A stretch of DNA of 50,621 bases from Leptolyngbyaceae cyanobacterium CSU_1_4 (lineage in GTDB: Bacteria; Cyanobacteriota; Cyanobacteriia; Elainellales; Elainellaceae): positions 1 to 50,621 of the forward strand of contig JAAUPA010000006.1 of assembly GCA_012034615.1 (NCBI GenBank). The letters run 5' to 3'. Of the stretch, positions 1-50,621 are shown piece by piece (position 1 is the first letter of the stretch; each line of letters starts with the position of its first letter). Under the pieces are notes generated by a model. It was not told where the DNA came from. It ran no database searches and worked only from the letters and a program-made list of their open reading frames with translations. Made by a program: the position numbers and the translations under genes.

Positions 1-82
1 CGTCGATGCCGTTCCAGGACCGGTCGAGACCAGCGATCCCGAAGGCACCGGCGACGACCTCACCCCGTCCGGCGAGCGGGTC

Positions 83-220
83 GTCTATGGCGCCTTCATC
101 CAGGACCAGGTTCATGTCCCGTCCGGCGAGGAGCTTCCGGAGCTGGCCGAGCTGTATGTCGACGATCCGCCGCAGGTGTTTCCGATCCAACGAGTGGAAC
201 ACGATGATGTCGTCGATCCG
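83..220 (-). pseudogene. ClpB C-terminal-like fragment, possibly a chimeric contig end
   Basis: Read on the minus strand, these 46 codons resemble the small AAA subdomain of ClpB: RIDDIIVFHSL, then KHLRRIVDIQL, then LRKLLA and LVLDEGAID. Beyond them the match is lost, and the expected GYDPVYGARPLKR segment is absent. The codons are strongly GC-rich, unlike the cyanobacterial sequence that follows, and no HIP1 octamer occurs here. The fragment has no start and runs into the phage hub gene. A join between foreign DNA and the prophage at the contig edge is my preferred reading; the resemblance was judged by eye only. Confidence 0.45.
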
Positions 221-237
221 CTCTCGCCACGGCCAGT

Positions 238-1856
238 TCAGGTCGATCGCCCCCACCTCCTGATTCGGTAGCCCCGTCGTCGCCTCCGGCTGAATGCCCC
301 CGGAGGGTTTTGCGGCTGATGCGGCGCTGGAGTCCCCATCAAAGGTGTCATCGCCGCCCCTGTCGTTGCAGGTTGCCGATTCGCTGCCGTCCCGGATGCC
401 GTTGTGTCCTCGACATTGGCTTGCTGAATTTGCCCTGTGAGCGGATCTATTTTGGTTGTCGCGTCTGCTGCTGGCACGGCTGGGGTGCTGGTCGTGGTTC
501 CGGTCGTGGGACTGCGATCGCGGGATGCTCGGTCAGAAAACTGAATATTCTGCAAAATATCTGACGTAATCACAAACCCCGTAAACTCCGGTCGCCAGGG
601 TTTAAGCAACAGCTTGTTCCCTGTTTCCCGCACGGCATACCCGATCGCCCGTGCCTCTCGCAGCAGCAGCTCATAATCAGTAATGCCTGTCTGATCCAAA
701 TGCTGATAGGTCGGACCATCCCCCTCCATCTCCAGCTCAAGCCCATAGGACTTCGCCACCTGCTCCGCCAATTGCCGCAACGTCAAATTCCCATAAGCCG
801 TATTTTTCGTGCGGCGCGTCATCAGCCACCGGATCGACTGCCCTTCAAACACGGTGGAATCCAACTGCCTTCCTTGGGTTGAAGTCGCAATATGAATGAA
901 GTGATAGGCAACCAATTGGTCGAGCTGATAGCCCAGCTCGACAATAATTTCTGTGCCCTTATTGGAAACTTCTACAGGTTTCGATGCTGCCTTATCTTGA
1001 ATCGCAGGTTGCTGCGCAGCCGCAGCTTGGGCTTGTCCTGTAGACGATTGATATTGGGGTAATTTTTTCAGCCATTCCTGTGCATAACCTGCAATGTCAG
1101 CAGCGCGATCGGTGCCGTTCACAATCCGTCGCGCATTAATGAAATCTGGCGTTCCCCCGGCTGGAATATAATCATCCAAACCCACCCCCGTAAAGCCCCC
1201 CGTCTTAATGCCATGCACCAAATAAACGCCGCTATTCCTGGATCTTCGGCTTTGGTCGGATCAGCAATTAAATCTGTGCCCGTCAGCTTAGAGTATTTCT
1301 CATAGTTGTCTCGCCCACTAATCTGGACAAAACCCCGACCCTTAAACCGCGCCCCATCCCCCGGCTGTGTATTGCCCAGATCCGCCCAACCCTCATACTG
1401 CTCGCCTGAATCGTATTCGGTCAGCGTTTGGAAATGGTCAGACTCATGTTGCGCCGTCGCCAGAATATAGGCGATTTGATTGGGGTCAGTGATGCCCTGC
1501 TTCTGGCACTCCGCCAAAATTAACCGCACCGCTTCATCAGCGCTCGGCACACCGCCCCCGGTCAGGCTGGCGATCAACGCCGGATCGCTAATCGTCCCCC
1601 CAGCGCTGCTGGCTTTAGGGTCTTGCAGCAAATCGCTCGGCACCTCGATGCCACCCTGCTCAAACGACATCTTGAAGTATTTGTCAGCCAGTAGCAGCCC
1701 CGGATCATAGACCTCAAGACGGCAACGAGTCGCCCGCGCATCTTCGCCCAAAGTCACGCTGACGTACCGCAGTAAGCCATCGCCACTCATGAACAGGTCG
1801 CGGGTGTCGCCTTTGCCAATGCTGACCCTGGCGATCGGGGAGATGAGTCGGGTCAT
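238..1856 (-). CDS. Phage baseplate hub protein with embedded GH19-like hydrolase (frameshifted)
   Basis: About 538 residues once one frameshift is repaired. Residues ~1-80 look like the first domain of a gp27/late-control-D-type hub. Residues ~95-275 resemble a GH19 chitinase/endolysin fold: the likely catalytic HESDHF is near 137, followed by RFKGRGFVQISGRDNY and later FINARRIVNGTD. Residues ~300-440 return to hub-like sequence (VFEGQSIRWLM, ITDYELLLREARAIGY). This implies a cell-puncturing hub that also cuts peptidoglycan. The frame breaks at an A-run at 1220-1222 (plus strand); one more base restores AFILVHG. The 3' end is uncertain, because a second frame below ~400 also reads well and continues into the clpB-like fragment. 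It overlaps the upstream gene by 4 bp (ATGA). Confidence 0.75.
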
Positions 1857-2212
1857 GGAATCAGAAACGGTTTATCTGAGCGCCGATCGTTTAGCTGCAT
1901 CCCCGGCTGGCTCAATCCTTCGGCATAGCCACTCTCAAACAACACGGATTGAACCGAGTTCTTCCAGGCGTTCTGAACGGATTCTGGAAGCTGTTGCCAT
2001 TCGGGTAAGGGCAAGCCTTGATAATTGCGGTAGTCATTCGCTGCACCGTAGGCGTGATAAGCACGCATGGCTAAGCGATCGATCGCCAGTTCAACGGGTA
2101 GTCGTTCCCAGCCCAACCCTTCACCATTGACGTGGCGCGATCGGGGATCTAATTCTTCAAGCTTCAAACTACCCGTTGAAATCCAGCAAAGTCCCTGTTC
2201 TGTGTCGCCCAT
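1853..2212 (-). CDS. Hypothetical phage tail-region protein
   Basis: A 119-residue protein I do not recognise. The N-terminus is acidic and the middle is rich in Tyr, Asn and Trp (AYHAYGAANDYRNYQGLPL, then EWQQLPESVQNAWKNSV). Its stop overlaps the start of the hub gene in an ATGA arrangement, so the two are very probably co-transcribed and translationally coupled. That places it in the baseplate or tail-tip module. No signal peptide or membrane segment is visible. Confidence 0.7.
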   Translation of the reverse strand: MGDTEQGLCWISTGSLKLEELDPRSRHVNGEGLGWERLPVELAIDRLAMRAYHAYGAANDYRNYQGLPLPEWQQLPESVQNAWKNSVQSVLFESGYAEGLSQPGMQLNDRRSDKPFLIP

Positions 2213-2243
2213 TGTAATCGTCCAATCAACAGCCGCAGGATGC

Positions 2244-2270
2244 CCAAATCCGACACGCTGTCGGATTTGG
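2244..2270. repeat. Dispersed palindrome family 2, copy 1
   Basis: A perfect inverted repeat, CCAAATCCGACA then cgc then TGTCGGATTTGG (12-bp arms, 3-bp spacer), 32 bp upstream of the start of the minus-strand tail gene. Near-identical 25-bp versions occur at 8850-8874 and 19095-19119. There is no T-tract, so a protein-binding site is likelier than a terminator. Confidence 0.75.
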
Positions 2271-2344
2271 ATGAGAGAATTTTCACGCTACAATGACAAC
2301 GCTCGGAGGCTTACGAGCTTATTTTGGATTTAACCCATCCAGCC

Positions 2345-2376
2345 AAAACGCCTGGAGCAATTGCTCCAGGCGTTTT
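2345..2376. terminator. Perfect 32-bp palindrome, intrinsic terminator of the C39-peptidase gene
   Basis: The arms AAAACGCCTGGAGCAA and TTGCTCCAGGCGTTTT are exactly complementary, giving a GC-rich stem bordered by A- and T-runs on both strands. It lies 21 bp downstream of the minus-strand C39-like gene and can work in both directions. Confidence 0.8.
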
Positions 2377-2396
2377 AGTTTCACAAGGCTTCAATG

Positions 2397-2960
2397 CTAA
2401 GGCTTAATGACGTGCAGCCACATTCCACGCCTGTTAGAGTCCAACTCTTTCCGTCTGTAGATTTGAGCAGAATGGTTCCGGCTCTGTCCCACGACGCAAG
2501 CCGCATACATTCCATAGCTGCTGTAATACCCATCAAACCCGATCGCCTGACTTCGGTAAGACCAGGAGGGAAAGTCAAATTCAGTCCACGGATCTTTCAC
2601 GTTGAATTTGTAGCTGAGACGCTTAGAATCAATCTCCACACCATCCAAGCCAATCACATGACCTGCACCTGTAAACCAACCGTGAGTAATGCAGAACGCG
2701 CCATTCTTAAGAGCGTCACTGGCTTCAAATAGGGAGGTATTGGGATTAAAACTGTAGCGATCGCCCAATCTCCGTCTTAAAACTCTGCCCATATTCGCCG
2801 GATCACCCGCCGCTCCCTGGCTGGTCAATTCGGCTCTAATGGCAGCAATATCACCGCCGATCGCCATCGCAATACAAGCGCTCTGACAGGTAACAGAATC
2901 GGGCTGTGGTCTAAGTTTTAGGGCGGTCTGAACCTTGGTGACATACGCTTGAACGGACAT
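2397..2960 (-). CDS. C39-like cysteine peptidase, phage lysis or tail-associated
   Basis: A 187-residue protein with the layout of C39-family papain-like peptidases. A catalytic Cys lies in DSVTCQSACIAMAIGG (near residue 25), a His in GAGHVIGLDG (near 100), and an Asp-Pro-Trp (KDPWTEF) follows. C39-like domains cut peptides and occur in phage lysins and bacteriocin processing. There is no signal peptide or ABC module, so a role in peptidoglycan peptide cleavage during entry or lysis is an inference from the tail-gene neighbourhood. It starts at ATG (MSVQAYV) and is followed by a strong terminator. Confidence 0.7.
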   Translation of the reverse strand: MSVQAYVTKVQTALKLRPQPDSVTCQSACIAMAIGGDIAAIRAELTSQGAAGDPANMGRVLRRRLGDRYSFNPNTSLFEASDALKNGAFCITHGWFTGAGHVIGLDGVEIDSKRLSYKFNVKDPWTEFDFPSWSYRSQAIGFDGYYSSYGMYAACVVGQSRNHSAQIYRRKELDSNRRGMWLHVIKP

Positions 2961-3219
2961 TTGAACCTCTTGAATCTCTCAGATTCAGAGTTCCCGATCG
3001 AGGTAGCAAGTCCCCAGCCTTAGTCACAGTCCTCACGACCTCGGAGAAAACTGGCTCCGCGTTTTGAGCAGCGATCGCCTCGGCTCTTTCCTCGTCGCTC
3101 CCCTGCTGGACGGGCGGTTGGGCTGCGGGTAGGGCTTGGTTGGCAGTTGCTTCTGAAAACTCCTGCTCTAGGAACTCTCGCAGATTAAGAAATAGACCAG
3201 CGGCAATGAGATGGTTCAT
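2911..3219 (-). CDS. Possible small tail-region protein
   Basis: An ORF of about 102 residues from an ATG (MNHLIAAGLFLNLREFLEQ). Its first 75 residues read like a real protein (helical, acidic, Ala/Gln-rich), while the last 25 do not. The in-frame sequence upstream of the ATG (PEAKYFADL) also looks coding, so the true start may lie further upstream or be hidden by an indel. The 3' end overlaps the C39 gene start by 50 bp. It fills the gap between the minus-strand lysis gene and the plus-strand fibre gene. I do not recognise a family. Confidence 0.4.
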   Translation of the reverse strand: MNHLIAAGLFLNLREFLEQEFSEATANQALPAAQPPVQQGSDEERAEAIAAQNAEPVFSEVVRTVTKAGDLLPRSGTLNLRDSRGSNVRSSVCHQGSDRPKT

Positions 3220-3296
3220 CAGATCGGCAAAATATTTGGCTTCAGGATGCCCCGGACCACTAGGGCATCCTGGCAGTGGATTTGTAGGGCTGTGGC

Positions 3297-4764
3297 ATGA
3301 CCCAAATTGTGGGGACAATCGAAGATTCGGGTGGAGTAGGGCTGACTGGCATTTTGCGGGTGAGCCTGGATTCGTTGATGGTGGATGGAAGTTCCACGCC
3401 TGATGCGTTGTTGACCGGGGAACCAAGGGATTTTGCGATCGCTAATGGCGTGGTCAACATCGACCTGGTAGAGTCGCAAACCAAAAACCTCACCTATCAC
3501 ATTCAATTTCTCACTAGCACCAGCAGCACCAGCTATTACTTCGCCAATGGTGGGCTGTATACCGGACCAACGCACTATCACACGGATAGCCAGTGGTATA
3601 CCGGAGCAGTCCACACCACCAACTCAGAGCTTTTATTTCCGCAGGTCGAATCTCGTAGCACGGTGCTGCTAGACTTTCATGCGGTGGTGCCTAGCATCAA
3701 CTCTGTCGGGTTTTCGGCGTTGGTGCCGACGGGCATTGCGACTGATATTCTCGACACCTCGCTCCGGCGGCTGGCGGAGATTTTGGTGACCAATGTCGAT
3801 TATGTGGAGACGTTGCGGGGGGGACCGCGATGGAAGGGAGACTATAACACTGCTACCTACTATCAGCAAGCCGATACGGTGGCTTATGCCGGGTCAGGAT
3901 GGTTTTACAACAATCCCAATCCAGCGGCAGGGCAAACGCCCTCTGAGGCGAATACGGCATACTGGCAGCTTGTCTCTCGCAAGGGTGATCCGGGGGGGAC
4001 GGGAGGCAATGATGTGGTTTACAACGCGATCGGGTGGAACGGGGCGACCTGGGCACCGACCGCTAATGCTGTGCGCGACATTATTGAGCTACTGGCGCGG
4101 GCAAATGATGCGGCTCTGGACTGGGAACCCGACGGCGACGACTCAAGCCACTGGCAATAACTCGACCCGATTGGCAACGACGGCGTTTGTGATTGCGGAA
4201 ATTCTGAGTCGGTTTAATAACGCGAATTTACTAGGCATTCCGACAATCGGCTCAACGCCGTTGCTGACTGATAACAGCAGTGCGATCGCTAATACCAACT
4301 TCGTTAAATCAGTGTTTCATCGTTATTCCCGCATTATTGAGAGCCAGGCGAGTGGAACGGCGGGGGGAAGTGCAGTTGCAGGAATACAAACTCGGAACCT
4401 TAACACGATCGTCAACAATGCGGGGGATGTGGTGTCACTGACCAACAACCGCTTTACCCTACGATCGGGGACTTACCGAATAGTGGCTTCATCTCCAGCC
4501 TTGAGTGTGAATAGTCATCGGATTTTCCTGTGGAACGTTGCTGCATCAACTCGGACGCTGAACGGGAAGCCGACCTATTCTTCTGGAGCGAATGCGGTTT
4601 CCCCTGCCTTACTGCAAGGAATTTTCACTGTTGTGGGCAATACAGACTTTGAAATTCGCCACTACTGCCAAACGGCTGTCGTCACGTCCGGCGGACTTGG
4701 GGTATCAGCAGGGGACGGGACTAACGAAATTTACACCGAAGTCGAAATTTGGAGGATTGACTAA
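3297..4764 (+). CDS. Phage tail fibre protein (frameshifted)
   Basis: About 488 residues after repair of one frameshift. The N-terminal ~180 residues resemble a baseplate-attachment domain (MTQIVGTIEDSGGVGLTG). Next comes a carbohydrate-binding-like or shaft stretch (RWKGDYNTATYYQQADTV, with AAGQTPSEANTAYWQLV). Then a repeat typical of tail fibres appears, AALTGNPTATTQATG followed by NNSTRLATTAFVIAEI. The frame is lost at 4118-4119, where one extra G turns AALTGNP into AALDWEP; removing it joins both halves. The C-terminus looks like a beta-rich receptor-binding domain. It overlaps the next gene by 1 bp (TAATG). Confidence 0.8.
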
Positions 4765-6083
4765 TGGCTAAGACTGTTTTTGCTCCTGGCTCAGTGGTCA
4801 CTTCAAATTGGTTAAACGCTGTCAACAATCCTGTGTTCGTCGATAACCCTGATGATGATGGCGAGCTTGCCCGCATTGCTGATAATGATTTGTCTAACGT
4901 TGCTGGGCAAATCAAACCAGAGTGGCGGGCTTTCAGGGATGCCCTCAAAGTTTCGGCTGGCTCTGGGCTGAACATCACCTTTGAGGGAGGGGCTGTCACC
5001 TTGCCCCTAGGGACGATTCTGACGATCGCGCCTGGAACATTGGTGATGGCAAATAACGCCACCAACTTTGTGTTTGTGAATGAGAGTGGGGCAGTTGCAA
5101 GTTCGCTAATTTACCCAGTGGTGGGCGTAATGCTTGCCTCGGTGACAACGGTGGGTGGAACGATTACGACGATCGTTGATTTACGCCCTAGATTCCGAGT
5201 TCAACCTGTTGCGTCTGCGATCAAAATCTTTGGGGGTACGGGAGCGCAGGGAGATTATGTTCTATCGGCGGGGAGCGCTACCTTTTCCCAGGGGACTTAC
5301 TACTATCGAAATTTTACGATCGGGACAGCGGCTGTTCTGACCATCGATAAATTTGCCAGGATTTATTGTTCTGGTGATGTCGTGATTGATGGCACCATCA
5401 ACGTCACGACGATGGCAGCGGGCGGAGTCGGCATCACTTCTGGAAACAGTAACATTAACTTAGGTGGGACGGTGGGATCGGGCATCGGTGCCGGGCTAGG
5501 CAGCGGTCCGACCTACAACTATGCAGCGGCACCCTACGGCAGCGGTGGGGCTTCAGGGCTAATGACTGGAGGCGTAGGTTCGGCGGGCGAACCTGGCTCC
5601 GGCGGCAGAGGCGGGGGCGGGATTTGGTTGGAGGCAGGGAATACCATCACAGTCAATGGAACGATTAACGCTTTGGGCGGCAGCGGCACTGCTGGGACGG
5701 TCAGCGCGGGTACTCCAACGTTGTCTGGTGCGGGGGGTGGGAGCGGGGGCTTAATTTTGCTCAGCGCCCTTCGATCGATTATTGCTTCTGCCACGTCAAC
5801 GTTGGATGTCCGGGGTGGCGCTGGAGGGAATGGTCTCAACAATGGCACAGGGGGCGGTGGTGGCGGGGGCGGGCAGGTAGTGGCGATCGCCCCTAGCATC
5901 AACACCACTGGATCGACGATTCGCCTGACTGGCGGGGCTGCGGGGATAACTTCGGGAACTGGTGTTTTGGGCGGCGGCGGCGGCGGTGGGTTTGGCGGCA
6001 GTGGAGGTGCTGCGTCGGGTACTACTGCCCAGACGGGCGGTACGGGACAACTGGTGATTCGGAATTTTGCAGCAGTAGGATAA
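4764..6083 (+). CDS. Glycine-rich phage tail-tip / adhesin-like protein
   Basis: A 439-residue protein. The N-terminal ~150 residues carry MAKTVFAPGSVVTSNWLNAV, common in virion appendage proteins, and a jelly-roll-like region follows. From residue ~215 the sequence becomes extremely Gly-rich (for example AGGVG, GSGGRGGGG, GTGGGGGGGG), with regularly spaced beta segments such as NTITVNGTINALGGSG. Polyglycine-rich distal adhesins of T-even-like phages (gp38 type) have this look, so a role as the exposed host-recognition tip is a reasonable inference. It is translationally coupled to the fibre gene before it and lies 3 bp from the next gene. Confidence 0.65.
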   Translation: MAKTVFAPGSVVTSNWLNAVNNPVFVDNPDDDGELARIADNDLSNVAGQIKPEWRAFRDALKVSAGSGLNITFEGGAVTLPLGTILTIAPGTLVMANNATNFVFVNESGAVASSLIYPVVGVMLASVTTVGGTITTIVDLRPRFRVQPVASAIKIFGGTGAQGDYVLSAGSATFSQGTYYYRNFTIGTAAVLTIDKFARIYCSGDVVIDGTINVTTMAAGGVGITSGNSNINLGGTVGSGIGAGLGSGPTYNYAAAPYGSGGASGLMTGGVGSAGEPGSGGRGGGGIWLEAGNTITVNGTINALGGSGTAGTVSAGTPTLSGAGGGSGGLILLSALRSIIASATSTLDVRGGAGGNGLNNGTGGGGGGGGQVVAIAPSINTTGSTIRLTGGAAGITSGTGVLGGGGGGGFGGSGGAASGTTAQTGGTGQLVIRNFAAVG

Positions 6084-6086
6084 GAC

Positions 6087-6581
6087 ATGAATGTTTTAGT
6101 TTTTGAAGATGCGATCGCAGGCATCACTGAGCAGCTCGATAATCTGCCTGTAGGATTTACGGCGGTCGAAGCCCCAGACTTGCCTCTTGAGCAGCTTTAT
6201 TGGGATGGCGCGATCGTTAGAATCAAACCTGAGCAACCTAGCTCGCTTCATGTTTGGGAGGTTGATCAATGGGTCTTGCCCCAACCGAATGTTTTCGGTG
6301 AGAACTGGCAAGGCTTAACTGAAATCCTCACAGGTTCAGGATTCTGGACAAAAGCTTATGACGCTTCGACGCGCACATTAAAAGCCAACAGTGCTTTTAC
6401 AGTGCTGTTGGCTGTGTTGACCAGTACTCAACGGGTCGATCGCTTGGCAAATGCTTTGGCGCTATTGCGTGGGGCAATGATCGGGATCGGGGCGATCGGA
6501 GACTTTACACCCGATGAGCTAGAGGAAATTGCTCAAATTCTCCGAGACAACGGGTTTAACCCGGAGGAATTTGAGCTTTGA
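6087..6581 (+). CDS. Tail fibre assembly-like protein
   Basis: A 164-residue protein downstream of the fibre and adhesin genes, with an AGGATAAG ribosome-binding site. A short segment (SSLHVWEVDQWVLPQP) has the look of the W-x-W/VLP motif of tail fibre assembly chaperones. The remainder, with TPDELEEIAQILRDNGF at the end, is helical and acidic. Position and motif suggest a chaperone or a small structural fibre component, but the match is short. A remnant of the same motif lies on the opposite strand at 7055-7096. Confidence 0.5.
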   Translation: MNVLVFEDAIAGITEQLDNLPVGFTAVEAPDLPLEQLYWDGAIVRIKPEQPSSLHVWEVDQWVLPQPNVFGENWQGLTEILTGSGFWTKAYDASTRTLKANSAFTVLLAVLTSTQRVDRLANALALLRGAMIGIGAIGDFTPDELEEIAQILRDNGFNPEEFEL

Positions 6582-6597
6582 CCATCTGAAATCGTAG

Positions 6598-6951
6598 CTA
6601 GGCGGCACAAGCCGCGTTGTATTCAACCGTGGCGATCGCCTCACGCGCTTCTAACTTGGCAATAGAAAAGCGGTTCAGCAAAAGCTGATGATCGACTCCG
6701 AGGTCTTCTAATTTCTCAGCTTCCACTCGGTAAGCCTCGAAAATGTCCAGGTAAGCTTCTGATTTCATCAGGTCGGCTTTTCTGGATTTGCGCTGGGCAT
6801 CGTTCTTCAGTTCACTGTCGAAGGCGATCGCCGCCTCAAACTGCGAGATGATTTCATCAAGCTTGCTCTTGGCGGTTTGGGTCGTGCGTTCTGCTTGGAG
6901 TAGGGTGCGCTTGGACTGGGCGATCGCGTCTGGATAGTCACGTAATTGCAT
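6598..6951 (-). CDS. Coiled-coil phage protein of unknown function
   Basis: A 117-residue, highly charged and almost entirely helical protein (KSKLDEIISQFEAAIAF, KNDAQRKSRKADLMKS, EAYRVEAEKLEDLGVDHQLL, NRFSIAKLEAREAI). The N-D-A-Q-R-K signature followed by a long helix and a final N-R-F-S-x-x-K-L-E-A-R is a pattern I associate with small accessory proteins of phages and conjugative elements. Function is unknown. It converges with the fibre-assembly gene 16 bp away and is followed on the same strand by the 94-residue gene. Confidence 0.65.
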   Translation of the reverse strand: MQLRDYPDAIAQSKRTLLQAERTTQTAKSKLDEIISQFEAAIAFDSELKNDAQRKSRKADLMKSEAYLDIFEAYRVEAEKLEDLGVDHQLLLNRFSIAKLEAREAIATVEYNAACAA

Positions 6952-7054
6952 TGAGTTTTTCCTGTTCTAGAAGTTGAATGCGTTCAGAGGGTAATGCTGT
7001 GCTTGCCCTCGTCTGTTGTCAGGATTGCCATTGCCAATTGGCTCAGAGAAGTGG

Positions 7055-7096
7055 AGGCAGCACGGCATGGGCTACCTCCCAGACATGAAGGGCATT
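7055..7096 (-). pseudogene. Remnant of the LHVWEV...VLP fibre-assembly motif
   Basis: On the minus strand this reads ALHVWEVAHAVLPP, matching SSLHVWEVDQWVLPQP in the gene at 6087-6581, with clear nucleotide similarity over about 40 bases. No complete gene surrounds it. It looks like a leftover of a duplicated or inverted tail-assembly gene. Confidence 0.45.
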
Positions 7097-7112
7097 GGGG
7101 CAACTCTTTGCC

Positions 7113-7397
7113 CTATGCTGCGTTTGACATGGCGTAGCTGGGCTTGAACCGCGCAAGTTCGGCTTGGAAGGTGCGGCGACCTTGTGCCAAGTCATCTCGA
7201 CCTTCGACGGTGTGAAAAAATGCGTCTTCTGCAAGGGCTTCGATTTGCAGTTCTAGCCAGTTGGTGAGGGCTTTTTTGAGGTCGTCAGGGTTGTAGTGCA
7301 AGCCTTGGGACGTGTAGTGGGCTTGCAGTTGTTGAGCCGCGTTGTTGAGTGATTCGATCGCGCTGTCGGTTACGACGATGGGCGTTTGTGTCATCAT
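7113..7397 (-). CDS. Small acidic phage protein of unknown function
   Basis: A 94-residue helical protein (SAIESLNNAAQQLQAHY, DDLKKALTNWLELQIEAL). Two in-frame ATGs open it (MMTQTP). It lies between the coiled-coil gene and a divergent XRE regulator, so its promoter probably shares the 7398-7601 control region. No known family is recognised, and the overall shape (small, helical, no signal peptide) fits many early phage proteins. Confidence 0.6.
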   Translation of the reverse strand: MMTQTPIVVTDSAIESLNNAAQQLQAHYTSQGLHYNPDDLKKALTNWLELQIEALAEDAFFHTVEGRDDLAQGRRTFQAELARFKPSYAMSNAA

Positions 7398-7537
7398 GTT
7401 TTGGAAATCCTCTTAGTTTGGATTCCCCCCGCATCAGCCTCGGCTACCAAACTGTGACTGATGTGGGGGTTTGACGTGGAAAAGAGCGGTTTTGCTTGTC
7501 AGGCGATCACCCTTTCTTCACTTAAGATAACAATTAG

Positions 7538-7568
7538 TTAGTACCAAGTCAACTAATTAGTACCAAGT
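7538..7568. promoter_or_regulatory. Direct-repeat operator upstream of the XRE regulator
   Basis: Two exact copies of TTAGTACCAAGT begin 19 bp apart (7538-7549 and 7557-7568), and the second follows the small palindrome ACTAATTAGT. The spacing is close to two helical turns, putting both copies on the same face of the DNA. They lie between two divergent genes, 34 bp before the XRE-type gene, so autoregulation is likely. Confidence 0.6.
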
Positions 7569-7601
7569 ATCTGTGATATGCTCTTGTTGTAACCTATTGG
7601 T

Positions 7602-7814
7602 ATGAATATGAAAGGCTTGCGACTTAGAGTAGGGAAAAGGGCGGAAGAGATAGCCGTAGAACTGGGTGTTGCTGTTTCCACGGTTCGTAACTGGGATCAG
7701 CTAAAAACTGCCCCTCGCATGACCCCAGTGGATATGCAAAGACTGATAAACGTCTACCAGTGCAGCTTTGAAGAGTTGGTGCAAGCAGAAAAGGAGATGA
7801 AAAACAATGACTAA
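7602..7814 (+). CDS. XRE-family HTH regulator (Cro/CI-like)
   Basis: A 70-residue protein consisting of one helix-turn-helix: VGKRAEEIAVELGVAVSTVRNW is the HTH core, and FEELVQAEKEMK forms the last helix. It has the size of phage Cro proteins and lies directly after a repeat-containing control region, so it probably binds there. The 3' end overlaps the following coiled-coil gene by 8 bp, which implies coupled translation. A second in-frame ATG lies two codons downstream. Confidence 0.75.
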   Translation: MNMKGLRLRVGKRAEEIAVELGVAVSTVRNWDQLKTAPRMTPVDMQRLINVYQCSFEELVQAEKEMKNND

Positions 7815-8160
7815 CCCCCCGAGCGATCGCCTCGATCGCATCGAAGCCATCCTTGAACGTCAAGCTCAGCAACAGAGCATCACGCAGGCTCAACTTGCCG
7901 AAACCCGACAGTTGACCGAGGACAATGCCCGTGCCTGGGAGAGAGTTCAGCAGTTAGTTGAGAGCAATGCCCGTGCCATCGCTGCTAACTCTGATGCGAT
8001 CGCCACCTCACGCCAGGAAATGCGAACCAACATTGAGGACGTGGTGAGCATGATTTCTACCTCGGTAGAACAGGCGGAAATCGATCGCGCAGAGTTCCGC
8101 GCCACCGTGCAACAAATTCTCGAAGCTCTAACCCAGCGGTTCACCAGCAATGGACATTAG
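7807..8160 (+). CDS. Coiled-coil protein (cyanobacterial phage-associated family)
   Basis: A 117-residue protein predicted to be a continuous coiled coil: DRLDRIEAILERQAQQQ, then TRQLTEDNARAWERVQQLVE, then SNARAIAANSDAIATSRQEM. Repeats of N-A-R-A-x and Q-Q are visible. Proteins of this shape are common in cyanobacterial genomes but have no settled role. Its start lies inside the end of the XRE gene, making a two-gene operon. It may form a partner or oligomerisation factor for the regulator, which is speculative. Confidence 0.65.
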   Translation: MTNPPSDRLDRIEAILERQAQQQSITQAQLAETRQLTEDNARAWERVQQLVESNARAIAANSDAIATSRQEMRTNIEDVVSMISTSVEQAEIDRAEFRATVQQILEALTQRFTSNGH

Positions 8161-8792
8161 GAAACCGCTTGAGCAGATAAGGCTTTTTCAATTCGCCACG
8201 ACAACTGCCGACCCTGCCGACCTGCTGCAATAAAGCTGAACCCGTAGCGCTGGAAGCTTATACAACTGGGAGTAGAGGCTAAGCCTAAGACGCTTCTCAG
8301 GTCTGAGCTGCTGAGTTGCCATCCTTTTGCAGCACAAGTCTCTAGAAATTGCAGCTTTGCGGCTAATGCTTCATAGAAGGGTGGTTGAGGACTGGGGGGC
8401 AGAGATTGAGCGACCCTTGCGGTATCTGCGCAGCAGCCCGCCTGGGCGAACTGCATCAACATCTGCACCAGTTCCAAAGTGCTGGAAGTTGAGAGCGGGG
8501 TTATCCGCTCATCTGACAGTCCACCAGACAAACCAGACTGTATGGCAGACTGTATGACTTGTCCGGTGGACGAATCCAAAGCCTTGAGAAATGCCGCTTT
8601 CGTGCCCGCCTTGATTGCATCATGCAAGCCATCCATCAGGGCAAGCTGGTTAGCATTGGCAAAGGTCTGATTGCCTTCTTTCTCAAACTCTAGACCGAGG
8701 GGCTTGATACGCTCATAGAATGCTGCTCGTTTGATGCCATAGCGATCGGGCAATTCTGCGACAGCGATGCGATCGAGGGTGGCTTCTGTCAT
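8157..8792 (-). CDS. HTH DNA-binding protein of unknown role
   Basis: A 211-residue protein. The N-terminus (RIAVAELPDRYGIKRAAFYE) resembles a helix-turn-helix of the kind used by cyanobacterial phage/plasmid regulators. A linker follows that contains SSTGQVIQSAIQSGLSGGL, encoded by two near-direct repeats of CAGACTGTATG at 8537-8560, and then a mixed alpha/beta C-terminus. It converges with the coiled-coil gene (4-bp overlap). Upstream lie GTGTCTG-type repeats (8805-8840) and a palindrome at 8850, both candidate operators. Function is unresolved. Confidence 0.6.
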   Translation of the reverse strand: MTEATLDRIAVAELPDRYGIKRAAFYERIKPLGLEFEKEGNQTFANANQLALMDGLHDAIKAGTKAAFLKALDSSTGQVIQSAIQSGLSGGLSDERITPLSTSSTLELVQMLMQFAQAGCCADTARVAQSLPPSPQPPFYEALAAKLQFLETCAAKGWQLSSSDLRSVLGLASTPSCISFQRYGFSFIAAGRQGRQLSWRIEKALSAQAVS

Positions 8793-8849
8793 GGGTTTAG
8801 GGGGTGTCTGGTGTGTCTGTCGAGGTGTCTGTCAGACAGATTCTACAGG

Positions 8850-8874
8850 CAAATCCGTCACGGTGTCGGATTTG
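8850..8874. repeat. Dispersed palindrome family 2, copy 2
   Basis: A 25-bp near-perfect palindrome with arms CAAATCCGTCAC and GTGTCGGATTTG around a central G and a single mismatched pair. It is the exact reverse complement of the copy inside the DUF3102 gene at 19095-19119. It sits between the divergent HTH gene (start 8792) and the nuclease gene (start 9012), suitable for controlling either. Confidence 0.75.
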
Positions 8875-9011
8875 AAATGAGCAAGCCATCCTAACCATGC
8901 CGCTCTTTACTGATACTCCCGTGGAAAGGTCATCAGTGGAGGGCGGCTCCGGTTTGTCTCTGTGGAATTCGGGCACTTTAAGCCCAACCAATTCCACGGG
9001 AGAAATTGAAT

Positions 9012-10139
9012 ATGGATTTTGTTGAACAGGTCAAAGAGTTGGCGCTGAAGGTGCCGGGTAAGCTGCCTCATGTTCAGACCGAAGCCGCGACGCGCAGCGC
9101 TCTGATTGATCCGGTGATTCGATCGCTAGGCTACGACACCAGCGACACGGAAGAAGTGGTGCCAGAGTTTGGGGCACATCTCAACATCCCCGGCATCCCC
9201 AAAGATAAGCGGGTCGATTACGCCATCCTCCGAGAGGGCAAGCCGATTATTTTGATTGAGGCGAAGCATCACAAAGACAAGCTGATTCAAGGGTTTGACC
9301 AACTGTTTGCCTATGCCATCACCACGGGTTGCCGGATTGGGATTCTGACCAACGGGTTGATCTGGCGGTTTTATGCGGACTTGGCGAACCCTGGAACGGG
9401 CAAGCTCGACAGCACCCCATTTTTAGAGCTTGACCTGCAAGATTTGAAGGAACCACTGCTGGAGGAGCTGCGCCCGCTGACCAAATCTGCACTCAACATT
9501 GATGGAATGCTGAAGGCGGCTGAGGAGTTGAACGGCGTGGGAGGGATCTTGCAGATTCTCAATGAGGAGTTTGATAACCCTAGCGATGACTTCATCAAGT
9601 TTTTCTATCAGCGGTTGGTCGAGGGTAAGCCATTTGTAGGCAATTCCAAAACCCTGTTTACAGGCTATGCCAAGCGAGCTTTTGGGCAGTTCATTCGTGC
9701 CAGGGTGAACAAGATGTTGGATGTTTCGCTGGGCAATGATGTGCTGATTACGCCGCCGCCGATCGAGCCGCCGCTACCCTTCAGTCCGGAGACTCCGGCT
9801 CCTGCCATTGTGACCACGGCAGAGGAACTAGAAGGGTTCTACATCGTTAAATCGATTTTGCGGGATGTGGTGGCAGCCGATCGCATTGTGGCGCGGGATG
9901 TGGCGAGCTACTTTGGCATTTTGCTGGATGACAATAATCGTAAACCCCTTTGCCGTTTGTACTTTAATAACCCTCTGAATAAGCGCTTGGGGATTTTGGT
10001 GCGTGGGAGCGATGAGAAGACTGAGGATAAATTTGCGATCGATTCCCTTGATGATATTTACAAATATTCTGAGCAGCTCAAGGCAGCAGCAGCGCAATAT
10101 TTGGCTGAGACGGTTGAGGTAGTCGCCCCCTCATCGTGA
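9012..10139 (+). CDS. Stand-alone PD-(D/E)XK nuclease (HsdR N-terminal-like)
   Basis: A 375-residue protein starting at ATG after a GGGAGAA ribosome-binding site. Residues ~20-150 match the N-terminal nuclease domain of type I restriction subunits: TRSALIDPVIRSLGYD, then the active-site pattern RVDYAILREGKPIILIEAK (D...E-x-K), then a Q residue in GFDQLFAYA. There is no helicase, methylase or specificity gene beside it. The C-terminal half (FYIVKSILRDVV, IDSLDDIYKYSEQ) resembles a second small domain often fused to such nucleases. It may serve DNA processing, exclusion of other phages, or host-DNA attack. It is transcribed alone between two palindromes and ends before a terminator. Confidence 0.75.
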   Translation: MDFVEQVKELALKVPGKLPHVQTEAATRSALIDPVIRSLGYDTSDTEEVVPEFGAHLNIPGIPKDKRVDYAILREGKPIILIEAKHHKDKLIQGFDQLFAYAITTGCRIGILTNGLIWRFYADLANPGTGKLDSTPFLELDLQDLKEPLLEELRPLTKSALNIDGMLKAAEELNGVGGILQILNEEFDNPSDDFIKFFYQRLVEGKPFVGNSKTLFTGYAKRAFGQFIRARVNKMLDVSLGNDVLITPPPIEPPLPFSPETPAPAIVTTAEELEGFYIVKSILRDVVAADRIVARDVASYFGILLDDNNRKPLCRLYFNNPLNKRLGILVRGSDEKTEDKFAIDSLDDIYKYSEQLKAAAAQYLAETVEVVAPSS

Positions 10140-10142
10140 CAT

Positions 10143-10175
10143 TTTCGGAAACATTTACCCCTAGTGTTTCCGAAA
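10143..10175. repeat. Dispersed palindrome family 1, copy A
   Basis: The arms TTTCGGAAACATT and AGTGTTTCCGAAA (12 of 13 pairs) are separated by the 7-bp spacer TACCCCT, starting 3 bp after the nuclease stop codon. The arms and a C-rich 7-bp spacer recur at 16320, 16374 and 19289. No T-tract follows. Confidence 0.8.
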
Positions 10176-10196
10176 GTTGGCGATCGCTCCATACTC

Positions 10197-10230
10197 AAAG
10201 CCCCCGGCATTGTTTAATGCTGGGGGCTTT
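10197..10230. terminator. Bidirectional hairpin terminator
   Basis: The 15-bp arms AAAGCCCCCGGCATT and AATGCTGGGGGCTTT flank a 4-base loop, with one G-T pair in the stem. It lies between the convergent nuclease gene and the 287-residue gene, so it can stop transcription from both sides. Confidence 0.7.
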
Positions 10231-10242
10231 AGTTGGTGGAGG

Positions 10243-11103
10243 TTAGGCGGCGATCGCCAGTCGTCTACTTCTCAGCTTTCGCTGAAGATGAACAGCATTG
10301 CAGCAAACATGATCGCAAATCTCGTTATAAACATCATCAAAGCTGTCGATTTGATCGGCGTAAATCTCAGGGTCAAACTGATAGAGATAGAGCAAGGCGC
10401 ATAATGTCATCCTCGTGCCACTGGCAGAAACCAAGTATCGCAATTCCGGCTTATGCCCCAACCCTTCCAGCGTTTTAAGTGTCGCCAATGAATCTTCTAC
10501 CTCATTCAAATCCACGTAGAGCATGATTTGATTCCTCCCCAGCCTGAAAGGAAATTCATAGCTGTTAGGAAGTTCAACAGGCTTAGGAAAACTTGGGTCT
10601 GGAGTCTTCACCGGAGCAGTATCACGCTCACACCATAAGATGGCGATTTTATCAAAACTACCCAGAGGACGATCGCCCTCCAGGTCAAACCATTGGACTG
10701 ATTGAGTCAGCCAATCTCCATTTGGATTGATTGGAATGTTTTTCTTGTCAGAGCAAAAACCGCAAGCTCCAATCTCTAGCGAAGTCGCAGCATTGAATAC
10801 CGCGAAATATTGAACGGTTTCTCCCCAGTCGTGATCCTGTTCAGGGTTGATGCCATCCTCAGAGCAGACAACATCATAGACGGCTGTTATCGAACCTGCT
10901 GAACTGTCGGAGGCATATCTAGTGATACGAGTAACTATCCATTGTTTCTCAACCATCACCACAGCATCACCCAACTGAGGAGCAGTAGCGCTTAACCTGG
11001 TTTCGTAGTCGTGGCTTCGCCCTTCAGAAACATAGGTTTTAGGTAGACTGGGATGCCGAAATTCTTCAGGATGAACCAACGAATAGTGAATTAGATTAAC
11101 CAC
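10243..11103 (-). CDS. Hypothetical phage protein with possible metal-binding cysteines
   Basis: A 286-residue protein I do not recognise. I chose the GTG at 11103 because a GGAGG lies 7 bp upstream and the gene then overlaps the stop of the preceding gene by 8 bp. N-terminal sequence such as GDAVVMVEKQWIVTRITRYA looks beta-rich. A C-x-x-C (GACGFCSDKK) and a C-terminal DHVCCNAVHL offer possible metal ligands. A segment ELRYLVSASGTRMTLCALLYLYQF is hydrophobic but mixed with polar residues. The gene ends a three-gene minus-strand operon (RHH gene, secreted gene, this gene). Confidence 0.6.
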   Translation of the reverse strand: MVNLIHYSLVHPEEFRHPSLPKTYVSEGRSHDYETRLSATAPQLGDAVVMVEKQWIVTRITRYASDSSAGSITAVYDVVCSEDGINPEQDHDWGETVQYFAVFNAATSLEIGACGFCSDKKNIPINPNGDWLTQSVQWFDLEGDRPLGSFDKIAILWCERDTAPVKTPDPSFPKPVELPNSYEFPFRLGRNQIMLYVDLNEVEDSLATLKTLEGLGHKPELRYLVSASGTRMTLCALLYLYQFDPEIYADQIDSFDDVYNEICDHVCCNAVHLQRKLRSRRLAIAA

Positions 11104-11458
11104 CGTATGACCTCCAAATACATCTATAACGATTTTTTCCAAGGGAGATAGTATCGACGTATTCTCCACCTCCATTCTCAACCAAATATTTGCATCGCCG
11201 CTGCGCCTGACCTAGATCGTCAGCAAAAATATCTTGACTCTCTTCCTGAAATTCTTCTTCTGGATCTGGAAGCACCGGATATGTCGTGCTTCGCTGTTCC
11301 TGCCCATTGACGTACCAAACGTACCAGACCACGCCTAGGACGACGATCGTTTCCACGACGGGCACACCGATCACCGCCTGGGCACGGACGGATTGGGGCT
11401 TGAGTTGGAAGATTGAGAGAGCAAGGAGGGCGCTCGCAACTGTCCTTTTAAGCTTCAT
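11096..11458 (-). CDS. Small exported or membrane-anchored protein
   Basis: A 120-residue protein starting at ATG (MKLKRTVASALLALSIF), a clear signal-peptide-like N-terminus ending near VRAQA. A second hydrophobic segment (VVETIVVLGVVWYVWYV) could anchor it in the membrane. The remainder is acidic (DPEEEFQEESQDIFADD) with a C-terminal RCKYLVENGGG. The start overlaps the end of the ribbon-helix-helix gene by 11 bp, so both are in one operon. Function is unknown; a lysogenic-conversion or superinfection role is possible but not shown. Confidence 0.6.
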   Translation of the reverse strand: MKLKRTVASALLALSIFQLKPQSVRAQAVIGVPVVETIVVLGVVWYVWYVNGQEQRSTTYPVLPDPEEEFQEESQDIFADDLGQAQRRCKYLVENGGGEYVDTISLGKNRYRCIWRSYGG

Positions 11459-11687
11459 CGGATTGCTCCACAGAAACTCTACGCAGCTTGCCGTCAATCA
11501 GCTTGAATTCTTGTTCGTCAAGAAGTTCAACTGCTGCCCGCACCATGATCAGAATTTGTCGAGATACAGGACGTTCCTCGACCTCTGCCATTTGCTCGAT
11601 CCGCCTTAACAGGCTTTCGTCATCGAACTGGACGGTAACCCTTTCTCCCTTTCGTGCCAACTCATCCACCGCTTTTAGACCTCGCAT
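11448..11687 (-). CDS. Ribbon-helix-helix DNA-binding protein
   Basis: A 79-residue protein from an ATG (MRGLKAVDELARKGERVTVQF). The beta strand RVTVQFDDESLL followed by RRIEQMAEVEERPVSRQILIMVRAAVELL fits an Arc/CopG-type fold. A longer reading starting at 11771 is possible but adds an unlikely Cys-rich leader. The gene is divergent from the HTH/KfrA-like gene, so it may regulate the shared intergenic region together with it. Confidence 0.65.
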   Translation of the reverse strand: MRGLKAVDELARKGERVTVQFDDESLLRRIEQMAEVEERPVSRQILIMVRAAVELLDEQEFKLIDGKLRRVSVEQSDEA

Positions 11688-11787
11688 CTGATTGTATCCA
11701 TAAACAGCAATACCCGCATAATAACAGCCTTTGCATGGTATTGGCATCCTATGGATGTCAAAGACTGCCAAACCTGCTATGCTTTCA

Positions 11788-11812
11788 GAATTCCAGAACT
11801 TCTAGAAATTCC
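11788..11812. promoter_or_regulatory. TTCCAGAA-type operator-like repeats
   Basis: An imperfect palindrome built from GAATTCCAGAA, one base, then TTCTAGAAATTCC, located 10 bp before the start at 11823 and overlapping the ribosome-binding site region. The same TTCCAGAA units recur as exact tandem repeats inside the downstream gene (12120-12155). This may be a site where the gene product binds its own promoter. Confidence 0.45.
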
Positions 11813-11822
11813 AAGGAGAGTT

Positions 11823-12461
11823 ATGGCTGAAAAACAACTGGTAGAGATCAAGGAATACACCTCGCTTGAGGAGGTTGCGGAGTCTTGGCAGGTCACGACC
11901 AAGACGATCAAAAACTGGCTTGAATTCATTTACAAGGCGTTTGAAATTGAATTGCCTCAGTCTGGCAATCTTCCAGCCTGGGGCGTTGAACTCCTGAATA
12001 TTGCGGGCAAGCACATCTCACCTTTAGCGGGACAGTACTACCAGGAGACGGGCGAAAGGCGACGTTTGAAGGGTGCCGAATTTATCACAAAAATTCAGCG
12101 CTTGCGAGGTCAGGGGAAGTTCCAAGAATTCCAGAAATTCCAGAAATTCCAGAAGCCTGAACCAGCCGCCGAAGAAGAGGTAATGCTTGATGATATTGAG
12201 GATGATTTGTTGGCAGGACTCGCAGGAGCAGAGCGGGAACAGGATGATTTGTTTCTGAAGATGCGACGGGCGATCGCTACTAAAGAAGAACAACAGGTTG
12301 AAGAACTGGCTGACTTTATTGAGTCCTCGCCACAGCGAAAAATTCTCATGCTAAGAAATAAGTTGCAGCAGCGGGCTGCGCTTGCCTCGGTCCAGAGCAA
12401 CAACCTCTCTCTAGGGGCTGTGGTTGAGGTTGCCTATTCATCGGAGGCGATCGAGGTATGA
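11823..12461 (+). CDS. HTH DNA-binding protein with coiled-coil (KfrA/replication-regulator-like)
   Basis: A 212-residue protein starting at ATG (MAEKQLVEIKEYTSLEE) after a GGAGAG ribosome-binding site. Residues ~12-35 form a MerR-like HTH (EEVAESWQVTTKTIKNWLEF). Residues ~98-112 contain the repeated FQ-K/E-FQK units encoded by 9-bp DNA repeats. A very acidic segment (EEEVMLDDIEDDLLAGLAG) and a helical C-terminus follow. The shape recalls plasmid and phage regulators with an N-terminal HTH and a C-terminal coil, but no specific family can be asserted. It overlaps the next gene by 4 bp (ATGA). Confidence 0.55.
   Translation: MAEKQLVEIKEYTSLEEVAESWQVTTKTIKNWLEFIYKAFEIELPQSGNLPAWGVELLNIAGKHISPLAGQYYQETGERRRLKGAEFITKIQRLRGQGKFQEFQKFQKFQKPEPAAEEEVMLDDIEDDLLAGLAGAEREQDDLFLKMRRAIATKEEQQVEELADFIESSPQRKILMLRNKLQQRAALASVQSNNLSLGAVVEVAYSSEAIEV
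12120..12155 (+). repeat. Four tandem 9-bp TTCCAGAAA repeats inside a gene
   Basis: The units are TTCCAAGAA, TTCCAGAAA, TTCCAGAAA and TTCCAGAAG in phase with the reading frame, encoding repeated F-Q-K/E triplets. The 9-bp period resembles an array of protein-binding sites, and the same unit occurs in the gene's own upstream region. Confidence 0.7.
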
Positions 12462-13003
12462 ATCGCCGCCAATTTCTGCCGTCTATGTTGGGCTTCGGCA
12501 TCTTTTTCGTCCTAGAGTGGCTGCGAACGCGCCCCGCTAACGCGACATTTCTCAATGACTGGATGGATAGTCTCTCTGGCTCTCCAGCCAGCAATCCAGT
12601 CGCGCCAGCCGCATCAGTCACGCCTTCGGATTTCCAGAAATTCTATATTGAAATCTACGGCAACAATTACATCACTCGCGATCAACTTGCATTGCTACAA
12701 AACGGCTCTGCAACTCATTGGTGGGACATCGTTAATGAGGGACAGAAACCTTATGGACGGCTCAAGGCTGACGATGATTTAGAGCATTATTACTTTCCCT
12801 TTTCCTTCGGGGACGGGGGCGTAATTTTGGTGTCTGACTCGACAGGGGCGATCGTTCATTGGGATGTTTCAGGAGCTGGTTTGGCTCCTCCGTTCCAACC
12901 TGCTGACCTGTCGGAGTATGTCTATTTTCCTCCTAGAGAGGTGGCGGTAGCTGATCCCGCATACCCGCCGCCGCCGCCCCAGGCAGAATGCTACTACCCA
13001 TGA
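12458..13003 (+). CDS. Secreted protein with a twin-arginine-like leader
   Basis: A 181-residue protein. The start MNRRQFLPSMLGFGIFFVL has an arginine pair and a hydrophobic core, resembling a Tat leader, with a possible cleavage site after TRPANA. The mature part is beta-rich and aromatic (DLEHYYFPFSFGDGGVILVS, STGAIVHWDVSGAG) and ends in a Pro/Tyr-rich tail. I do not recognise the family. It overlaps the HTH gene upstream by 4 bp, so the two form an operon that ends in a 13-bp hairpin 6 bp after the stop. Confidence 0.55.
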   Translation: MNRRQFLPSMLGFGIFFVLEWLRTRPANATFLNDWMDSLSGSPASNPVAPAASVTPSDFQKFYIEIYGNNYITRDQLALLQNGSATHWWDIVNEGQKPYGRLKADDDLEHYYFPFSFGDGGVILVSDSTGAIVHWDVSGAGLAPPFQPADLSEYVYFPPREVAVADPAYPPPPPQAECYYP

Positions 13004-13009
13004 TTCCGA

Positions 13010-13043
13010 GTCAAAGGGGGAGCTTAGACCCTCCCCCTTTGAC
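13010..13043. terminator. 13-bp perfect hairpin after the secreted-protein gene
   Basis: GTCAAAGGGGGAG pairs exactly with CTCCCCCTTTGAC across an 8-base loop, immediately after the stop codon at 13003. No T-run follows, so it may act as an mRNA 3'-end stabiliser or a Rho-assisted stop instead of a classical intrinsic terminator. Confidence 0.6.
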
Positions 13044-13084
13044 CCAACCGCCCAACAATCCACCTTCAAACCGATCGATATCAC

Positions 13085-13194
13085 ACCCAAATTTATGAAG
13101 AACTGTTACAACAGCATTGACTCAACTCTAGCCGAGTCATCAACAGGGAACACACGACTTGCCGACAGATCCTTTGGGGTTCTGTCGGCTTTTT
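13085..13194 (+). ncRNA. Candidate small RNA ending in an intrinsic terminator
   Basis: This 290-base stretch has no credible ORF. It contains a first stem (TGACTC at 13118-13123 with GAGTCA at 13134-13139). A second, strong stem follows (GCCGACAGA at 13161-13169 with TCTGTCGGC at 13181-13189) and ends in a TTTTT run. A preceding hairpin already closes the upstream operon, so the second terminator calls for its own transcript. The promoter is not identified and the 5' end is a guess. Confidence 0.4.
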
Positions 13195-13291
13195 ATGTCG
13201 TTTAATTTGATACAAGCGGACGTGTTAAAGATTGCCAAAAGATTGCCAAGAGTACAGGAATTCTGACCTCACCGCCCCCACGCTTATTTAG

Positions 13292-13600
13292 ATGCTCATT
13301 TCCTACTCTTATAAGGGATGGAGGATCTTAGTTTGTCCTAAGAACAGCCTTGAGCCACAAAAAACCAGTGAATGGTTCTTTCAGTGCTTCTCACCCAATG
13401 AATCTGACGATCCCCTATCCAATGACGATAGCTATGATTGCCCCCAAAATACACAGATTGCAGCCGAGGTTTTTGTTCAGAAGAGGATTCTCAGAGACAG
13501 CCTTGGAGTCGTGTTGGATCGATGGGTAGATGCAGGTCTGATCCAGAGGCAGGAATATCGAGAGATGTTGCACCTGATTGCTCAACTCTCTAGGCTTTGA
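13292..13600 (+). CDS. Small hypothetical protein
   Basis: A 102-residue ORF with an N-terminal beta-like segment (MLISYSYKGWRILVCPKN) and a helical C-terminus (LGVVLDRWVDAGLIQRQEYREM). It overlaps the end of the convergent XRE repressor by 11 bp. Similar small W-x-I-x-x-xP proteins occur in cyanobacterial mobile elements, but no function can be given. The coding nature rests mainly on length and amino-acid composition. Confidence 0.5.
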   Translation: MLISYSYKGWRILVCPKNSLEPQKTSEWFFQCFSPNESDDPLSNDDSYDCPQNTQIAAEVFVQKRILRDSLGVVLDRWVDAGLIQRQEYREMLHLIAQLSRL

Positions 13601-13949
13601 GACGATCGCCAATCTCTAATCCAGCCCGTTCAACGACGGCTCGGTAAACCTGCAAAAAATCCTCCAGCTTCATTGCTCTGACCTCCTGACAGATTTCGTC
13701 TACTGAGATCTCAGCCGACAAAATCTGGTCGTCCAGTTTGGCACTCAACTCTTCGTAGGTGATGTTGAGCAGGTCAGCAATGCGCTGCCGCGTCTCCTCG
13801 CCTGGAAAGGTCACCCCATCCAGGTATGCCTGGGCTGAGGTTGGTGAAACTTTTAATTCCTTCGCCAGCTTATTTCCTGACAGGTTGCGTTCACCACAAT
13901 AGTCAATCAAAAGCTGAGAAAGCCGCTCTTTTCGTAGCTGTTGGCTCAC
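13590..13949 (-). CDS. XRE-family repressor-like regulator
   Basis: A 119-residue protein with an HTH in residues ~15-40 (NKLAKELKVSPTSAQAYLDG) and a C-terminal helical segment (VDEICQEVRAMKLEDFLQVYRAVVE) that could form dimers. It diverges from the ribbon-helix-helix-like gene at 14086, and the space between contains the palindrome TGATTAGT-AG-ACTAATCA. This is the layout of a phage lysogeny switch, with this protein as the candidate CI-type repressor (inference). Confidence 0.7.
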   Translation of the reverse strand: MSQQLRKERLSQLLIDYCGERNLSGNKLAKELKVSPTSAQAYLDGVTFPGEETRQRIADLLNITYEELSAKLDDQILSAEISVDEICQEVRAMKLEDFLQVYRAVVERAGLEIGDRLKA

Positions 13950-13990
13950 GACGGGAATCCCCTAATCTGTGAGAACAGGATAAAGAAAAT

Positions 13991-14008
13991 TGATTAGTAG
14001 ACTAATCA
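13991..14008. promoter_or_regulatory. Palindromic operator between divergent regulators
   Basis: A perfect 8-bp inverted repeat (TGATTAGT, AG, ACTAATCA) lies 42 bp upstream of the XRE gene start and 78 bp upstream of the divergent gene. Its ACTAAT core resembles the ACTAATTAG of the other control region at 7551-7560. Confidence 0.65.
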
Positions 14009-14085
14009 CTGATCTTTCAGCCAGACTTTCTGCTATTTTTAAAACAAGACTACTTGTTAAAGTTAACAGACCTTTGGTAATCTTT

Positions 14086-14283
14086 ATGGCATACCCACAA
14101 ACCGACAGAAAGCACGACCCCAGAATTGTGATTCCGGTCGATGACGACTTCAAAGAGAAAGTCGCAGTGGCGGTGATTCGCTATCGCATGGGCACGACTG
14201 CCCGATTTGGACGAGAAGCGTTTGAGCATTACATTCGCCATCTAGAAAAAGAATCTGAACCCATCAAAACCGAAGCCGCGTAG
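14086..14283 (+). CDS. Small ribbon-helix-helix-like protein (Cro-position)
   Basis: A 65-residue protein: a basic N-terminus (MAYPQTDRKHDPRIVIPVDDD) that could provide a beta strand, then helices (FKEKVAVAVIRYRMGTTARF, GREAFEHYIRHLEKE). The pattern fits Arc/MetJ-type DNA-binding proteins of small size. It is divergent from the XRE repressor and leads the rightward early block, the place where phages keep Cro or an early activator. The call rests on pattern and position only. Confidence 0.5.
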   Translation: MAYPQTDRKHDPRIVIPVDDDFKEKVAVAVIRYRMGTTARFGREAFEHYIRHLEKESEPIKTEAA

Positions 14284-14374
14284 GTCGTAGGTCGAAGAAA
14301 AACAGCCTAAAAAAAGAACAGCCCCCCGACCAAGGAAAAGGCTGATCTTGTTGTAATGAAATGGAATTAAAGAG

Positions 14375-14500
14375 ATGCGAAAGTTCATTGTAGAACTTGT
14401 CATCGTTGGCTCGATTCTACCAGTAATTTTACGGATTTACCACAGAGAACCCCAGAAAATTTGGGGCTGTGATCTGCTTGTAGCAAAGGAGGCGGCGTAG
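14375..14500 (+). CDS. 41-residue membrane-like leader ORF
   Basis: ATG at 14375 opens MRKFIVELVIVGSILPVILR, a single hydrophobic helix with a basic start, followed by a short polar tail. Its TAG shares one base with the GTG start of the next gene, and an AAAGGAGG ribosome-binding site for that gene lies within its end. It is probably a translated small protein or a coupling leader. No homologue is known to me. Confidence 0.45.
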   Translation: MRKFIVELVIVGSILPVILRIYHREPQKIWGCDLLVAKEAA

Positions 14501-15051
14501 TGCCTACTCCTTCAGACCTAGCCTGCCTAACTAGGCTCGATATCCCCTGTCCTCCCAATTTGGAAGACGCGATCGCTGGAAACTATCAAAGTAGCCTTCG
14601 CTACATTGCTTTCCGCTGGCAACCAGCAGGCGATGAAGTCATCTACGACGATGGTCGGACAAGCGGTTCTGGAAATTGGCGCGTTTACATCCGCTTTACC
14701 TGTCACCCCAAGGTTGCCCCGTCATTGGTGGGATGGTGCCTGGGCGACAGTGACGAGGAGGCACTTCACTGGCTCTTGCTCGACCGTTGCGATCGCTGCT
14801 TCTATGTCGGCACATCCGAAACCGTTCAGAGCCTTCTAAAGAGTCAGCACCCCCCACGTCCGGCAATCTCAGCCGCCGAGTATGAGGTGATTCTGTCTCG
14901 TCTTACAGCCGCCATGACGCGCCATCAGGAAATAGAGCAACTGATCCGCGAAGCAGGCGTACTCCAATCCACGATGCAAACCTGGATGCAGCAGGAAGCT
15001 CAACAAATTACAGACCTAGAAAACTGGCTAGATGCAGCAGGAACCTCCTAA
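14500..15051 (+). CDS. Hypothetical early phage protein
   Basis: A 183-residue protein with a GTG start supported by AAAGGAGG ten bases upstream. The N-terminal two thirds are mixed alpha/beta (LRYIAFRWQPAGDEVIYDDG, WRVYIRFTCHPKVAPSL). The C-terminus is a coiled coil (AAMTRHQEIEQLIREAGVLQ and on). Residues LDRCDRCFYVG contain a C-x-x-C. I do not recognise the family. It belongs to the rightward early block between the lysogeny switch and the replication-like gene. Confidence 0.6.
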   Translation: MPTPSDLACLTRLDIPCPPNLEDAIAGNYQSSLRYIAFRWQPAGDEVIYDDGRTSGSGNWRVYIRFTCHPKVAPSLVGWCLGDSDEEALHWLLLDRCDRCFYVGTSETVQSLLKSQHPPRPAISAAEYEVILSRLTAAMTRHQEIEQLIREAGVLQSTMQTWMQQEAQQITDLENWLDAAGTS

Positions 15052-15095
15052 TTCCTCAGCGCTTGCCCTCATTTTCGCTTGCCAACTTTCCACCT

Positions 15096-16286
15096 ATGCG
15101 CCAATCCCTACAGGCTATGACTACTGCACCCTTAACGATTCTCAGAAAAGACTATCTCACGATAGTCGAAACCCTCGTAGCTGAGGCTCAACTCTCGGTG
15201 AGCCGCGCCGTGAAATTCTGTGCGGCGAAGTTGCTCAATGTATTTGAGCGTTTGACCACCTGGAAAAAGACCGCCTATTCTCTTCCTCTGGATAGCTGCC
15301 TATTCTGGATTCCCATATTCAAGAAACCGCGACAGGAAGACACGGGGCAGCAGCTAACGCTAGAGGTGGAAGAACCCTCAAAAATGCCGCGATCGCTCTA
15401 CGACGAATTGCAGGGTGAACACTGCCGGGAATCCATCAGCAACGCCGTCCAACTCCTCCGGCGACTCGGACTGATTGACGTTCAATCCAATCCCTACAAC
15501 GGACAGGATCGAACGTACTGGTACAAGCTGTATCTCGACAAGCTACATTCACCGACCCCGCAGGATGATATGCCGAGTCTCAAGATCGATGCATCGACTT
15601 CCATGATCGATGAACCGAACTGCGATGTCGGAATATCGCGCACGATCACAGAAAGCAGATCAGACGGCTTAACAGAATCTTTCTCACAGACAACCAATGA
15701 GCCTGTTGCTGAATTAGATCATTTTGATTCCGACCCAACCGAACCCATCAGCGAAGGCTTACTCACTCCGTTGCCGACCGTTAAGGGGGATGCTCGGTTA
15801 ACCGCGCAAAATACTGGAGAGGACACTTTTTCCGCCGCCGCCGCGACCGTTGATTTTTCGCAGCAAATTAAGGCGCTAGGAATTGAACTCAACGACAATG
15901 TGCAACGCCGCATGAAAAAGTTTGGCGATCGGGTGCAGGATGCGATCGGCTACGTTGACGAACAACGGCAGGTATGGGCAGTCGGTAACCCCACCGGACT
16001 GTTTATGCGAGCGCTGAAGCGAGGCGATAAACCCTCCAGCACCTACCAGCAGCAAGCCCCCAAACCAACCTCGGCATACCATGACCCCAGCCGCTTCTGG
16101 GGATTTCTCGACAGCGCTAATGCCCGATTTAATCAGGAGGGAATTGCGCCCCTGGTGGTATGGCTAAACGGCTTGTGGCGCGAAGAAAAGGCGTACAACT
16201 TGGTGGAATATCTCCTTCGTGAAAGTGCGTGGGGTTGTCAGGCAGAAATTAACCGAGTTGAGGATGTAGTGGAGGTGGCATTTTGA
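15096..16286 (+). CDS. Replication-initiator-like winged-helix protein
   Basis: About 396 residues from the ATG at 15096; a TTG at 15063 would add eleven. The N-terminal part (MPRSLYDELQGEHCRESISN, AVQLLRRLGLIDVQSNPYNG) resembles the winged helix of phage/plasmid replication initiators. An acidic linker is followed by a C-terminal domain (QQIKALGIELNDNVQRRMKK, VWAVGNPTGLFMRALKRGDK), a form I associate with replication-type proteins of cyanobacterial mobile elements. The gene sits in the early block, where phage replication genes are expected. The start codon is uncertain because no good ribosome-binding site is seen. Confidence 0.6.
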   Translation: MRQSLQAMTTAPLTILRKDYLTIVETLVAEAQLSVSRAVKFCAAKLLNVFERLTTWKKTAYSLPLDSCLFWIPIFKKPRQEDTGQQLTLEVEEPSKMPRSLYDELQGEHCRESISNAVQLLRRLGLIDVQSNPYNGQDRTYWYKLYLDKLHSPTPQDDMPSLKIDASTSMIDEPNCDVGISRTITESRSDGLTESFSQTTNEPVAELDHFDSDPTEPISEGLLTPLPTVKGDARLTAQNTGEDTFSAAAATVDFSQQIKALGIELNDNVQRRMKKFGDRVQDAIGYVDEQRQVWAVGNPTGLFMRALKRGDKPSSTYQQQAPKPTSAYHDPSRFWGFLDSANARFNQEGIAPLVVWLNGLWREEKAYNLVEYLLRESAWGCQAEINRVEDVVEVAF

Positions 16287-16717
16287 GCAGAGCCAAAGCG
16301 ATCGCTTCACCCCCCCAAATTTCGGAAACATTACCCCCTAATCTTTCCGAAATTCCCTCACTGAGTTATCAATTTTCGGAAACATTCACCCCCAATGTTT
16401 CCGAAGACTCAGCCGATTCTTTTGACCACCTGCTGCACAGCTTGCAAACCGAGCGCGATCGTCTCCATGCCATTGCCCTCCCCGGCACCGTCCAAGCCGA
16501 ATCCAAGGGCAGCAAAACCTATTGGAAGCGGCATTGGTATGACCCTCGCAAAAAACGAGCAGTCAGCAAGTCAGTTTCTTTAGATCGGTTGGGACAGACC
16601 CGTGAATGCTGTGCGGCATGGCATCAGCAACAGGAGTTAGAACGGGCGATCGTGGCGCTGTGTAAATGGCGCGATCAGTTTGCAGTGGTGATTAACCGAG
16701 GGAGTAAAGATGACTGA
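16283..16717 (+). CDS. Small basic protein carrying two palindrome-encoded SET...NxSE motifs
   Basis: A 144-residue protein with a TTG start overlapping the previous stop and a GGAGGTGG ribosome-binding site. Residues ~12-24 and ~31-42 read ISETLPPNLSEI and FSETFTPNVSED, both encoded by copies of the family 1 palindrome. The C-terminal half is basic (ESKGSKTYWKRHWYDPRKKR) and helical, resembling small DNA-binding or recombination proteins, with no family recognised. It overlaps the next gene by 8 bp. Confidence 0.55.
   Translation: MSRAKAIASPPQISETLPPNLSEIPSLSYQFSETFTPNVSEDSADSFDHLLHSLQTERDRLHAIALPGTVQAESKGSKTYWKRHWYDPRKKRAVSKSVSLDRLGQTRECCAAWHQQQELERAIVALCKWRDQFAVVINRGSKDD
16320..16352. repeat. 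Dispersed palindrome family 1, copy B
   Basis: Arms TTTCGGAAACATT and AATCTTTCCGAAA (12 of 13 pairs) with spacer ACCCCCT, located inside the gene at 16283-16717, where it encodes SETLPPNLSE. Confidence 0.8.
16374..16406. repeat. Dispersed palindrome family 1, copy C
   Basis: Arms TTTCGGAAACATT and AATGTTTCCGAAG (12 of 13 pairs) with spacer CACCCCC, only 21 bp after copy B and in the same gene and frame, where it encodes SETFTPNVSE. Confidence 0.8.
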
Positions 16718-17006
16718 ACTGAAACCGGGTGACATGGTGGCGATCGCCGCTTATGCTGAATGGATTCGACAGGGTAGCGACTCGCTGCCTGAAGGCTGGT
16801 GGCAAACACTGCCGAAGTCTCGCCAATTCCTCCCCACAGTTCCTATCAGCCTATTGAGCCACGAACTCTTTGTAGCGTTCATGGCTGAGCATACCGTCCT
16901 GCAAATCTCGGAAGACGGTGCCAGAGCAAAAGTTCAGCACTTCAAAAATAATCGAGTTAGCGTCTTTGCGATCGAGCATTTGCAGCTATTGGAGGCAGCG
17001 CCATGA
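16710..17006 (+). CDS. Hypothetical early protein
   Basis: A 98-residue protein. Its first residues (MTELKPGDMVAIAAYAEWIR) and the end (ARAKVQHFKNNRVSVFAIEH) suggest a small beta-barrel (KOW/SH3-like) that often begins with K-P-G-D-x-V. The middle has WWQTLPKSRQFLPTVP. Start and stop overlap both neighbours (8 bp and 4 bp), so it is embedded in a tightly packed operon. No function is assigned. Confidence 0.55.
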   Translation: MTELKPGDMVAIAAYAEWIRQGSDSLPEGWWQTLPKSRQFLPTVPISLLSHELFVAFMAEHTVLQISEDGARAKVQHFKNNRVSVFAIEHLQLLEAAP

Positions 17007-17281
17007 TCCAGCTTGACCTACTCGACTACCAACCCGCCCCCGAAGAATTGGCACCGCCACCCGTGCGCGAGCCGCCCAACCCTCACCTCGTCGATTGGCT
17101 GAACGGTAGTCTTCTCTTCTACATCCGTCTGATGGGGAAATACATGGATGCAGGGATTGCAGAGCGGGATACAGGACAACCCAACGAGGAACGGCAAAAG
17201 ATGAGGCGGCACATGATTTCGCATATTTCCCTTCTAAGAGAACAGCTTTTAGAACGGCTCCGCGAATTGGAGGGTGACTGA
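17003..17281 (+). CDS. Hypothetical early protein
   Basis: A 92-residue protein with a Pro-rich N-terminus (DYQPAPEELAPPPVREPPNP) and a helical C-terminus (ERQKMRRHMISHISLLREQL, LERLRELEGD). It overlaps the previous gene by 4 bp (ATGA). No family is recognised. It probably belongs to the same transcription unit as the replication-like gene and the DUF3102 gene. Confidence 0.55.
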   Translation: MIQLDLLDYQPAPEELAPPPVREPPNPHLVDWLNGSLLFYIRLMGKYMDAGIAERDTGQPNEERQKMRRHMISHISLLREQLLERLRELEGD

Positions 17282-17331
17282 ATGCCAATGCTGCGCGATC
17301 GTTCTCTGCAAACCCATACCTCAGAAAAACT

Positions 17332-19578
17332 ATGATTGCTAAAATTCAATCCACTCAATCCACTCAACGTAGACAGCGCAAGCCAGCGGTTACCCCATCG
17401 ACATTTAAAGAGGGCGATCGGGTTGAAATTATCGTCCCGGAAGGTCGGGCACCCCTGACGCATATCCCAGAAGGCGCAGTTGGAACGGTAACTTATATCG
17501 GACGACGCACACAGATTAAAGGTTCGCTCTACATTGCGCTCGATCACCCGCCTGATAAAAACAAGCGGAACGATGTTTTGGTCGATGTTCAGCGCCTCAA
17601 GTTGTTGGTTGAACTTCCAGAGCCAGAAAAGAGACTGGATTTAGTGTCTGTTGGTGAGGGCGATCGGGTTCGCGGAAGAACCCTGAAGGGCGATCGGGTT
17701 CGCGGAAGAACCCTGAAGGGCGACGTGGTTGAGGGAGTGGTTGAGAGTTTGGGCATTAAATACGTCAAACTCACCACGGGCAAAAGCGTTTGGATCGAGT
17801 CAGTTGAGATCATTGAGAGAGCTGCGTCTCCTGTAGAGACAGATGAGATTCAGGTGGTAGCGATCGTCCCCGATCTCTTCAGAAAATTTGAAAAGCTTGT
17901 GTCCTGTGAGAAATTGATCCAAGACAAAATCAAGGGGATATTTGAGTGGGATGAGCGGGACTGGGTGGCGATCGGCTCATCTGCTGACTTCGTTGTGGCT
18001 GTCGAAGTTGTATCTCAATTGCGATGGGGAAAGCCAACCTATAGTTACCGTGATAATCCTGGGAGCTACACAGGTCAGCTTGTTAAGCACCGTCAGCGGT
18101 ATTACGTCTTAACAGACATCAAAATTAAATTTGTACCCATTGAAAATACAGTTTTATCACAACTCAAACTGCTGATAGAGAATGTGACCGATAACCTGTT
18201 TTGGATGGATGAATGCAGCTCAATATATGCCCCGGAACAGGATAATTTTGAGGCATACAAAACCTGGGAGATTCATATCGACAGAGACTTATCATCTGAA
18301 GACACTTTTGCTGGGATTGATCTAGTCCATCGAGCGTCAGGCGGCTGGTGGGGAGTCTCAAAAGCAAAGCTGGGCTGGTCAGATGAAGCCGAGGCAATCG
18401 AGTGGACGAAACAAATCATCGACCAGGTTGAAGCGATTAAAGCAAGGCTCAATGATGACTCTGAGCAAGACCCAACCCCGATCGCAGAATCCTACGATCG
18501 ACAACCCACTCAAGATGAAGTCGATGAAGCCAACTGGGGATATCAATCTGATATCAAAGAGACATCAATTCTCAGCCAACTGCTAGAAAAGCACGGGCTT
18601 GAACCCATTCAAGCCGCCTACTTTCAAGGGCACCAACCCTCTAAATATGCAGCTTTTTCAGAATGGCAACTGTTTTATGATTCCAACTTGGGTTGGATGG
18701 GATTAATCTATCAACCCTCCAACGAGGCGTGGATCAAAGATACGGAACTCAACTTTGGAGAAGCAATTATCTGGCTGCAAGCCCTCATCCCGCCCATAGA
18801 ACACGAATGGCTTGAAGCCAAAGGGCAACTCTCCCTACTATCCCAACCCAGTACCCTATCCACTCTGGAAACCGAAATCGAGCAAATTTATAGCCAAGCT
18901 CAAGAATCAGAAGAAACCGCGATTCGGGCAGGGCGATCGGCAGTGCAGCTCTACTATGAACTCGGCGGCAAGCTGCTAGAGGCTAAAGCCCAAATCAAAC
19001 ACGGGGAATGGCTCCCCTGGCTCAAAGCCCGCAACATCCCCGAACGGAAGGCACAACGGGCGATCGAAATTGTAAATAATTGGGATGTCGTTTCCAAATC
19101 CGACACCGTGACGGATTTGACCTTAAGCGATGTTTCTAAACTGCTGAAAGCATCCAAGCGTCTTAAAGCTGAGAGCGAACCCACATTGCCTCAACCTCAG
19201 AAGGATGCAGCAGCGCCGGAAATAGTGACAGCAGAGGTACACGGCTTCGCAGATACCGCTAGGGTCGCACCCTCTGCTTCTCCTCAAATTTCGGAAACAT
19301 TGGGGGTCAATGTTTCCGAAATTTCCGCCTCGTCCACTGCACCGCACCAACCCTCCGAATTAGCAGTTGAGGCACCCGTCCAACCCACCTCCGCACCCAT
19401 AGAAGTAGTTGAGGCACCTGTATTAGTAGATTCTGCCTCTTCAGACCCAGACTTTAAGTTTTCAGTTTATGGATTGGAACTGTCTGGAAATCAGCTTTTC
19501 AAACTGGAGACTCATGCCAACGAGTCGGGATTATCGATCGTGGAATACCTGATTCAGATGGTTGATAATTTGCCCTAA
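17332..19578 (+). CDS. Large multi-domain DUF3102-type DNA-binding protein
   Basis: A 748-residue protein. Residues ~22-85 form a KOW/SH3-like barrel (FKEGDRVEIIVPEGRAPL, EGAVGTVTYIG). A duplicated decapeptide GDRVRGRTLK follows at ~110-130. A long unassigned middle has aromatic segments (TFAGIDLVHRASGGWWGVSK). Residues ~505-610 resemble DUF3102, a family found in phages, plasmids and cyanobacteria (EETAIRAGRSAVQLYYELGG, HGEWLPWLKARNIPERKAQR). The C-terminal part holds an in-frame family 1 palindrome (ISETLGVNVSEI) and a family 2 palindrome. It is the largest early gene and may bind DNA in replication or partition (inference). Confidence 0.6.
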   Translation: MIAKIQSTQSTQRRQRKPAVTPSTFKEGDRVEIIVPEGRAPLTHIPEGAVGTVTYIGRRTQIKGSLYIALDHPPDKNKRNDVLVDVQRLKLLVELPEPEKRLDLVSVGEGDRVRGRTLKGDRVRGRTLKGDVVEGVVESLGIKYVKLTTGKSVWIESVEIIERAASPVETDEIQVVAIVPDLFRKFEKLVSCEKLIQDKIKGIFEWDERDWVAIGSSADFVVAVEVVSQLRWGKPTYSYRDNPGSYTGQLVKHRQRYYVLTDIKIKFVPIENTVLSQLKLLIENVTDNLFWMDECSSIYAPEQDNFEAYKTWEIHIDRDLSSEDTFAGIDLVHRASGGWWGVSKAKLGWSDEAEAIEWTKQIIDQVEAIKARLNDDSEQDPTPIAESYDRQPTQDEVDEANWGYQSDIKETSILSQLLEKHGLEPIQAAYFQGHQPSKYAAFSEWQLFYDSNLGWMGLIYQPSNEAWIKDTELNFGEAIIWLQALIPPIEHEWLEAKGQLSLLSQPSTLSTLETEIEQIYSQAQESEETAIRAGRSAVQLYYELGGKLLEAKAQIKHGEWLPWLKARNIPERKAQRAIEIVNNWDVVSKSDTVTDLTLSDVSKLLKASKRLKAESEPTLPQPQKDAAAPEIVTAEVHGFADTARVAPSASPQISETLGVNVSEISASSTAPHQPSELAVEAPVQPTSAPIEVVEAPVLVDSASSDPDFKFSVYGLELSGNQLFKLETHANESGLSIVEYLIQMVDNLP
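17661..17720 (+). repeat. Perfect 30-bp tandem duplication
   Basis: Two identical 30-bp units, 17661-17690 and 17691-17720, each starting CGATCGGGTTCGCGGAAG. They encode the same decapeptide twice and keep the frame. The identity indicates a recent duplication, or an assembly duplication. Confidence 0.85.
19095..19119. repeat. Dispersed palindrome family 2, copy 3 (intragenic)
   Basis: A 25-bp near-perfect palindrome with arms CAAATCCGACAC and GTGACGGATTTG. It is the exact reverse complement of the copy at 8850-8874 although it lies inside the DUF3102-type gene, encoding KSDTVTDL. Such identity across unrelated contexts is unexpected. Confidence 0.75.
19289..19321. repeat. Dispersed palindrome family 1, copy D
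   Basis: Perfect 13-bp arms TTTCGGAAACATT and AATGTTTCCGAAA with spacer GGGGGTC. The spacer is the reverse complement of the C-rich spacers of the other copies, so this copy lies in the opposite orientation. It is inside the DUF3102-type gene. Confidence 0.85.
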
Positions 19579-19648
19579 GTCCAGCTCCGATCATTCGCGC
19601 CTTGCTCCGATCGTTTCCCTGCCAAGTCCGCTCATTTCAGCCAAAACC

Positions 19649-20641
19649 ATGCAACCTACTAACATCCCTGAACTCCAAAAACTCCTCACCCAAGCAGACC
19701 CCCTCACCCTCTATATCAACCCTCATGAAGCATTTTGCCTCGTTGGGGTTTTACAACTGGCACTCCGTCATCCTGGGCTTCAGTCAACCAACGTTGCTGG
19801 TGTTGTGGCATTGTCATGCGCGAAACAGCTTCAGGAAAGATTGGGAGAAATTCACCCCACGATCGCCGCTGCTCTGGAAGAATGGGATGTGACGAAAAAC
19901 CAACCCAGCGGCGATACCTTCGACGATGATGAATTTGATGATGATCCGGTTGTCATGTGGGATGAAGAAGATGGACCCATCCGCGACTCAGAATTGCGGC
20001 AAATATGTGAGGACGTGGTGCAAGCCGATTTCATCTCAGCTTGGGCAATTCTCACAGCAGATGCCATTCCTTTAAAAAACATCTTTCCTAATGGGCGAGT
20101 GCCGATCGCCTCTCCCTTCACCTTCCAGCCCCAAGAATCAGCCCCACCCTGCTATCTGGTCGATGCTTCGCTGTTGAGCGAAGAACAGATCGTGGCTCTA
20201 GGAGTTTGGACGTTTGAGGTTCATCAACCCGACTGCGCTACAGCAGAGGACGGCATTGCTTACGTTCGCACGGGATTACCGCTGAAATCTGATTGGTTTG
20301 ACAATGCGATCGGCTATCGCCCAATCCCTGTAAACTATCTCCCCAATGGATTACCCTTCCAGTGGCAAAACGAAACAAGCGAGAGATTATCAGAAGCGAT
20401 TCAATACTATTTTGAACACGCACTAGACTCCGCTAAGACACAACCCACACCAGAGCAAGTTGCCCTCATTCGCGGCTTTCTATGGCATTACATCAATGAG
20501 CCTTGCTGGTACAAAATGATGGATAAAAGGTTTCAGGATGGCTTGGAAAAACTGAAGAAACAGATTCGTCGCCTTCACGAAGTGCAGGATATTTCCCGCT
20601 GTCTAGAAAGCTTTTTGGAACTCGGATTAGACCCCTTATGA
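19649..20641 (+). CDS. Hypothetical cyanobacterial/phage protein
   Basis: A 330-residue protein from the ATG at 19649 (MQPTNIPELQKLLTQADPLT); an upstream ATG at 19562 would add 29 unlikely residues. The N-terminal ~80 residues resemble a small domain found in cyanobacterial proteins (FCLVGVLQLALRHPGLQ). A very acidic stretch (DTFDDDEFDDDPVVMWDEED) links it to a mixed alpha/beta C-terminus with WHYINEPCWYKMMDKR. The function is unknown. It follows the DUF3102 gene in the same direction. Confidence 0.55.
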   Translation: MQPTNIPELQKLLTQADPLTLYINPHEAFCLVGVLQLALRHPGLQSTNVAGVVALSCAKQLQERLGEIHPTIAAALEEWDVTKNQPSGDTFDDDEFDDDPVVMWDEEDGPIRDSELRQICEDVVQADFISAWAILTADAIPLKNIFPNGRVPIASPFTFQPQESAPPCYLVDASLLSEEQIVALGVWTFEVHQPDCATAEDGIAYVRTGLPLKSDWFDNAIGYRPIPVNYLPNGLPFQWQNETSERLSEAIQYYFEHALDSAKTQPTPEQVALIRGFLWHYINEPCWYKMMDKRFQDGLEKLKKQIRRLHEVQDISRCLESFLELGLDPL

Positions 20642-20735
20642 ATTATCAAATTACTGTTCACACGTAAGAACATAAGAACATAAATTGTCCCAACCTCAAC
20701 AACACAGTACGATTCAACTAGAGCGATTCACCATC

Positions 20736-21077
20736 ATGGCAAGACCAACCCTAGAAGAACTAGAGCAACGCCTTAAATTACTGGAAGCAGACCAGGGATG
20801 GATGCGCTTGGTCTTGAAAAGCAATGGCATTGATGGACCGTGGGTGACTCCTGCCCAGGCTGGTGCAGTGCTGGGGTTGAGCCGCGATCGCCTGATGGAT
20901 GCGATCGGTAAAGCCGAAGCTCTGAGAATCGCCAAAAAACAAGGTTTTCTAACCTATGGAAAACACTACCGCAACGACCAAGACGAAAGCTCTGATAAAC
21001 CAGCTTGGAAAATAAACTTACCCGCCTTTAGTGAAGTTTGGCACGCAACCCCGCCCGATCAAAGGAAAGTAGGTTGA
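20736..21077 (+). CDS. Excisionase-like small HTH protein
   Basis: A 113-residue protein beginning with a coiled coil (LEELEQRLKLLEADQGWMRL). A winged-HTH-like segment follows (GPWVTPAQAGAVLGLSRDRL, MDAIGKAEALRIAKKQGFLT) of the type that recognises site-specific recombination DNA, ending with YGKHYRND. It converges on the integrase with 5 bp between the stops, so it is placed as the recombination directionality factor (Xis). The assignment rests on position and the HTH pattern. Confidence 0.5.
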   Translation: MARPTLEELEQRLKLLEADQGWMRLVLKSNGIDGPWVTPAQAGAVLGLSRDRLMDAIGKAEALRIAKKQGFLTYGKHYRNDQDESSDKPAWKINLPAFSEVWHATPPDQRKVG

Positions 21078-21082
21078 AAGAT

Positions 21083-22225
21083 TTACTGATCAGCCAGCTC
21101 CTCTAGCCGTCGCATCCGCTCAAACACTTCCTGATGCTGCGCCTGACTGATCGCCTGATGATAAGTCTTCGTGTGAATCTGCACACTATGCCCCGCCCAC
21201 TTCGCCCCGATCGAATCAGGAATCCCTTTCATCACTGTGCGAATACACCAGGCATGACGTAACGCTTTGGGGCTATGGGGGATCTTGATTTGTCGGAACG
21301 CCGTTGTGATTTTCTCACCCAACACGTTATTGCTCTTTCCCTCCGTGTCGATCGCTGGAAAGACCACATTCCACGGCTGAAACAGTTCTCTCCAACTCGC
21401 TGGACAAGGATAGGTCAATCGCGTCCCCGTCTTCGTCTCGTTGAACACGCGCAGCTCGTCGAGGGTTGGCAAGATGCGTTCTAGATCTAGATTGAACAAC
21501 TCAGACGGACGAATCCCATAAATCGCCATCACCCCATACGCCCACTTCCAAGCCGGACTGGTAATGTTCTTCCAAATCTCAACCACCTCATCATCAGTCG
21601 GCAAATGCTCAGGCAGAATCGGTTCCGCCTCGTACCCCCGCTTCAATTCCTTCAACTCAACCCGAAACTCATCTAATTCCGCAATGTCGATCGCCCCTTG
21701 CTTCGCCGCAAACTCTGCCAACTTGCGAAACGACATACAATACAACTCACGGTTCCTGGATGCGGCTCTAGAACGCTTCGTCAACGTATCCCTCAGCAAT
21801 TCAATGCTCAAGGGCTTATCCTGCGGCAACTTCTGAAAGTAGAGCCAATAATTCTTGTGATACGAATTTTCCTTCGTCGGGTTGCGCGCCGTCTTCTCCC
21901 AGTGCCAAGCCGTGTAGCGCTCCACCCATTCACGCACCAACTCAGGTGGTTTGTGCGCCCCTTTAAGAAAAGGCTTCCAATCAAACCGACCCCAAACAAG
22001 CTGACTGTCAATGTCTTTTGCCTTAGCGATCGCTACCTTCAGCCCTGACACCGTAGCACTGCACTCTAAAGCCAACTCCGTCCGTCCCGCCTCCCTCTCC
22101 CCCGGCTTTGGGGGAAAATGGCGCGATCGAACATAGAGCTTCCCGCCCTTCGCCCGAATCGTCAGCCGTTCAAAGCCCCGGTTTGCCTCCCGAATCCGAT
22201 CGGCAAGGTCAGATGAGTTCGCCAT
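21083..22225 (-). CDS. int: Tyrosine recombinase / phage integrase
   Basis: A 380-residue protein starting at ATG 22225 (MANSSDLADRIREANRGFER) with AAGGA just upstream. The catalytic domain shows the expected Arg (GIRPSELFNLD), the H-x-x-R box (KALRHAWCIRTVM), the GHS motif (KWAGHSVQIHT) and the nucleophile Tyr (KTYHQAIS). The N-terminal ~170 residues form an arm-binding/core-binding region. It lies 124 bp from the 3' end of tRNA-Ser and is transcribed away from it, so it most probably catalyses integration into this tRNA gene. Confidence 0.9.
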   Translation of the reverse strand: MANSSDLADRIREANRGFERLTIRAKGGKLYVRSRHFPPKPGEREAGRTELALECSATVSGLKVAIAKAKDIDSQLVWGRFDWKPFLKGAHKPPELVREWVERYTAWHWEKTARNPTKENSYHKNYWLYFQKLPQDKPLSIELLRDTLTKRSRAASRNRELYCMSFRKLAEFAAKQGAIDIAELDEFRVELKELKRGYEAEPILPEHLPTDDEVVEIWKNITSPAWKWAYGVMAIYGIRPSELFNLDLERILPTLDELRVFNETKTGTRLTYPCPASWRELFQPWNVVFPAIDTEGKSNNVLGEKITTAFRQIKIPHSPKALRHAWCIRTVMKGIPDSIGAKWAGHSVQIHTKTYHQAISQAQHQEVFERMRRLEELADQ

Positions 22226-22348
22226 ATCCTTCCCCCAAATTGCCCCCAATTGAGGTGATAACCACCCTCAATCAGCTTAAGAATACTGTTGTAGTTAAGT
22301 CAATACGCCCCCAACCATTGAGGCTGAAAGCGTTACTGGGGTTAGAAA

Positions 22349-22437
22349 CGGAGAGGGAGGGATTCGAACCCTCGGATACCCCTAAAGGCATCAACAGATT
22401 AGCAATCTGCCGCTTTCGACCACTCAGCCACCTCTCC
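22349..22437 (-). tRNA. tRNA-Ser (anticodon GCU)
   Basis: On the minus strand the acceptor arms GGAGAGG and CCTCTCC pair over seven bases with discriminator G. The anticodon arm reads CAGATTGCTAATCTG with GCT in the loop, a long variable arm follows, and the T-arm GAGGGTTCGAATCCCTC is canonical. This is a class II tRNA, and no CCA is encoded. Its 3' end borders the prophage, so it serves as the likely attachment site and remains intact after integration. Confidence 0.95.
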
Positions 22438-22628
22438 AGAGGTTTGAGCTTACTAATAATAGCAGATCTTATAAGTTTGTAGCTTAGATTTTAATTTTTT
22501 AGTCGATCGATTTACAGTAAGCGGCTGGGGTTTGGATTAGGCAGCTATATCTAGCCCAATCTCCCTTGCCGACTTTCACCTGTGCTACCATCATTATCAA
22601 TCTCACTACCTACTATATATTCAGCCAA

Positions 22629-23126
22629 ATGGCAAAGGTTCTGGTGTTGAACGCCTCTTACGAACCACTCAACATTACAAGCTGGAGGCGAGCGGTTGTA
22701 TTGTTGATTAAGGGAAAAGCCGAGCAGGTCGAGCATAATGGCAAGCTAGTGTACTCTGAGCTGCCCCTCCCTACTGTAATTCGGCTGCGTCACTATGTGC
22801 GGGTTCCCTACAAAGAAATTCCGCTAACCCGCCGGAATATCCTCCATCGTGATGGTCATTCTTGTCAATACTGTGGCTACTTTGGAGATGATTTGACTTT
22901 AGACCATGTGATTCCCCGATCGCGCGGGGGAGGTGAGACTTGGGAGAATATCGCGACCGCCTGTGTGCGCTGCAACGTCAAGAAAGGCAGTCGTACTCCT
23001 AAGGAAGCCAATATGCCCTTACGTACGCCTCCTCACCGCCCTTATAGTGGTTTGTACTTTGAAGTGGCAAAGCACGTTAAAAGCGGTGTTCACAAAGAAT
23101 GGCAAAAGTATGTGATCGGGACTTGA
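22629..23126 (+). CDS. HNH endonuclease family protein
   Basis: A 165-residue protein beginning at ATG 22629 (MAKVLVLNASYEPLNITSWR), a family conserved across cyanobacteria. The HNH core is seen at residues ~78-125: C-x-x-C (CQYCGYFGDDL), the catalytic LTLDHVIPRSRGG and the second C-x-x-C (CVRCNVKKGS), giving a zinc-stabilised beta-beta-alpha metal nuclease fold. The biological target is unknown. It is separated from the prophage by the tRNA. Confidence 0.85.
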   Translation: MAKVLVLNASYEPLNITSWRRAVVLLIKGKAEQVEHNGKLVYSELPLPTVIRLRHYVRVPYKEIPLTRRNILHRDGHSCQYCGYFGDDLTLDHVIPRSRGGGETWENIATACVRCNVKKGSRTPKEANMPLRTPPHRPYSGLYFEVAKHVKSGVHKEWQKYVIGT

Positions 23127-23315
23127 GCCTGAGCGCGATCGCCTGAGCTGTTTCCTCAGCGAGTTTTGTCATTCGGATTTCCCCCCTCCGAATCATGTTT
23201 ATTCTTAAGTTTTTTGCGAAGATCAAGATACTGATCTACTGAGCTTATTCTGTACGCTGGTCTGAAATAAGATTTAACCGGGATAATGACTCAGTTTCTC
23301 GATTAAGACAATAAT

Positions 23316-24575
23316 ATGAAATTGGATTCGCTTCAGTCTGATGAAGGTTTGCTACTCACAACATCATCTACCGTTCCGGGGGCACTTTTCACCGTGGCGC
23401 ACCCGATGCAAGATGACCCTGCCATAGAGATTGAGTCTATCAGAATAGGATCTGGGCAAGCAGGGGCAGGGCTATCGAGCAGACGACTGGTAGAGCAAAA
23501 GGTAGATGCTCTCCGGCAAGTTTTGGAAAAGCAACAGGGCGATCGCCAACTCGTAATTCTACAAGATTTTCCCGACCCCGATGCCCTCTCTTGCGCCTGG
23601 GCTTACAAGCTAATTGCGCAGCAGTACGAAATCTACTGTGATATTGTTTATGCTGGAATGCTGAGCCATCAAGAAAATATCGCGCTGGTCAAGCTGACAG
23701 GCTTACCTGCTCAACGGTGGACACTCCAGGCAGCCAAGGAGAAACTTTCAGCCTATCAGGGCTGTGTGTTTGTGGATAACCAGGGCACCACAACGCAGCT
23801 AATGGCACTGGTGCAGCAAGCAAATCTGCCAATTGTGGCAGTGATTGATCACCATAGCGCTCAAGACGATCTCAAGCCTCAGTTTCTCGATATTCGCCCT
23901 CAAACCCGGGCAACGGCAACTATTTTCACTCACTATCTGCAAGCCGGACTGCTCAAGCTCGACAGCAACAACAGCGAGCATATTAAATGTGCCACGGCAC
24001 TGATGCATGGGCTACGATCGGACACTAATCGGTTGATGCAGGCGCAGGAAGAAGATTTTATGGCGGCGGCTTACCTGAGCCGTTTCTATGATGCTCAACT
24101 TTTGAATGCGGTGCTGCAAGCTTCTCGCTCTAAGCGGGTGATGGAAGTGATTGAGCGATCGCTCCGTAACCGGGTTTTGCAAAACAACTTTTCGATCGCC
24201 GGAGTCGGCTACTTGCGCTACGACGATCGGGATGCCATTCCCCAAGCCGCAGATTTTCTAGTAACCGAAGAAAATGTCCACACGGCTGTAGTCTACGGCA
24301 TTGTCCGGGATGAAGATGAGGATCTAGAAATCGTCATTGGCTCTCTCCGCACCAACAAGCTCACCTTAGATCCTGATGAGTTTATTAAAGAAACCTTTGG
24401 GCAAGATGCTCAGGGTCGTTATTTTGGCGGCGGGCGATCGATGGCGGGTGGATTTGAGATCCCTATGGGGTTTCTGTCTGGGTTTAACGAAAATCAAGAC
24501 TATACCCGCATTAAGTGGGAAGTGTTCGATGCTCAGATTAAGCAGAAGCTTTTTAGGTTGGTGAATCCTCAGTAG
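23316..24575 (+). CDS. DHH-family phosphoesterase
   Basis: A 419-residue protein. The DHH domain shows LQDFPDPDALSCAWAYKLI (metal ligands D-x-D), GCVFVDNQGTT and the DHH-like signature VAVIDHHSAQDDL. Its C-terminal DHHA1-like part has GGGRSMAGGFEIPMG, the glycine-rich substrate loop. Members of this family cleave short oligoribonucleotides, pAp or cyclic dinucleotides. The N-terminal ~65 residues are a family-specific extension. The frame is intact and the start at ATG 23316 follows a 190-bp intergenic region. Confidence 0.85.
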   Translation: MKLDSLQSDEGLLLTTSSTVPGALFTVAHPMQDDPAIEIESIRIGSGQAGAGLSSRRLVEQKVDALRQVLEKQQGDRQLVILQDFPDPDALSCAWAYKLIAQQYEIYCDIVYAGMLSHQENIALVKLTGLPAQRWTLQAAKEKLSAYQGCVFVDNQGTTTQLMALVQQANLPIVAVIDHHSAQDDLKPQFLDIRPQTRATATIFTHYLQAGLLKLDSNNSEHIKCATALMHGLRSDTNRLMQAQEEDFMAAAYLSRFYDAQLLNAVLQASRSKRVMEVIERSLRNRVLQNNFSIAGVGYLRYDDRDAIPQAADFLVTEENVHTAVVYGIVRDEDEDLEIVIGSLRTNKLTLDPDEFIKETFGQDAQGRYFGGGRSMAGGFEIPMGFLSGFNENQDYTRIKWEVFDAQIKQKLFRLVNPQ

Positions 24576-24584
24576 CGTGGGGGT

Positions 24585-24956
24585 TTAGCCTTTTTGCCAT
24601 AACACCAAAACCACGCCGCAGACGATAAAGCCCAAGCCCAGCACCCGCTCGAAAGGAATTGATTCCTTAAAAATGAAATAGCCCAGTAGCACTGAAAACA
24701 CATAGCTGAGGGCGATCGAGGGTCCCACAATGCTTAGTTTGACGCGGGTGAGCAGGAGAATATAGGCGATCGCTCCCACGGCATAAAACGTTAGCCCAAT
24801 CACCAATTCTGGCGTAGTGGCAATGCTAATAATGTGTGCGATCGCATTGCCCGCATTCACTTTACCTAGTTTGAGCGCCCCCGTTTTTAGAAAAAACTGC
24901 CCAATCACGCCTGCCACAATCGACATCAGCAATAAACCCAATTCTTGTAATGCCAC
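24585..24956 (-). CDS. Small EamA/SMR-type membrane transporter
   Basis: A 123-residue protein with four hydrophobic segments (LGLLLMSIVAGVIGQFFLKT, VIGLTFYAVGAIAYILLLTR, VGPSIALSYVFSVLLGYFIF, VLGLGFIVCGVVLVLW). It resembles half-size EamA or small-multidrug-resistance-like proteins, including a Gly-rich helix 1 and the FKESIPFERVLGLG linker. Such proteins work as homo-oligomers in the inner membrane. The substrate is unknown. It converges with the DHH gene 10 bp away. Confidence 0.75.
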   Translation of the reverse strand: MALQELGLLLMSIVAGVIGQFFLKTGALKLGKVNAGNAIAHIISIATTPELVIGLTFYAVGAIAYILLLTRVKLSIVGPSIALSYVFSVLLGYFIFKESIPFERVLGLGFIVCGVVLVLWQKG

Positions 24957-25144
24957 TACTTCATTTTCCTGTGCAGATGTAGCTTTCCAGTTTACGGCAG
25001 GGTAGGCGATCGGGAAACAGTGTCTCGGTGCTTCGCCAAATTTCTGCTCAGTACTCTTGCCAAACTAAAGGCTATGTAGCTGATCCTACTTTCGTGGTTA
25101 AGAAGACCAACGGTAAACTAGGAACGAGGTAAAAAGGGGGAGTT

Positions 25145-25804
25145 ATGGCTAGCAAGATTCAATATTTTTACACCGATGAACAAATAACGGTGTGGTTGCA
25201 AGGGCTACTCAGCATTGCTTGGGCAGATGGTTGTTTCGCGCCTGAAGAAAAAGCGTCAATTACGACCCTGATGGAACAAGATTTGGCTCCGGCGATCGAC
25301 TTAGAGTCGGCAATGACTATTAGCCCCACCGAACTAGCAGCGGTTCTAGGGCAAGATTCTCACATGGCTGAAAACTTTTTGCGAACAGCAGTCATGGTGG
25401 CGATCGCCGATGGCACCTACTCCTTGCCCGAAGATGAACTGCTTCATCAGTTCTGTGCTGCCCTTGGTCAACAGCCCAAAGCATTAGAATCATTGCGGCT
25501 CACCTTAAGCGATCGCGCGGATGGCGTGTCTCCTGCTTCATGCCCAGAGCGGTTACTTAGTCCTGTGCAAGATTGGCTCGATCGCCTGGAAGTCCAAGAT
25601 CCTCGCCTAGCAAGATTTTTGTGCCGCATGATTCCCTCCCAGTGCCCTTTTGAACGAGATGTCACGCTGTTTGGTCGAAAAATTGTCCACATTCCGCCTA
25701 TGTGCAAAATTAATCCTCTCTACGAACAGCTAGTGGGGCTACGGTTTCGGGCGTTGTCGTACTTGGCAGATCAGTGTCAGGAAGATGTGGCGAAATATTG
25801 TTAA
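25145..25804 (+). CDS. TerB-like protein with Mo-nitrogenase C-terminal-like domain
   Basis: A 219-residue cytosolic protein. The N-terminal ~120 residues follow the TerB/DjlA-like helical pattern (LLSIAWADGCFAPEEKASIT, MVAIADGTYSLPEDELLHQF). The C-terminal ~80 residues contain C-P-F-E-R and PPMCKINPLYEQLVGLRFRA, as in the cyanobacterial Mo-dependent nitrogenase C-terminal family, which is not itself nitrogenase. Its precise role is unknown. The stop codon lies inside a 15-bp direct repeat that borders a MITE-like insertion. Confidence 0.75.
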   Translation: MASKIQYFYTDEQITVWLQGLLSIAWADGCFAPEEKASITTLMEQDLAPAIDLESAMTISPTELAAVLGQDSHMAENFLRTAVMVAIADGTYSLPEDELLHQFCAALGQQPKALESLRLTLSDRADGVSPASCPERLLSPVQDWLDRLEVQDPRLARFLCRMIPSQCPFERDVTLFGRKIVHIPPMCKINPLYEQLVGLRFRALSYLADQCQEDVAKYC

Positions 25805-25812
25805 GGCAAATT

Positions 25813-25920
25813 GACCGTTCTCTCGCCCCCTAAATCCCCCAATTTGGGGGACTTTGAAGGGGTTGGAAGTCTCCTAAATTGGGGGGTTAGGGGGCTTTCA
25901 TACTTGCATTCAGCAACGCC
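25813..25920. mobile_element. MITE-like palindromic element with 15-bp direct repeats
   Basis: A 108-bp non-coding stretch containing the inverted repeat CCCCCTAAATCCCCC...GGGGGGTTAGGGGG and ending in CATTCAGCAACGCC. It is bordered by identical 15-bp repeats TTGTTAAGGCAAATT at 25798-25812 and 25921-25935. The right end resembles the terminus of the element at 45511-45657; the left end lacks a matching terminus, so it may be truncated. No transposase is present. Confidence 0.65.
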
Positions 25921-25948
25921 TTGTTAAGGCAAATTATTAAGGCTGTAA

Positions 25949-26776
25949 TTATGAGCGCTGTAAGCTGTCGCCTGTTGTTTTTCGGGTAAATGCATTCCAG
26001 GTTTCCAGCACTTGAGGCGGAGAACTAAGGAGGCGCGATCGCTTTTCATTGCTCAAGCCAATGACCTGAGTGAAATCTGCCCCAGCGATATTTTCCAGCG
26101 CTTCAAACTCCGCATCAGTAAAATCTACCGCGCGCAAATCTGCCCCAGCAAAATTTGCCCCATTCATCCGAGCTTTCCGCAGAGAAGCCCCTGTTAAAAA
26201 CGCTTTACGCAAATCGGCACTGCTTAGCCTTGCGCCCTGCAAGTTCGCCCCTGTTAAATCGGCACCGCTCAGGTATGCACCTAAAAGATTTGCCTGTTGT
26301 AAATCGGCATGGCGCAAATTTGCCGTGTTGAGGTTGGCACCATTCAGGTTAGCGTAGGGTCCGATCGCCCCTGAAGACTTGAAATTAAACCCTTCTGTCC
26401 AAACAGTTTGAGAGTCATACCGCGCCACCTGAAGCTTTGCGCCTTCCAAGTTGGCACCACTCAGATCAACCTGCTCTAAGTTGGCACGGAATAAGTAAGC
26501 ATCTTGCAAGTTGGCTTGGCGCAAGTTCGCCCCTGTTAAATCTGCTCCGCGTAAATCAGCTTGAGTAAGATTTGCTCCACTTAAATTTGCTCCCCGTAAA
26601 TTAGCGCCGATAAAGCTGACACTGCTAAGATCCACATTCTGTAAGTCAAGTTCGTGCAGATCATATCGATAGAGATCTGGAATGGGCGATCGCTTTGAGA
26701 AATCCGCCAGAGATTGTCCCGCTTTGAGTAGGGCTAGAAGTTCAGAGGAAGGTTGCCGAATTGCTTGGCTAATCAT
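25949..26776 (-). CDS. Pentapeptide-repeat protein
   Basis: A 275-residue protein in which residues ~45-230 consist of repeated A(D/N)LxX units (GANLRGANLSGANLTQADLR, HADLQQANLLGAYLSGADLT), forming a right-handed quadrilateral beta helix. A short interruption near residues 115-140 (ARYDSQTVWTEGFNFKSSG) breaks the array in two. There is no signal peptide. Proteins of this type are abundant in cyanobacteria and mostly lack known functions; some mimic DNA. Confidence 0.9.
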   Translation of the reverse strand: MISQAIRQPSSELLALLKAGQSLADFSKRSPIPDLYRYDLHELDLQNVDLSSVSFIGANLRGANLSGANLTQADLRGADLTGANLRQANLQDAYLFRANLEQVDLSGANLEGAKLQVARYDSQTVWTEGFNFKSSGAIGPYANLNGANLNTANLRHADLQQANLLGAYLSGADLTGANLQGARLSSADLRKAFLTGASLRKARMNGANFAGADLRAVDFTDAEFEALENIAGADFTQVIGLSNEKRSRLLSSPPQVLETWNAFTRKTTGDSLQRS

Positions 26777-26951
26777 GGGCTAGATTGGCTGAATTATGGG
26801 CTAAAAATACATAGCAGAATCAGAGTATCTTACCCTTAGGAACCGTTTAGGAGAAACCGAAATGCCCCGCCGTTCCATTCTGGTGCCGGATGAAAGCCTC
26901 TGCTGTGACAAAACCCAGTAATATAAAAAATGGTAATCCGCCCCCAAACTT

Positions 26952-27431
26952 ATGAGCATCGCCAATATTTCAGTCAAAACCATCGATCGCCAAGACCAAA
27001 CCCTCAGCAACTATTTGGGCAAAGTCCTATTGATCGTCAACGTGGCATCTCAGTGTGGCTACACGCCTCAATACAAGGGCATGGAGGAGCTTTACCAGAA
27101 ATATCAGGCGCAAGGATTTGAAATTTTGGCGTTTCCCTGCAACGACTATGGAATGCAAGAGCCAGGGAGCAATGAAGAAATTCAGCAGTTCTGCTCAACC
27201 CGCTACGACATTAGCTTTCCACTATTCGACAAAGTTCATGCCAAAGGATCACAGCAGCATCCGCTTTACGCTGAGCTAACTCAAGCAGTAGAACCCAAAG
27301 GCGAAGTATCTTGGAACTTTGAAAAGTTTTTAGTGAACAAAAAAGGTGAAGTTGTAGCGCGATATAAAAGTGCGATCGCCCCTACTGACACCGCTTTAGT
27401 AACGGCGATCGAAAAAGAGCTTGCTCAGTAA
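26952..27431 (+). CDS. Glutathione peroxidase-like thiol peroxidase
   Basis: A 159-residue protein of the GPx family using peroxidatic Cys (NVASQCGYTPQYKGMEELYQ) in place of selenocysteine. The FPCNDYGMQEPGS segment has Asp where many members have the catalytic Gln, while WNFEKFLVNKKGEV is conserved. It reduces H2O2 or lipid hydroperoxides, with thioredoxin or glutathione as likely reductants. It stands just before the phycobilin lyase gene (23 bp) and may share its transcript. Confidence 0.9.
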   Translation: MSIANISVKTIDRQDQTLSNYLGKVLLIVNVASQCGYTPQYKGMEELYQKYQAQGFEILAFPCNDYGMQEPGSNEEIQQFCSTRYDISFPLFDKVHAKGSQQHPLYAELTQAVEPKGEVSWNFEKFLVNKKGEVVARYKSAIAPTDTALVTAIEKELAQ

Positions 27432-27454
27432 ACTTTGGAGTTTTCAGAAAACCC

Positions 27455-28042
27455 ATGCAGCCACCCCCCCTAACCATGATGGAATTCTTTCGTAAAAGCG
27501 AAGGAATGTGGTTAACGCAACGAGCCGTCCATCATTTTGACACCGCCTCAGCCGATGAATCTGGAGACTCCAACCTCTACATCTCTCTGGTAGCAAAAGA
27601 CGATCCTCGTAGCCAAGAGATCTGCAAGCAGCAAAACATTGATCCGGCACAAGCCAGCGGCGGCGGCTGTTTCATGTGGCAAGAAAATCAAAATACTGCA
27701 CCGCCCAACTCTGAACAAGCGGCAGTTTTAGTAGACATACCGGATGATGAAACGGGGCGATCGGGCAAGCTGTTGCGCAACCAGGGCTATGTCGAAAAAA
27801 TTCCAGTCGTTAGCCGCTATTGGTTTGGACAAGATGGCATTTTGACCATTGATACCGAGTACGAAACCAACCAAGGACAAGAGCGCTGCTGGTTTTTAAC
27901 GGATGATTTTCGGGTACGAGTTAGCACCGTGCGAACCACCAACGGTATTTACCTAATGACCTATTGCTCCGAGCGACGATGTGTCATGGATGACACCCTA
28001 GAGCAAATGGTGAAGAATAATCTAATGAGAGCCACAGAATAA
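27455..28042 (+). CDS. CpcS/CpeS-type phycobiliprotein lyase
   Basis: A 195-residue protein with the lipocalin-like fold of the S-type lyase family: MMEFFRKSEGMWLTQRAVHH at the start, KLLRNQGYVEKIPVVSRYWF, TIDTEYETNQGQERCWF and VSTVRTTNGIYLMTYCSERR at the end. These proteins attach bilins to the central cysteine (Cys82/84) of phycobiliprotein subunits. The gene lies directly upstream of pebA and pebB. The exact subfamily and bilin specificity are not certain; an ATG at 27476 is an alternative start. Confidence 0.8.
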   Translation: MQPPPLTMMEFFRKSEGMWLTQRAVHHFDTASADESGDSNLYISLVAKDDPRSQEICKQQNIDPAQASGGGCFMWQENQNTAPPNSEQAAVLVDIPDDETGRSGKLLRNQGYVEKIPVVSRYWFGQDGILTIDTEYETNQGQERCWFLTDDFRVRVSTVRTTNGIYLMTYCSERRCVMDDTLEQMVKNNLMRATE

Positions 28043-28172
28043 TCCTTGGGATAGATGCTTAGGCAAATGTTAAGGATTGTTGCTTTCTTTCAGCGATCGC
28101 AGGCGGCATTTGCAAGCATCCCGTATTCTCAAAAGGCAAGGCATACCTGTTTATAAAGCTGTTGATATCGTT

Positions 28173-28904
28173 ATGTACAAACCTTTTCTCAACCATTTAG
28201 AACAATCGCTTTTTCAACGGTTTGATTTGCAAAGTCGCCCCATTCCCGCCGGATTAGAGCATCAGGTGAGCGATCGCGGTAGAAGCCCCGCCACCATTCA
28301 AAGCTGGAGCTACGAATGCCCTGAATTCCGCAAAATTCGTTACACCTACATTGATGCAGGCGCGAGTGCCCAAATTTTCAACAGCGTCATTTATCCCAAT
28401 CCGCAATATCGGTTGCCCTTGCTAGGAATTGATTTTCTATCTTTCGGGCAAGTCAAAAACCTGATTGTCATGGACTTTCAGCCGCTTTTTCAAGATGAAG
28501 CTTACCTAGCAAAGTACATTTATCCGCTCAAAACGCTTCATGATCAATATCCAGATTTGGCTCAAAATTTAGAGATGAAGTTCTACGACGCAAACCAATA
28601 TTTCTCTAAATATCTTTTATTTGCTAAAACCGACCCAGAAACCGTCAAAACGCGGGTATTTGAAGCGTTCAAAGATTACCTCAATCTCTACTGGCAAATG
28701 TTGGCAGAGGCAGAACCCTTGCACGATCCAGAAGACACACAACAAATTGTCAAAGCGCAGAAAGATTACGACCAATACAGCGCCGATCGCGATCCGGCAT
28801 CAGGCTTATTCAGCAGCTACTTTGGGCACGAATGGTCAGAGCGGTTCTTGTATGGATTCTTGTTTGAAGATGCTGTGCCTTTAGCCAGCGCAGCCAAACG
28901 CTAA
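28173..28904 (+). CDS. pebA: 15,16-dihydrobiliverdin:ferredoxin oxidoreductase
   Basis: A 243-residue ferredoxin-dependent bilin reductase. MYKPFLNHLEQSLFQRFDL starts the protein, IQSWSYECPEFRKIRYTYID and NSVIYPNPQYRLPLLGIDFL carry the family pattern, and DPASGLFSSYFGHEWSERFL is the C-terminal signature. PebA reduces biliverdin IXalpha to 15,16-dihydrobiliverdin. The upstream reading frame to 28077 is not used because ATG 28173 matches the family start. pebB follows 72 bp later for the second step. A short AT-rich repeat (ACGCTAAATTACCA) lies between them. Confidence 0.9.
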   Translation: MYKPFLNHLEQSLFQRFDLQSRPIPAGLEHQVSDRGRSPATIQSWSYECPEFRKIRYTYIDAGASAQIFNSVIYPNPQYRLPLLGIDFLSFGQVKNLIVMDFQPLFQDEAYLAKYIYPLKTLHDQYPDLAQNLEMKFYDANQYFSKYLLFAKTDPETVKTRVFEAFKDYLNLYWQMLAEAEPLHDPEDTQQIVKAQKDYDQYSADRDPASGLFSSYFGHEWSERFLYGFLFEDAVPLASAAKR

Positions 28905-28976
28905 ATTACCAACGCTAAATTACCAACGCTAAATTATTTCAAACTTAACGGCAGCAGCCTTTATGGCTTTATCCTT

Positions 28977-29726
28977 ATGACCTTATATCAACCGTTTTTA
29001 GATGAAGCGATCGCCATCTTGCGCGATCGTTTGGATTTGCAACCCTATCCCATTCCGGTAGGTTTCGAGTCAAAATCGGCAAGGGTCGGCAAAGGCAAAC
29101 ATGAAGAAGAAGTTCTCACCACCAGCTATGGCTATCAGTCGCCCAAGCTCAGGCAAATCCGAGCCGCGCACGTTCAAGGCGGTGGCGCTTTGCAAGTTCT
29201 GAACTTCGTCATTTTCCCCATCTCAACTACGATTTGCCCTTCTTTGGAGCCGACTTAGTCACGCTTCCTGGTGGTCACCTGATCGCCCTAGATATGCAGC
29301 CCTTGTTTCGAGATGACCCTGCCTACCAAGCCAAGTATACTCAGCCCCTCCTGCCCATCTTTGAGTCTTATCAGCAGCATTTGCCCTGGGGCGGTGACTT
29401 TCCAGAAGAGGCTCGTCCGTTTTTCTCACCCGCGTTTCTCTGGACACGCCCTAAGGAGACAGAACTGGTCGAAACTCAGGTTTTTGCCGCTTTCAAAGAT
29501 TACCTACAGATGTATCTAGATTTTGTCGATCGTGCCGAGCCTGTCACTGATGTTGAAACCTTAAGAAATATTGAGAATTCCCAGCTTAGTTATTTACATT
29601 ATCGCGCCGAGAAAGATCCAGCCCGTGGAATGTTCAACCGTTTTTATGGCTCAGAGTGGACTGAAGAATACATTCATGGGTTTTTTGTTTGACCTAGAGC
29701 GACAACGGGCGATCGCCTCTGCCTAA
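28977..29726 (+). CDS. pebB: Phycoerythrobilin:ferredoxin oxidoreductase (two frameshifts)
   Basis: About 249 residues when repaired. The N-terminal part ([40 protein letters not shown]) and the C-terminal part ([39 protein letters not shown]) are classic PebB. The frame breaks at the C-run 29216-29219 (one C short of [12 protein letters not shown]) and again at the T-run 29681-29686 (one T too many, hiding [14 protein letters not shown] and the TAA at 29724). PebB converts dihydrobiliverdin to phycoerythrobilin. Two opposite homopolymer errors argue for sequencing error over decay. Confidence 0.85.
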
Positions 29727-30050
29727 GTCTTTGAGGCTCTTTGACTTCCTCCTGTGGGAGTCGAAAAATCTACCCGATGGTGTACGACGTTTTCTTTACT
29801 ATTCTGTCGCCTTTGTAACGTATTGCTAACTTCTCTTCAAAAACGATCCAACGACATAGTATAAAAAATGATAGAAGATAAGAAGAGCAGGGATTGGTTG
29901 GCTCAATTATTGATTCACCAGACTCTCTAGTGTTTTAAGTCGTGTAAAGCTTTCCATACTTTTTTAAGATTGGAGTTTTGCTTCAGGCTTGCACAACACT
30001 CAATTTGAAACTAACCATACTCAAACTAAACACATTAGGAGATCGAGTTT
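29727..30050 (+). promoter_or_regulatory. cpcBA upstream leader and promoter region
   Basis: This 324-bp stretch holds no plausible gene. An AT-rich -10-like TATAAA near 29860 is preceded by GTAACGTATTGCTAAC. The ~170-base segment before cpcB would form a long 5' leader ending in AGGAG seven bases before the ATG. Long leaders are usual for cpc operons and allow mRNA stabilisation or light/nutrient control. The transcription start is not determined. Confidence 0.5.
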
Positions 30051-30569
30051 ATGTTGGACGCATTTGCAAAGGTAGTCTCTCAGGCTGACGCACGAGGTGA
30101 GTACCTAAGCTCTTCTCAACTGGATGCTCTGAGCGCCATGGTTGCAGAAGGCAACAAGCGCATGGACACCGTTAACCGCATCACCAGCAACTCTTCTACG
30201 ATTGTGGCAAATGCTGCTCGGTCGTTGTTTGCTGAACAGCCCCAGTTGATTGCTCCTGGCGGCAACGCTTACACCAGCCGCCGCATGGCTGCTTGTTTGC
30301 GCGACATGGAAATCATCTTGCGCTACATCACCTACGCAATGTTTGCAGGCGATGCTAGCATCTTGGACGATCGCTGCCTCAACGGTCTGCGTGAAACCTA
30401 CCAAGCACTGGGCACCCCCGGTTCTTCCGTAGCAGTGGGCGTGAAGAAAATGAAAGAAGCTGCGATCGCGATCGCTAATGACACCAACAACATCACCCGT
30501 GGCGACTGCAACAGCCTGATGTCTGAATTGGGTAGCTACTTCGACAAGGCTGCTTCTGCTGTTGGTTAA
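30051..30569 (+). CDS. cpcB: C-phycocyanin beta subunit
   Basis: A 172-residue globin-like antenna protein. Bilin-binding Cys82 ([16 protein letters not shown]) and Cys153 ([11 protein letters not shown]) are present, as is Asn72 (GGNAYTS), which is methylated in family members. The whole sequence follows CpcB; it lacks the extra Cys50/61 pair and the insertion that mark phycoerythrin beta. With CpcA it forms the trimer/hexamer of phycobilisome rods. The gene leads the cpcBA operon, 45 bp before cpcA. Confidence 0.95.
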
Positions 30570-30614
30570 TTTGGTTTCTTTCCTTTTACAAACCCTATCG
30601 GAGATACTCGCATC

Positions 30615-31103
30615 ATGAAAACACCTCTAACCGAAGCAGTCTCTACTGCTGATTCCCAAGGACGTTTCCTTAGCTCCACCGAAATCCAAACTGCTTTCGG
30701 TCGTTTCCGCCAAGCTGGCGCAAGCATGGAAGCTGCTAAAGCTTTGACCTCTAAGGGTGAGTCCCTAGCTTCTGGCGCTGCTAACGCAGTGTACCAAAAG
30801 TTCCCATACACCACCACGATGCAAGGTCCTGCATACGCTTCTAGCCAAGTTGGCAAAGAAAAGTGTGCTCGTGACATCGGCTACTACATCCGCATGGTGA
30901 CGTACTGCCTCGTTGTCGGGGGTACAGGTCCTATGGATGACTACCTCTTGGGTGGTTTGGCTGAAATCAACCGCACGTTCGAGCTATCTCCTAGCTGGTA
31001 CATTGAAGCGTTGAAGTATGTCAAAGCAAATCATGGCTTGAGCGGCGACCCTGCTGTTGAAGCGAATTCCTACCTCGACTATGCCATCAACGCGCTGAGC
31101 TAG
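30615..31103 (+). CDS. cpcA: C-phycocyanin alpha subunit
   Basis: A 162-residue subunit starting [20 protein letters not shown]. The single chromophore cysteine is Cys84 ([18 protein letters not shown]), and [20 protein letters not shown] is the typical C-terminal stretch. CpcE/CpcF-type lyases load this site, and both genes follow. A GGAGA ribosome-binding site lies 12 bases before the ATG. The sequence resembles CpcA rather than PecA, which usually differs at VTYSLVAGG. Confidence 0.95.
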
Positions 31104-31115
31104 TCTTGAGTCTCG

Positions 31116-31193
31116 CCCGGAGGGATCAGCAATTATCGGCAAGCCCATGATCGGCAAATGTCGAAGATTGTTAATTCCTCCGGGTATTTTTTT
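31116..31193 (+). terminator. Hairpin terminator/attenuator between cpcA and cpcE
   Basis: CCCGGAGG (31116-31123) pairs with CCTCCGGG (31177-31184) across a 53-base loop with a smaller internal repeat, and TATTTTTTT follows. It lies directly after cpcA and before cpcE, so most transcripts should end here with partial read-through, keeping the lyases scarcer than the antenna proteins. Confidence 0.75.
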
Positions 31194-31215
31194 GCCCTCT
31201 GGGTTTCTTTCCCCT

Positions 31216-32036
31216 ATGCCTTCCATTCCAGAAGAACCCCAACCCGATTTGACTATCGAGCAAGCGATCGCCAACCTGCAAGGCGAAGACTTAGGGCTGC
31301 GTGTCTATGCTGCCTGGTGGCTCGGGCGTTTCCGGGTCGATGCCCCCGAAGCCATTGATACTTTAATTGCGGCACTCACCGATGAAGCCGATCGCACGGG
31401 AGTAGGGGGTTATCCGCTCCGACGCAATGCGGCACGGGCACTAGGGAAGTTGAGCGATCGTCGCGCCGTTCCCGCTCTCATTACCGCCTTAGAATGCTCC
31501 GACTTTTACGTGCGAGAAGCAGCGGCACAGTCTTTAGAGATGCTGAACGATCCGTCTGGTCTGCCCCAATTAATCGCGCTGCTAAACGATAATGTACCCG
31601 GAACTTTGCCTGCTCCCGAACCGCCCCAACTCACGCAACCTTTCGATGCCATTTTAGAAGCCCTAGGCACCCTAGGCGCAACTGCTGCCCTCTCAGACAT
31701 CCAGCCTTTTTAGAGCATCCTTTGCCCCGCATCCAATATGCTGCCGCGCGGGCAATGTACCAACTCACATCGAGTGAAGCCGCCACGCAGTACAGCGATC
31801 GCCTCATCCACGCGCTTTCCGGTGACGAACTTCAGCTTAGACGAGCAGCATTGGCAGATTTAGGAGCGATCGGGTGTTTGCCAGCCGCAGAAGCGATCGC
31901 CCAAACCCTCGCAGAAAACAGTCTTAAACTCATCGCCCTCAAAGGACTGCTGGAAAAGCAACTTGAGCAAACTCCACTCCCCGATTTATCGGCAGGAGCT
32001 ATAAAAGTCATGGCATTGATGGATGAATTATTGTAA
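31216..32036 (+). CDS. cpcE: Phycocyanin alpha-subunit bilin lyase, CpcE (one frameshift)
   Basis: About 273 residues when joined, beginning at ATG 31216 (MPSIPEEPQPDLTIEQAIAN). HEAT-like repeats are clear (DLGLRVYAAWWLGRF, NAARALGKLSDRRAVPALIT, REAAAQSLEMLNDPSGLPQL). After SDIQPF the frame is lost at a T-run (31707-31711). One further T gives FLEHPLPRIQYAAARAMYQL, which matches CpcE exactly. With CpcF it attaches a bilin to CpcA Cys84. Whether the break is real decides if the lyase is active. Confidence 0.85.
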
Positions 32037-32083
32037 GAGTTAAGTATGGGATTTTACCCTTCACCCTTCACCCTTTTCCCCTC

Positions 32084-32890
32084 ATGTCTGAACGTCTCCA
32101 AACTCTCATTCAAACTGTCGAAGCTGCCGATTCATCGACTCTCCTCATTGATGCCGTCCAAGATTTAGCAGCCTCCGGGCTAGAGGGCGCAATTCCCACC
32201 TTAATTCAAGCATTAGGCTACAACAATCCGGGAGCCGCTGTTGCTGCTGTCGATGGACTGATTCAAATTGGCGAACCTGCCGTGTCTGCCCTGTTAGAAC
32301 AACTCGATCAGCATAACTACACCGCTAGAGCCTGGGCAATTCGGGCGCTGGCAGGCATTGGAGATCCACGCGGATTGGTAACGCTGTTGGGTGCTGCTAC
32401 CGCCGACTTTTCCCTGAGCGTTCGTCGGGCTGCGGCTAAGGGGCTGGGCACGATGAAATGGCATTGGTTCCCCAAAGATTTGCTAGAAATTGCTCAAGAA
32501 GAGGCGCTAGAGTCACTGTTATTTGTGGCACAGCAGGACGAGGAGTGGATCGTTCGATATGCCGCAGTGGTGGGATTGCAGGCGTTGGCAGGCGCTATTA
32601 CCGCTTACCCAGAATGGCGATCGCAAATTCACGCCCAGTTTGAGCAAATGACCACCCAAGACAAGAGTTGGGCAGTCCGCGCCCGTGCCTGTGAAGCCCA
32701 ACGCCAGCTTAAAATTGCCGTTGAATCTCCTCAACCTCAAGACGAGCAGCCCTCTAGCTTGCAATCCCATGATTGGCAATCGGTTTTAGCCAACCTATAC
32801 GAACGCAAAGGGCACGAGCGGCTAGTGCTATCCGAAGGAGATCCGCGTCGATATCGAGATTTGGCAGTGGCGATCGGGCGCAAGGATTAA
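32084..32890 (+). CDS. cpcF: Phycocyanin alpha-subunit bilin lyase, CpcF
   Basis: A 268-residue partner of CpcE with HEAT-like repeats (ALGYNNPGAAVAAVDGLIQI, HNYTARAWAIRALAGIGDPR, SLSVRRAAAKGLGTMKW, WIVRYAAVVGLQALAG). Family members usually end soon after the last repeat. Here an extra ~45 residues follow (HDWQSVLANLYERKGHERLV, EGDPRRYRDLAVAIG), an extension I cannot assign. The frame is intact. The gene follows cpcE by 47 bp with a CCCTTCA tandem repeat in between. Confidence 0.85.
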   Translation: MSERLQTLIQTVEAADSSTLLIDAVQDLAASGLEGAIPTLIQALGYNNPGAAVAAVDGLIQIGEPAVSALLEQLDQHNYTARAWAIRALAGIGDPRGLVTLLGAATADFSLSVRRAAAKGLGTMKWHWFPKDLLEIAQEEALESLLFVAQQDEEWIVRYAAVVGLQALAGAITAYPEWRSQIHAQFEQMTTQDKSWAVRARACEAQRQLKIAVESPQPQDEQPSSLQSHDWQSVLANLYERKGHERLVLSEGDPRRYRDLAVAIGRKD

Positions 32891-32995
32891 GCAAAATCGA
32901 AAATATTTGTCTCTAGGCACTCAATCTGAGATGATCGAACCATAGAAAATTTTGTTGATTAAATTCTTTAAAAAGTAATCCATAAAACATAAAAG

Positions 32996-33220
32996 ATGAC
33001 TGAATCCACCCCAGCCGCAACCCCTGAAGAATTAACAGAAGCGATCGCCGAATTAGAGCAATACCGCGATCGTCTGGTTAACGACACCCTGTCAATGGCA
33101 CAACGGGCAAAAATCATGCGGGCAGCGGCATTGGCAAATTTAGAACCAGAGTTAGCCAAAATTGATGCCGCCCTGCAAGCCCTCCGCGATCAGCAAGCGA
33201 CGCTCACCCTGAATCACTAA
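32996..33220 (+). CDS. Small coiled-coil protein in the phycobilin cluster
   Basis: A 74-residue, entirely helical protein: TPEELTEAIAELEQYRDRLV, NDTLSMAQRAKIMRAAALAN and LEPELAKIDAALQALRDQQA. There is no cysteine for chromophore binding and no membrane segment. It sits between cpcF and a HEAT-repeat lyase-like gene in the same direction, so a structural or adaptor role in lyase or phycobilisome assembly is possible. I do not recognise a named family. Confidence 0.6.
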   Translation: MTESTPAATPEELTEAIAELEQYRDRLVNDTLSMAQRAKIMRAAALANLEPELAKIDAALQALRDQQATLTLNH

Positions 33221-33271
33221 AACCATCTAATCACTAAAATTAATTACTAAAATCATCAGTAATTGGAAACA

Positions 33272-34183
33272 ATGAGTAACGCGCTCCACAAGCAATCCGA
33301 AGGCGATGCAATGCTTCAGGCTCAAGCCGAACTAGATGCCCTGGTTTATCAGGTGAATGAGCAAATCACCCTAGAAACCTTCGACCCTAGCGATCAGGCG
33401 ACCCTCAGACGAATGGTGTTTGATGGATTGGGCGATGCTAGAGGCTTATTTCGGCTACGAGTTGCTGAAACCCTTAGCGAAATTGGCGAACCCGCTACGC
33501 CTTTTTTAACCGAAGCTTTAGCAAACGATCCAAACCCAGTGGTGCGCCGTGCTGCGGCAAAAACCCTCACCCTAATTGCCGATCCAACCGCAGTTCCCAC
33601 CTTACTCAACGCCTTCTTAAACGACAAAGATACGGTAGTGCAAGGTTCTGCTGCCGGAGCATTGGCTCGTACAGGTGAAGCCGCTGTGCCAGCATTGCTG
33701 CAAATTTTAGCCGCACCCGAACATCCCGAAAGCACTAAAGGGCACGCAGCCTGGGCATTGGCTTTTATCGGCTCTGAGGCAACGGATTTGCTGTACAAAG
33801 CGCTGGATTCTGACTCTGTGGATGTGCGGTGCGCGGTGATTGGGGCGATCGCCCATGTTGCCCAAGAGCAAGCCGATGAGCGTTCTTGTAAAGTCCTAGT
33901 CTCTGCCCTCACCGATCCCGAAGCTGTGATTCGCACTGAGGCAGCCTCGGCTTTAGGACAGTTAGATTATGCTCCCGCCATTCCCCATTTAATTCTGGCG
34001 CTGAAGGATAGCGATGTGGAAGTGCGCAAGGCGGCAGTGAGTACGCTAGGAAAAACGGGCGATCGCACCGTCATCGAAAATTTGCAGGCGGCGATGAATG
34101 ACGAAGTAGAAGTGGTCAGAACTCTGGCAAAGTTGGCGATCGTTCAAGTCGAGCGGCGATCGGTAGAAGATGAGTGGGGCTAG
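33272..34183 (+). CDS. HEAT-repeat bilin lyase-like / NblB-family protein
   Basis: A 303-residue protein from ATG 33272. Residues ~50-290 are successive HEAT repeats (RLRVAETLSEIGEPATPFLT, VVRRAAAKTLTLIADPTAVP, VVQGSAAGALARTGEAAVPA, EVRKAAVSTLGKTGDRTVIE). This architecture is shared by CpcE/F-, CpeY/Z/F-type lyases and by NblB/IaiH proteins, and the sequence alone does not decide between them. Its place after cpcF and a pebAB-cpcBA block makes an E/F-type lyase or a phycobilisome turnover factor the best options. Confidence 0.65.
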   Translation: MSNALHKQSEGDAMLQAQAELDALVYQVNEQITLETFDPSDQATLRRMVFDGLGDARGLFRLRVAETLSEIGEPATPFLTEALANDPNPVVRRAAAKTLTLIADPTAVPTLLNAFLNDKDTVVQGSAAGALARTGEAAVPALLQILAAPEHPESTKGHAAWALAFIGSEATDLLYKALDSDSVDVRCAVIGAIAHVAQEQADERSCKVLVSALTDPEAVIRTEAASALGQLDYAPAIPHLILALKDSDVEVRKAAVSTLGKTGDRTVIENLQAAMNDEVEVVRTLAKLAIVQVERRSVEDEWG

Positions 34184-34296
34184 ACTTCCGCTGGCTGAAA
34201 ATCTCTATCGCTGCTAAAGCATTACTGAAATTTGTACCAGCTCTCGCCCAATTAGGAGCTATATTAAGGGTGGAATTAAAGTCTGATTTTACTACT

Positions 34297-34626
34297 ATGT
34301 CGATTAATTTAGATAACATTCTCTCGCTCACAGACTTTAAGAGGAATGCTTCTCAGTATATAGAGCAAGTCACGACGACTCATTCGCCCCTAGTTTTGAC
34401 CGTTAATGGTAGGGCTGAGGTAATTGTGCATGACGCAAAGGTTTTCCAGAAAATGTTGGATAAAATTCAACGAATGGAACAGGAATTAGAGAGCCTGCGG
34501 CATGAAGAGCTACGACGCGCAGTAGAGGTTGGCATCGGGGAGGCGGCACGAGGTGAGGTCGATCTCTTAGATATAGACATGATTAAACAGGAAGGGCGGC
34601 AACTGTTAGCAAAACAGACGAAGTGA
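34297..34626 (+). CDS. Phd/YefM-family antitoxin
   Basis: A 109-residue protein with the typical N-terminal fold MSINLDNILSLTDFKRNASQ, YIEQVTTTHSPLVLTVNGRA and EVIVHDAKVFQKMLDKIQRM, followed by a flexible acidic C-terminus that would wrap the toxin. Family members repress their own promoter. The stop codon lies 10 bp before the toxin gene, which is the standard order for such operons. Confidence 0.85.
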   Translation: MSINLDNILSLTDFKRNASQYIEQVTTTHSPLVLTVNGRAEVIVHDAKVFQKMLDKIQRMEQELESLRHEELRRAVEVGIGEAARGEVDLLDIDMIKQEGRQLLAKQTK

Positions 34627-34636
34627 TTGAAAAATA

Positions 34637-34933
34637 ATGGCAAAGGTTTTAACAACTACTCAGGCTCAACGGGATCTGGTTCAAATTTGGATTTTGTTGG
34701 CTGAACGAAGTGGTAATGAACTAGCGGATCAGATTCTCGATGAGATCGCTGAACTTTGCAAATTGCTTTCCCAAAATCCTGAAATGGGGCGAGTTCGGCA
34801 AGAGTTTTCTATTCCCCTCAGAAGTTTCCCTGTTCAAAATAGACCTTATGTGATTTTCTATAATCCAGTTCAGTTAGGGATTGAAGTGTATCGGGTTCTG
34901 GATGGTCGGATGGATCTACGCAGAGTGTTTTAG
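34637..34933 (+). CDS. ParE/RelE-superfamily toxin
   Basis: A 98-residue protein with the ParE pattern: TTTQAQRDLVQIWILLAERS, ADQILDEIAELCKLLSQNPE, MGRVRQEFSIPLRSFPVQNR and PYVIFYNPVQLGIEVYRVLD, ending GRMDLRRVF. ParE-type members poison DNA gyrase while RelE-type members cut mRNA. The R-x-F and Y-x-I-F-Y features fit ParE better. It is partnered by the preceding Phd-type antitoxin. Confidence 0.85.
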   Translation: MAKVLTTTQAQRDLVQIWILLAERSGNELADQILDEIAELCKLLSQNPEMGRVRQEFSIPLRSFPVQNRPYVIFYNPVQLGIEVYRVLDGRMDLRRVF

Positions 34934-34942
34934 CGATCGCTC

Positions 34943-35484
34943 TCAGGTCAGCCTCTTTTGGTCATGAATGATTTGGAGCAACGCATTATCCATCACAATT
35001 TGCTCACTCAAAACACTGTGAATTCGATCGCTCGCCATCCATTCACCCCGTTCGTACTCACTGGTTGATAGCTGCCACTGGGCTTTTTCTGTAGACGTTA
35101 GTTCAAGTTGGTAAGTGATATTGAGACTGTGTAACCCGTTTGCTGGGGCAGTTGTTGACGATGGGCAAAGCAAGTTGAGTAAACGCCGACGAAATGAAAG
35201 CGATCGCCCGAAACATTCAGAGTAGCCTCTTCCTTAATTTTTCGACTGGCTGCCACTAGAGGAGCTTCCCCCGCCACCATTCTGCCGCCCAGTATCCACC
35301 AAGACGGGCGGGGCGGATTTTTACGTTTTGCCAAAAAAATCTCGGTTTGATAGGTGAGGAGAATATCCACGCAAGCAATGACCAGATGATCGAGGGCTTG
35401 GCTGTAGGTTTGGGCAGTGAGGCGATCGCCAGAACTCACGGGGTTAAAGCGATCGTCCTCTTGAAAATGGGGGAGCATCACCAT
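34943..35484 (-). CDS. NUDIX-like hydrolase (one frameshift)
   Basis: About 180 residues after repair, starting at ATG 35484 (MVMLPHFQEDDRFNPVSSGD) one base after the VWA gene's stop. A NUDIX-like box is seen in WWILGGRMVAGEAPLVAASR followed by KIKEEATLNV; it is somewhat divergent from G-x5-E-x7-REUxEExGU. The frame breaks at a G-run (35145-35148, plus strand). One more base joins RQQLPPANGLHSLNITYQLE. These enzymes hydrolyse nucleoside diphosphate derivatives. Confidence 0.65.
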
Positions 35485-35485
35485 A

Positions 35486-36724
35486 TCATTGCAAGATTGT
35501 TTTCGATACCATGCGAGTCTTCTTGCGATCGCTCTCTGAAAGCTGTTCTCCTTCCTGCAACCGCGTCGCATTATCTTGTAGCACCGTTGCCGCCCCCTGA
35601 TCGCCCATTTGCAAAGCTGTTTTTGCCGCAGACTGCAACATCGTCGCCGCTCCCGCCCGATCGCCTGCCTGCAATTTCATCTCTGCAATTTGGGTTTGTC
35701 GATACTTCGCCAACGCCAACACGTGTTGCTGCACCTGCACATTCGGGTCAGGTTGATACACCGATAAAATATTCGCCTCAACCGGAATGCGTTCAGAAGC
35801 CAAATCCTGCTGCCCCGAAGCCGGATCATCGTAGCGTACTTGTAGGCTGGCGATCGCCTGTCGTCCTGGGCTAAGTTGCCCTGTATAGAGATTTGCCAAG
35901 ACGACTCTAGGAGTCTCCATCATCAGATCGCCTAAGCGTACCACACAGCGATCGGCTTCTTGAATAAAGGGAAGTTCAACCGTATCCGGCACCACTTGGG
36001 CGATCGGTTTCAACTCGGCGAGGCGAACTTGCGGAGCCAAAAACAGGTGCAGGTAAGCATTGGTTAATCCGACCGACTGAATGCGATTGAACAAGCGATC
36101 GAACTCACTCACCGCTTCTTCCGGCTTGGCGATATAGGAAAGAGAACCCCCGGCTTCATCGGCAATCTGTTCTAAAATATCCTGGTTCCAATGATCGCCA
36201 AAGCCCAGCGTACTGAGGGTGAGATTATAGCTAGCCGCGAGCTTTGCCAGCTTGATGCAGCGATTGTTATCGCCATGCTCGTTTTCGCCATCGGTCAGCA
36301 GAAAAGCCTGAGAAATCGTGTCTTTCTTCCCCTCTGCCAACGCCTCAATGCCCATCAGCATTCCCTCGTCGATCGCCGTTCCACCGCTAGGCTTCAGCTT
36401 GTTGATTTCCACTTTAATCGCCGCAGGATTCTCAATGACCTGATTCGGCACAATCAACATAGCTTTATGGTCGAATGCCACGATTGACAGGCGATCGCCC
36501 GCCGACAGATTATCCACAATCCGGTTTGCCGCCTGCTTCACCGTTTCCAGTGGGCGACCATTCATAGAGCCGCTGTGATCGAGAATGAGGCACAGATTGA
36601 GCGGTGCAGTCCTGCCGCCCGGAGGAGCGATCGCCGACAGAGAAATTGCCAATTGCCGCTGGCTGCTAGGTTGCGCCGCGTCCAGATTGGCATCACTTAA
36701 AGCAGCCTGTAAACCCACTCTCAT
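35486..36724 (-). CDS. VWA-domain protein
   Basis: A 412-residue protein with a von Willebrand A domain at residues ~40-215. The metal site DHSGSM (LILDHSGSMNGRPLETVKQ), the second loop T (PSGGTAIDEGM) and the third D (LLTDGENEHGDN) are all present. Residues ~220-330 look like a beta-sandwich domain, and the C-terminus is helical with Gly-Asp-Arg/Gln repeats. No signal peptide is visible, so it is probably cytosolic. Its ligand is unknown. It is coupled to the NUDIX gene downstream. Confidence 0.85.
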   Translation of the reverse strand: MRVGLQAALSDANLDAAQPSSQRQLAISLSAIAPPGGRTAPLNLCLILDHSGSMNGRPLETVKQAANRIVDNLSAGDRLSIVAFDHKAMLIVPNQVIENPAAIKVEINKLKPSGGTAIDEGMLMGIEALAEGKKDTISQAFLLTDGENEHGDNNRCIKLAKLAASYNLTLSTLGFGDHWNQDILEQIADEAGGSLSYIAKPEEAVSEFDRLFNRIQSVGLTNAYLHLFLAPQVRLAELKPIAQVVPDTVELPFIQEADRCVVRLGDLMMETPRVVLANLYTGQLSPGRQAIASLQVRYDDPASGQQDLASERIPVEANILSVYQPDPNVQVQQHVLALAKYRQTQIAEMKLQAGDRAGAATMLQSAAKTALQMGDQGAATVLQDNATRLQEGEQLSESDRKKTRMVSKTILQ

Positions 36725-36816
36725 GGCAAAAGCTCCAATCGCTAAATGTTTGAGTTGTCAATCATTAAAAAGTCAAGGCAAAAAAGATCTCAAAAAGATA
36801 GAAAAAAAGTCGTAGA

Positions 36817-36838
36817 AGGTTCGGAAGTCCCCCATTCT
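36817..36838. repeat. Fragment of the CCCCC/GGGGG MITE-like family
   Basis: This 22-bp stretch (starting AGGTTCGGAAGTCCCCCATT) matches, apart from one base, the reverse complement of the centre of the MITE at 45511-45657. It lies upstream of the clpR gene without the rest of the element, so it is a relic or a shared sub-repeat. Confidence 0.5.
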
Positions 36839-36917
36839 AGTACATTCAAAAGCAGCGCCTCGCTTTCAGGATCACGTTACTATGGTAGGAATTATTCCAT
36901 TCTTTAGGCAACACGCT

Positions 36918-37610
36918 ATGAGTTCACCCATTCAGGCTGTGCAAGGTCAGTACTATGGCGAAGCCTCCTATCGCACCCCACCTCCAGACCTGCCTTCCTT
37001 GCTGCTAAAGGAACGGATTGTCTATTTAGGGGGTCCCCTCCACTCTATTGACGATGTTAAGCGGGAAAGAGGCGGAGACATCACCCAACTGATCATGGCG
37101 CAGTTGCTCTATCTACAATTTGACGACCCCGCCAAGCCGATCTTCTTTTACATCAACTCTACAGGTACCTCCTGGCACACGGGCGAAACGATTGGTTTTG
37201 AAACTGAAGCGTTTGCAGTTTGCGATACCCTCAGCTACATCAAGCCGCCGGTTCACACCATTTGCTTGGGTCAGGCGATCGGGGCTGCGGCAATGATTTT
37301 ATCGGCTGGCACCAAAGGTTTCCGGGCTTGCTTACCCCATGCCACTATTGTTCTGAATCAGCCTCGTGGCGGTGCTCAAGGGCAGGCAACCGATATTCAA
37401 ATTCGGGCAAAAGAAGTATTGGAAAACCGTCGAGCTATCCTCGACATTTTTTCTAAGAACACGGGACAAACCCCAGAGAAAATTGCCAAAGACACCGATC
37501 GCACTTTCTATCTCACTCCCCACGAAGCCAAAGAGTACGGCTTGATCGATCGCGTTTTAGAAAGCGCTAAAGATCTGCCCAAACCCATGGCTGCCCTCGC
37601 CCAAAGCTGA
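36918..37610 (+). CDS. clpR: ClpR, catalytically inactive Clp protease subunit
   Basis: A 230-residue ClpP-family protein with the ClpR-type N-terminus [20 protein letters not shown]. The catalytic Ser is replaced ([13 protein letters not shown] where active ClpP has [11 protein letters not shown]) and the catalytic His is replaced by Asn ([10 protein letters not shown]). In cyanobacteria ClpR forms mixed rings with ClpP3. The ATG at 36918 matches family lengths. It is the first gene of a three-gene operon. Confidence 0.9.
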
Positions 37611-37635
37611 TACTGGTTTTCTGAGTAACTTAACT

Positions 37636-38267
37636 ATGAGAGTCCCATACCGAATTCCAGGTAGCAACCAAACCCAATGGGTCGATTTATACACCCGCTT
37701 GGCATTTGAACGCATCATTTTTTGAATGAAGCGATCGATGATAACGTCGCTAACTCTGTGGTGGCGCTGATGCTCTATCTGGAGTCTGAAGATCAGACCA
37801 AGCCCATTAACCTTTACATCAACTCTTCTGGAGACCAGATGCTAGCAGGCATGGCGAGTAGTTTGTCGGCGGGCATGGCAATTTATGACACCATGCAGCT
37901 CATCAAATCTCCCATTCACACCATCTGTCTGGGGCAAGCGGTGGGCAGTGCGGCAATGTTGCTTTCCGCAGGAGTTAAAGGATTTCGCGCCAGTCTTCCC
38001 CATGCCGAGATTGTGCTAAATCCTTCTTACAACCGCACCCGTGGACAGGCAACCGACATTCAAATCTACGCCAAGCGAGTTTTAGAGGACAAACACACGC
38101 TCTTAAACTTATTGTCAAAAAACACAGGACAAACGGTCGAAAAAATTGCCAAAGATCTCGATCGCACCTTCTACCTCACTCCCCATGAAGCCAAAGAATA
38201 CGGCTTGATCGATCGCGTGGTAGAAAGCACGAAGCATCTTAGACCTGCAACGGCAGCCCTCAGTTAG
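37636..38267 (+). CDS. Second inactive ClpP/ClpR-like subunit (one frameshift)
   Basis: About 210 residues when repaired. The start ([20 protein letters not shown]) resembles ClpP3, but the active-site Ser and His are gone ([27 protein letters not shown]). The frame is lost at a T-run (37718-37723); one more T restores [20 protein letters not shown]. An insertion, [19 protein letters not shown], replaces the usual [11 protein letters not shown]. It appears to be a hybrid or diverged non-catalytic subunit between clpR and clpP. Confidence 0.8.
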
Positions 38268-38346
38268 CCCTCAGTTAGCCCTAAATTAACTTCCTGTTGT
38301 CTCGCTCATTTCTCTTCACCGCTTTCAAAACCAGGAGAATTAACCC

Positions 38347-38946
38347 ATGCCTATTGGAGTCCCCCAAGTTCCTTACCGCCTCCCCGGTAGCTCTTACGAG
38401 CAATGGATCGATATCTATCAGCGGCTGAGCCTAGAGCGCATTATTTTCCTCAGTCGAGAAGTAGACGACAACATTGCTAATGCGATCGTTGCCTCCATGC
38501 TCTACCTCGATTCTGAAGACCCCACCAAGCCGATTCGGTTGTACATCAACTCTCCCGGCGGCTCGGTCACGGCAGGCATGGCAATTTACGACACCATGCA
38601 GCACATCAAGTCTGAGGTTGTCACCATTTGTGTCGGTCTAGCGGCTTCTATGGGTGCCTTCCTGCTCACGGCTGGAGCCAAAGGCAAGCGTGTAGCCTTA
38701 CCCCACGCCCGGATCATGATCCACCAGCCTTTAGGCGGCACCGGACGCAGACAAGCCTCAGATATTGAAATTGAGGCGCGGCAGATTTTGCGAGTGCGGA
38801 CTGAGCTAAATACTTTGATGGCGCAGCACACAGGCAAATCTATTGAGCAAATTGAGAAAGATACCGATCGCGATTATTTCCTTTCTGCTGAAGAAGCCAT
38901 GAATTACGGCTTAATCGATCGCGTGATTACTGAGCATAGCGCTTAA
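38347..38946 (+). CDS. clpP: ATP-dependent Clp protease proteolytic subunit (ClpP3-like)
   Basis: A 199-residue serine peptidase with an intact triad: Ser in [11 protein letters not shown], His in [10 protein letters not shown], and Asp downstream in the [10 protein letters not shown] region. The start [20 protein letters not shown] fits cyanobacterial ClpP3. It provides the active sites of the mixed Clp core fed by an AAA+ partner (probably ClpC). A GGAGAA ribosome-binding site precedes the start, and a terminator 74 bp after the stop ends the operon. Confidence 0.92.
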
Positions 38947-39019
38947 GCATTAATGGAGCCTAGATCCTTGTCAGGATACTAATTCTCTCTGAAGGTCTGT
39001 ACAATTTAGCGTTGTAAGT

Positions 39020-39051
39020 GGCAGAATGTATCAAAATTCTGCCATTTTTTT
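39020..39051 (+). terminator. Intrinsic terminator after the Clp operon
   Basis: GGCAGAAT pairs with ATTCTGCC around an 8-base loop and is followed by A and seven T residues. It lies between clpP and the J-domain gene, seven bases before the latter's start. Confidence 0.9.
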
Positions 39052-39057
39052 ACACTC

Positions 39058-39719
39058 ATGGATCTTGCCGACTGTTACCGACTTTTAGGGTTAAGGACTG
39101 GCGCTTCTTATGAGGCAATCAAGGCTTCTTATCGTCGGCTAGCGCGGCAATATCACCCCGATGCCAATCCCCAAGACCCCGATCGGCGAAGGATAAGTTT
39201 ATTAAGCTGACCGATGCTTACAAGCATTTGCTTAGTGTGGTTCCTCCTATCCCGGCTGCCTCACCCAGAGCAAAACCCAAGTCCTCTGCTGCTCCAGAGA
39301 TTAAAGTAACAGTGACTCAGACGGTGACGGAGCCTTCGCCTCAGACTTCTGCTACACCTAAGCCGAGATCTTCTCAAAAATCGCCCCCGATTGAGTTCAA
39401 CCCAGACCTGTCGTTAACCGATCGCCAGCTCAAGGAAAACTCCTACGAGCAGTTGCAACAGTTCTTGCGCGAACAAAGATTCCCACGGGCGATCGCGCTG
39501 GTGGAAGGTTTAGCCCAACGAATGCCCCACGATAGCGAAGTCCGTCAGTGGCAAGCCATTACCTACCAAAGATTTGGACGGTATTTAGTAGGGCAGAAGG
39601 AAGGGGATAAGGCAAGGGTCTATCTTAAAAAAGCTTTGCGGACTGATCCTCATAACAAGTCGCTGTGGTACGAGGTCGATCGCGAGTTTCGACGGCTGGA
39701 ACAGGTGGAAATCTACTAA
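39058..39719 (+). CDS. J-domain protein with TPR-like C-terminus (one frameshift)
   Basis: About 220 residues when repaired. The J-domain [37 protein letters not shown] carries the HPD motif that stimulates DnaK ATPase. The frame is lost at 39185-39186 (one G short); restoring it yields [21 protein letters not shown] Pro/Ser-rich linker and a helical repeat region ([40 protein letters not shown]) follow. It is similar to cyanobacterial DnaJ-like adaptors, with an unknown client. Confidence 0.85.
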
Positions 39720-39727
39720 GAGCCTCT

Positions 39728-40372
39728 ATGACTACCCTCCAACTTCAACAACTCAGCGTTCCACCCGGAAAAAGTATCCTCATCCATGATCTGAGCTGGC
39801 AAGAATTTGAGAACATTTTGGAAGAATTAGGAGAGCATCGCAGTGCCAGAGTTGCCTATGACCAGGGAACCCTAGAAATCATGACCCCGCTCCCCGAACA
39901 TGAAGCCGACAAAGAGATGATTGGGGATTTGCTCAAAGCCCTTCTGGAAGAACTGGATATCGAATTCCTCTCGCTCGGTTCTACCACGTTCAAAAATTCA
40001 AAGATGCTCAAAGGCATTGAACCCGACCAATGTTTTTATATTCAAAATGAAGCGGCTGTCCGAGGTAAAAAACGATTGGACTTAACCATTGATCCGCCGC
40101 CCGATCTGGCGATCGAAATCGATGTCACTTCTCGAACTCACCCAGATACCCATGCTGCGCTAGGCGTTCCAGAATTATGGCGACGGGCAGGAAACCAGAT
40201 TCAAATTAACATCCTCAACAACGGTCAATACCTTGAAGCACAGACAAGCTCCGTCTTTCCAACTTTTCAAATTCAAGACGTGATTCCGCAATACATTGAG
40301 ATGGGTCAATCGGCAGGACGAAACAAGGCAATGAAAGCTTTCCGGCAATGGGTTCGGGAACAAATCAAGTGA
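39728..40372 (+). CDS. Uma2-family (DUF820) nuclease-like protein
   Basis: A 214-residue protein of the family abundant in cyanobacteria, with a PD-(D/E)XK-like core: ARVAYDQGTLEIMTPLPEHE (E-I-M), then PPPDLAIEIDVTSRTHPDTH with the acidic active-site cluster, then GVPELWRRAGNQIQI. Biological targets of Uma2 proteins are not known. It begins 8 bp after the J-domain gene, and no partner gene is evident. Confidence 0.85.
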   Translation: MTTLQLQQLSVPPGKSILIHDLSWQEFENILEELGEHRSARVAYDQGTLEIMTPLPEHEADKEMIGDLLKALLEELDIEFLSLGSTTFKNSKMLKGIEPDQCFYIQNEAAVRGKKRLDLTIDPPPDLAIEIDVTSRTHPDTHAALGVPELWRRAGNQIQINILNNGQYLEAQTSSVFPTFQIQDVIPQYIEMGQSAGRNKAMKAFRQWVREQIK

Positions 40373-40496
40373 GCCTCTGCGTTGTGTAGCGTCACTCTAG
40401 AGCTTGGGCGATCGACTCCTCTACTGGCTCTTGGCTTAAAGCGCGATCGGGGATAGCGTTTCTGCCATAACATGAACTTAGAGACTTGGAGAACGT

Positions 40497-40742
40497 ATGA
40501 AAGTTAAAGTCACTGAGCAAGGACTAACGATTCCTAAAGAATGGTTGGAAGGCATTCAAGAGGTTGAAGTTCGGATAGAGAATCATCAAATTGTTTTGGT
40601 TCCTACTGTTGTCGTTCCCCCAAGGGCAGTTCCCACAGTAGAATCTGACCCAATTTGGCAACTGGGGTCTAATCCCATTGTTCTAGAGATACCTGATGCT
40701 TCGGAGAATCATGACAAATATCTTTATGGCATGGATAGATGA
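40497..40742 (+). CDS. Putative antitoxin of a PIN toxin (VapB-like)
   Basis: An 81-residue protein whose N-terminus (MKVKVTEQGLTIPKEWLEGI) fits an AbrB/SpoVT-like or MazE-like swapped-hairpin DNA-binding fold, though the second half is acidic and disordered (VPTVESDPIWQLGSNPIVLE). It overlaps the PIN-domain gene by 4 bp (ATGA), the usual arrangement. It would bind the toxin through the C-terminal part. Confidence 0.75.
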   Translation: MKVKVTEQGLTIPKEWLEGIQEVEVRIENHQIVLVPTVVVPPRAVPTVESDPIWQLGSNPIVLEIPDASENHDKYLYGMDR

Positions 40743-41143
40743 ATCTTTTTGTGGACACAAGTTTCATTCTGGCGCTTGAACTAACAGATGATCAACATCA
40801 CGACTCGGCGTTGCAATGCTGGCGAAGTTTAGCGACCCGCCAACCGACTTTGGTAGCAACCTCCTACGTATTTAATGAAGTTGTTACTTCCTTCAATAGT
40901 CGAAATCGACATGATAAGGCAGTTGAAATTGGCAACCGTCTTTTGACCAGTAAGGTGATTCAACTGGTTCAAGTTGAGGAAAACTTGTTTCTTGAAGGAT
41001 GGAGTTATTTTCAAAGATATGAAGATAAATCCTACTCACTCACGGATTGCATCTCATTCTTGGTCATGGCGAAGATGAATATTCAAAAAGCACTAACGTT
41101 CGATCGCCATTTTGTCCAAGCAGGATTTCAGAAAATACCCTAG
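40739..41143 (+). CDS. PIN-domain toxin (VapC-like ribonuclease)
   Basis: A 134-residue protein with the PIN active-site acids: MNLFVDTSFILALELTD (first Asp), VATSYVFNEVVTSFNSRN (Glu), SLTDCISFLVMAKM (Asp) and LTFDRHFVQAGF (Asp). PIN proteins are Mg-dependent RNases that cut tRNA or rRNA. The preceding overlapping gene is its antitoxin. Confidence 0.88.
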   Translation: MNLFVDTSFILALELTDDQHHDSALQCWRSLATRQPTLVATSYVFNEVVTSFNSRNRHDKAVEIGNRLLTSKVIQLVQVEENLFLEGWSYFQRYEDKSYSLTDCISFLVMAKMNIQKALTFDRHFVQAGFQKIP

Positions 41144-41205
41144 CTCAGATCTAGCGCCATCCTCAGTAAACGTAAGGTACCACCAGCAATTAAAATGACC
41201 CTCAT

Positions 41206-41505
41206 CTACTCCAGAGCTTGGGCGATCGCCGTTTCCAGTTGCTCTTTACTCAATGTTGTTAGCAAAAAAACCTCTTGGAACATCTTGCCTTTCCGCGCAA
41301 TTAGCTTAAAGCCGCCGCGAATGGGCACTGACACCTTAATGTTGAGGCTCGGCATATTTGATTTGGTAGAACCCAATACTGCCGGAGTGATCGTTTGAAT
41401 TCCTTCATACTCACTCAACTCGGTCAGGATGGCAATTAATCCTGGAATATGGGTGGAATGATTCCAGACCACTCTGCCCTTCTGCGGTTTGTCCGGTTTG
41501 CCCAT
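41206..41505 (-). CDS. DUF2103-like small protein
   Basis: A 99-residue protein matching a family of small cyanobacterial and archaeal proteins: GRVVWNHSTHIPGLIAILTE, GIQTITPAVLGSTKSNMPSL, IKVSVPIRGGFKLIARKGKM, FQEVFLLTTLSKEQLETAIA. The N-H-S-T-H motif may bind metal. Function is unknown. It stands alone and converges with the PIN toxin gene. Confidence 0.7.
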   Translation of the reverse strand: MGKPDKPQKGRVVWNHSTHIPGLIAILTELSEYEGIQTITPAVLGSTKSNMPSLNIKVSVPIRGGFKLIARKGKMFQEVFLLTTLSKEQLETAIAQALE

Positions 41506-41754
41506 GATTTTATGAAATGATCCAAAACGGAAAAAGGAATGCGGGTGGCGATCGGAATACCCAATGCTCAGAATGCCCCACTTATTGTAAATGAAAGCAA
41601 AGAAAAGAGATGTTGCTGAATCACAATTTGAAAATCTAGTTCCACATCATCTAGATGCAATGATTGGTTAGCCTGTGTCAAAGCCGCCGACCTGATGCAT
41701 AATGGCTATGCCCATCACACTCTGGCAGAAACCGCCACCCATCCCGGAGGAAGA

Positions 41755-43341
41755 ATGCACCTAGAGGAACCCCAGGCAAAACCCAAAGCGCCAACCCTGC
41801 GCCCCTATCAAAGCCAACTCATTAAAGACCTGTACGTTGAGTTGGGCAAGGGACATCGACGCATTGCCATTATTGCGGGAACCGGGGCAGGTAAGACCGT
41901 GATTGGCGGCAAGATTTGTGCAGACACGGCAGCGCGCGGCTGTCGGCTCTTGTTTGTTGTGCATTTAGATGTTTTGGTGGGGCAAACTTACGAAAAAATG
42001 CAGGCGTTTGGGCTACACTGCGGGTTCATTAAGGCGGGGTGGAAGGAAGACCCAGAAGCGCCGATTCAAATTGCCAGTATTCAAACCATGGCGCAGCGGA
42101 CTTGGTGGCGAACTTGGAAGGCGCACGTTGTTTTTTTTGACGAGGGACACACTACGGTTTTTAGCCAGGTTGGGCAAGACATTATTTACGATACCCATCC
42201 CCGTGCCGTGCATTTAGCCATGACAGCAACGCCCTATCGGTTGGGCAAAGATCAGCTTGGCGATCACATGGAAACGTTAGTTGCTTCACCCGTGCCGTCG
42301 GCATTGCAGAAGATGGGTTTTCTAGCAACGATGAAGTATTTTGGAATGCCGAAAGATACGCAGGTTGACCTGGAAGGAGTCCGATCGCTTGCTGGAGATT
42401 TTGATGAGCGAGATCTAAAAAATGCGTGCGATCGCCCCGAACTGGTAGAACGCATTGTGGAAGAATGGCAACGGCTGACACCCGGTAAACGGACGATCGC
42501 TTTTTGTGTAGATGTGGAACATGCGCGGCACGTTGCTGAGGCTTTTTGTGCGATCGGTGTAGCAGCAGATGTGGTAGATGGCAGCACACCCATTAAGGAA
42601 CGTCATCGGTTATATGCTGCGTTAGGCTCAGGAGAACTCTTGGTGCTAACTTCTTGCAACGTCATTAGCATTGGCTTTGATGAACCCAGTGTTGAGGTGG
42701 GGCTACTCCTCCGTCCGACTCAATCGCGGGCGCTCCATCAACAGCAAATTGGACGAGTCATGCGAATTTCACCAGCAACGGGCAAAACCCACGGCTTAAT
42801 TTTAGATCAAGCAGGTAATTTGCAGCGTTTAGGATTTCCTGAAGACATTCAAGAGTATCGCCTGCCCAATCGACGGGAACCGGGGGAGGCGACGGCGGCT
42901 CCAGCAAAGCAGTGTCCCCAGTGTAATCGGTTGGTGTGGGGATTTGTGGTGCAGTGTCCGGGATGTGGCTTCCAATGGGAAACAGAGCCACAGGTAAGGA
43001 TAGACGATTTGGTGGAGGTGTTGACCGAAACGCAGATCCGAGAAATGCGAAAAGAGGAAATGATGGCATTTTTGCAGGTGCATCGACGGCGATCGTATGA
43101 GGATGGGGCAGCACCGACTTGGACAGAAAATAAGTTTAGAAAAGCATTTGGGTGTTCGCCTGATGTGTCGTGGTATCAGGGACTAATTTTTGGAAAACGT
43201 CCGACTAGGCAGGAACAGATAGAGTATCAGAATTACTTAGGGGCGATCGCCCAGCGTCAGGGAAAGTCGATCGCTTGGGTGATTGATCAATTTCAGCAAG
43301 AGTTTGGGGTGGGTAGCTATCAAGAAGCATTTTTGCGTTAG
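41755..43341 (+). CDS. DEAD-like SF2 helicase with zinc ribbon
   Basis: A 528-residue protein. I chose ATG 41755 because a perfect GGAGG lies five bases before it. Motif I is GTGAGKTV, motif II reads DEGH (VVFFDEGHTTVF) in place of DEAH/DEAD, motif III is MTATPYRLG, and motif VI is Q-Q-I-G-R-V-M-R. A four-Cys zinc ribbon (CPQCNRLVWGFVVQCPGCGF) follows. The Rad25/type III restriction-type helicase layout indicates DNA translocation or unwinding. No nuclease or methylase gene adjoins it. Confidence 0.85.
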   Translation: MHLEEPQAKPKAPTLRPYQSQLIKDLYVELGKGHRRIAIIAGTGAGKTVIGGKICADTAARGCRLLFVVHLDVLVGQTYEKMQAFGLHCGFIKAGWKEDPEAPIQIASIQTMAQRTWWRTWKAHVVFFDEGHTTVFSQVGQDIIYDTHPRAVHLAMTATPYRLGKDQLGDHMETLVASPVPSALQKMGFLATMKYFGMPKDTQVDLEGVRSLAGDFDERDLKNACDRPELVERIVEEWQRLTPGKRTIAFCVDVEHARHVAEAFCAIGVAADVVDGSTPIKERHRLYAALGSGELLVLTSCNVISIGFDEPSVEVGLLLRPTQSRALHQQQIGRVMRISPATGKTHGLILDQAGNLQRLGFPEDIQEYRLPNRREPGEATAAPAKQCPQCNRLVWGFVVQCPGCGFQWETEPQVRIDDLVEVLTETQIREMRKEEMMAFLQVHRRRSYEDGAAPTWTENKFRKAFGCSPDVSWYQGLIFGKRPTRQEQIEYQNYLGAIAQRQGKSIAWVIDQFQQEFGVGSYQEAFLR

Positions 43342-43383
43342 AACTTCTTAAAAGAATTTCTTAAAACACGGGTGATCAAAATT

Positions 43384-43836
43384 ATGGCTAAGCAAATATC
43401 TGAACGAGTCGGTGCGTTTATTCTTCGTAAGCGAAATAGTTTATATGAGTTATTGCTGTTCCGGCATCCCCATAGCAAAGGAGCAAGCATTCAAATTCCA
43501 GGCGGTGGAGTTGAGGCAGGAGAATCGATCGAGGCAGCACTTCACCGAGAAATTTGTGAAGAAAGTGGGCTGACGAACCTCACCATTATTCGGAAGTTAG
43601 GCGAATCGCGGCGATGCTGGTTAGATACAAATGTCGAATCCTGTCGCCATTATTTTCTTTTAGAGTTACATGAGGATGTTCCTGATCAATGGGAACATTG
43701 TGTTCACGGTGACGGTATGGATGCTGGGCTAAAGTTTTCCTATTACTGGCATCGTCCGGCGATCGGGTTTATGCTACCCAAAAGCAGCGGACAAGTATTT
43801 TTGAATCCGAAGCACATTCCCGAACTGTTCTCTTAG
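43384..43836 (+). CDS. NUDIX hydrolase
   Basis: A 150-residue protein from ATG 43384. The NUDIX box GGGVEAGESIEAALHREICE followed by ESGL matches G-x5-E-x7-R-E-x-x-E-E-x-G. The rest (RRCWLDTNVESCRHYFLLEL, GLKFSYYWHRPAIGFML) suits a nucleoside diphosphate-derivative hydrolase. It overlaps the convergent GTPase gene by 4 bp. Confidence 0.85.
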   Translation: MAKQISERVGAFILRKRNSLYELLLFRHPHSKGASIQIPGGGVEAGESIEAALHREICEESGLTNLTIIRKLGESRRCWLDTNVESCRHYFLLELHEDVPDQWEHCVHGDGMDAGLKFSYYWHRPAIGFMLPKSSGQVFLNPKHIPELFS

Positions 43837-45102
43837 GTATTCTCTGAAGGTTTAACTTTTCTAAATCTTTCCTGCGCCGATTGAAACGCTTCCTTCATCA
43901 CTGCCTGAATTTGCTGGGGGTCGGGTTTCTTCCCACCCATTAAATCTCCAAAATAAAGACAGGCTCCTTCACCCAGCGCCCAAGTGTAAGCCGCCGCCCA
44001 AGATGCCGCTATGACGCTGCCAAAACCAGGGATAAACTTAATCAATTCGCGCCCCACGGCTTGAGCCAGGAAGCCTCCGGCGATCGCGCTGACCACTCCA
44101 CCCGCCTGAGAAGGAGTCAACGTCTGCCCATACAGTTTCCCTAGTAAGCCCACCATTGAAACCTGTAGAGCCGTTAAAACAGGCATGGTCGCAAAAGGCA
44201 GGGGAACAGCCGCCAATGTCGCCGCCATCACAGTAAAAGCTGTCATGTAACGATGTGCCGTATCGCGGTAAAGCGTGCCAATTTTGTCAGTAGCGCCTTC
44301 GTCTAAAAGCTGATAAATGGCTGCCGATTCGGCTTCGGGAAGCATCTCGGCGAGGGCATCTCTAAAGGCTTCCAAACCATAAAAAACGGGATCATAGCCA
44401 TCTTCTTCTAGGGTGAAATCGATGAGAATGGCAGCATCATAACAGCCCGTGAACGTGGCTTTGAGAGCAGAAAAAATGCGATCGATTTCTTCAGAAGCGG
44501 GAGGGTAGGGCGGATGGTCGGCATTAGGAGGATAAACTTCGTGGAGACAAGTAACAGCTAGAAGGCAGGGAATATCGGGGTGCTGCTGCCGAATTTGTTG
44601 GGCAATTTGTTTGAGGCTATCGGTGGCAAAGTCGCTAATTTTAACCGTGATGATTAAGACCCTGGCTCCTCGGCTTTTTGTTGAAGGTTGTCTGCTAAGT
44701 CTTGGGCGATCGCTGAGTATCGCGGCTAACATCTCCTAAACCAACGGTATCTGTAAAAATAATCAGCGGCAAATCATCAGAGGGATAAGCATAGCGCTGA
44801 GTGTGCTGAGTGTGAGGACGAAATCCTTGTCCAATAATTTCCGCCGAAACGCCAGTTAACCCGCGCACAATTGAGCTTTTTCCCGATTGCGGCTTACCCA
44901 TTAAAACAGCTTCGGTAGTCGGGAGTTCTGAACGGACTCGTTCTAAAATCTCCGCAACTTGGGCTTCGTCAATACTGAACCATCGAGCGGGATTTATTTT
45001 TATGGGCAATATTTCTCTCACACGGTTTGTCACACCCTCTATCCAAGAGCGCGGTTCCCCAGTGGATTGAGAACTGACATCAGGCTCGTGTGGCTCAGGC
45101 AT
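43833..45102 (-). CDS. Era-like GTPase with DUF697-type membrane domain (two frameshifts)
   Basis: About 423 residues when repaired. The G1 motif is MGKPQSGKSSIVRGL, the G3 motif is FTDTVGLGDVS, and a T-C-L in LLAVTCLHEV takes the place of the usual N/TKxD. The C-terminus has hydrophobic segments (YMTAFTVMAATLAAVPLPFA, VVSAIAGGFLAQAVGRELIK, FGSVIAASWAAAYTWALGEG) as in DUF697 proteins. Single-base losses near 44713 (TQAIAQDLADN restored) and 44660-44662 (one C short on the plus strand) break the frame. It probably acts at the membrane in a stress or cell-envelope role. Confidence 0.8.
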
Positions 45103-45310
45103 AGAATAGGGAGTCTTTGGAGTTGGCTTAATTTTAGCTGAAAAGTCCTTACTGCTCTAGTTCCTTTCGGGGCAGACACATCGAAAACTTAACTTTAGCT
45201 TCCGAGTCTGATGAGGTAATCGTTAAGTTGATCTGCCATAGATAACCTTGACTCTTACAGAAACCTCTCAACAGTCGGCTCCAATATGGGCACAGCTTGT
45301 TGTGTGACTT

Positions 45311-45526
45311 CTATCGCAACTGGTTGAACTCTGCCTCAGTGATACCTAACTGCTTCAGAATTTCCTGAAATAACCAACTCCCTATCTCTGTGTTGCCATG
45401 AATCGGAATTGTTGTTGATCTTCCATCAGAATGCCTCCATCGCACATGGCTTCCTTTTTGCCGAGCCTTTTCAAAACCCAATTTTTGTGCGACCCGTTCA
45501 ATCTCTTTTGGGCATTGCTGAATCAC
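45311..45526 (-). CDS. hicA: HicA-like toxin with start supplied by a MITE
   Basis: A 71-residue double-stranded-RNA-binding-like mRNA interferase: KEIERVAQKLGFEKARQKGS, HVRWRHSDGRSTTIPIHG with the catalytic His in GSHVRW, and EILKQLGITEAEFNQL. Its first codons are GTG-ATT-CAG-CAA-TGC from the terminal repeat of an inserted element. Before insertion the gene would have begun ATG-CCC-GCT-AAA-GCA within the end of hicB (MPAKAKEIERV), a normal HicA start. The insertion removed that start but left an in-frame GTG. Confidence 0.85.
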   Translation of the reverse strand: MIQQCPKEIERVAQKLGFEKARQKGSHVRWRHSDGRSTTIPIHGNTEIGSWLFQEILKQLGITEAEFNQLR

Positions 45527-45657
45527 AGTATGAATTGCCCCCTAAATCCCCCAGAATAGGGGACTTCCGAACCTCAAAGTCCCCCATTCTGGGGGATTTA
45601 GGGGGCGATCGGAGAAATAGCATCTCAAGGATTCATACTTCCATTCAACAATGCCCC
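45511..45657. mobile_element. 147-bp MITE-like element inserted in hicA with 10-bp target duplication
   Basis: The ends are inverted repeats: GGCATTGCTGAATCACAGTA at the left and, read from the right, GGCATTGTTGAATGGAAGTA, both continuing TGAAT. Inside are the C/G palindromes CCCCCTAAATCCCCCAGAAT and TTCTGGGGGATTTAGGGGG. The flanks carry an exact 10-bp duplication, ATCTCTTTTG (45501-45510 and 45658-45667). No transposase is encoded, so it is a non-autonomous element moved by a transposase elsewhere. Confidence 0.9.
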
Positions 45658-45669
45658 ATCTCTTTTGCT

Positions 45670-45891
45670 TTAGCGGGCATGGGTTACTGCCACCTCGACA
45701 TCCTCAGGTAGTTCTTGACCTGCTTCTTGATACTCATCCCGGATCATCTCAAACACATGAACAAGTTCAGCTTGTGCCTCCTCTGAAGTTTGTCCCCATG
45801 CATGGCAGCCTGCAATTGCTGGAACATAGGTCACAAAAGTTCCATTGTCATCGGGACGCAGCACGATAGTGTAATTTCTTAGCGATCGCAT
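45670..45891 (-). CDS. hicB: HicB antitoxin
   Basis: A 73-residue protein with the HicB partial RNase H-like fold: NYTIVLRPDDNGTFVTYVPA, IAGCHAWGQTSEEAQAELVH, VFEMIRDEYQEAGQELPEDV. HicB binds HicA and represses the operon. It lies upstream of hicA on the same strand, now separated from it by the MITE-like insertion; its own stop codon and frame are intact. Confidence 0.9.
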   Translation of the reverse strand: MRSLRNYTIVLRPDDNGTFVTYVPAIAGCHAWGQTSEEAQAELVHVFEMIRDEYQEAGQELPEDVEVAVTHAR

Positions 45892-46069
45892 AGGGCTAAA
45901 AGGGTAACAGTAATCACGAAACTAGCATACATTCCTAGTCAGTTAAAATAGGCGTTTATATCTGCACAATCGCCTAGGCTACCTTTTGAGTGTAGCGATC
46001 GCCCATTGGGGTGTAATAGTCATCTATCTCTCAACGCTAGGTGCCACAGTACTAAACACGATTAAGAAC

Positions 46070-46363
46070 CTACTCTTCAGGTGGAACCAGATCTGTAATG
46101 CAACCATAGCTAGCCAGAGTTTGAGAAACAGACCCCACCAAGGCTTCAGGGAGTTCGCTAGGCAAGGCAGGAGGCGAAGATAGAGCGACAACCTGTTTGT
46201 TGCTCCCATCATCCATTAGGCTCATAAACGAAACTGGATAAGCTTCACCCACGCCATAAGTTGTCACAGTCGTAGCCGCTTCGACAGAACGAATTTTGCT
46301 GCTACGCAGATGCCCATCTTGCACTGTGGCAACGGAAAACGTGAGGAGTTGCTCACCAATCAC
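46070..46363 (-). CDS. Small hypothetical protein coupled to the secreted protein
   Basis: A 97-residue protein starting at GTG 46363, which overlaps the stop of the upstream gene (GTGA). The sequence (EQLLTFSVATVQDGHLRSSK, YGVGEAYPVSFMSLMDDGSN) has a beta-rich first half and a Pro-rich, acidic end. Nothing is recognised. The tight coupling suggests it works together with the exported protein encoded before it. Confidence 0.55.
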   Translation of the reverse strand: MIGEQLLTFSVATVQDGHLRSSKIRSVEAATTVTTYGVGEAYPVSFMSLMDDGSNKQVVALSSPPALPSELPEALVGSVSQTLASYGCITDLVPPEE

Positions 46364-46877
46364 TCTTCGACGTATTCTCCTGTAACTTCATTAAAAATGT
46401 GGAGGCTCGATTTGGGTCTAAATTCCAGCACACACACCTGTCCTAGAGTTCGAGTGGGAAAAATATTTAATGAATAGAAGTAACCTTCATCGTCAATCCA
46501 CGATCCTAAAAAGGGGACAACATCGGGATTTTCAGGATTTACTGCACTCCATTTTTCCGATAATCTTGCATCGCGTTGTTAGTGGGGGCGGAGGCAGCAC
46601 TTTAGCAACCCCTGCCAGACCAAACCAGGTGTCGATCCCCTGAGTCAGTTCAGTCTGCAAGGCTTTGATCTCAGCTTCAGAGAGGCGAGGTAAAAGTGTA
46701 GGGAGTAAAGGGTTGGGGTCTGCTTTCCTGACCCGCGCTTGATTCGGGAGGTTGTGTTGGAGAAGATGACCCCGGAGGAGATGGCTCCGGAACCAGAGGC
46801 GATTCACAAGAGAATGCCTGAAAACTGAGGGAGAATAGCCCCACACTAGCAGCCGCCAGCAATGCACAAACGTTCAT
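46360..46877 (-). CDS. Exported hypothetical protein (several frameshifts)
   Basis: About 172 residues when repaired. MNVCALLAAASVGLFSLSFQ is a signal-peptide-like start, then comes a Ser/Pro-rich linker (VPEPSPPGSSSPTQPPESSA), then LPRLSEAEIKALQTELTQGI, DTWFGLAGVAKVLPPPP and, after restoring frame, NNAMQDYRKKWSAVNPENPD, FLGSWIDDEGYFYSLNIFPT, ending TGEYVEE. Three single-base indels occur: within 46709-46719, in the G-run 46584-46588 and in the T-run 46552-46556. The mature part lies outside the cytoplasm; its function is unknown. Confidence 0.6.
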
Positions 46878-46898
46878 GGGTTTGAATTTAGATCCTAA

Positions 46899-46934
46899 AG
46901 ATTAATTGAAAGATTAGTTGAAAGATTAGTTGAA
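46899..46934. repeat. Three tandem 12-bp repeats
   Basis: The units AGATTAATTGAA, AGATTAGTTGAA and AGATTAGTTGAA lie in the promoter region of the exported-protein gene, 22 bp upstream of its start. They may be regulator-binding repeats or simple-sequence expansion. Confidence 0.75.
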
Positions 46935-46976
46935 AGACGGAAGAACCATATAGATTTCTTGAGCAAACGCTCCCTA

Positions 46977-48005
46977 TCAGACACGAATAGCGACTTTCCC
47001 TACCACCCGTCTCTGTTCGAGATGACGAATGGCTTCGGGGACTTCGCTCAGGTCGTAGCGTTGTTGGATTAAGGGAATGATCTTGCCAGCTTCTAGAAGA
47101 TCTCTCAGCGTAGCCAAATCTGTCTGATTAGGTTTTGACACCAGACATTTTACCTTCCGGCGATCGCTTCTCGAAAGCCAAGATTCAAGAAACATTACCT
47201 GGAAAAGTCGAGCGATCGAGCCACCGACCATGACGTAGGTTCCCCCATGCGTCAACAGGGGCAAGTAATCGAACACAGAACGGTAGGCTGCCGCGTCTAG
47301 AATCAGGTCGTAATGCTGTCCACTTTGGGTGACATCGACTTGCGTGTAGTCAATAACGTGGTCTGCACCGAGCGATCGCACCCCGTCCATTTTTTGGGTG
47401 CTGCATACGGCGGTCACCTCAGCGCCAAACGCTTTTGCAATCTGCACTGCAAACGATCCCACACCCCCAGACGCACCATTGATCAAAACTTTTTTTCCTG
47501 CCCGAATCTGCCCACAGTCTCGCAGTCCTTTCAAAGCAGCAAGAGCCGCACCTGGAACGGTCGCCGCTGCCTCGAAGGAGAGGTTGACGGGCTTAAGCAC
47601 GAACGTTGTCTCAGGGGCACAAACGTATTCAGCAAACGCGCCGAAACCGCACTCAGACAGATCTCCAAAAACCTCATCACCGGGCTGAAACTGGGTGACA
47701 TTTTTGCCAACCGCTTCCACTCGTCCAGCCACATCACAACCCAGAATCTTGATTTTGGGCTTGAGCAGTCCTCCAAATATGAAGCGGATGAAGAACGGAG
47801 TTCCTCGCAAGAGGTGCCAGTCGGCAGCGTTGATTGAAGTGGCGTGAACTCGCACCAAGACCCCGTTATCTGACACAGGAGGTTTGTGGACTGTCTCTAA
47901 GCTCAGTACGTCTGGTGAACCGTAGTTAGAGCGGGCGATCGCCCTCATTTTTTCATCCTTTTGGCTATTTCCTGGAATAGGGGCAAGCGTGTTTGCTGTT
48001 TCCAT
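46977..48005 (-). CDS. Medium-chain dehydrogenase/reductase (quinone oxidoreductase-like)
   Basis: A 342-residue NAD(P)-dependent MDR enzyme. The N-terminal GroES-like domain has SINAADWHLLRG and GCDVAGRVEAVGKNVTQFQP. The nucleotide-binding Rossmann motif is INGASGGVGSFAVQIAKAFG, and VMVGGSIARLFQVM follows. There are no zinc-ligand cysteines, so it fits zeta-crystallin/quinone reductase-type members. Both ATG 48005 (GAAGGAAA ahead) and ATG 47948 could start it. It diverges from a TetR gene, whose product may regulate it. Confidence 0.85.
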   Translation of the reverse strand: METANTLAPIPGNSQKDEKMRAIARSNYGSPDVLSLETVHKPPVSDNGVLVRVHATSINAADWHLLRGTPFFIRFIFGGLLKPKIKILGCDVAGRVEAVGKNVTQFQPGDEVFGDLSECGFGAFAEYVCAPETTFVLKPVNLSFEAAATVPGAALAALKGLRDCGQIRAGKKVLINGASGGVGSFAVQIAKAFGAEVTAVCSTQKMDGVRSLGADHVIDYTQVDVTQSGQHYDLILDAAAYRSVFDYLPLLTHGGTYVMVGGSIARLFQVMFLESWLSRSDRRKVKCLVSKPNQTDLATLRDLLEAGKIIPLIQQRYDLSEVPEAIRHLEQRRVVGKVAIRV

Positions 48006-48095
48006 AACTTTCCTTCTAATTTAGAGAGAACCTAGCTGAGAAACGAACCAGACCTCAAGGGTTTGAACTTAAGTTGTTTAGACTTATTATTTAGA

Positions 48096-48128
48096 CTTAC
48101 AGTGTAAGCTTAACTTACGGCGTAAGTT
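48096..48128. promoter_or_regulatory. Two TetR-type operator palindromes
   Basis: CTTAC-AGT-GTAAG (48096-48108) and AACTTAC-GGC-GTAAGTT (48112-48128) share the CTTAC...GTAAG core, with centres 18 bp apart. They lie between the divergent dehydrogenase and TetR genes and are the likely binding sites of the TetR protein. Confidence 0.8.
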
Positions 48129-48207
48129 TGTCAAGATCAAAAGCTCCCAAATTTGAACTTGTCCGTTAAGAATTAGTGCGAGATGAGCAGATGCTTAAAA
48201 AAATCAG

Positions 48208-48909
48208 ATGCCTAAAAAAAGCGATTTAGATCCAACGCCCCACCTCCCTTTAAGCCGGGAACGGGTGCTGCGTGCGGCTCTTTGTCTGGCTGACGAAGGG
48301 GGCATTGAGTCACTTTCGATGCGGAAGGTTGCTCAAGCGCTGGGCGTTAAGGCGATGTCGCTCTATAATCACGTCGCCAATAAAGACGATATGCTGGATG
48401 GCATTGTTGACATAGTGGTCAGCGAGATTGAGGTGCCTAGCCTCGATCTGGACTGGAAGACAGCTATGCGACGGCGGGCGATCTCAGCCCATGAGGTTTT
48501 GTTGCGTCACCCTTGGGCAACTATGCCGCTCGTATCCCGGATCAATGTAGGATCGGCTATGCTGCGCTATGTCGATGCAACGCTGGGCTGTCTGCGCGAA
48601 GCAGGCTTTTCGTATGAGCTGGCGGATCATGCGTGGAATGCGATCGACAGCCATATTTATGGATTCACGCTCCAAGAGCTAAATTTTCCACTCAAGGCAG
48701 AGGAGTATGCCGAAACAGCAAAGAGCTTCATTTCATATATTCCTGCTGACCAGTACCCTTACATGAATAGACTCTCGCATTATGTCATTGAGGGTCGGTA
48801 TGACGGTCTGCATGACTTTGAGTTCGGACTCGAATTGATTCTCAACGGGCTTGATCAGTTTCGAGACAACGTTCAAGACAACGTTCGAGATAAGGGTAAA
48901 AATCTATAG
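48208..48909 (+). CDS. TetR/AcrR-family repressor
   Basis: A 233-residue regulator. The HTH is in RERVLRAALCLADEGGIESL and SMRKVAQALGVKAMSLYNHV, followed by ANKDDMLDGIVDIVVSEIEV. The C-terminal ligand domain contains YELADHAWNAIDSHIYGFTL, similar to the TetR C-terminal family. Its operators lie upstream. It probably represses the divergent dehydrogenase and itself until a small molecule binds. Confidence 0.88.
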   Translation: MPKKSDLDPTPHLPLSRERVLRAALCLADEGGIESLSMRKVAQALGVKAMSLYNHVANKDDMLDGIVDIVVSEIEVPSLDLDWKTAMRRRAISAHEVLLRHPWATMPLVSRINVGSAMLRYVDATLGCLREAGFSYELADHAWNAIDSHIYGFTLQELNFPLKAEEYAETAKSFISYIPADQYPYMNRLSHYVIEGRYDGLHDFEFGLELILNGLDQFRDNVQDNVRDKGKNL

Positions 48910-49086
48910 TTGAAACGGAGCTATCACCTCTTCATTCAACAATAGGTGGAACATACACGCCCAGATAAAAATACGACGATGATCAACTGCAATCTAGCAG
49001 TTGTTATTACTGAACCAATTTATAGCCAGAACCTACAAGGGAGGATGAGGAAGCACGTTCTATGGATAGCTTAGAGAATGCGATCG

Positions 49087-50430
49087 CTATCTGCCCAATA
49101 GGTTGGGAATGCCATCGCAGCCACCTGGAATAGTTCCCCGCGTTCTAGCCCCGCCCCAGGCGCAGCAGTAACAGCGCTGTTCTTCAGAGAGGCGTTGCGC
49201 GTTGGTAAAGTCAGCACCTTCCACGACAGCTCCGGTGTGTTCGCCGCTGGCGTAATTGGGAATATCAGCGCGGCTGCGAGGGGTGGCGGTTTTGGCGGAG
49301 CCGTAGAAGAAACGGGTGCCCATTAAGTCTGCTTCGGCGAGGGAGGCTTCGCAGAGGATGGTGCGGGCAAAATTGGTTTTGACTAAATCGGCGCGGTAAA
49401 GATTGGCGCGAATGAGGTTGATGTCGGTTAAGTCTGTCCAGCGCAGATCGGTGCCTGAAAGGTCGCTGCCCGCCAGCATGACACCCAGGTCGATGACGCG
49501 CACTCCGAAGGCGCGATCTTCAGCATAGCCGCCCACGCCATCGAGAATGGCGCGACCGAGACGACGATCGCGCTTTAAAGGGGTTAACAGCCGAGAGCGA
49601 GAGAGAAAGCGCAGGACTTTAGCTTTACCGTTGCTATCGATGCTACTGAGAATGGCGGCGGTTCGTCCTTCTGCGATCGCCCTTTCCTGGGGCCAATCTT
49701 CTAGCAAGCCGTCTTCGTCTAGCACCAGTTCAGAAACGCCCTGAAAGTAAGAATCAATCGTTTGCTGTTGAGTGATGGTATTTTGCTGAATCGTTAAATC
49801 TTTAGAAATGACATACTGTCGCCAAGCCACAAAGACCGCCAGAATGGCAATCAAAATTTGTCCTACTGCCCCAATGACTTCACCCGTTGAACCTAAAACA
49901 TCCCAATTTAATTGGTAGTACCACTTGCCTAGGGGTTGGGATAACCCTGTCAGGTGCAGCAAGCCCGCCGTGGCGATCGCCACCCCAATGAGACTGAGGG
50001 AAAGAAGCTGTTGATCGGGGGACAGAATTTCGGCGATCGCCTTTCGAGCCGCCATCCCAATCACGCGTAACGAAATCAACAGTGCCCCGATCGCTCCTGC
50101 CCCGCCCAGCCAAACGTTTCCGACCAATAGCCCGATCGCCATTAGCGCCAGTGCCAACACAATCATCCAGCCGACTGGGAGAGGTGCTGGGGGTCTGGAA
50201 CTTTGGGATGAACTGTTGCCCCTGGGTGCTGGGGGGCTGGGACTTTGGGATGAACTGTTGTCTCTAGAAGATTCAGAGAGAGCCGATTCAGTTAACCCGC
50301 TTAAGGTGCGGGCATCTAACGTAGAGTTAGATCCGTCTCCATTGGGACTATTCAAGCCAGGATGACTCAATTCCAGCGAATCGTCAGGCGTGAGGGGGAG
50401 GTTGGGTGGAGGAGAATTACTCTCAGGCAT
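49087..50430 (-). CDS. Membrane-anchored pentapeptide-repeat protein
   Basis: A 447-residue protein. The first ~85 residues are a Ser/Pro-rich disordered region with a duplicated segment (NSSSQSPSPPAPRG, NSSSQSSRPPAPLP). Four hydrophobic segments follow (VGWMIVLALALMAIGLLVGN, LLSLSLIGVAIATAGLLHLT and two more), then a helical region, then pentapeptide repeats (GSDLSGTDLRWTDLTDINLI, ANLYRADLVKTNFARTILCE). The C-terminus contains QRCYCCAWGGART. Function is unknown; a beta-helix attached to the membrane is the expected architecture. Confidence 0.8.
   Translation of the reverse strand: MPESNSPPPNLPLTPDDSLELSHPGLNSPNGDGSNSTLDARTLSGLTESALSESSRDNSSSQSPSPPAPRGNSSSQSSRPPAPLPVGWMIVLALALMAIGLLVGNVWLGGAGAIGALLISLRVIGMAARKAIAEILSPDQQLLSLSLIGVAIATAGLLHLTGLSQPLGKWYYQLNWDVLGSTGEVIGAVGQILIAILAVFVAWRQYVISKDLTIQQNTITQQQTIDSYFQGVSELVLDEDGLLEDWPQERAIAEGRTAAILSSIDSNGKAKVLRFLSRSRLLTPLKRDRRLGRAILDGVGGYAEDRAFGVRVIDLGVMLAGSDLSGTDLRWTDLTDINLIRANLYRADLVKTNFARTILCEASLAEADLMGTRFFYGSAKTATPRSRADIPNYASGEHTGAVVEGADFTNAQRLSEEQRCYCCAWGGARTRGTIPGGCDGIPNLLGR
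50183..50260. repeat. 36-bp imperfect tandem repeat in the Ser/Pro-rich region
   Basis: The units at 50183-50218 and 50225-50260 share GGTGCTGGGGG and CTTTGGGATGAACTGTTG with few differences, at a 42-bp period. They encode the duplicated NSSSQS...PPAP segment of the membrane pentapeptide protein. Confidence 0.8.
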
Positions 50431-50621
50431 AGGAAAGACGCTCAGAAGGGGATGCAGATCTATTTTCGATCATGCTTTAGAATAGTCTGGCTTTCGATGC
50501 TCCATCTCAAAATTTTCCTTTTATCTTACAACTTGAAAGAAAAACGGAAACATTTTCTTAAGCCTCCATTTTTAATGTGTTCAGTCTTCGATTAGTTCAT
50601 AGAAGAGGGCTTCTACTAATC

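Follow-up and report, generated by a model that had tools for sequence, protein, structure and literature searches.

What becomes of a toxin gene when a small mobile element lands just behind its start codon? This question is raised by a hicBA toxin-antitoxin module in a stretch of 50,621 nucleotides from Leptolyngbyaceae cyanobacterium CSU_1_4 (contig JAAUPA010000006.1; the whole stretch is referred to here as the window). A preliminary description of the locus proposed that an inserted element had cut off the original hicA start, uncoupled hicA from hicB, and re-created a start codon, possibly altering toxin dosage. The insertion and the damage that it did were confirmed; a re-created start that alters dosage was not upheld.

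The insertion and the ancestral module

The hicB antitoxin gene, the upstream gene of the module, is intact (minus strand, positions 45670 to 45891) and encodes a product of 73 aa that matches HicB_lk_antitox (PF15919, 30.8 bits; cutoff, 27), with no DNA-binding family detected by Pfam. The hicA product matches HicA_toxin (PF07927, 71.2 bits; cutoff, 27). In a survey of hicBA systems, compact modules were assigned to class 2, defined by reversed gene order and a small HicB without a DNA-binding domain, and gene overlap was taken as a sign of translational coupling; linkage of the two genes is usual and not obligatory (PMC10865869). The module described here has the HicA domain and the small upstream HicB of class 2, and the close linkage or overlap of the genes is present in relatives and broken in the window by the insert. 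PADLOC returned no match. Two more HicA-family genes are present in the genome (G000:C315:17747-17911, 35.1 bits, and G000:C227:1089-1241, 31.8 bits) and are distant from the hicA of the window. After hicA on the minus strand (window positions 43833 to 45102), a gene for a GTPase whose C-terminal part is DUF697 is spread across three frames (DTQ / AIAQDLADNLQQKAEE / GARVLIITVK), so that it either was frameshifted twice or contains sequence errors.

The insert lies within the hicA coding sequence and spans 147 bp (positions 45511 to 45657) between two exact copies of the 10-bp sequence ATCTCTTTTG at positions 45501 to 45510 and 45658 to 45667, where the preliminary description had placed it; the duplication can also be read as 12 bp with one mismatch. 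Mechanical repeat detection identified 26-nt terminal inverted repeats matching at 85% (left, 45510 to 45535, plus strand; right, 45631 to 45656, minus strand) and an inner G/C-rich palindrome (45534 to 45609) with 33-nt arms (45534 to 45566 and 45577 to 45609) matching at 94%. No reading frame within the element exceeds about 41 codons, and there is no transposase gene. Terminal inverted repeats, short length without a transposase gene, a target duplication, and many copies in the genome identify the insert as a MITE-type, non-autonomous element, as had been proposed.

The uninterrupted site was sought in relatives and found in three genomes, those of filamentous cyanobacterium CCP2 (L051), Leptolyngbya sp. 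FACHB-36 (L052), and Leptolyngbyaceae RM1_406_9 (L053). In each of them the target ATCTCTTTTG occurs once, and hicA begins with an ATG (MPAKAKE) and shares its first 11 nt with the end of hicB; this is the ATG-started hicA that removal of the element from the window had been said to rebuild. The two flank matches obtained by genome search overlap by exactly 10 bp in G012 and G032. The N-terminus now read in the window was not found in relatives lacking the element, whose hicA has the ATG start. The 11-nt overlap is the usual arrangement in 73 hicB loci, and none of the 73 carries the element at the hicB/hicA junction in a search from which the records closest to the window's genome may be missing. 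For the 73-locus comparison, as for the comparison with G001 described below, the first five residues of the relatives were substituted for the element-derived ones in the tblastn hicA query.

The element family and the age of the hicA copy

At least 40 scored copies of the element are present in the same genome, 77 to 91% alike and many of them end to end. The end motif GGCRTTGCTGAATC occurs 105 + 94 times in the genome when one mismatch is allowed, versus 2 + 3 times for a reversed-pattern control. The consensus derived from 26 aligned copies is about 145 bp long and has the ends GGC...GCC. Among these copies, exact target duplications of 8 bp were found at eight and one of 9 bp at another; because the duplications of the family are mostly 8 bp, that of the hicA copy is atypical. 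Related copies are present in many genomes of the same family, as determined by genome search. Searches via the DDE_Tnp_1, ISL3, and IS1595 families revealed no autonomous element with these ends in the element's own genome; the single ISL3 match lacks the element's ends, and IS1595 gave no match. The element did not match plasmid records, and a literature search for its end sequence retrieved unrelated papers only.

Many contigs (C5, C42, C57, C134, C229, C245, C260, C318, C321, C350, and C365 of G000) end 40 to 110 bases inside an element end, near the hairpin center. Assembly was probably interrupted by the hairpin, in which case the genome has more copies than were counted. At two other loci, L140 (G000:C326:2300-4500) and L141 (G000:C261:14800-16800), the inner hairpin of a MITE copy is interrupted by a transposase gene of the ISAs1 family, a different one at each locus. 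These inserts have the inner ends CAGGG...CCCTG, each transposase gene is broken into two frames, and the outer 8-bp duplications of the MITE copies are intact (CATTTAGA and AAACGTGC). The transposase pieces between the two halves look like later insertions; either the hairpin is a favored ISAs1 target or composite elements formed twice.

In the comparison of the 26 copies, a single mutation is private to the hicA copy, and its terminal branch is short; this copy is therefore probably among the younger ones. It is distinct from all other copies, the nearest being only 88% alike. This distinctness bears on the possibility that the element was wrongly joined at this site during assembly, as might happen in a copy-rich draft genome of 379 contigs with many contig ends inside element copies. 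We regard such a misassembly as the least probable explanation of the locus, given this difference from all other copies, the exact target duplication where relatives have the target once, and the two flanks, which come from one gene pair and stand in the order expected.

Reading frames and the candidate GTG start

The old hicA ATG (positions 45680 to 45678) now begins a frame of 11 codons (MPAKAKEMGHC) whose stop lies within the repeat of the element (remnant at 45645 to 45680, minus strand). The old start can now yield only this 11-residue peptide, and the hicA body is severed from the overlap with hicB; hicB itself is intact. On both the lost start and the broken 11-nt overlap, the preliminary description was correct.

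In the hicA frame, the last upstream stop is a TAG that belongs to the element. The next ATG, GTG, or TTG in that frame is a GTG at positions 45526 to 45524 (minus strand), within the left terminal repeat. This GTG is in frame with hicA, as had been stated, reading VIQQCPKEIERV, and opens a frame of 71 aa without a stop (positions 45311 to 45526, minus strand). The frame is open over its full length, with a strong match to the HicA family, retention of helix 1 (KEIERV), and the GSH motif kept. The minus-strand reading of the same repeat contains a second potential start, an ATG in CAATGCCC, which is out of frame (MPKRD, stop). We considered the open hicA frame as a sign of function and rejected it, since with one private mutation in the element few changes are expected after the insertion; if the insertion was recent, the frame would be open in any case.

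If the element GTG is used, a nearly complete HicA carrying six new residues at its N-terminus would be made at lower dosage, uncoupled from hicB and still functional as a toxin. This reading, which we consider unlikely, draws on the intact frame described above and on a strong Shine-Dalgarno-like sequence, AGGGGG (positions 45538 to 45543, minus strand), located 11 nt upstream of the GTG and pairing well with the 16S tail (duplex, −9.3 kcal/mol). In cyanobacteria, a Shine-Dalgarno sequence is often absent ahead of gene starts. The predicted RNA structure argues against use of the GTG. The element RNA was predicted to fold into one long hairpin (−97.1 kcal/mol; z, −12.2), and in a 250-nt junction transcript the AGGGGG, which is the only Shine-Dalgarno-like sequence available to the GTG, had a predicted unpaired probability of 0, being fully paired in the inner stem. 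From −15 to +15 around the GTG, the mean predicted unpaired probability was 0.13, versus 0.12 to 0.52 at native hicA starts, one of which (L054) was predicted to be as paired as the GTG start. Low, leaky translation from the GTG may occur.

The position of the GTG is also less telling than it appears. By chance it would be in frame in one of three insertion phases, so that the coincidence needs no selection. Among the 30 copies with readable surroundings, no other supplies an evident gene start; in two (L007 and L023) an open frame likewise runs on from the element into a gene, and in both of them the gene appears to have an ordinary start farther downstream.

A test for a promoter inside the element had been suggested, and the promoter scan detected no promoter-like site reading from the element towards hicA; its one promoter-like site was in hicB, at chance level. 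The terminator scan did not call the element hairpin an intrinsic terminator. Since a comparable hairpin MITE of Microcystis is transcribed through (PMC11448079), read-through from hicB is likely by analogy, and the resulting transcript would contain the element hairpin.

In one further possibility, hicA would stay coupled to its old start through the hairpin. Ribosomes translating MPAKAKEMGHC would occupy the 5' arm at the hairpin base, free the 3' arm that bears the GTG, and re-initiate there, so that translation of the 11-residue leader would open the hairpin and HicA would be made from the element GTG, with toxin dosage lowered and re-timed. The geometry is suggestive, in that the old ATG is intact, the short frame ends in the 5' terminal repeat, which faces the 3' repeat containing the GTG, and the inner stem would bring the stop and the GTG together. 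We nevertheless hold this switch to be very improbable; about 118 nt separate the stop from the GTG, neither a comparable copy nor a precedent was found, and selection for hicA is not visible.

Selection on the module, toxin loss in other loci, and known systems

The hicA and hicB genes were compared by a codon-model branch test with 18 taxa. On the window branch, hicA had a dN/dS of 0.378, versus 0.056 elsewhere (2ΔlnL of 5.85 against one common ratio and of 0.58 against neutrality). For hicB on the same branch, dN/dS was 0.03 and neutrality was rejected at 15.5; hicB is thus constrained. The 2ΔlnL of 5.85 for hicA was the highest of the 18 terminal branches tested alike (the next was 2.68), a signal that would fail correction across all 18 branches. 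The test involves few changes and one branch chosen beforehand, and it covers the whole lineage, before and after the insertion together. Private codon changes in hicA gave a similar picture, with 4 synonymous and 4 amino-acid changes in the window versus 24 and 2, respectively, in the three closest relatives (Fisher P = 0.018). The evolution of hicA on this branch is compatible with neutrality, and the comparison with hicB suggests that selection has relaxed on the toxin only; this relaxation could pre-date the insertion. Near-neutral change in hicA but not in hicB counts against a functional toxin made from the element GTG.

Loss of the toxin gene was also seen in other loci. No hicA match was found beside hicB in 22 of the 73 loci, and about ten more have a hicA fragment only, so that toxin loss is a common fate of these modules. 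The same-genus species G001 retains approximately 54 residues of a truncated hicB, with no hicA nearby. In L064 (Gloeocapsopsis LEGE 06123) and L089 (Drouetiella hepatica), the hicA sequence is missing from a point directly behind GCAAA(AGAA), about 10 bp or less from the MITE position in the window, and hicB is frameshifted in both; the junction is perhaps a weak point, or perhaps the coincidence is due to chance. A different arrangement was observed in three Nostocales loci (L112, L114, and L115), in which about 190 nt separate hicB from a downstream hicA that is intact and has an AGGGG-type leader of its own. In these naturally uncoupled modules, the intergenic stretch contains a terminator-like hairpin, and hicA is preceded there by a good Shine-Dalgarno sequence. 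Uncoupling alone therefore need not kill hicA, a point in favor of a toxin still expressed in the window.

Taken together, these results make it probable that hicA in a class 2-like hicBA module was decapitated by the insertion and that loss of the toxin is under way. Decapitation followed by decay is more likely than a new start with changed dosage, since the GTG is buried in predicted RNA structure and hicA is changing as if unselected; ordinary gene decay is in this respect a more probable account than a rewired toxin. The claim of a re-created start that alters toxin dosage is not supported, given the one-in-three chance of an in-frame GTG, the predicted pairing of the start region and Shine-Dalgarno-like sequence, the lack of a promoter-like site reading from the element towards hicA, the relaxed selection on hicA, and the absence of hicA beside hicB at many other loci. 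The course of events that we favor would have begun with a compact hicBA module in which the hicA ATG overlapped the hicB end. A short MITE-type element, presumably moved in trans by a transposase, would have inserted after the first codons of hicA. The intergenic RNA hairpin and the lost overlap would leave hicA at best weakly translated from the element GTG, so that toxin production would fall to little or nothing and selection on hicA would relax, and hicB would persist for now as a lone antitoxin.

On this interpretation, the locus offers a clean case, with empty sites in relatives, of a toxin-antitoxin module probably disarmed toxin first by a common small element and with the antitoxin still under selection. 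If the GTG were used, a MITE would have supplied a start codon to a toxin, which the evidence makes less likely. The locus also carries a warning for annotation, as automated gene calling would probably present this gene as an ordinary HicA of 71 aa.

Disruption of a gene by a MITE is a well-known kind of event, and cyanobacterial MITEs, including Nezha and the Anabaena MITEs, have been reviewed (PMC10969869); our literature search on MITEs inside hicA returned nothing relevant. In-frame fusions of such elements with open reading frames are known for Rickettsia palindromic elements, ERIC, and BOX (cited in PMC10969869). As in those fusions, element sequence joins a host reading frame at this locus; unlike them, it does so at the 5' end, contributes a start codon and no more than six residues, and is known from sequence alone, with no selection visible. 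A 187-nt MITE of Microcystis, which is linked to ISL3 transposases, is often located between toxin-antitoxin systems and also inserts into genes (PMC11448079). The element described here resembles this and other cyanobacterial MITEs in its short length, terminal inverted repeats, stem-loop RNA, 8-nt duplications, and tens of copies. It differs from the Microcystis MITE in its end sequence (GGCRTTGCTGAAT here versus GGCTCTTCG there) and in that the sole ISL3 match in the window's genome does not have the element's ends. The module, for its part, is like class 2 HicBA systems (PMC10865869) in having hicB before hicA, a HicB of 73 aa, a HicA of 70 to 71 aa, and genes that overlap in relatives, and it departs from them in the window, where the insert has broken both the overlap and the hicA start.
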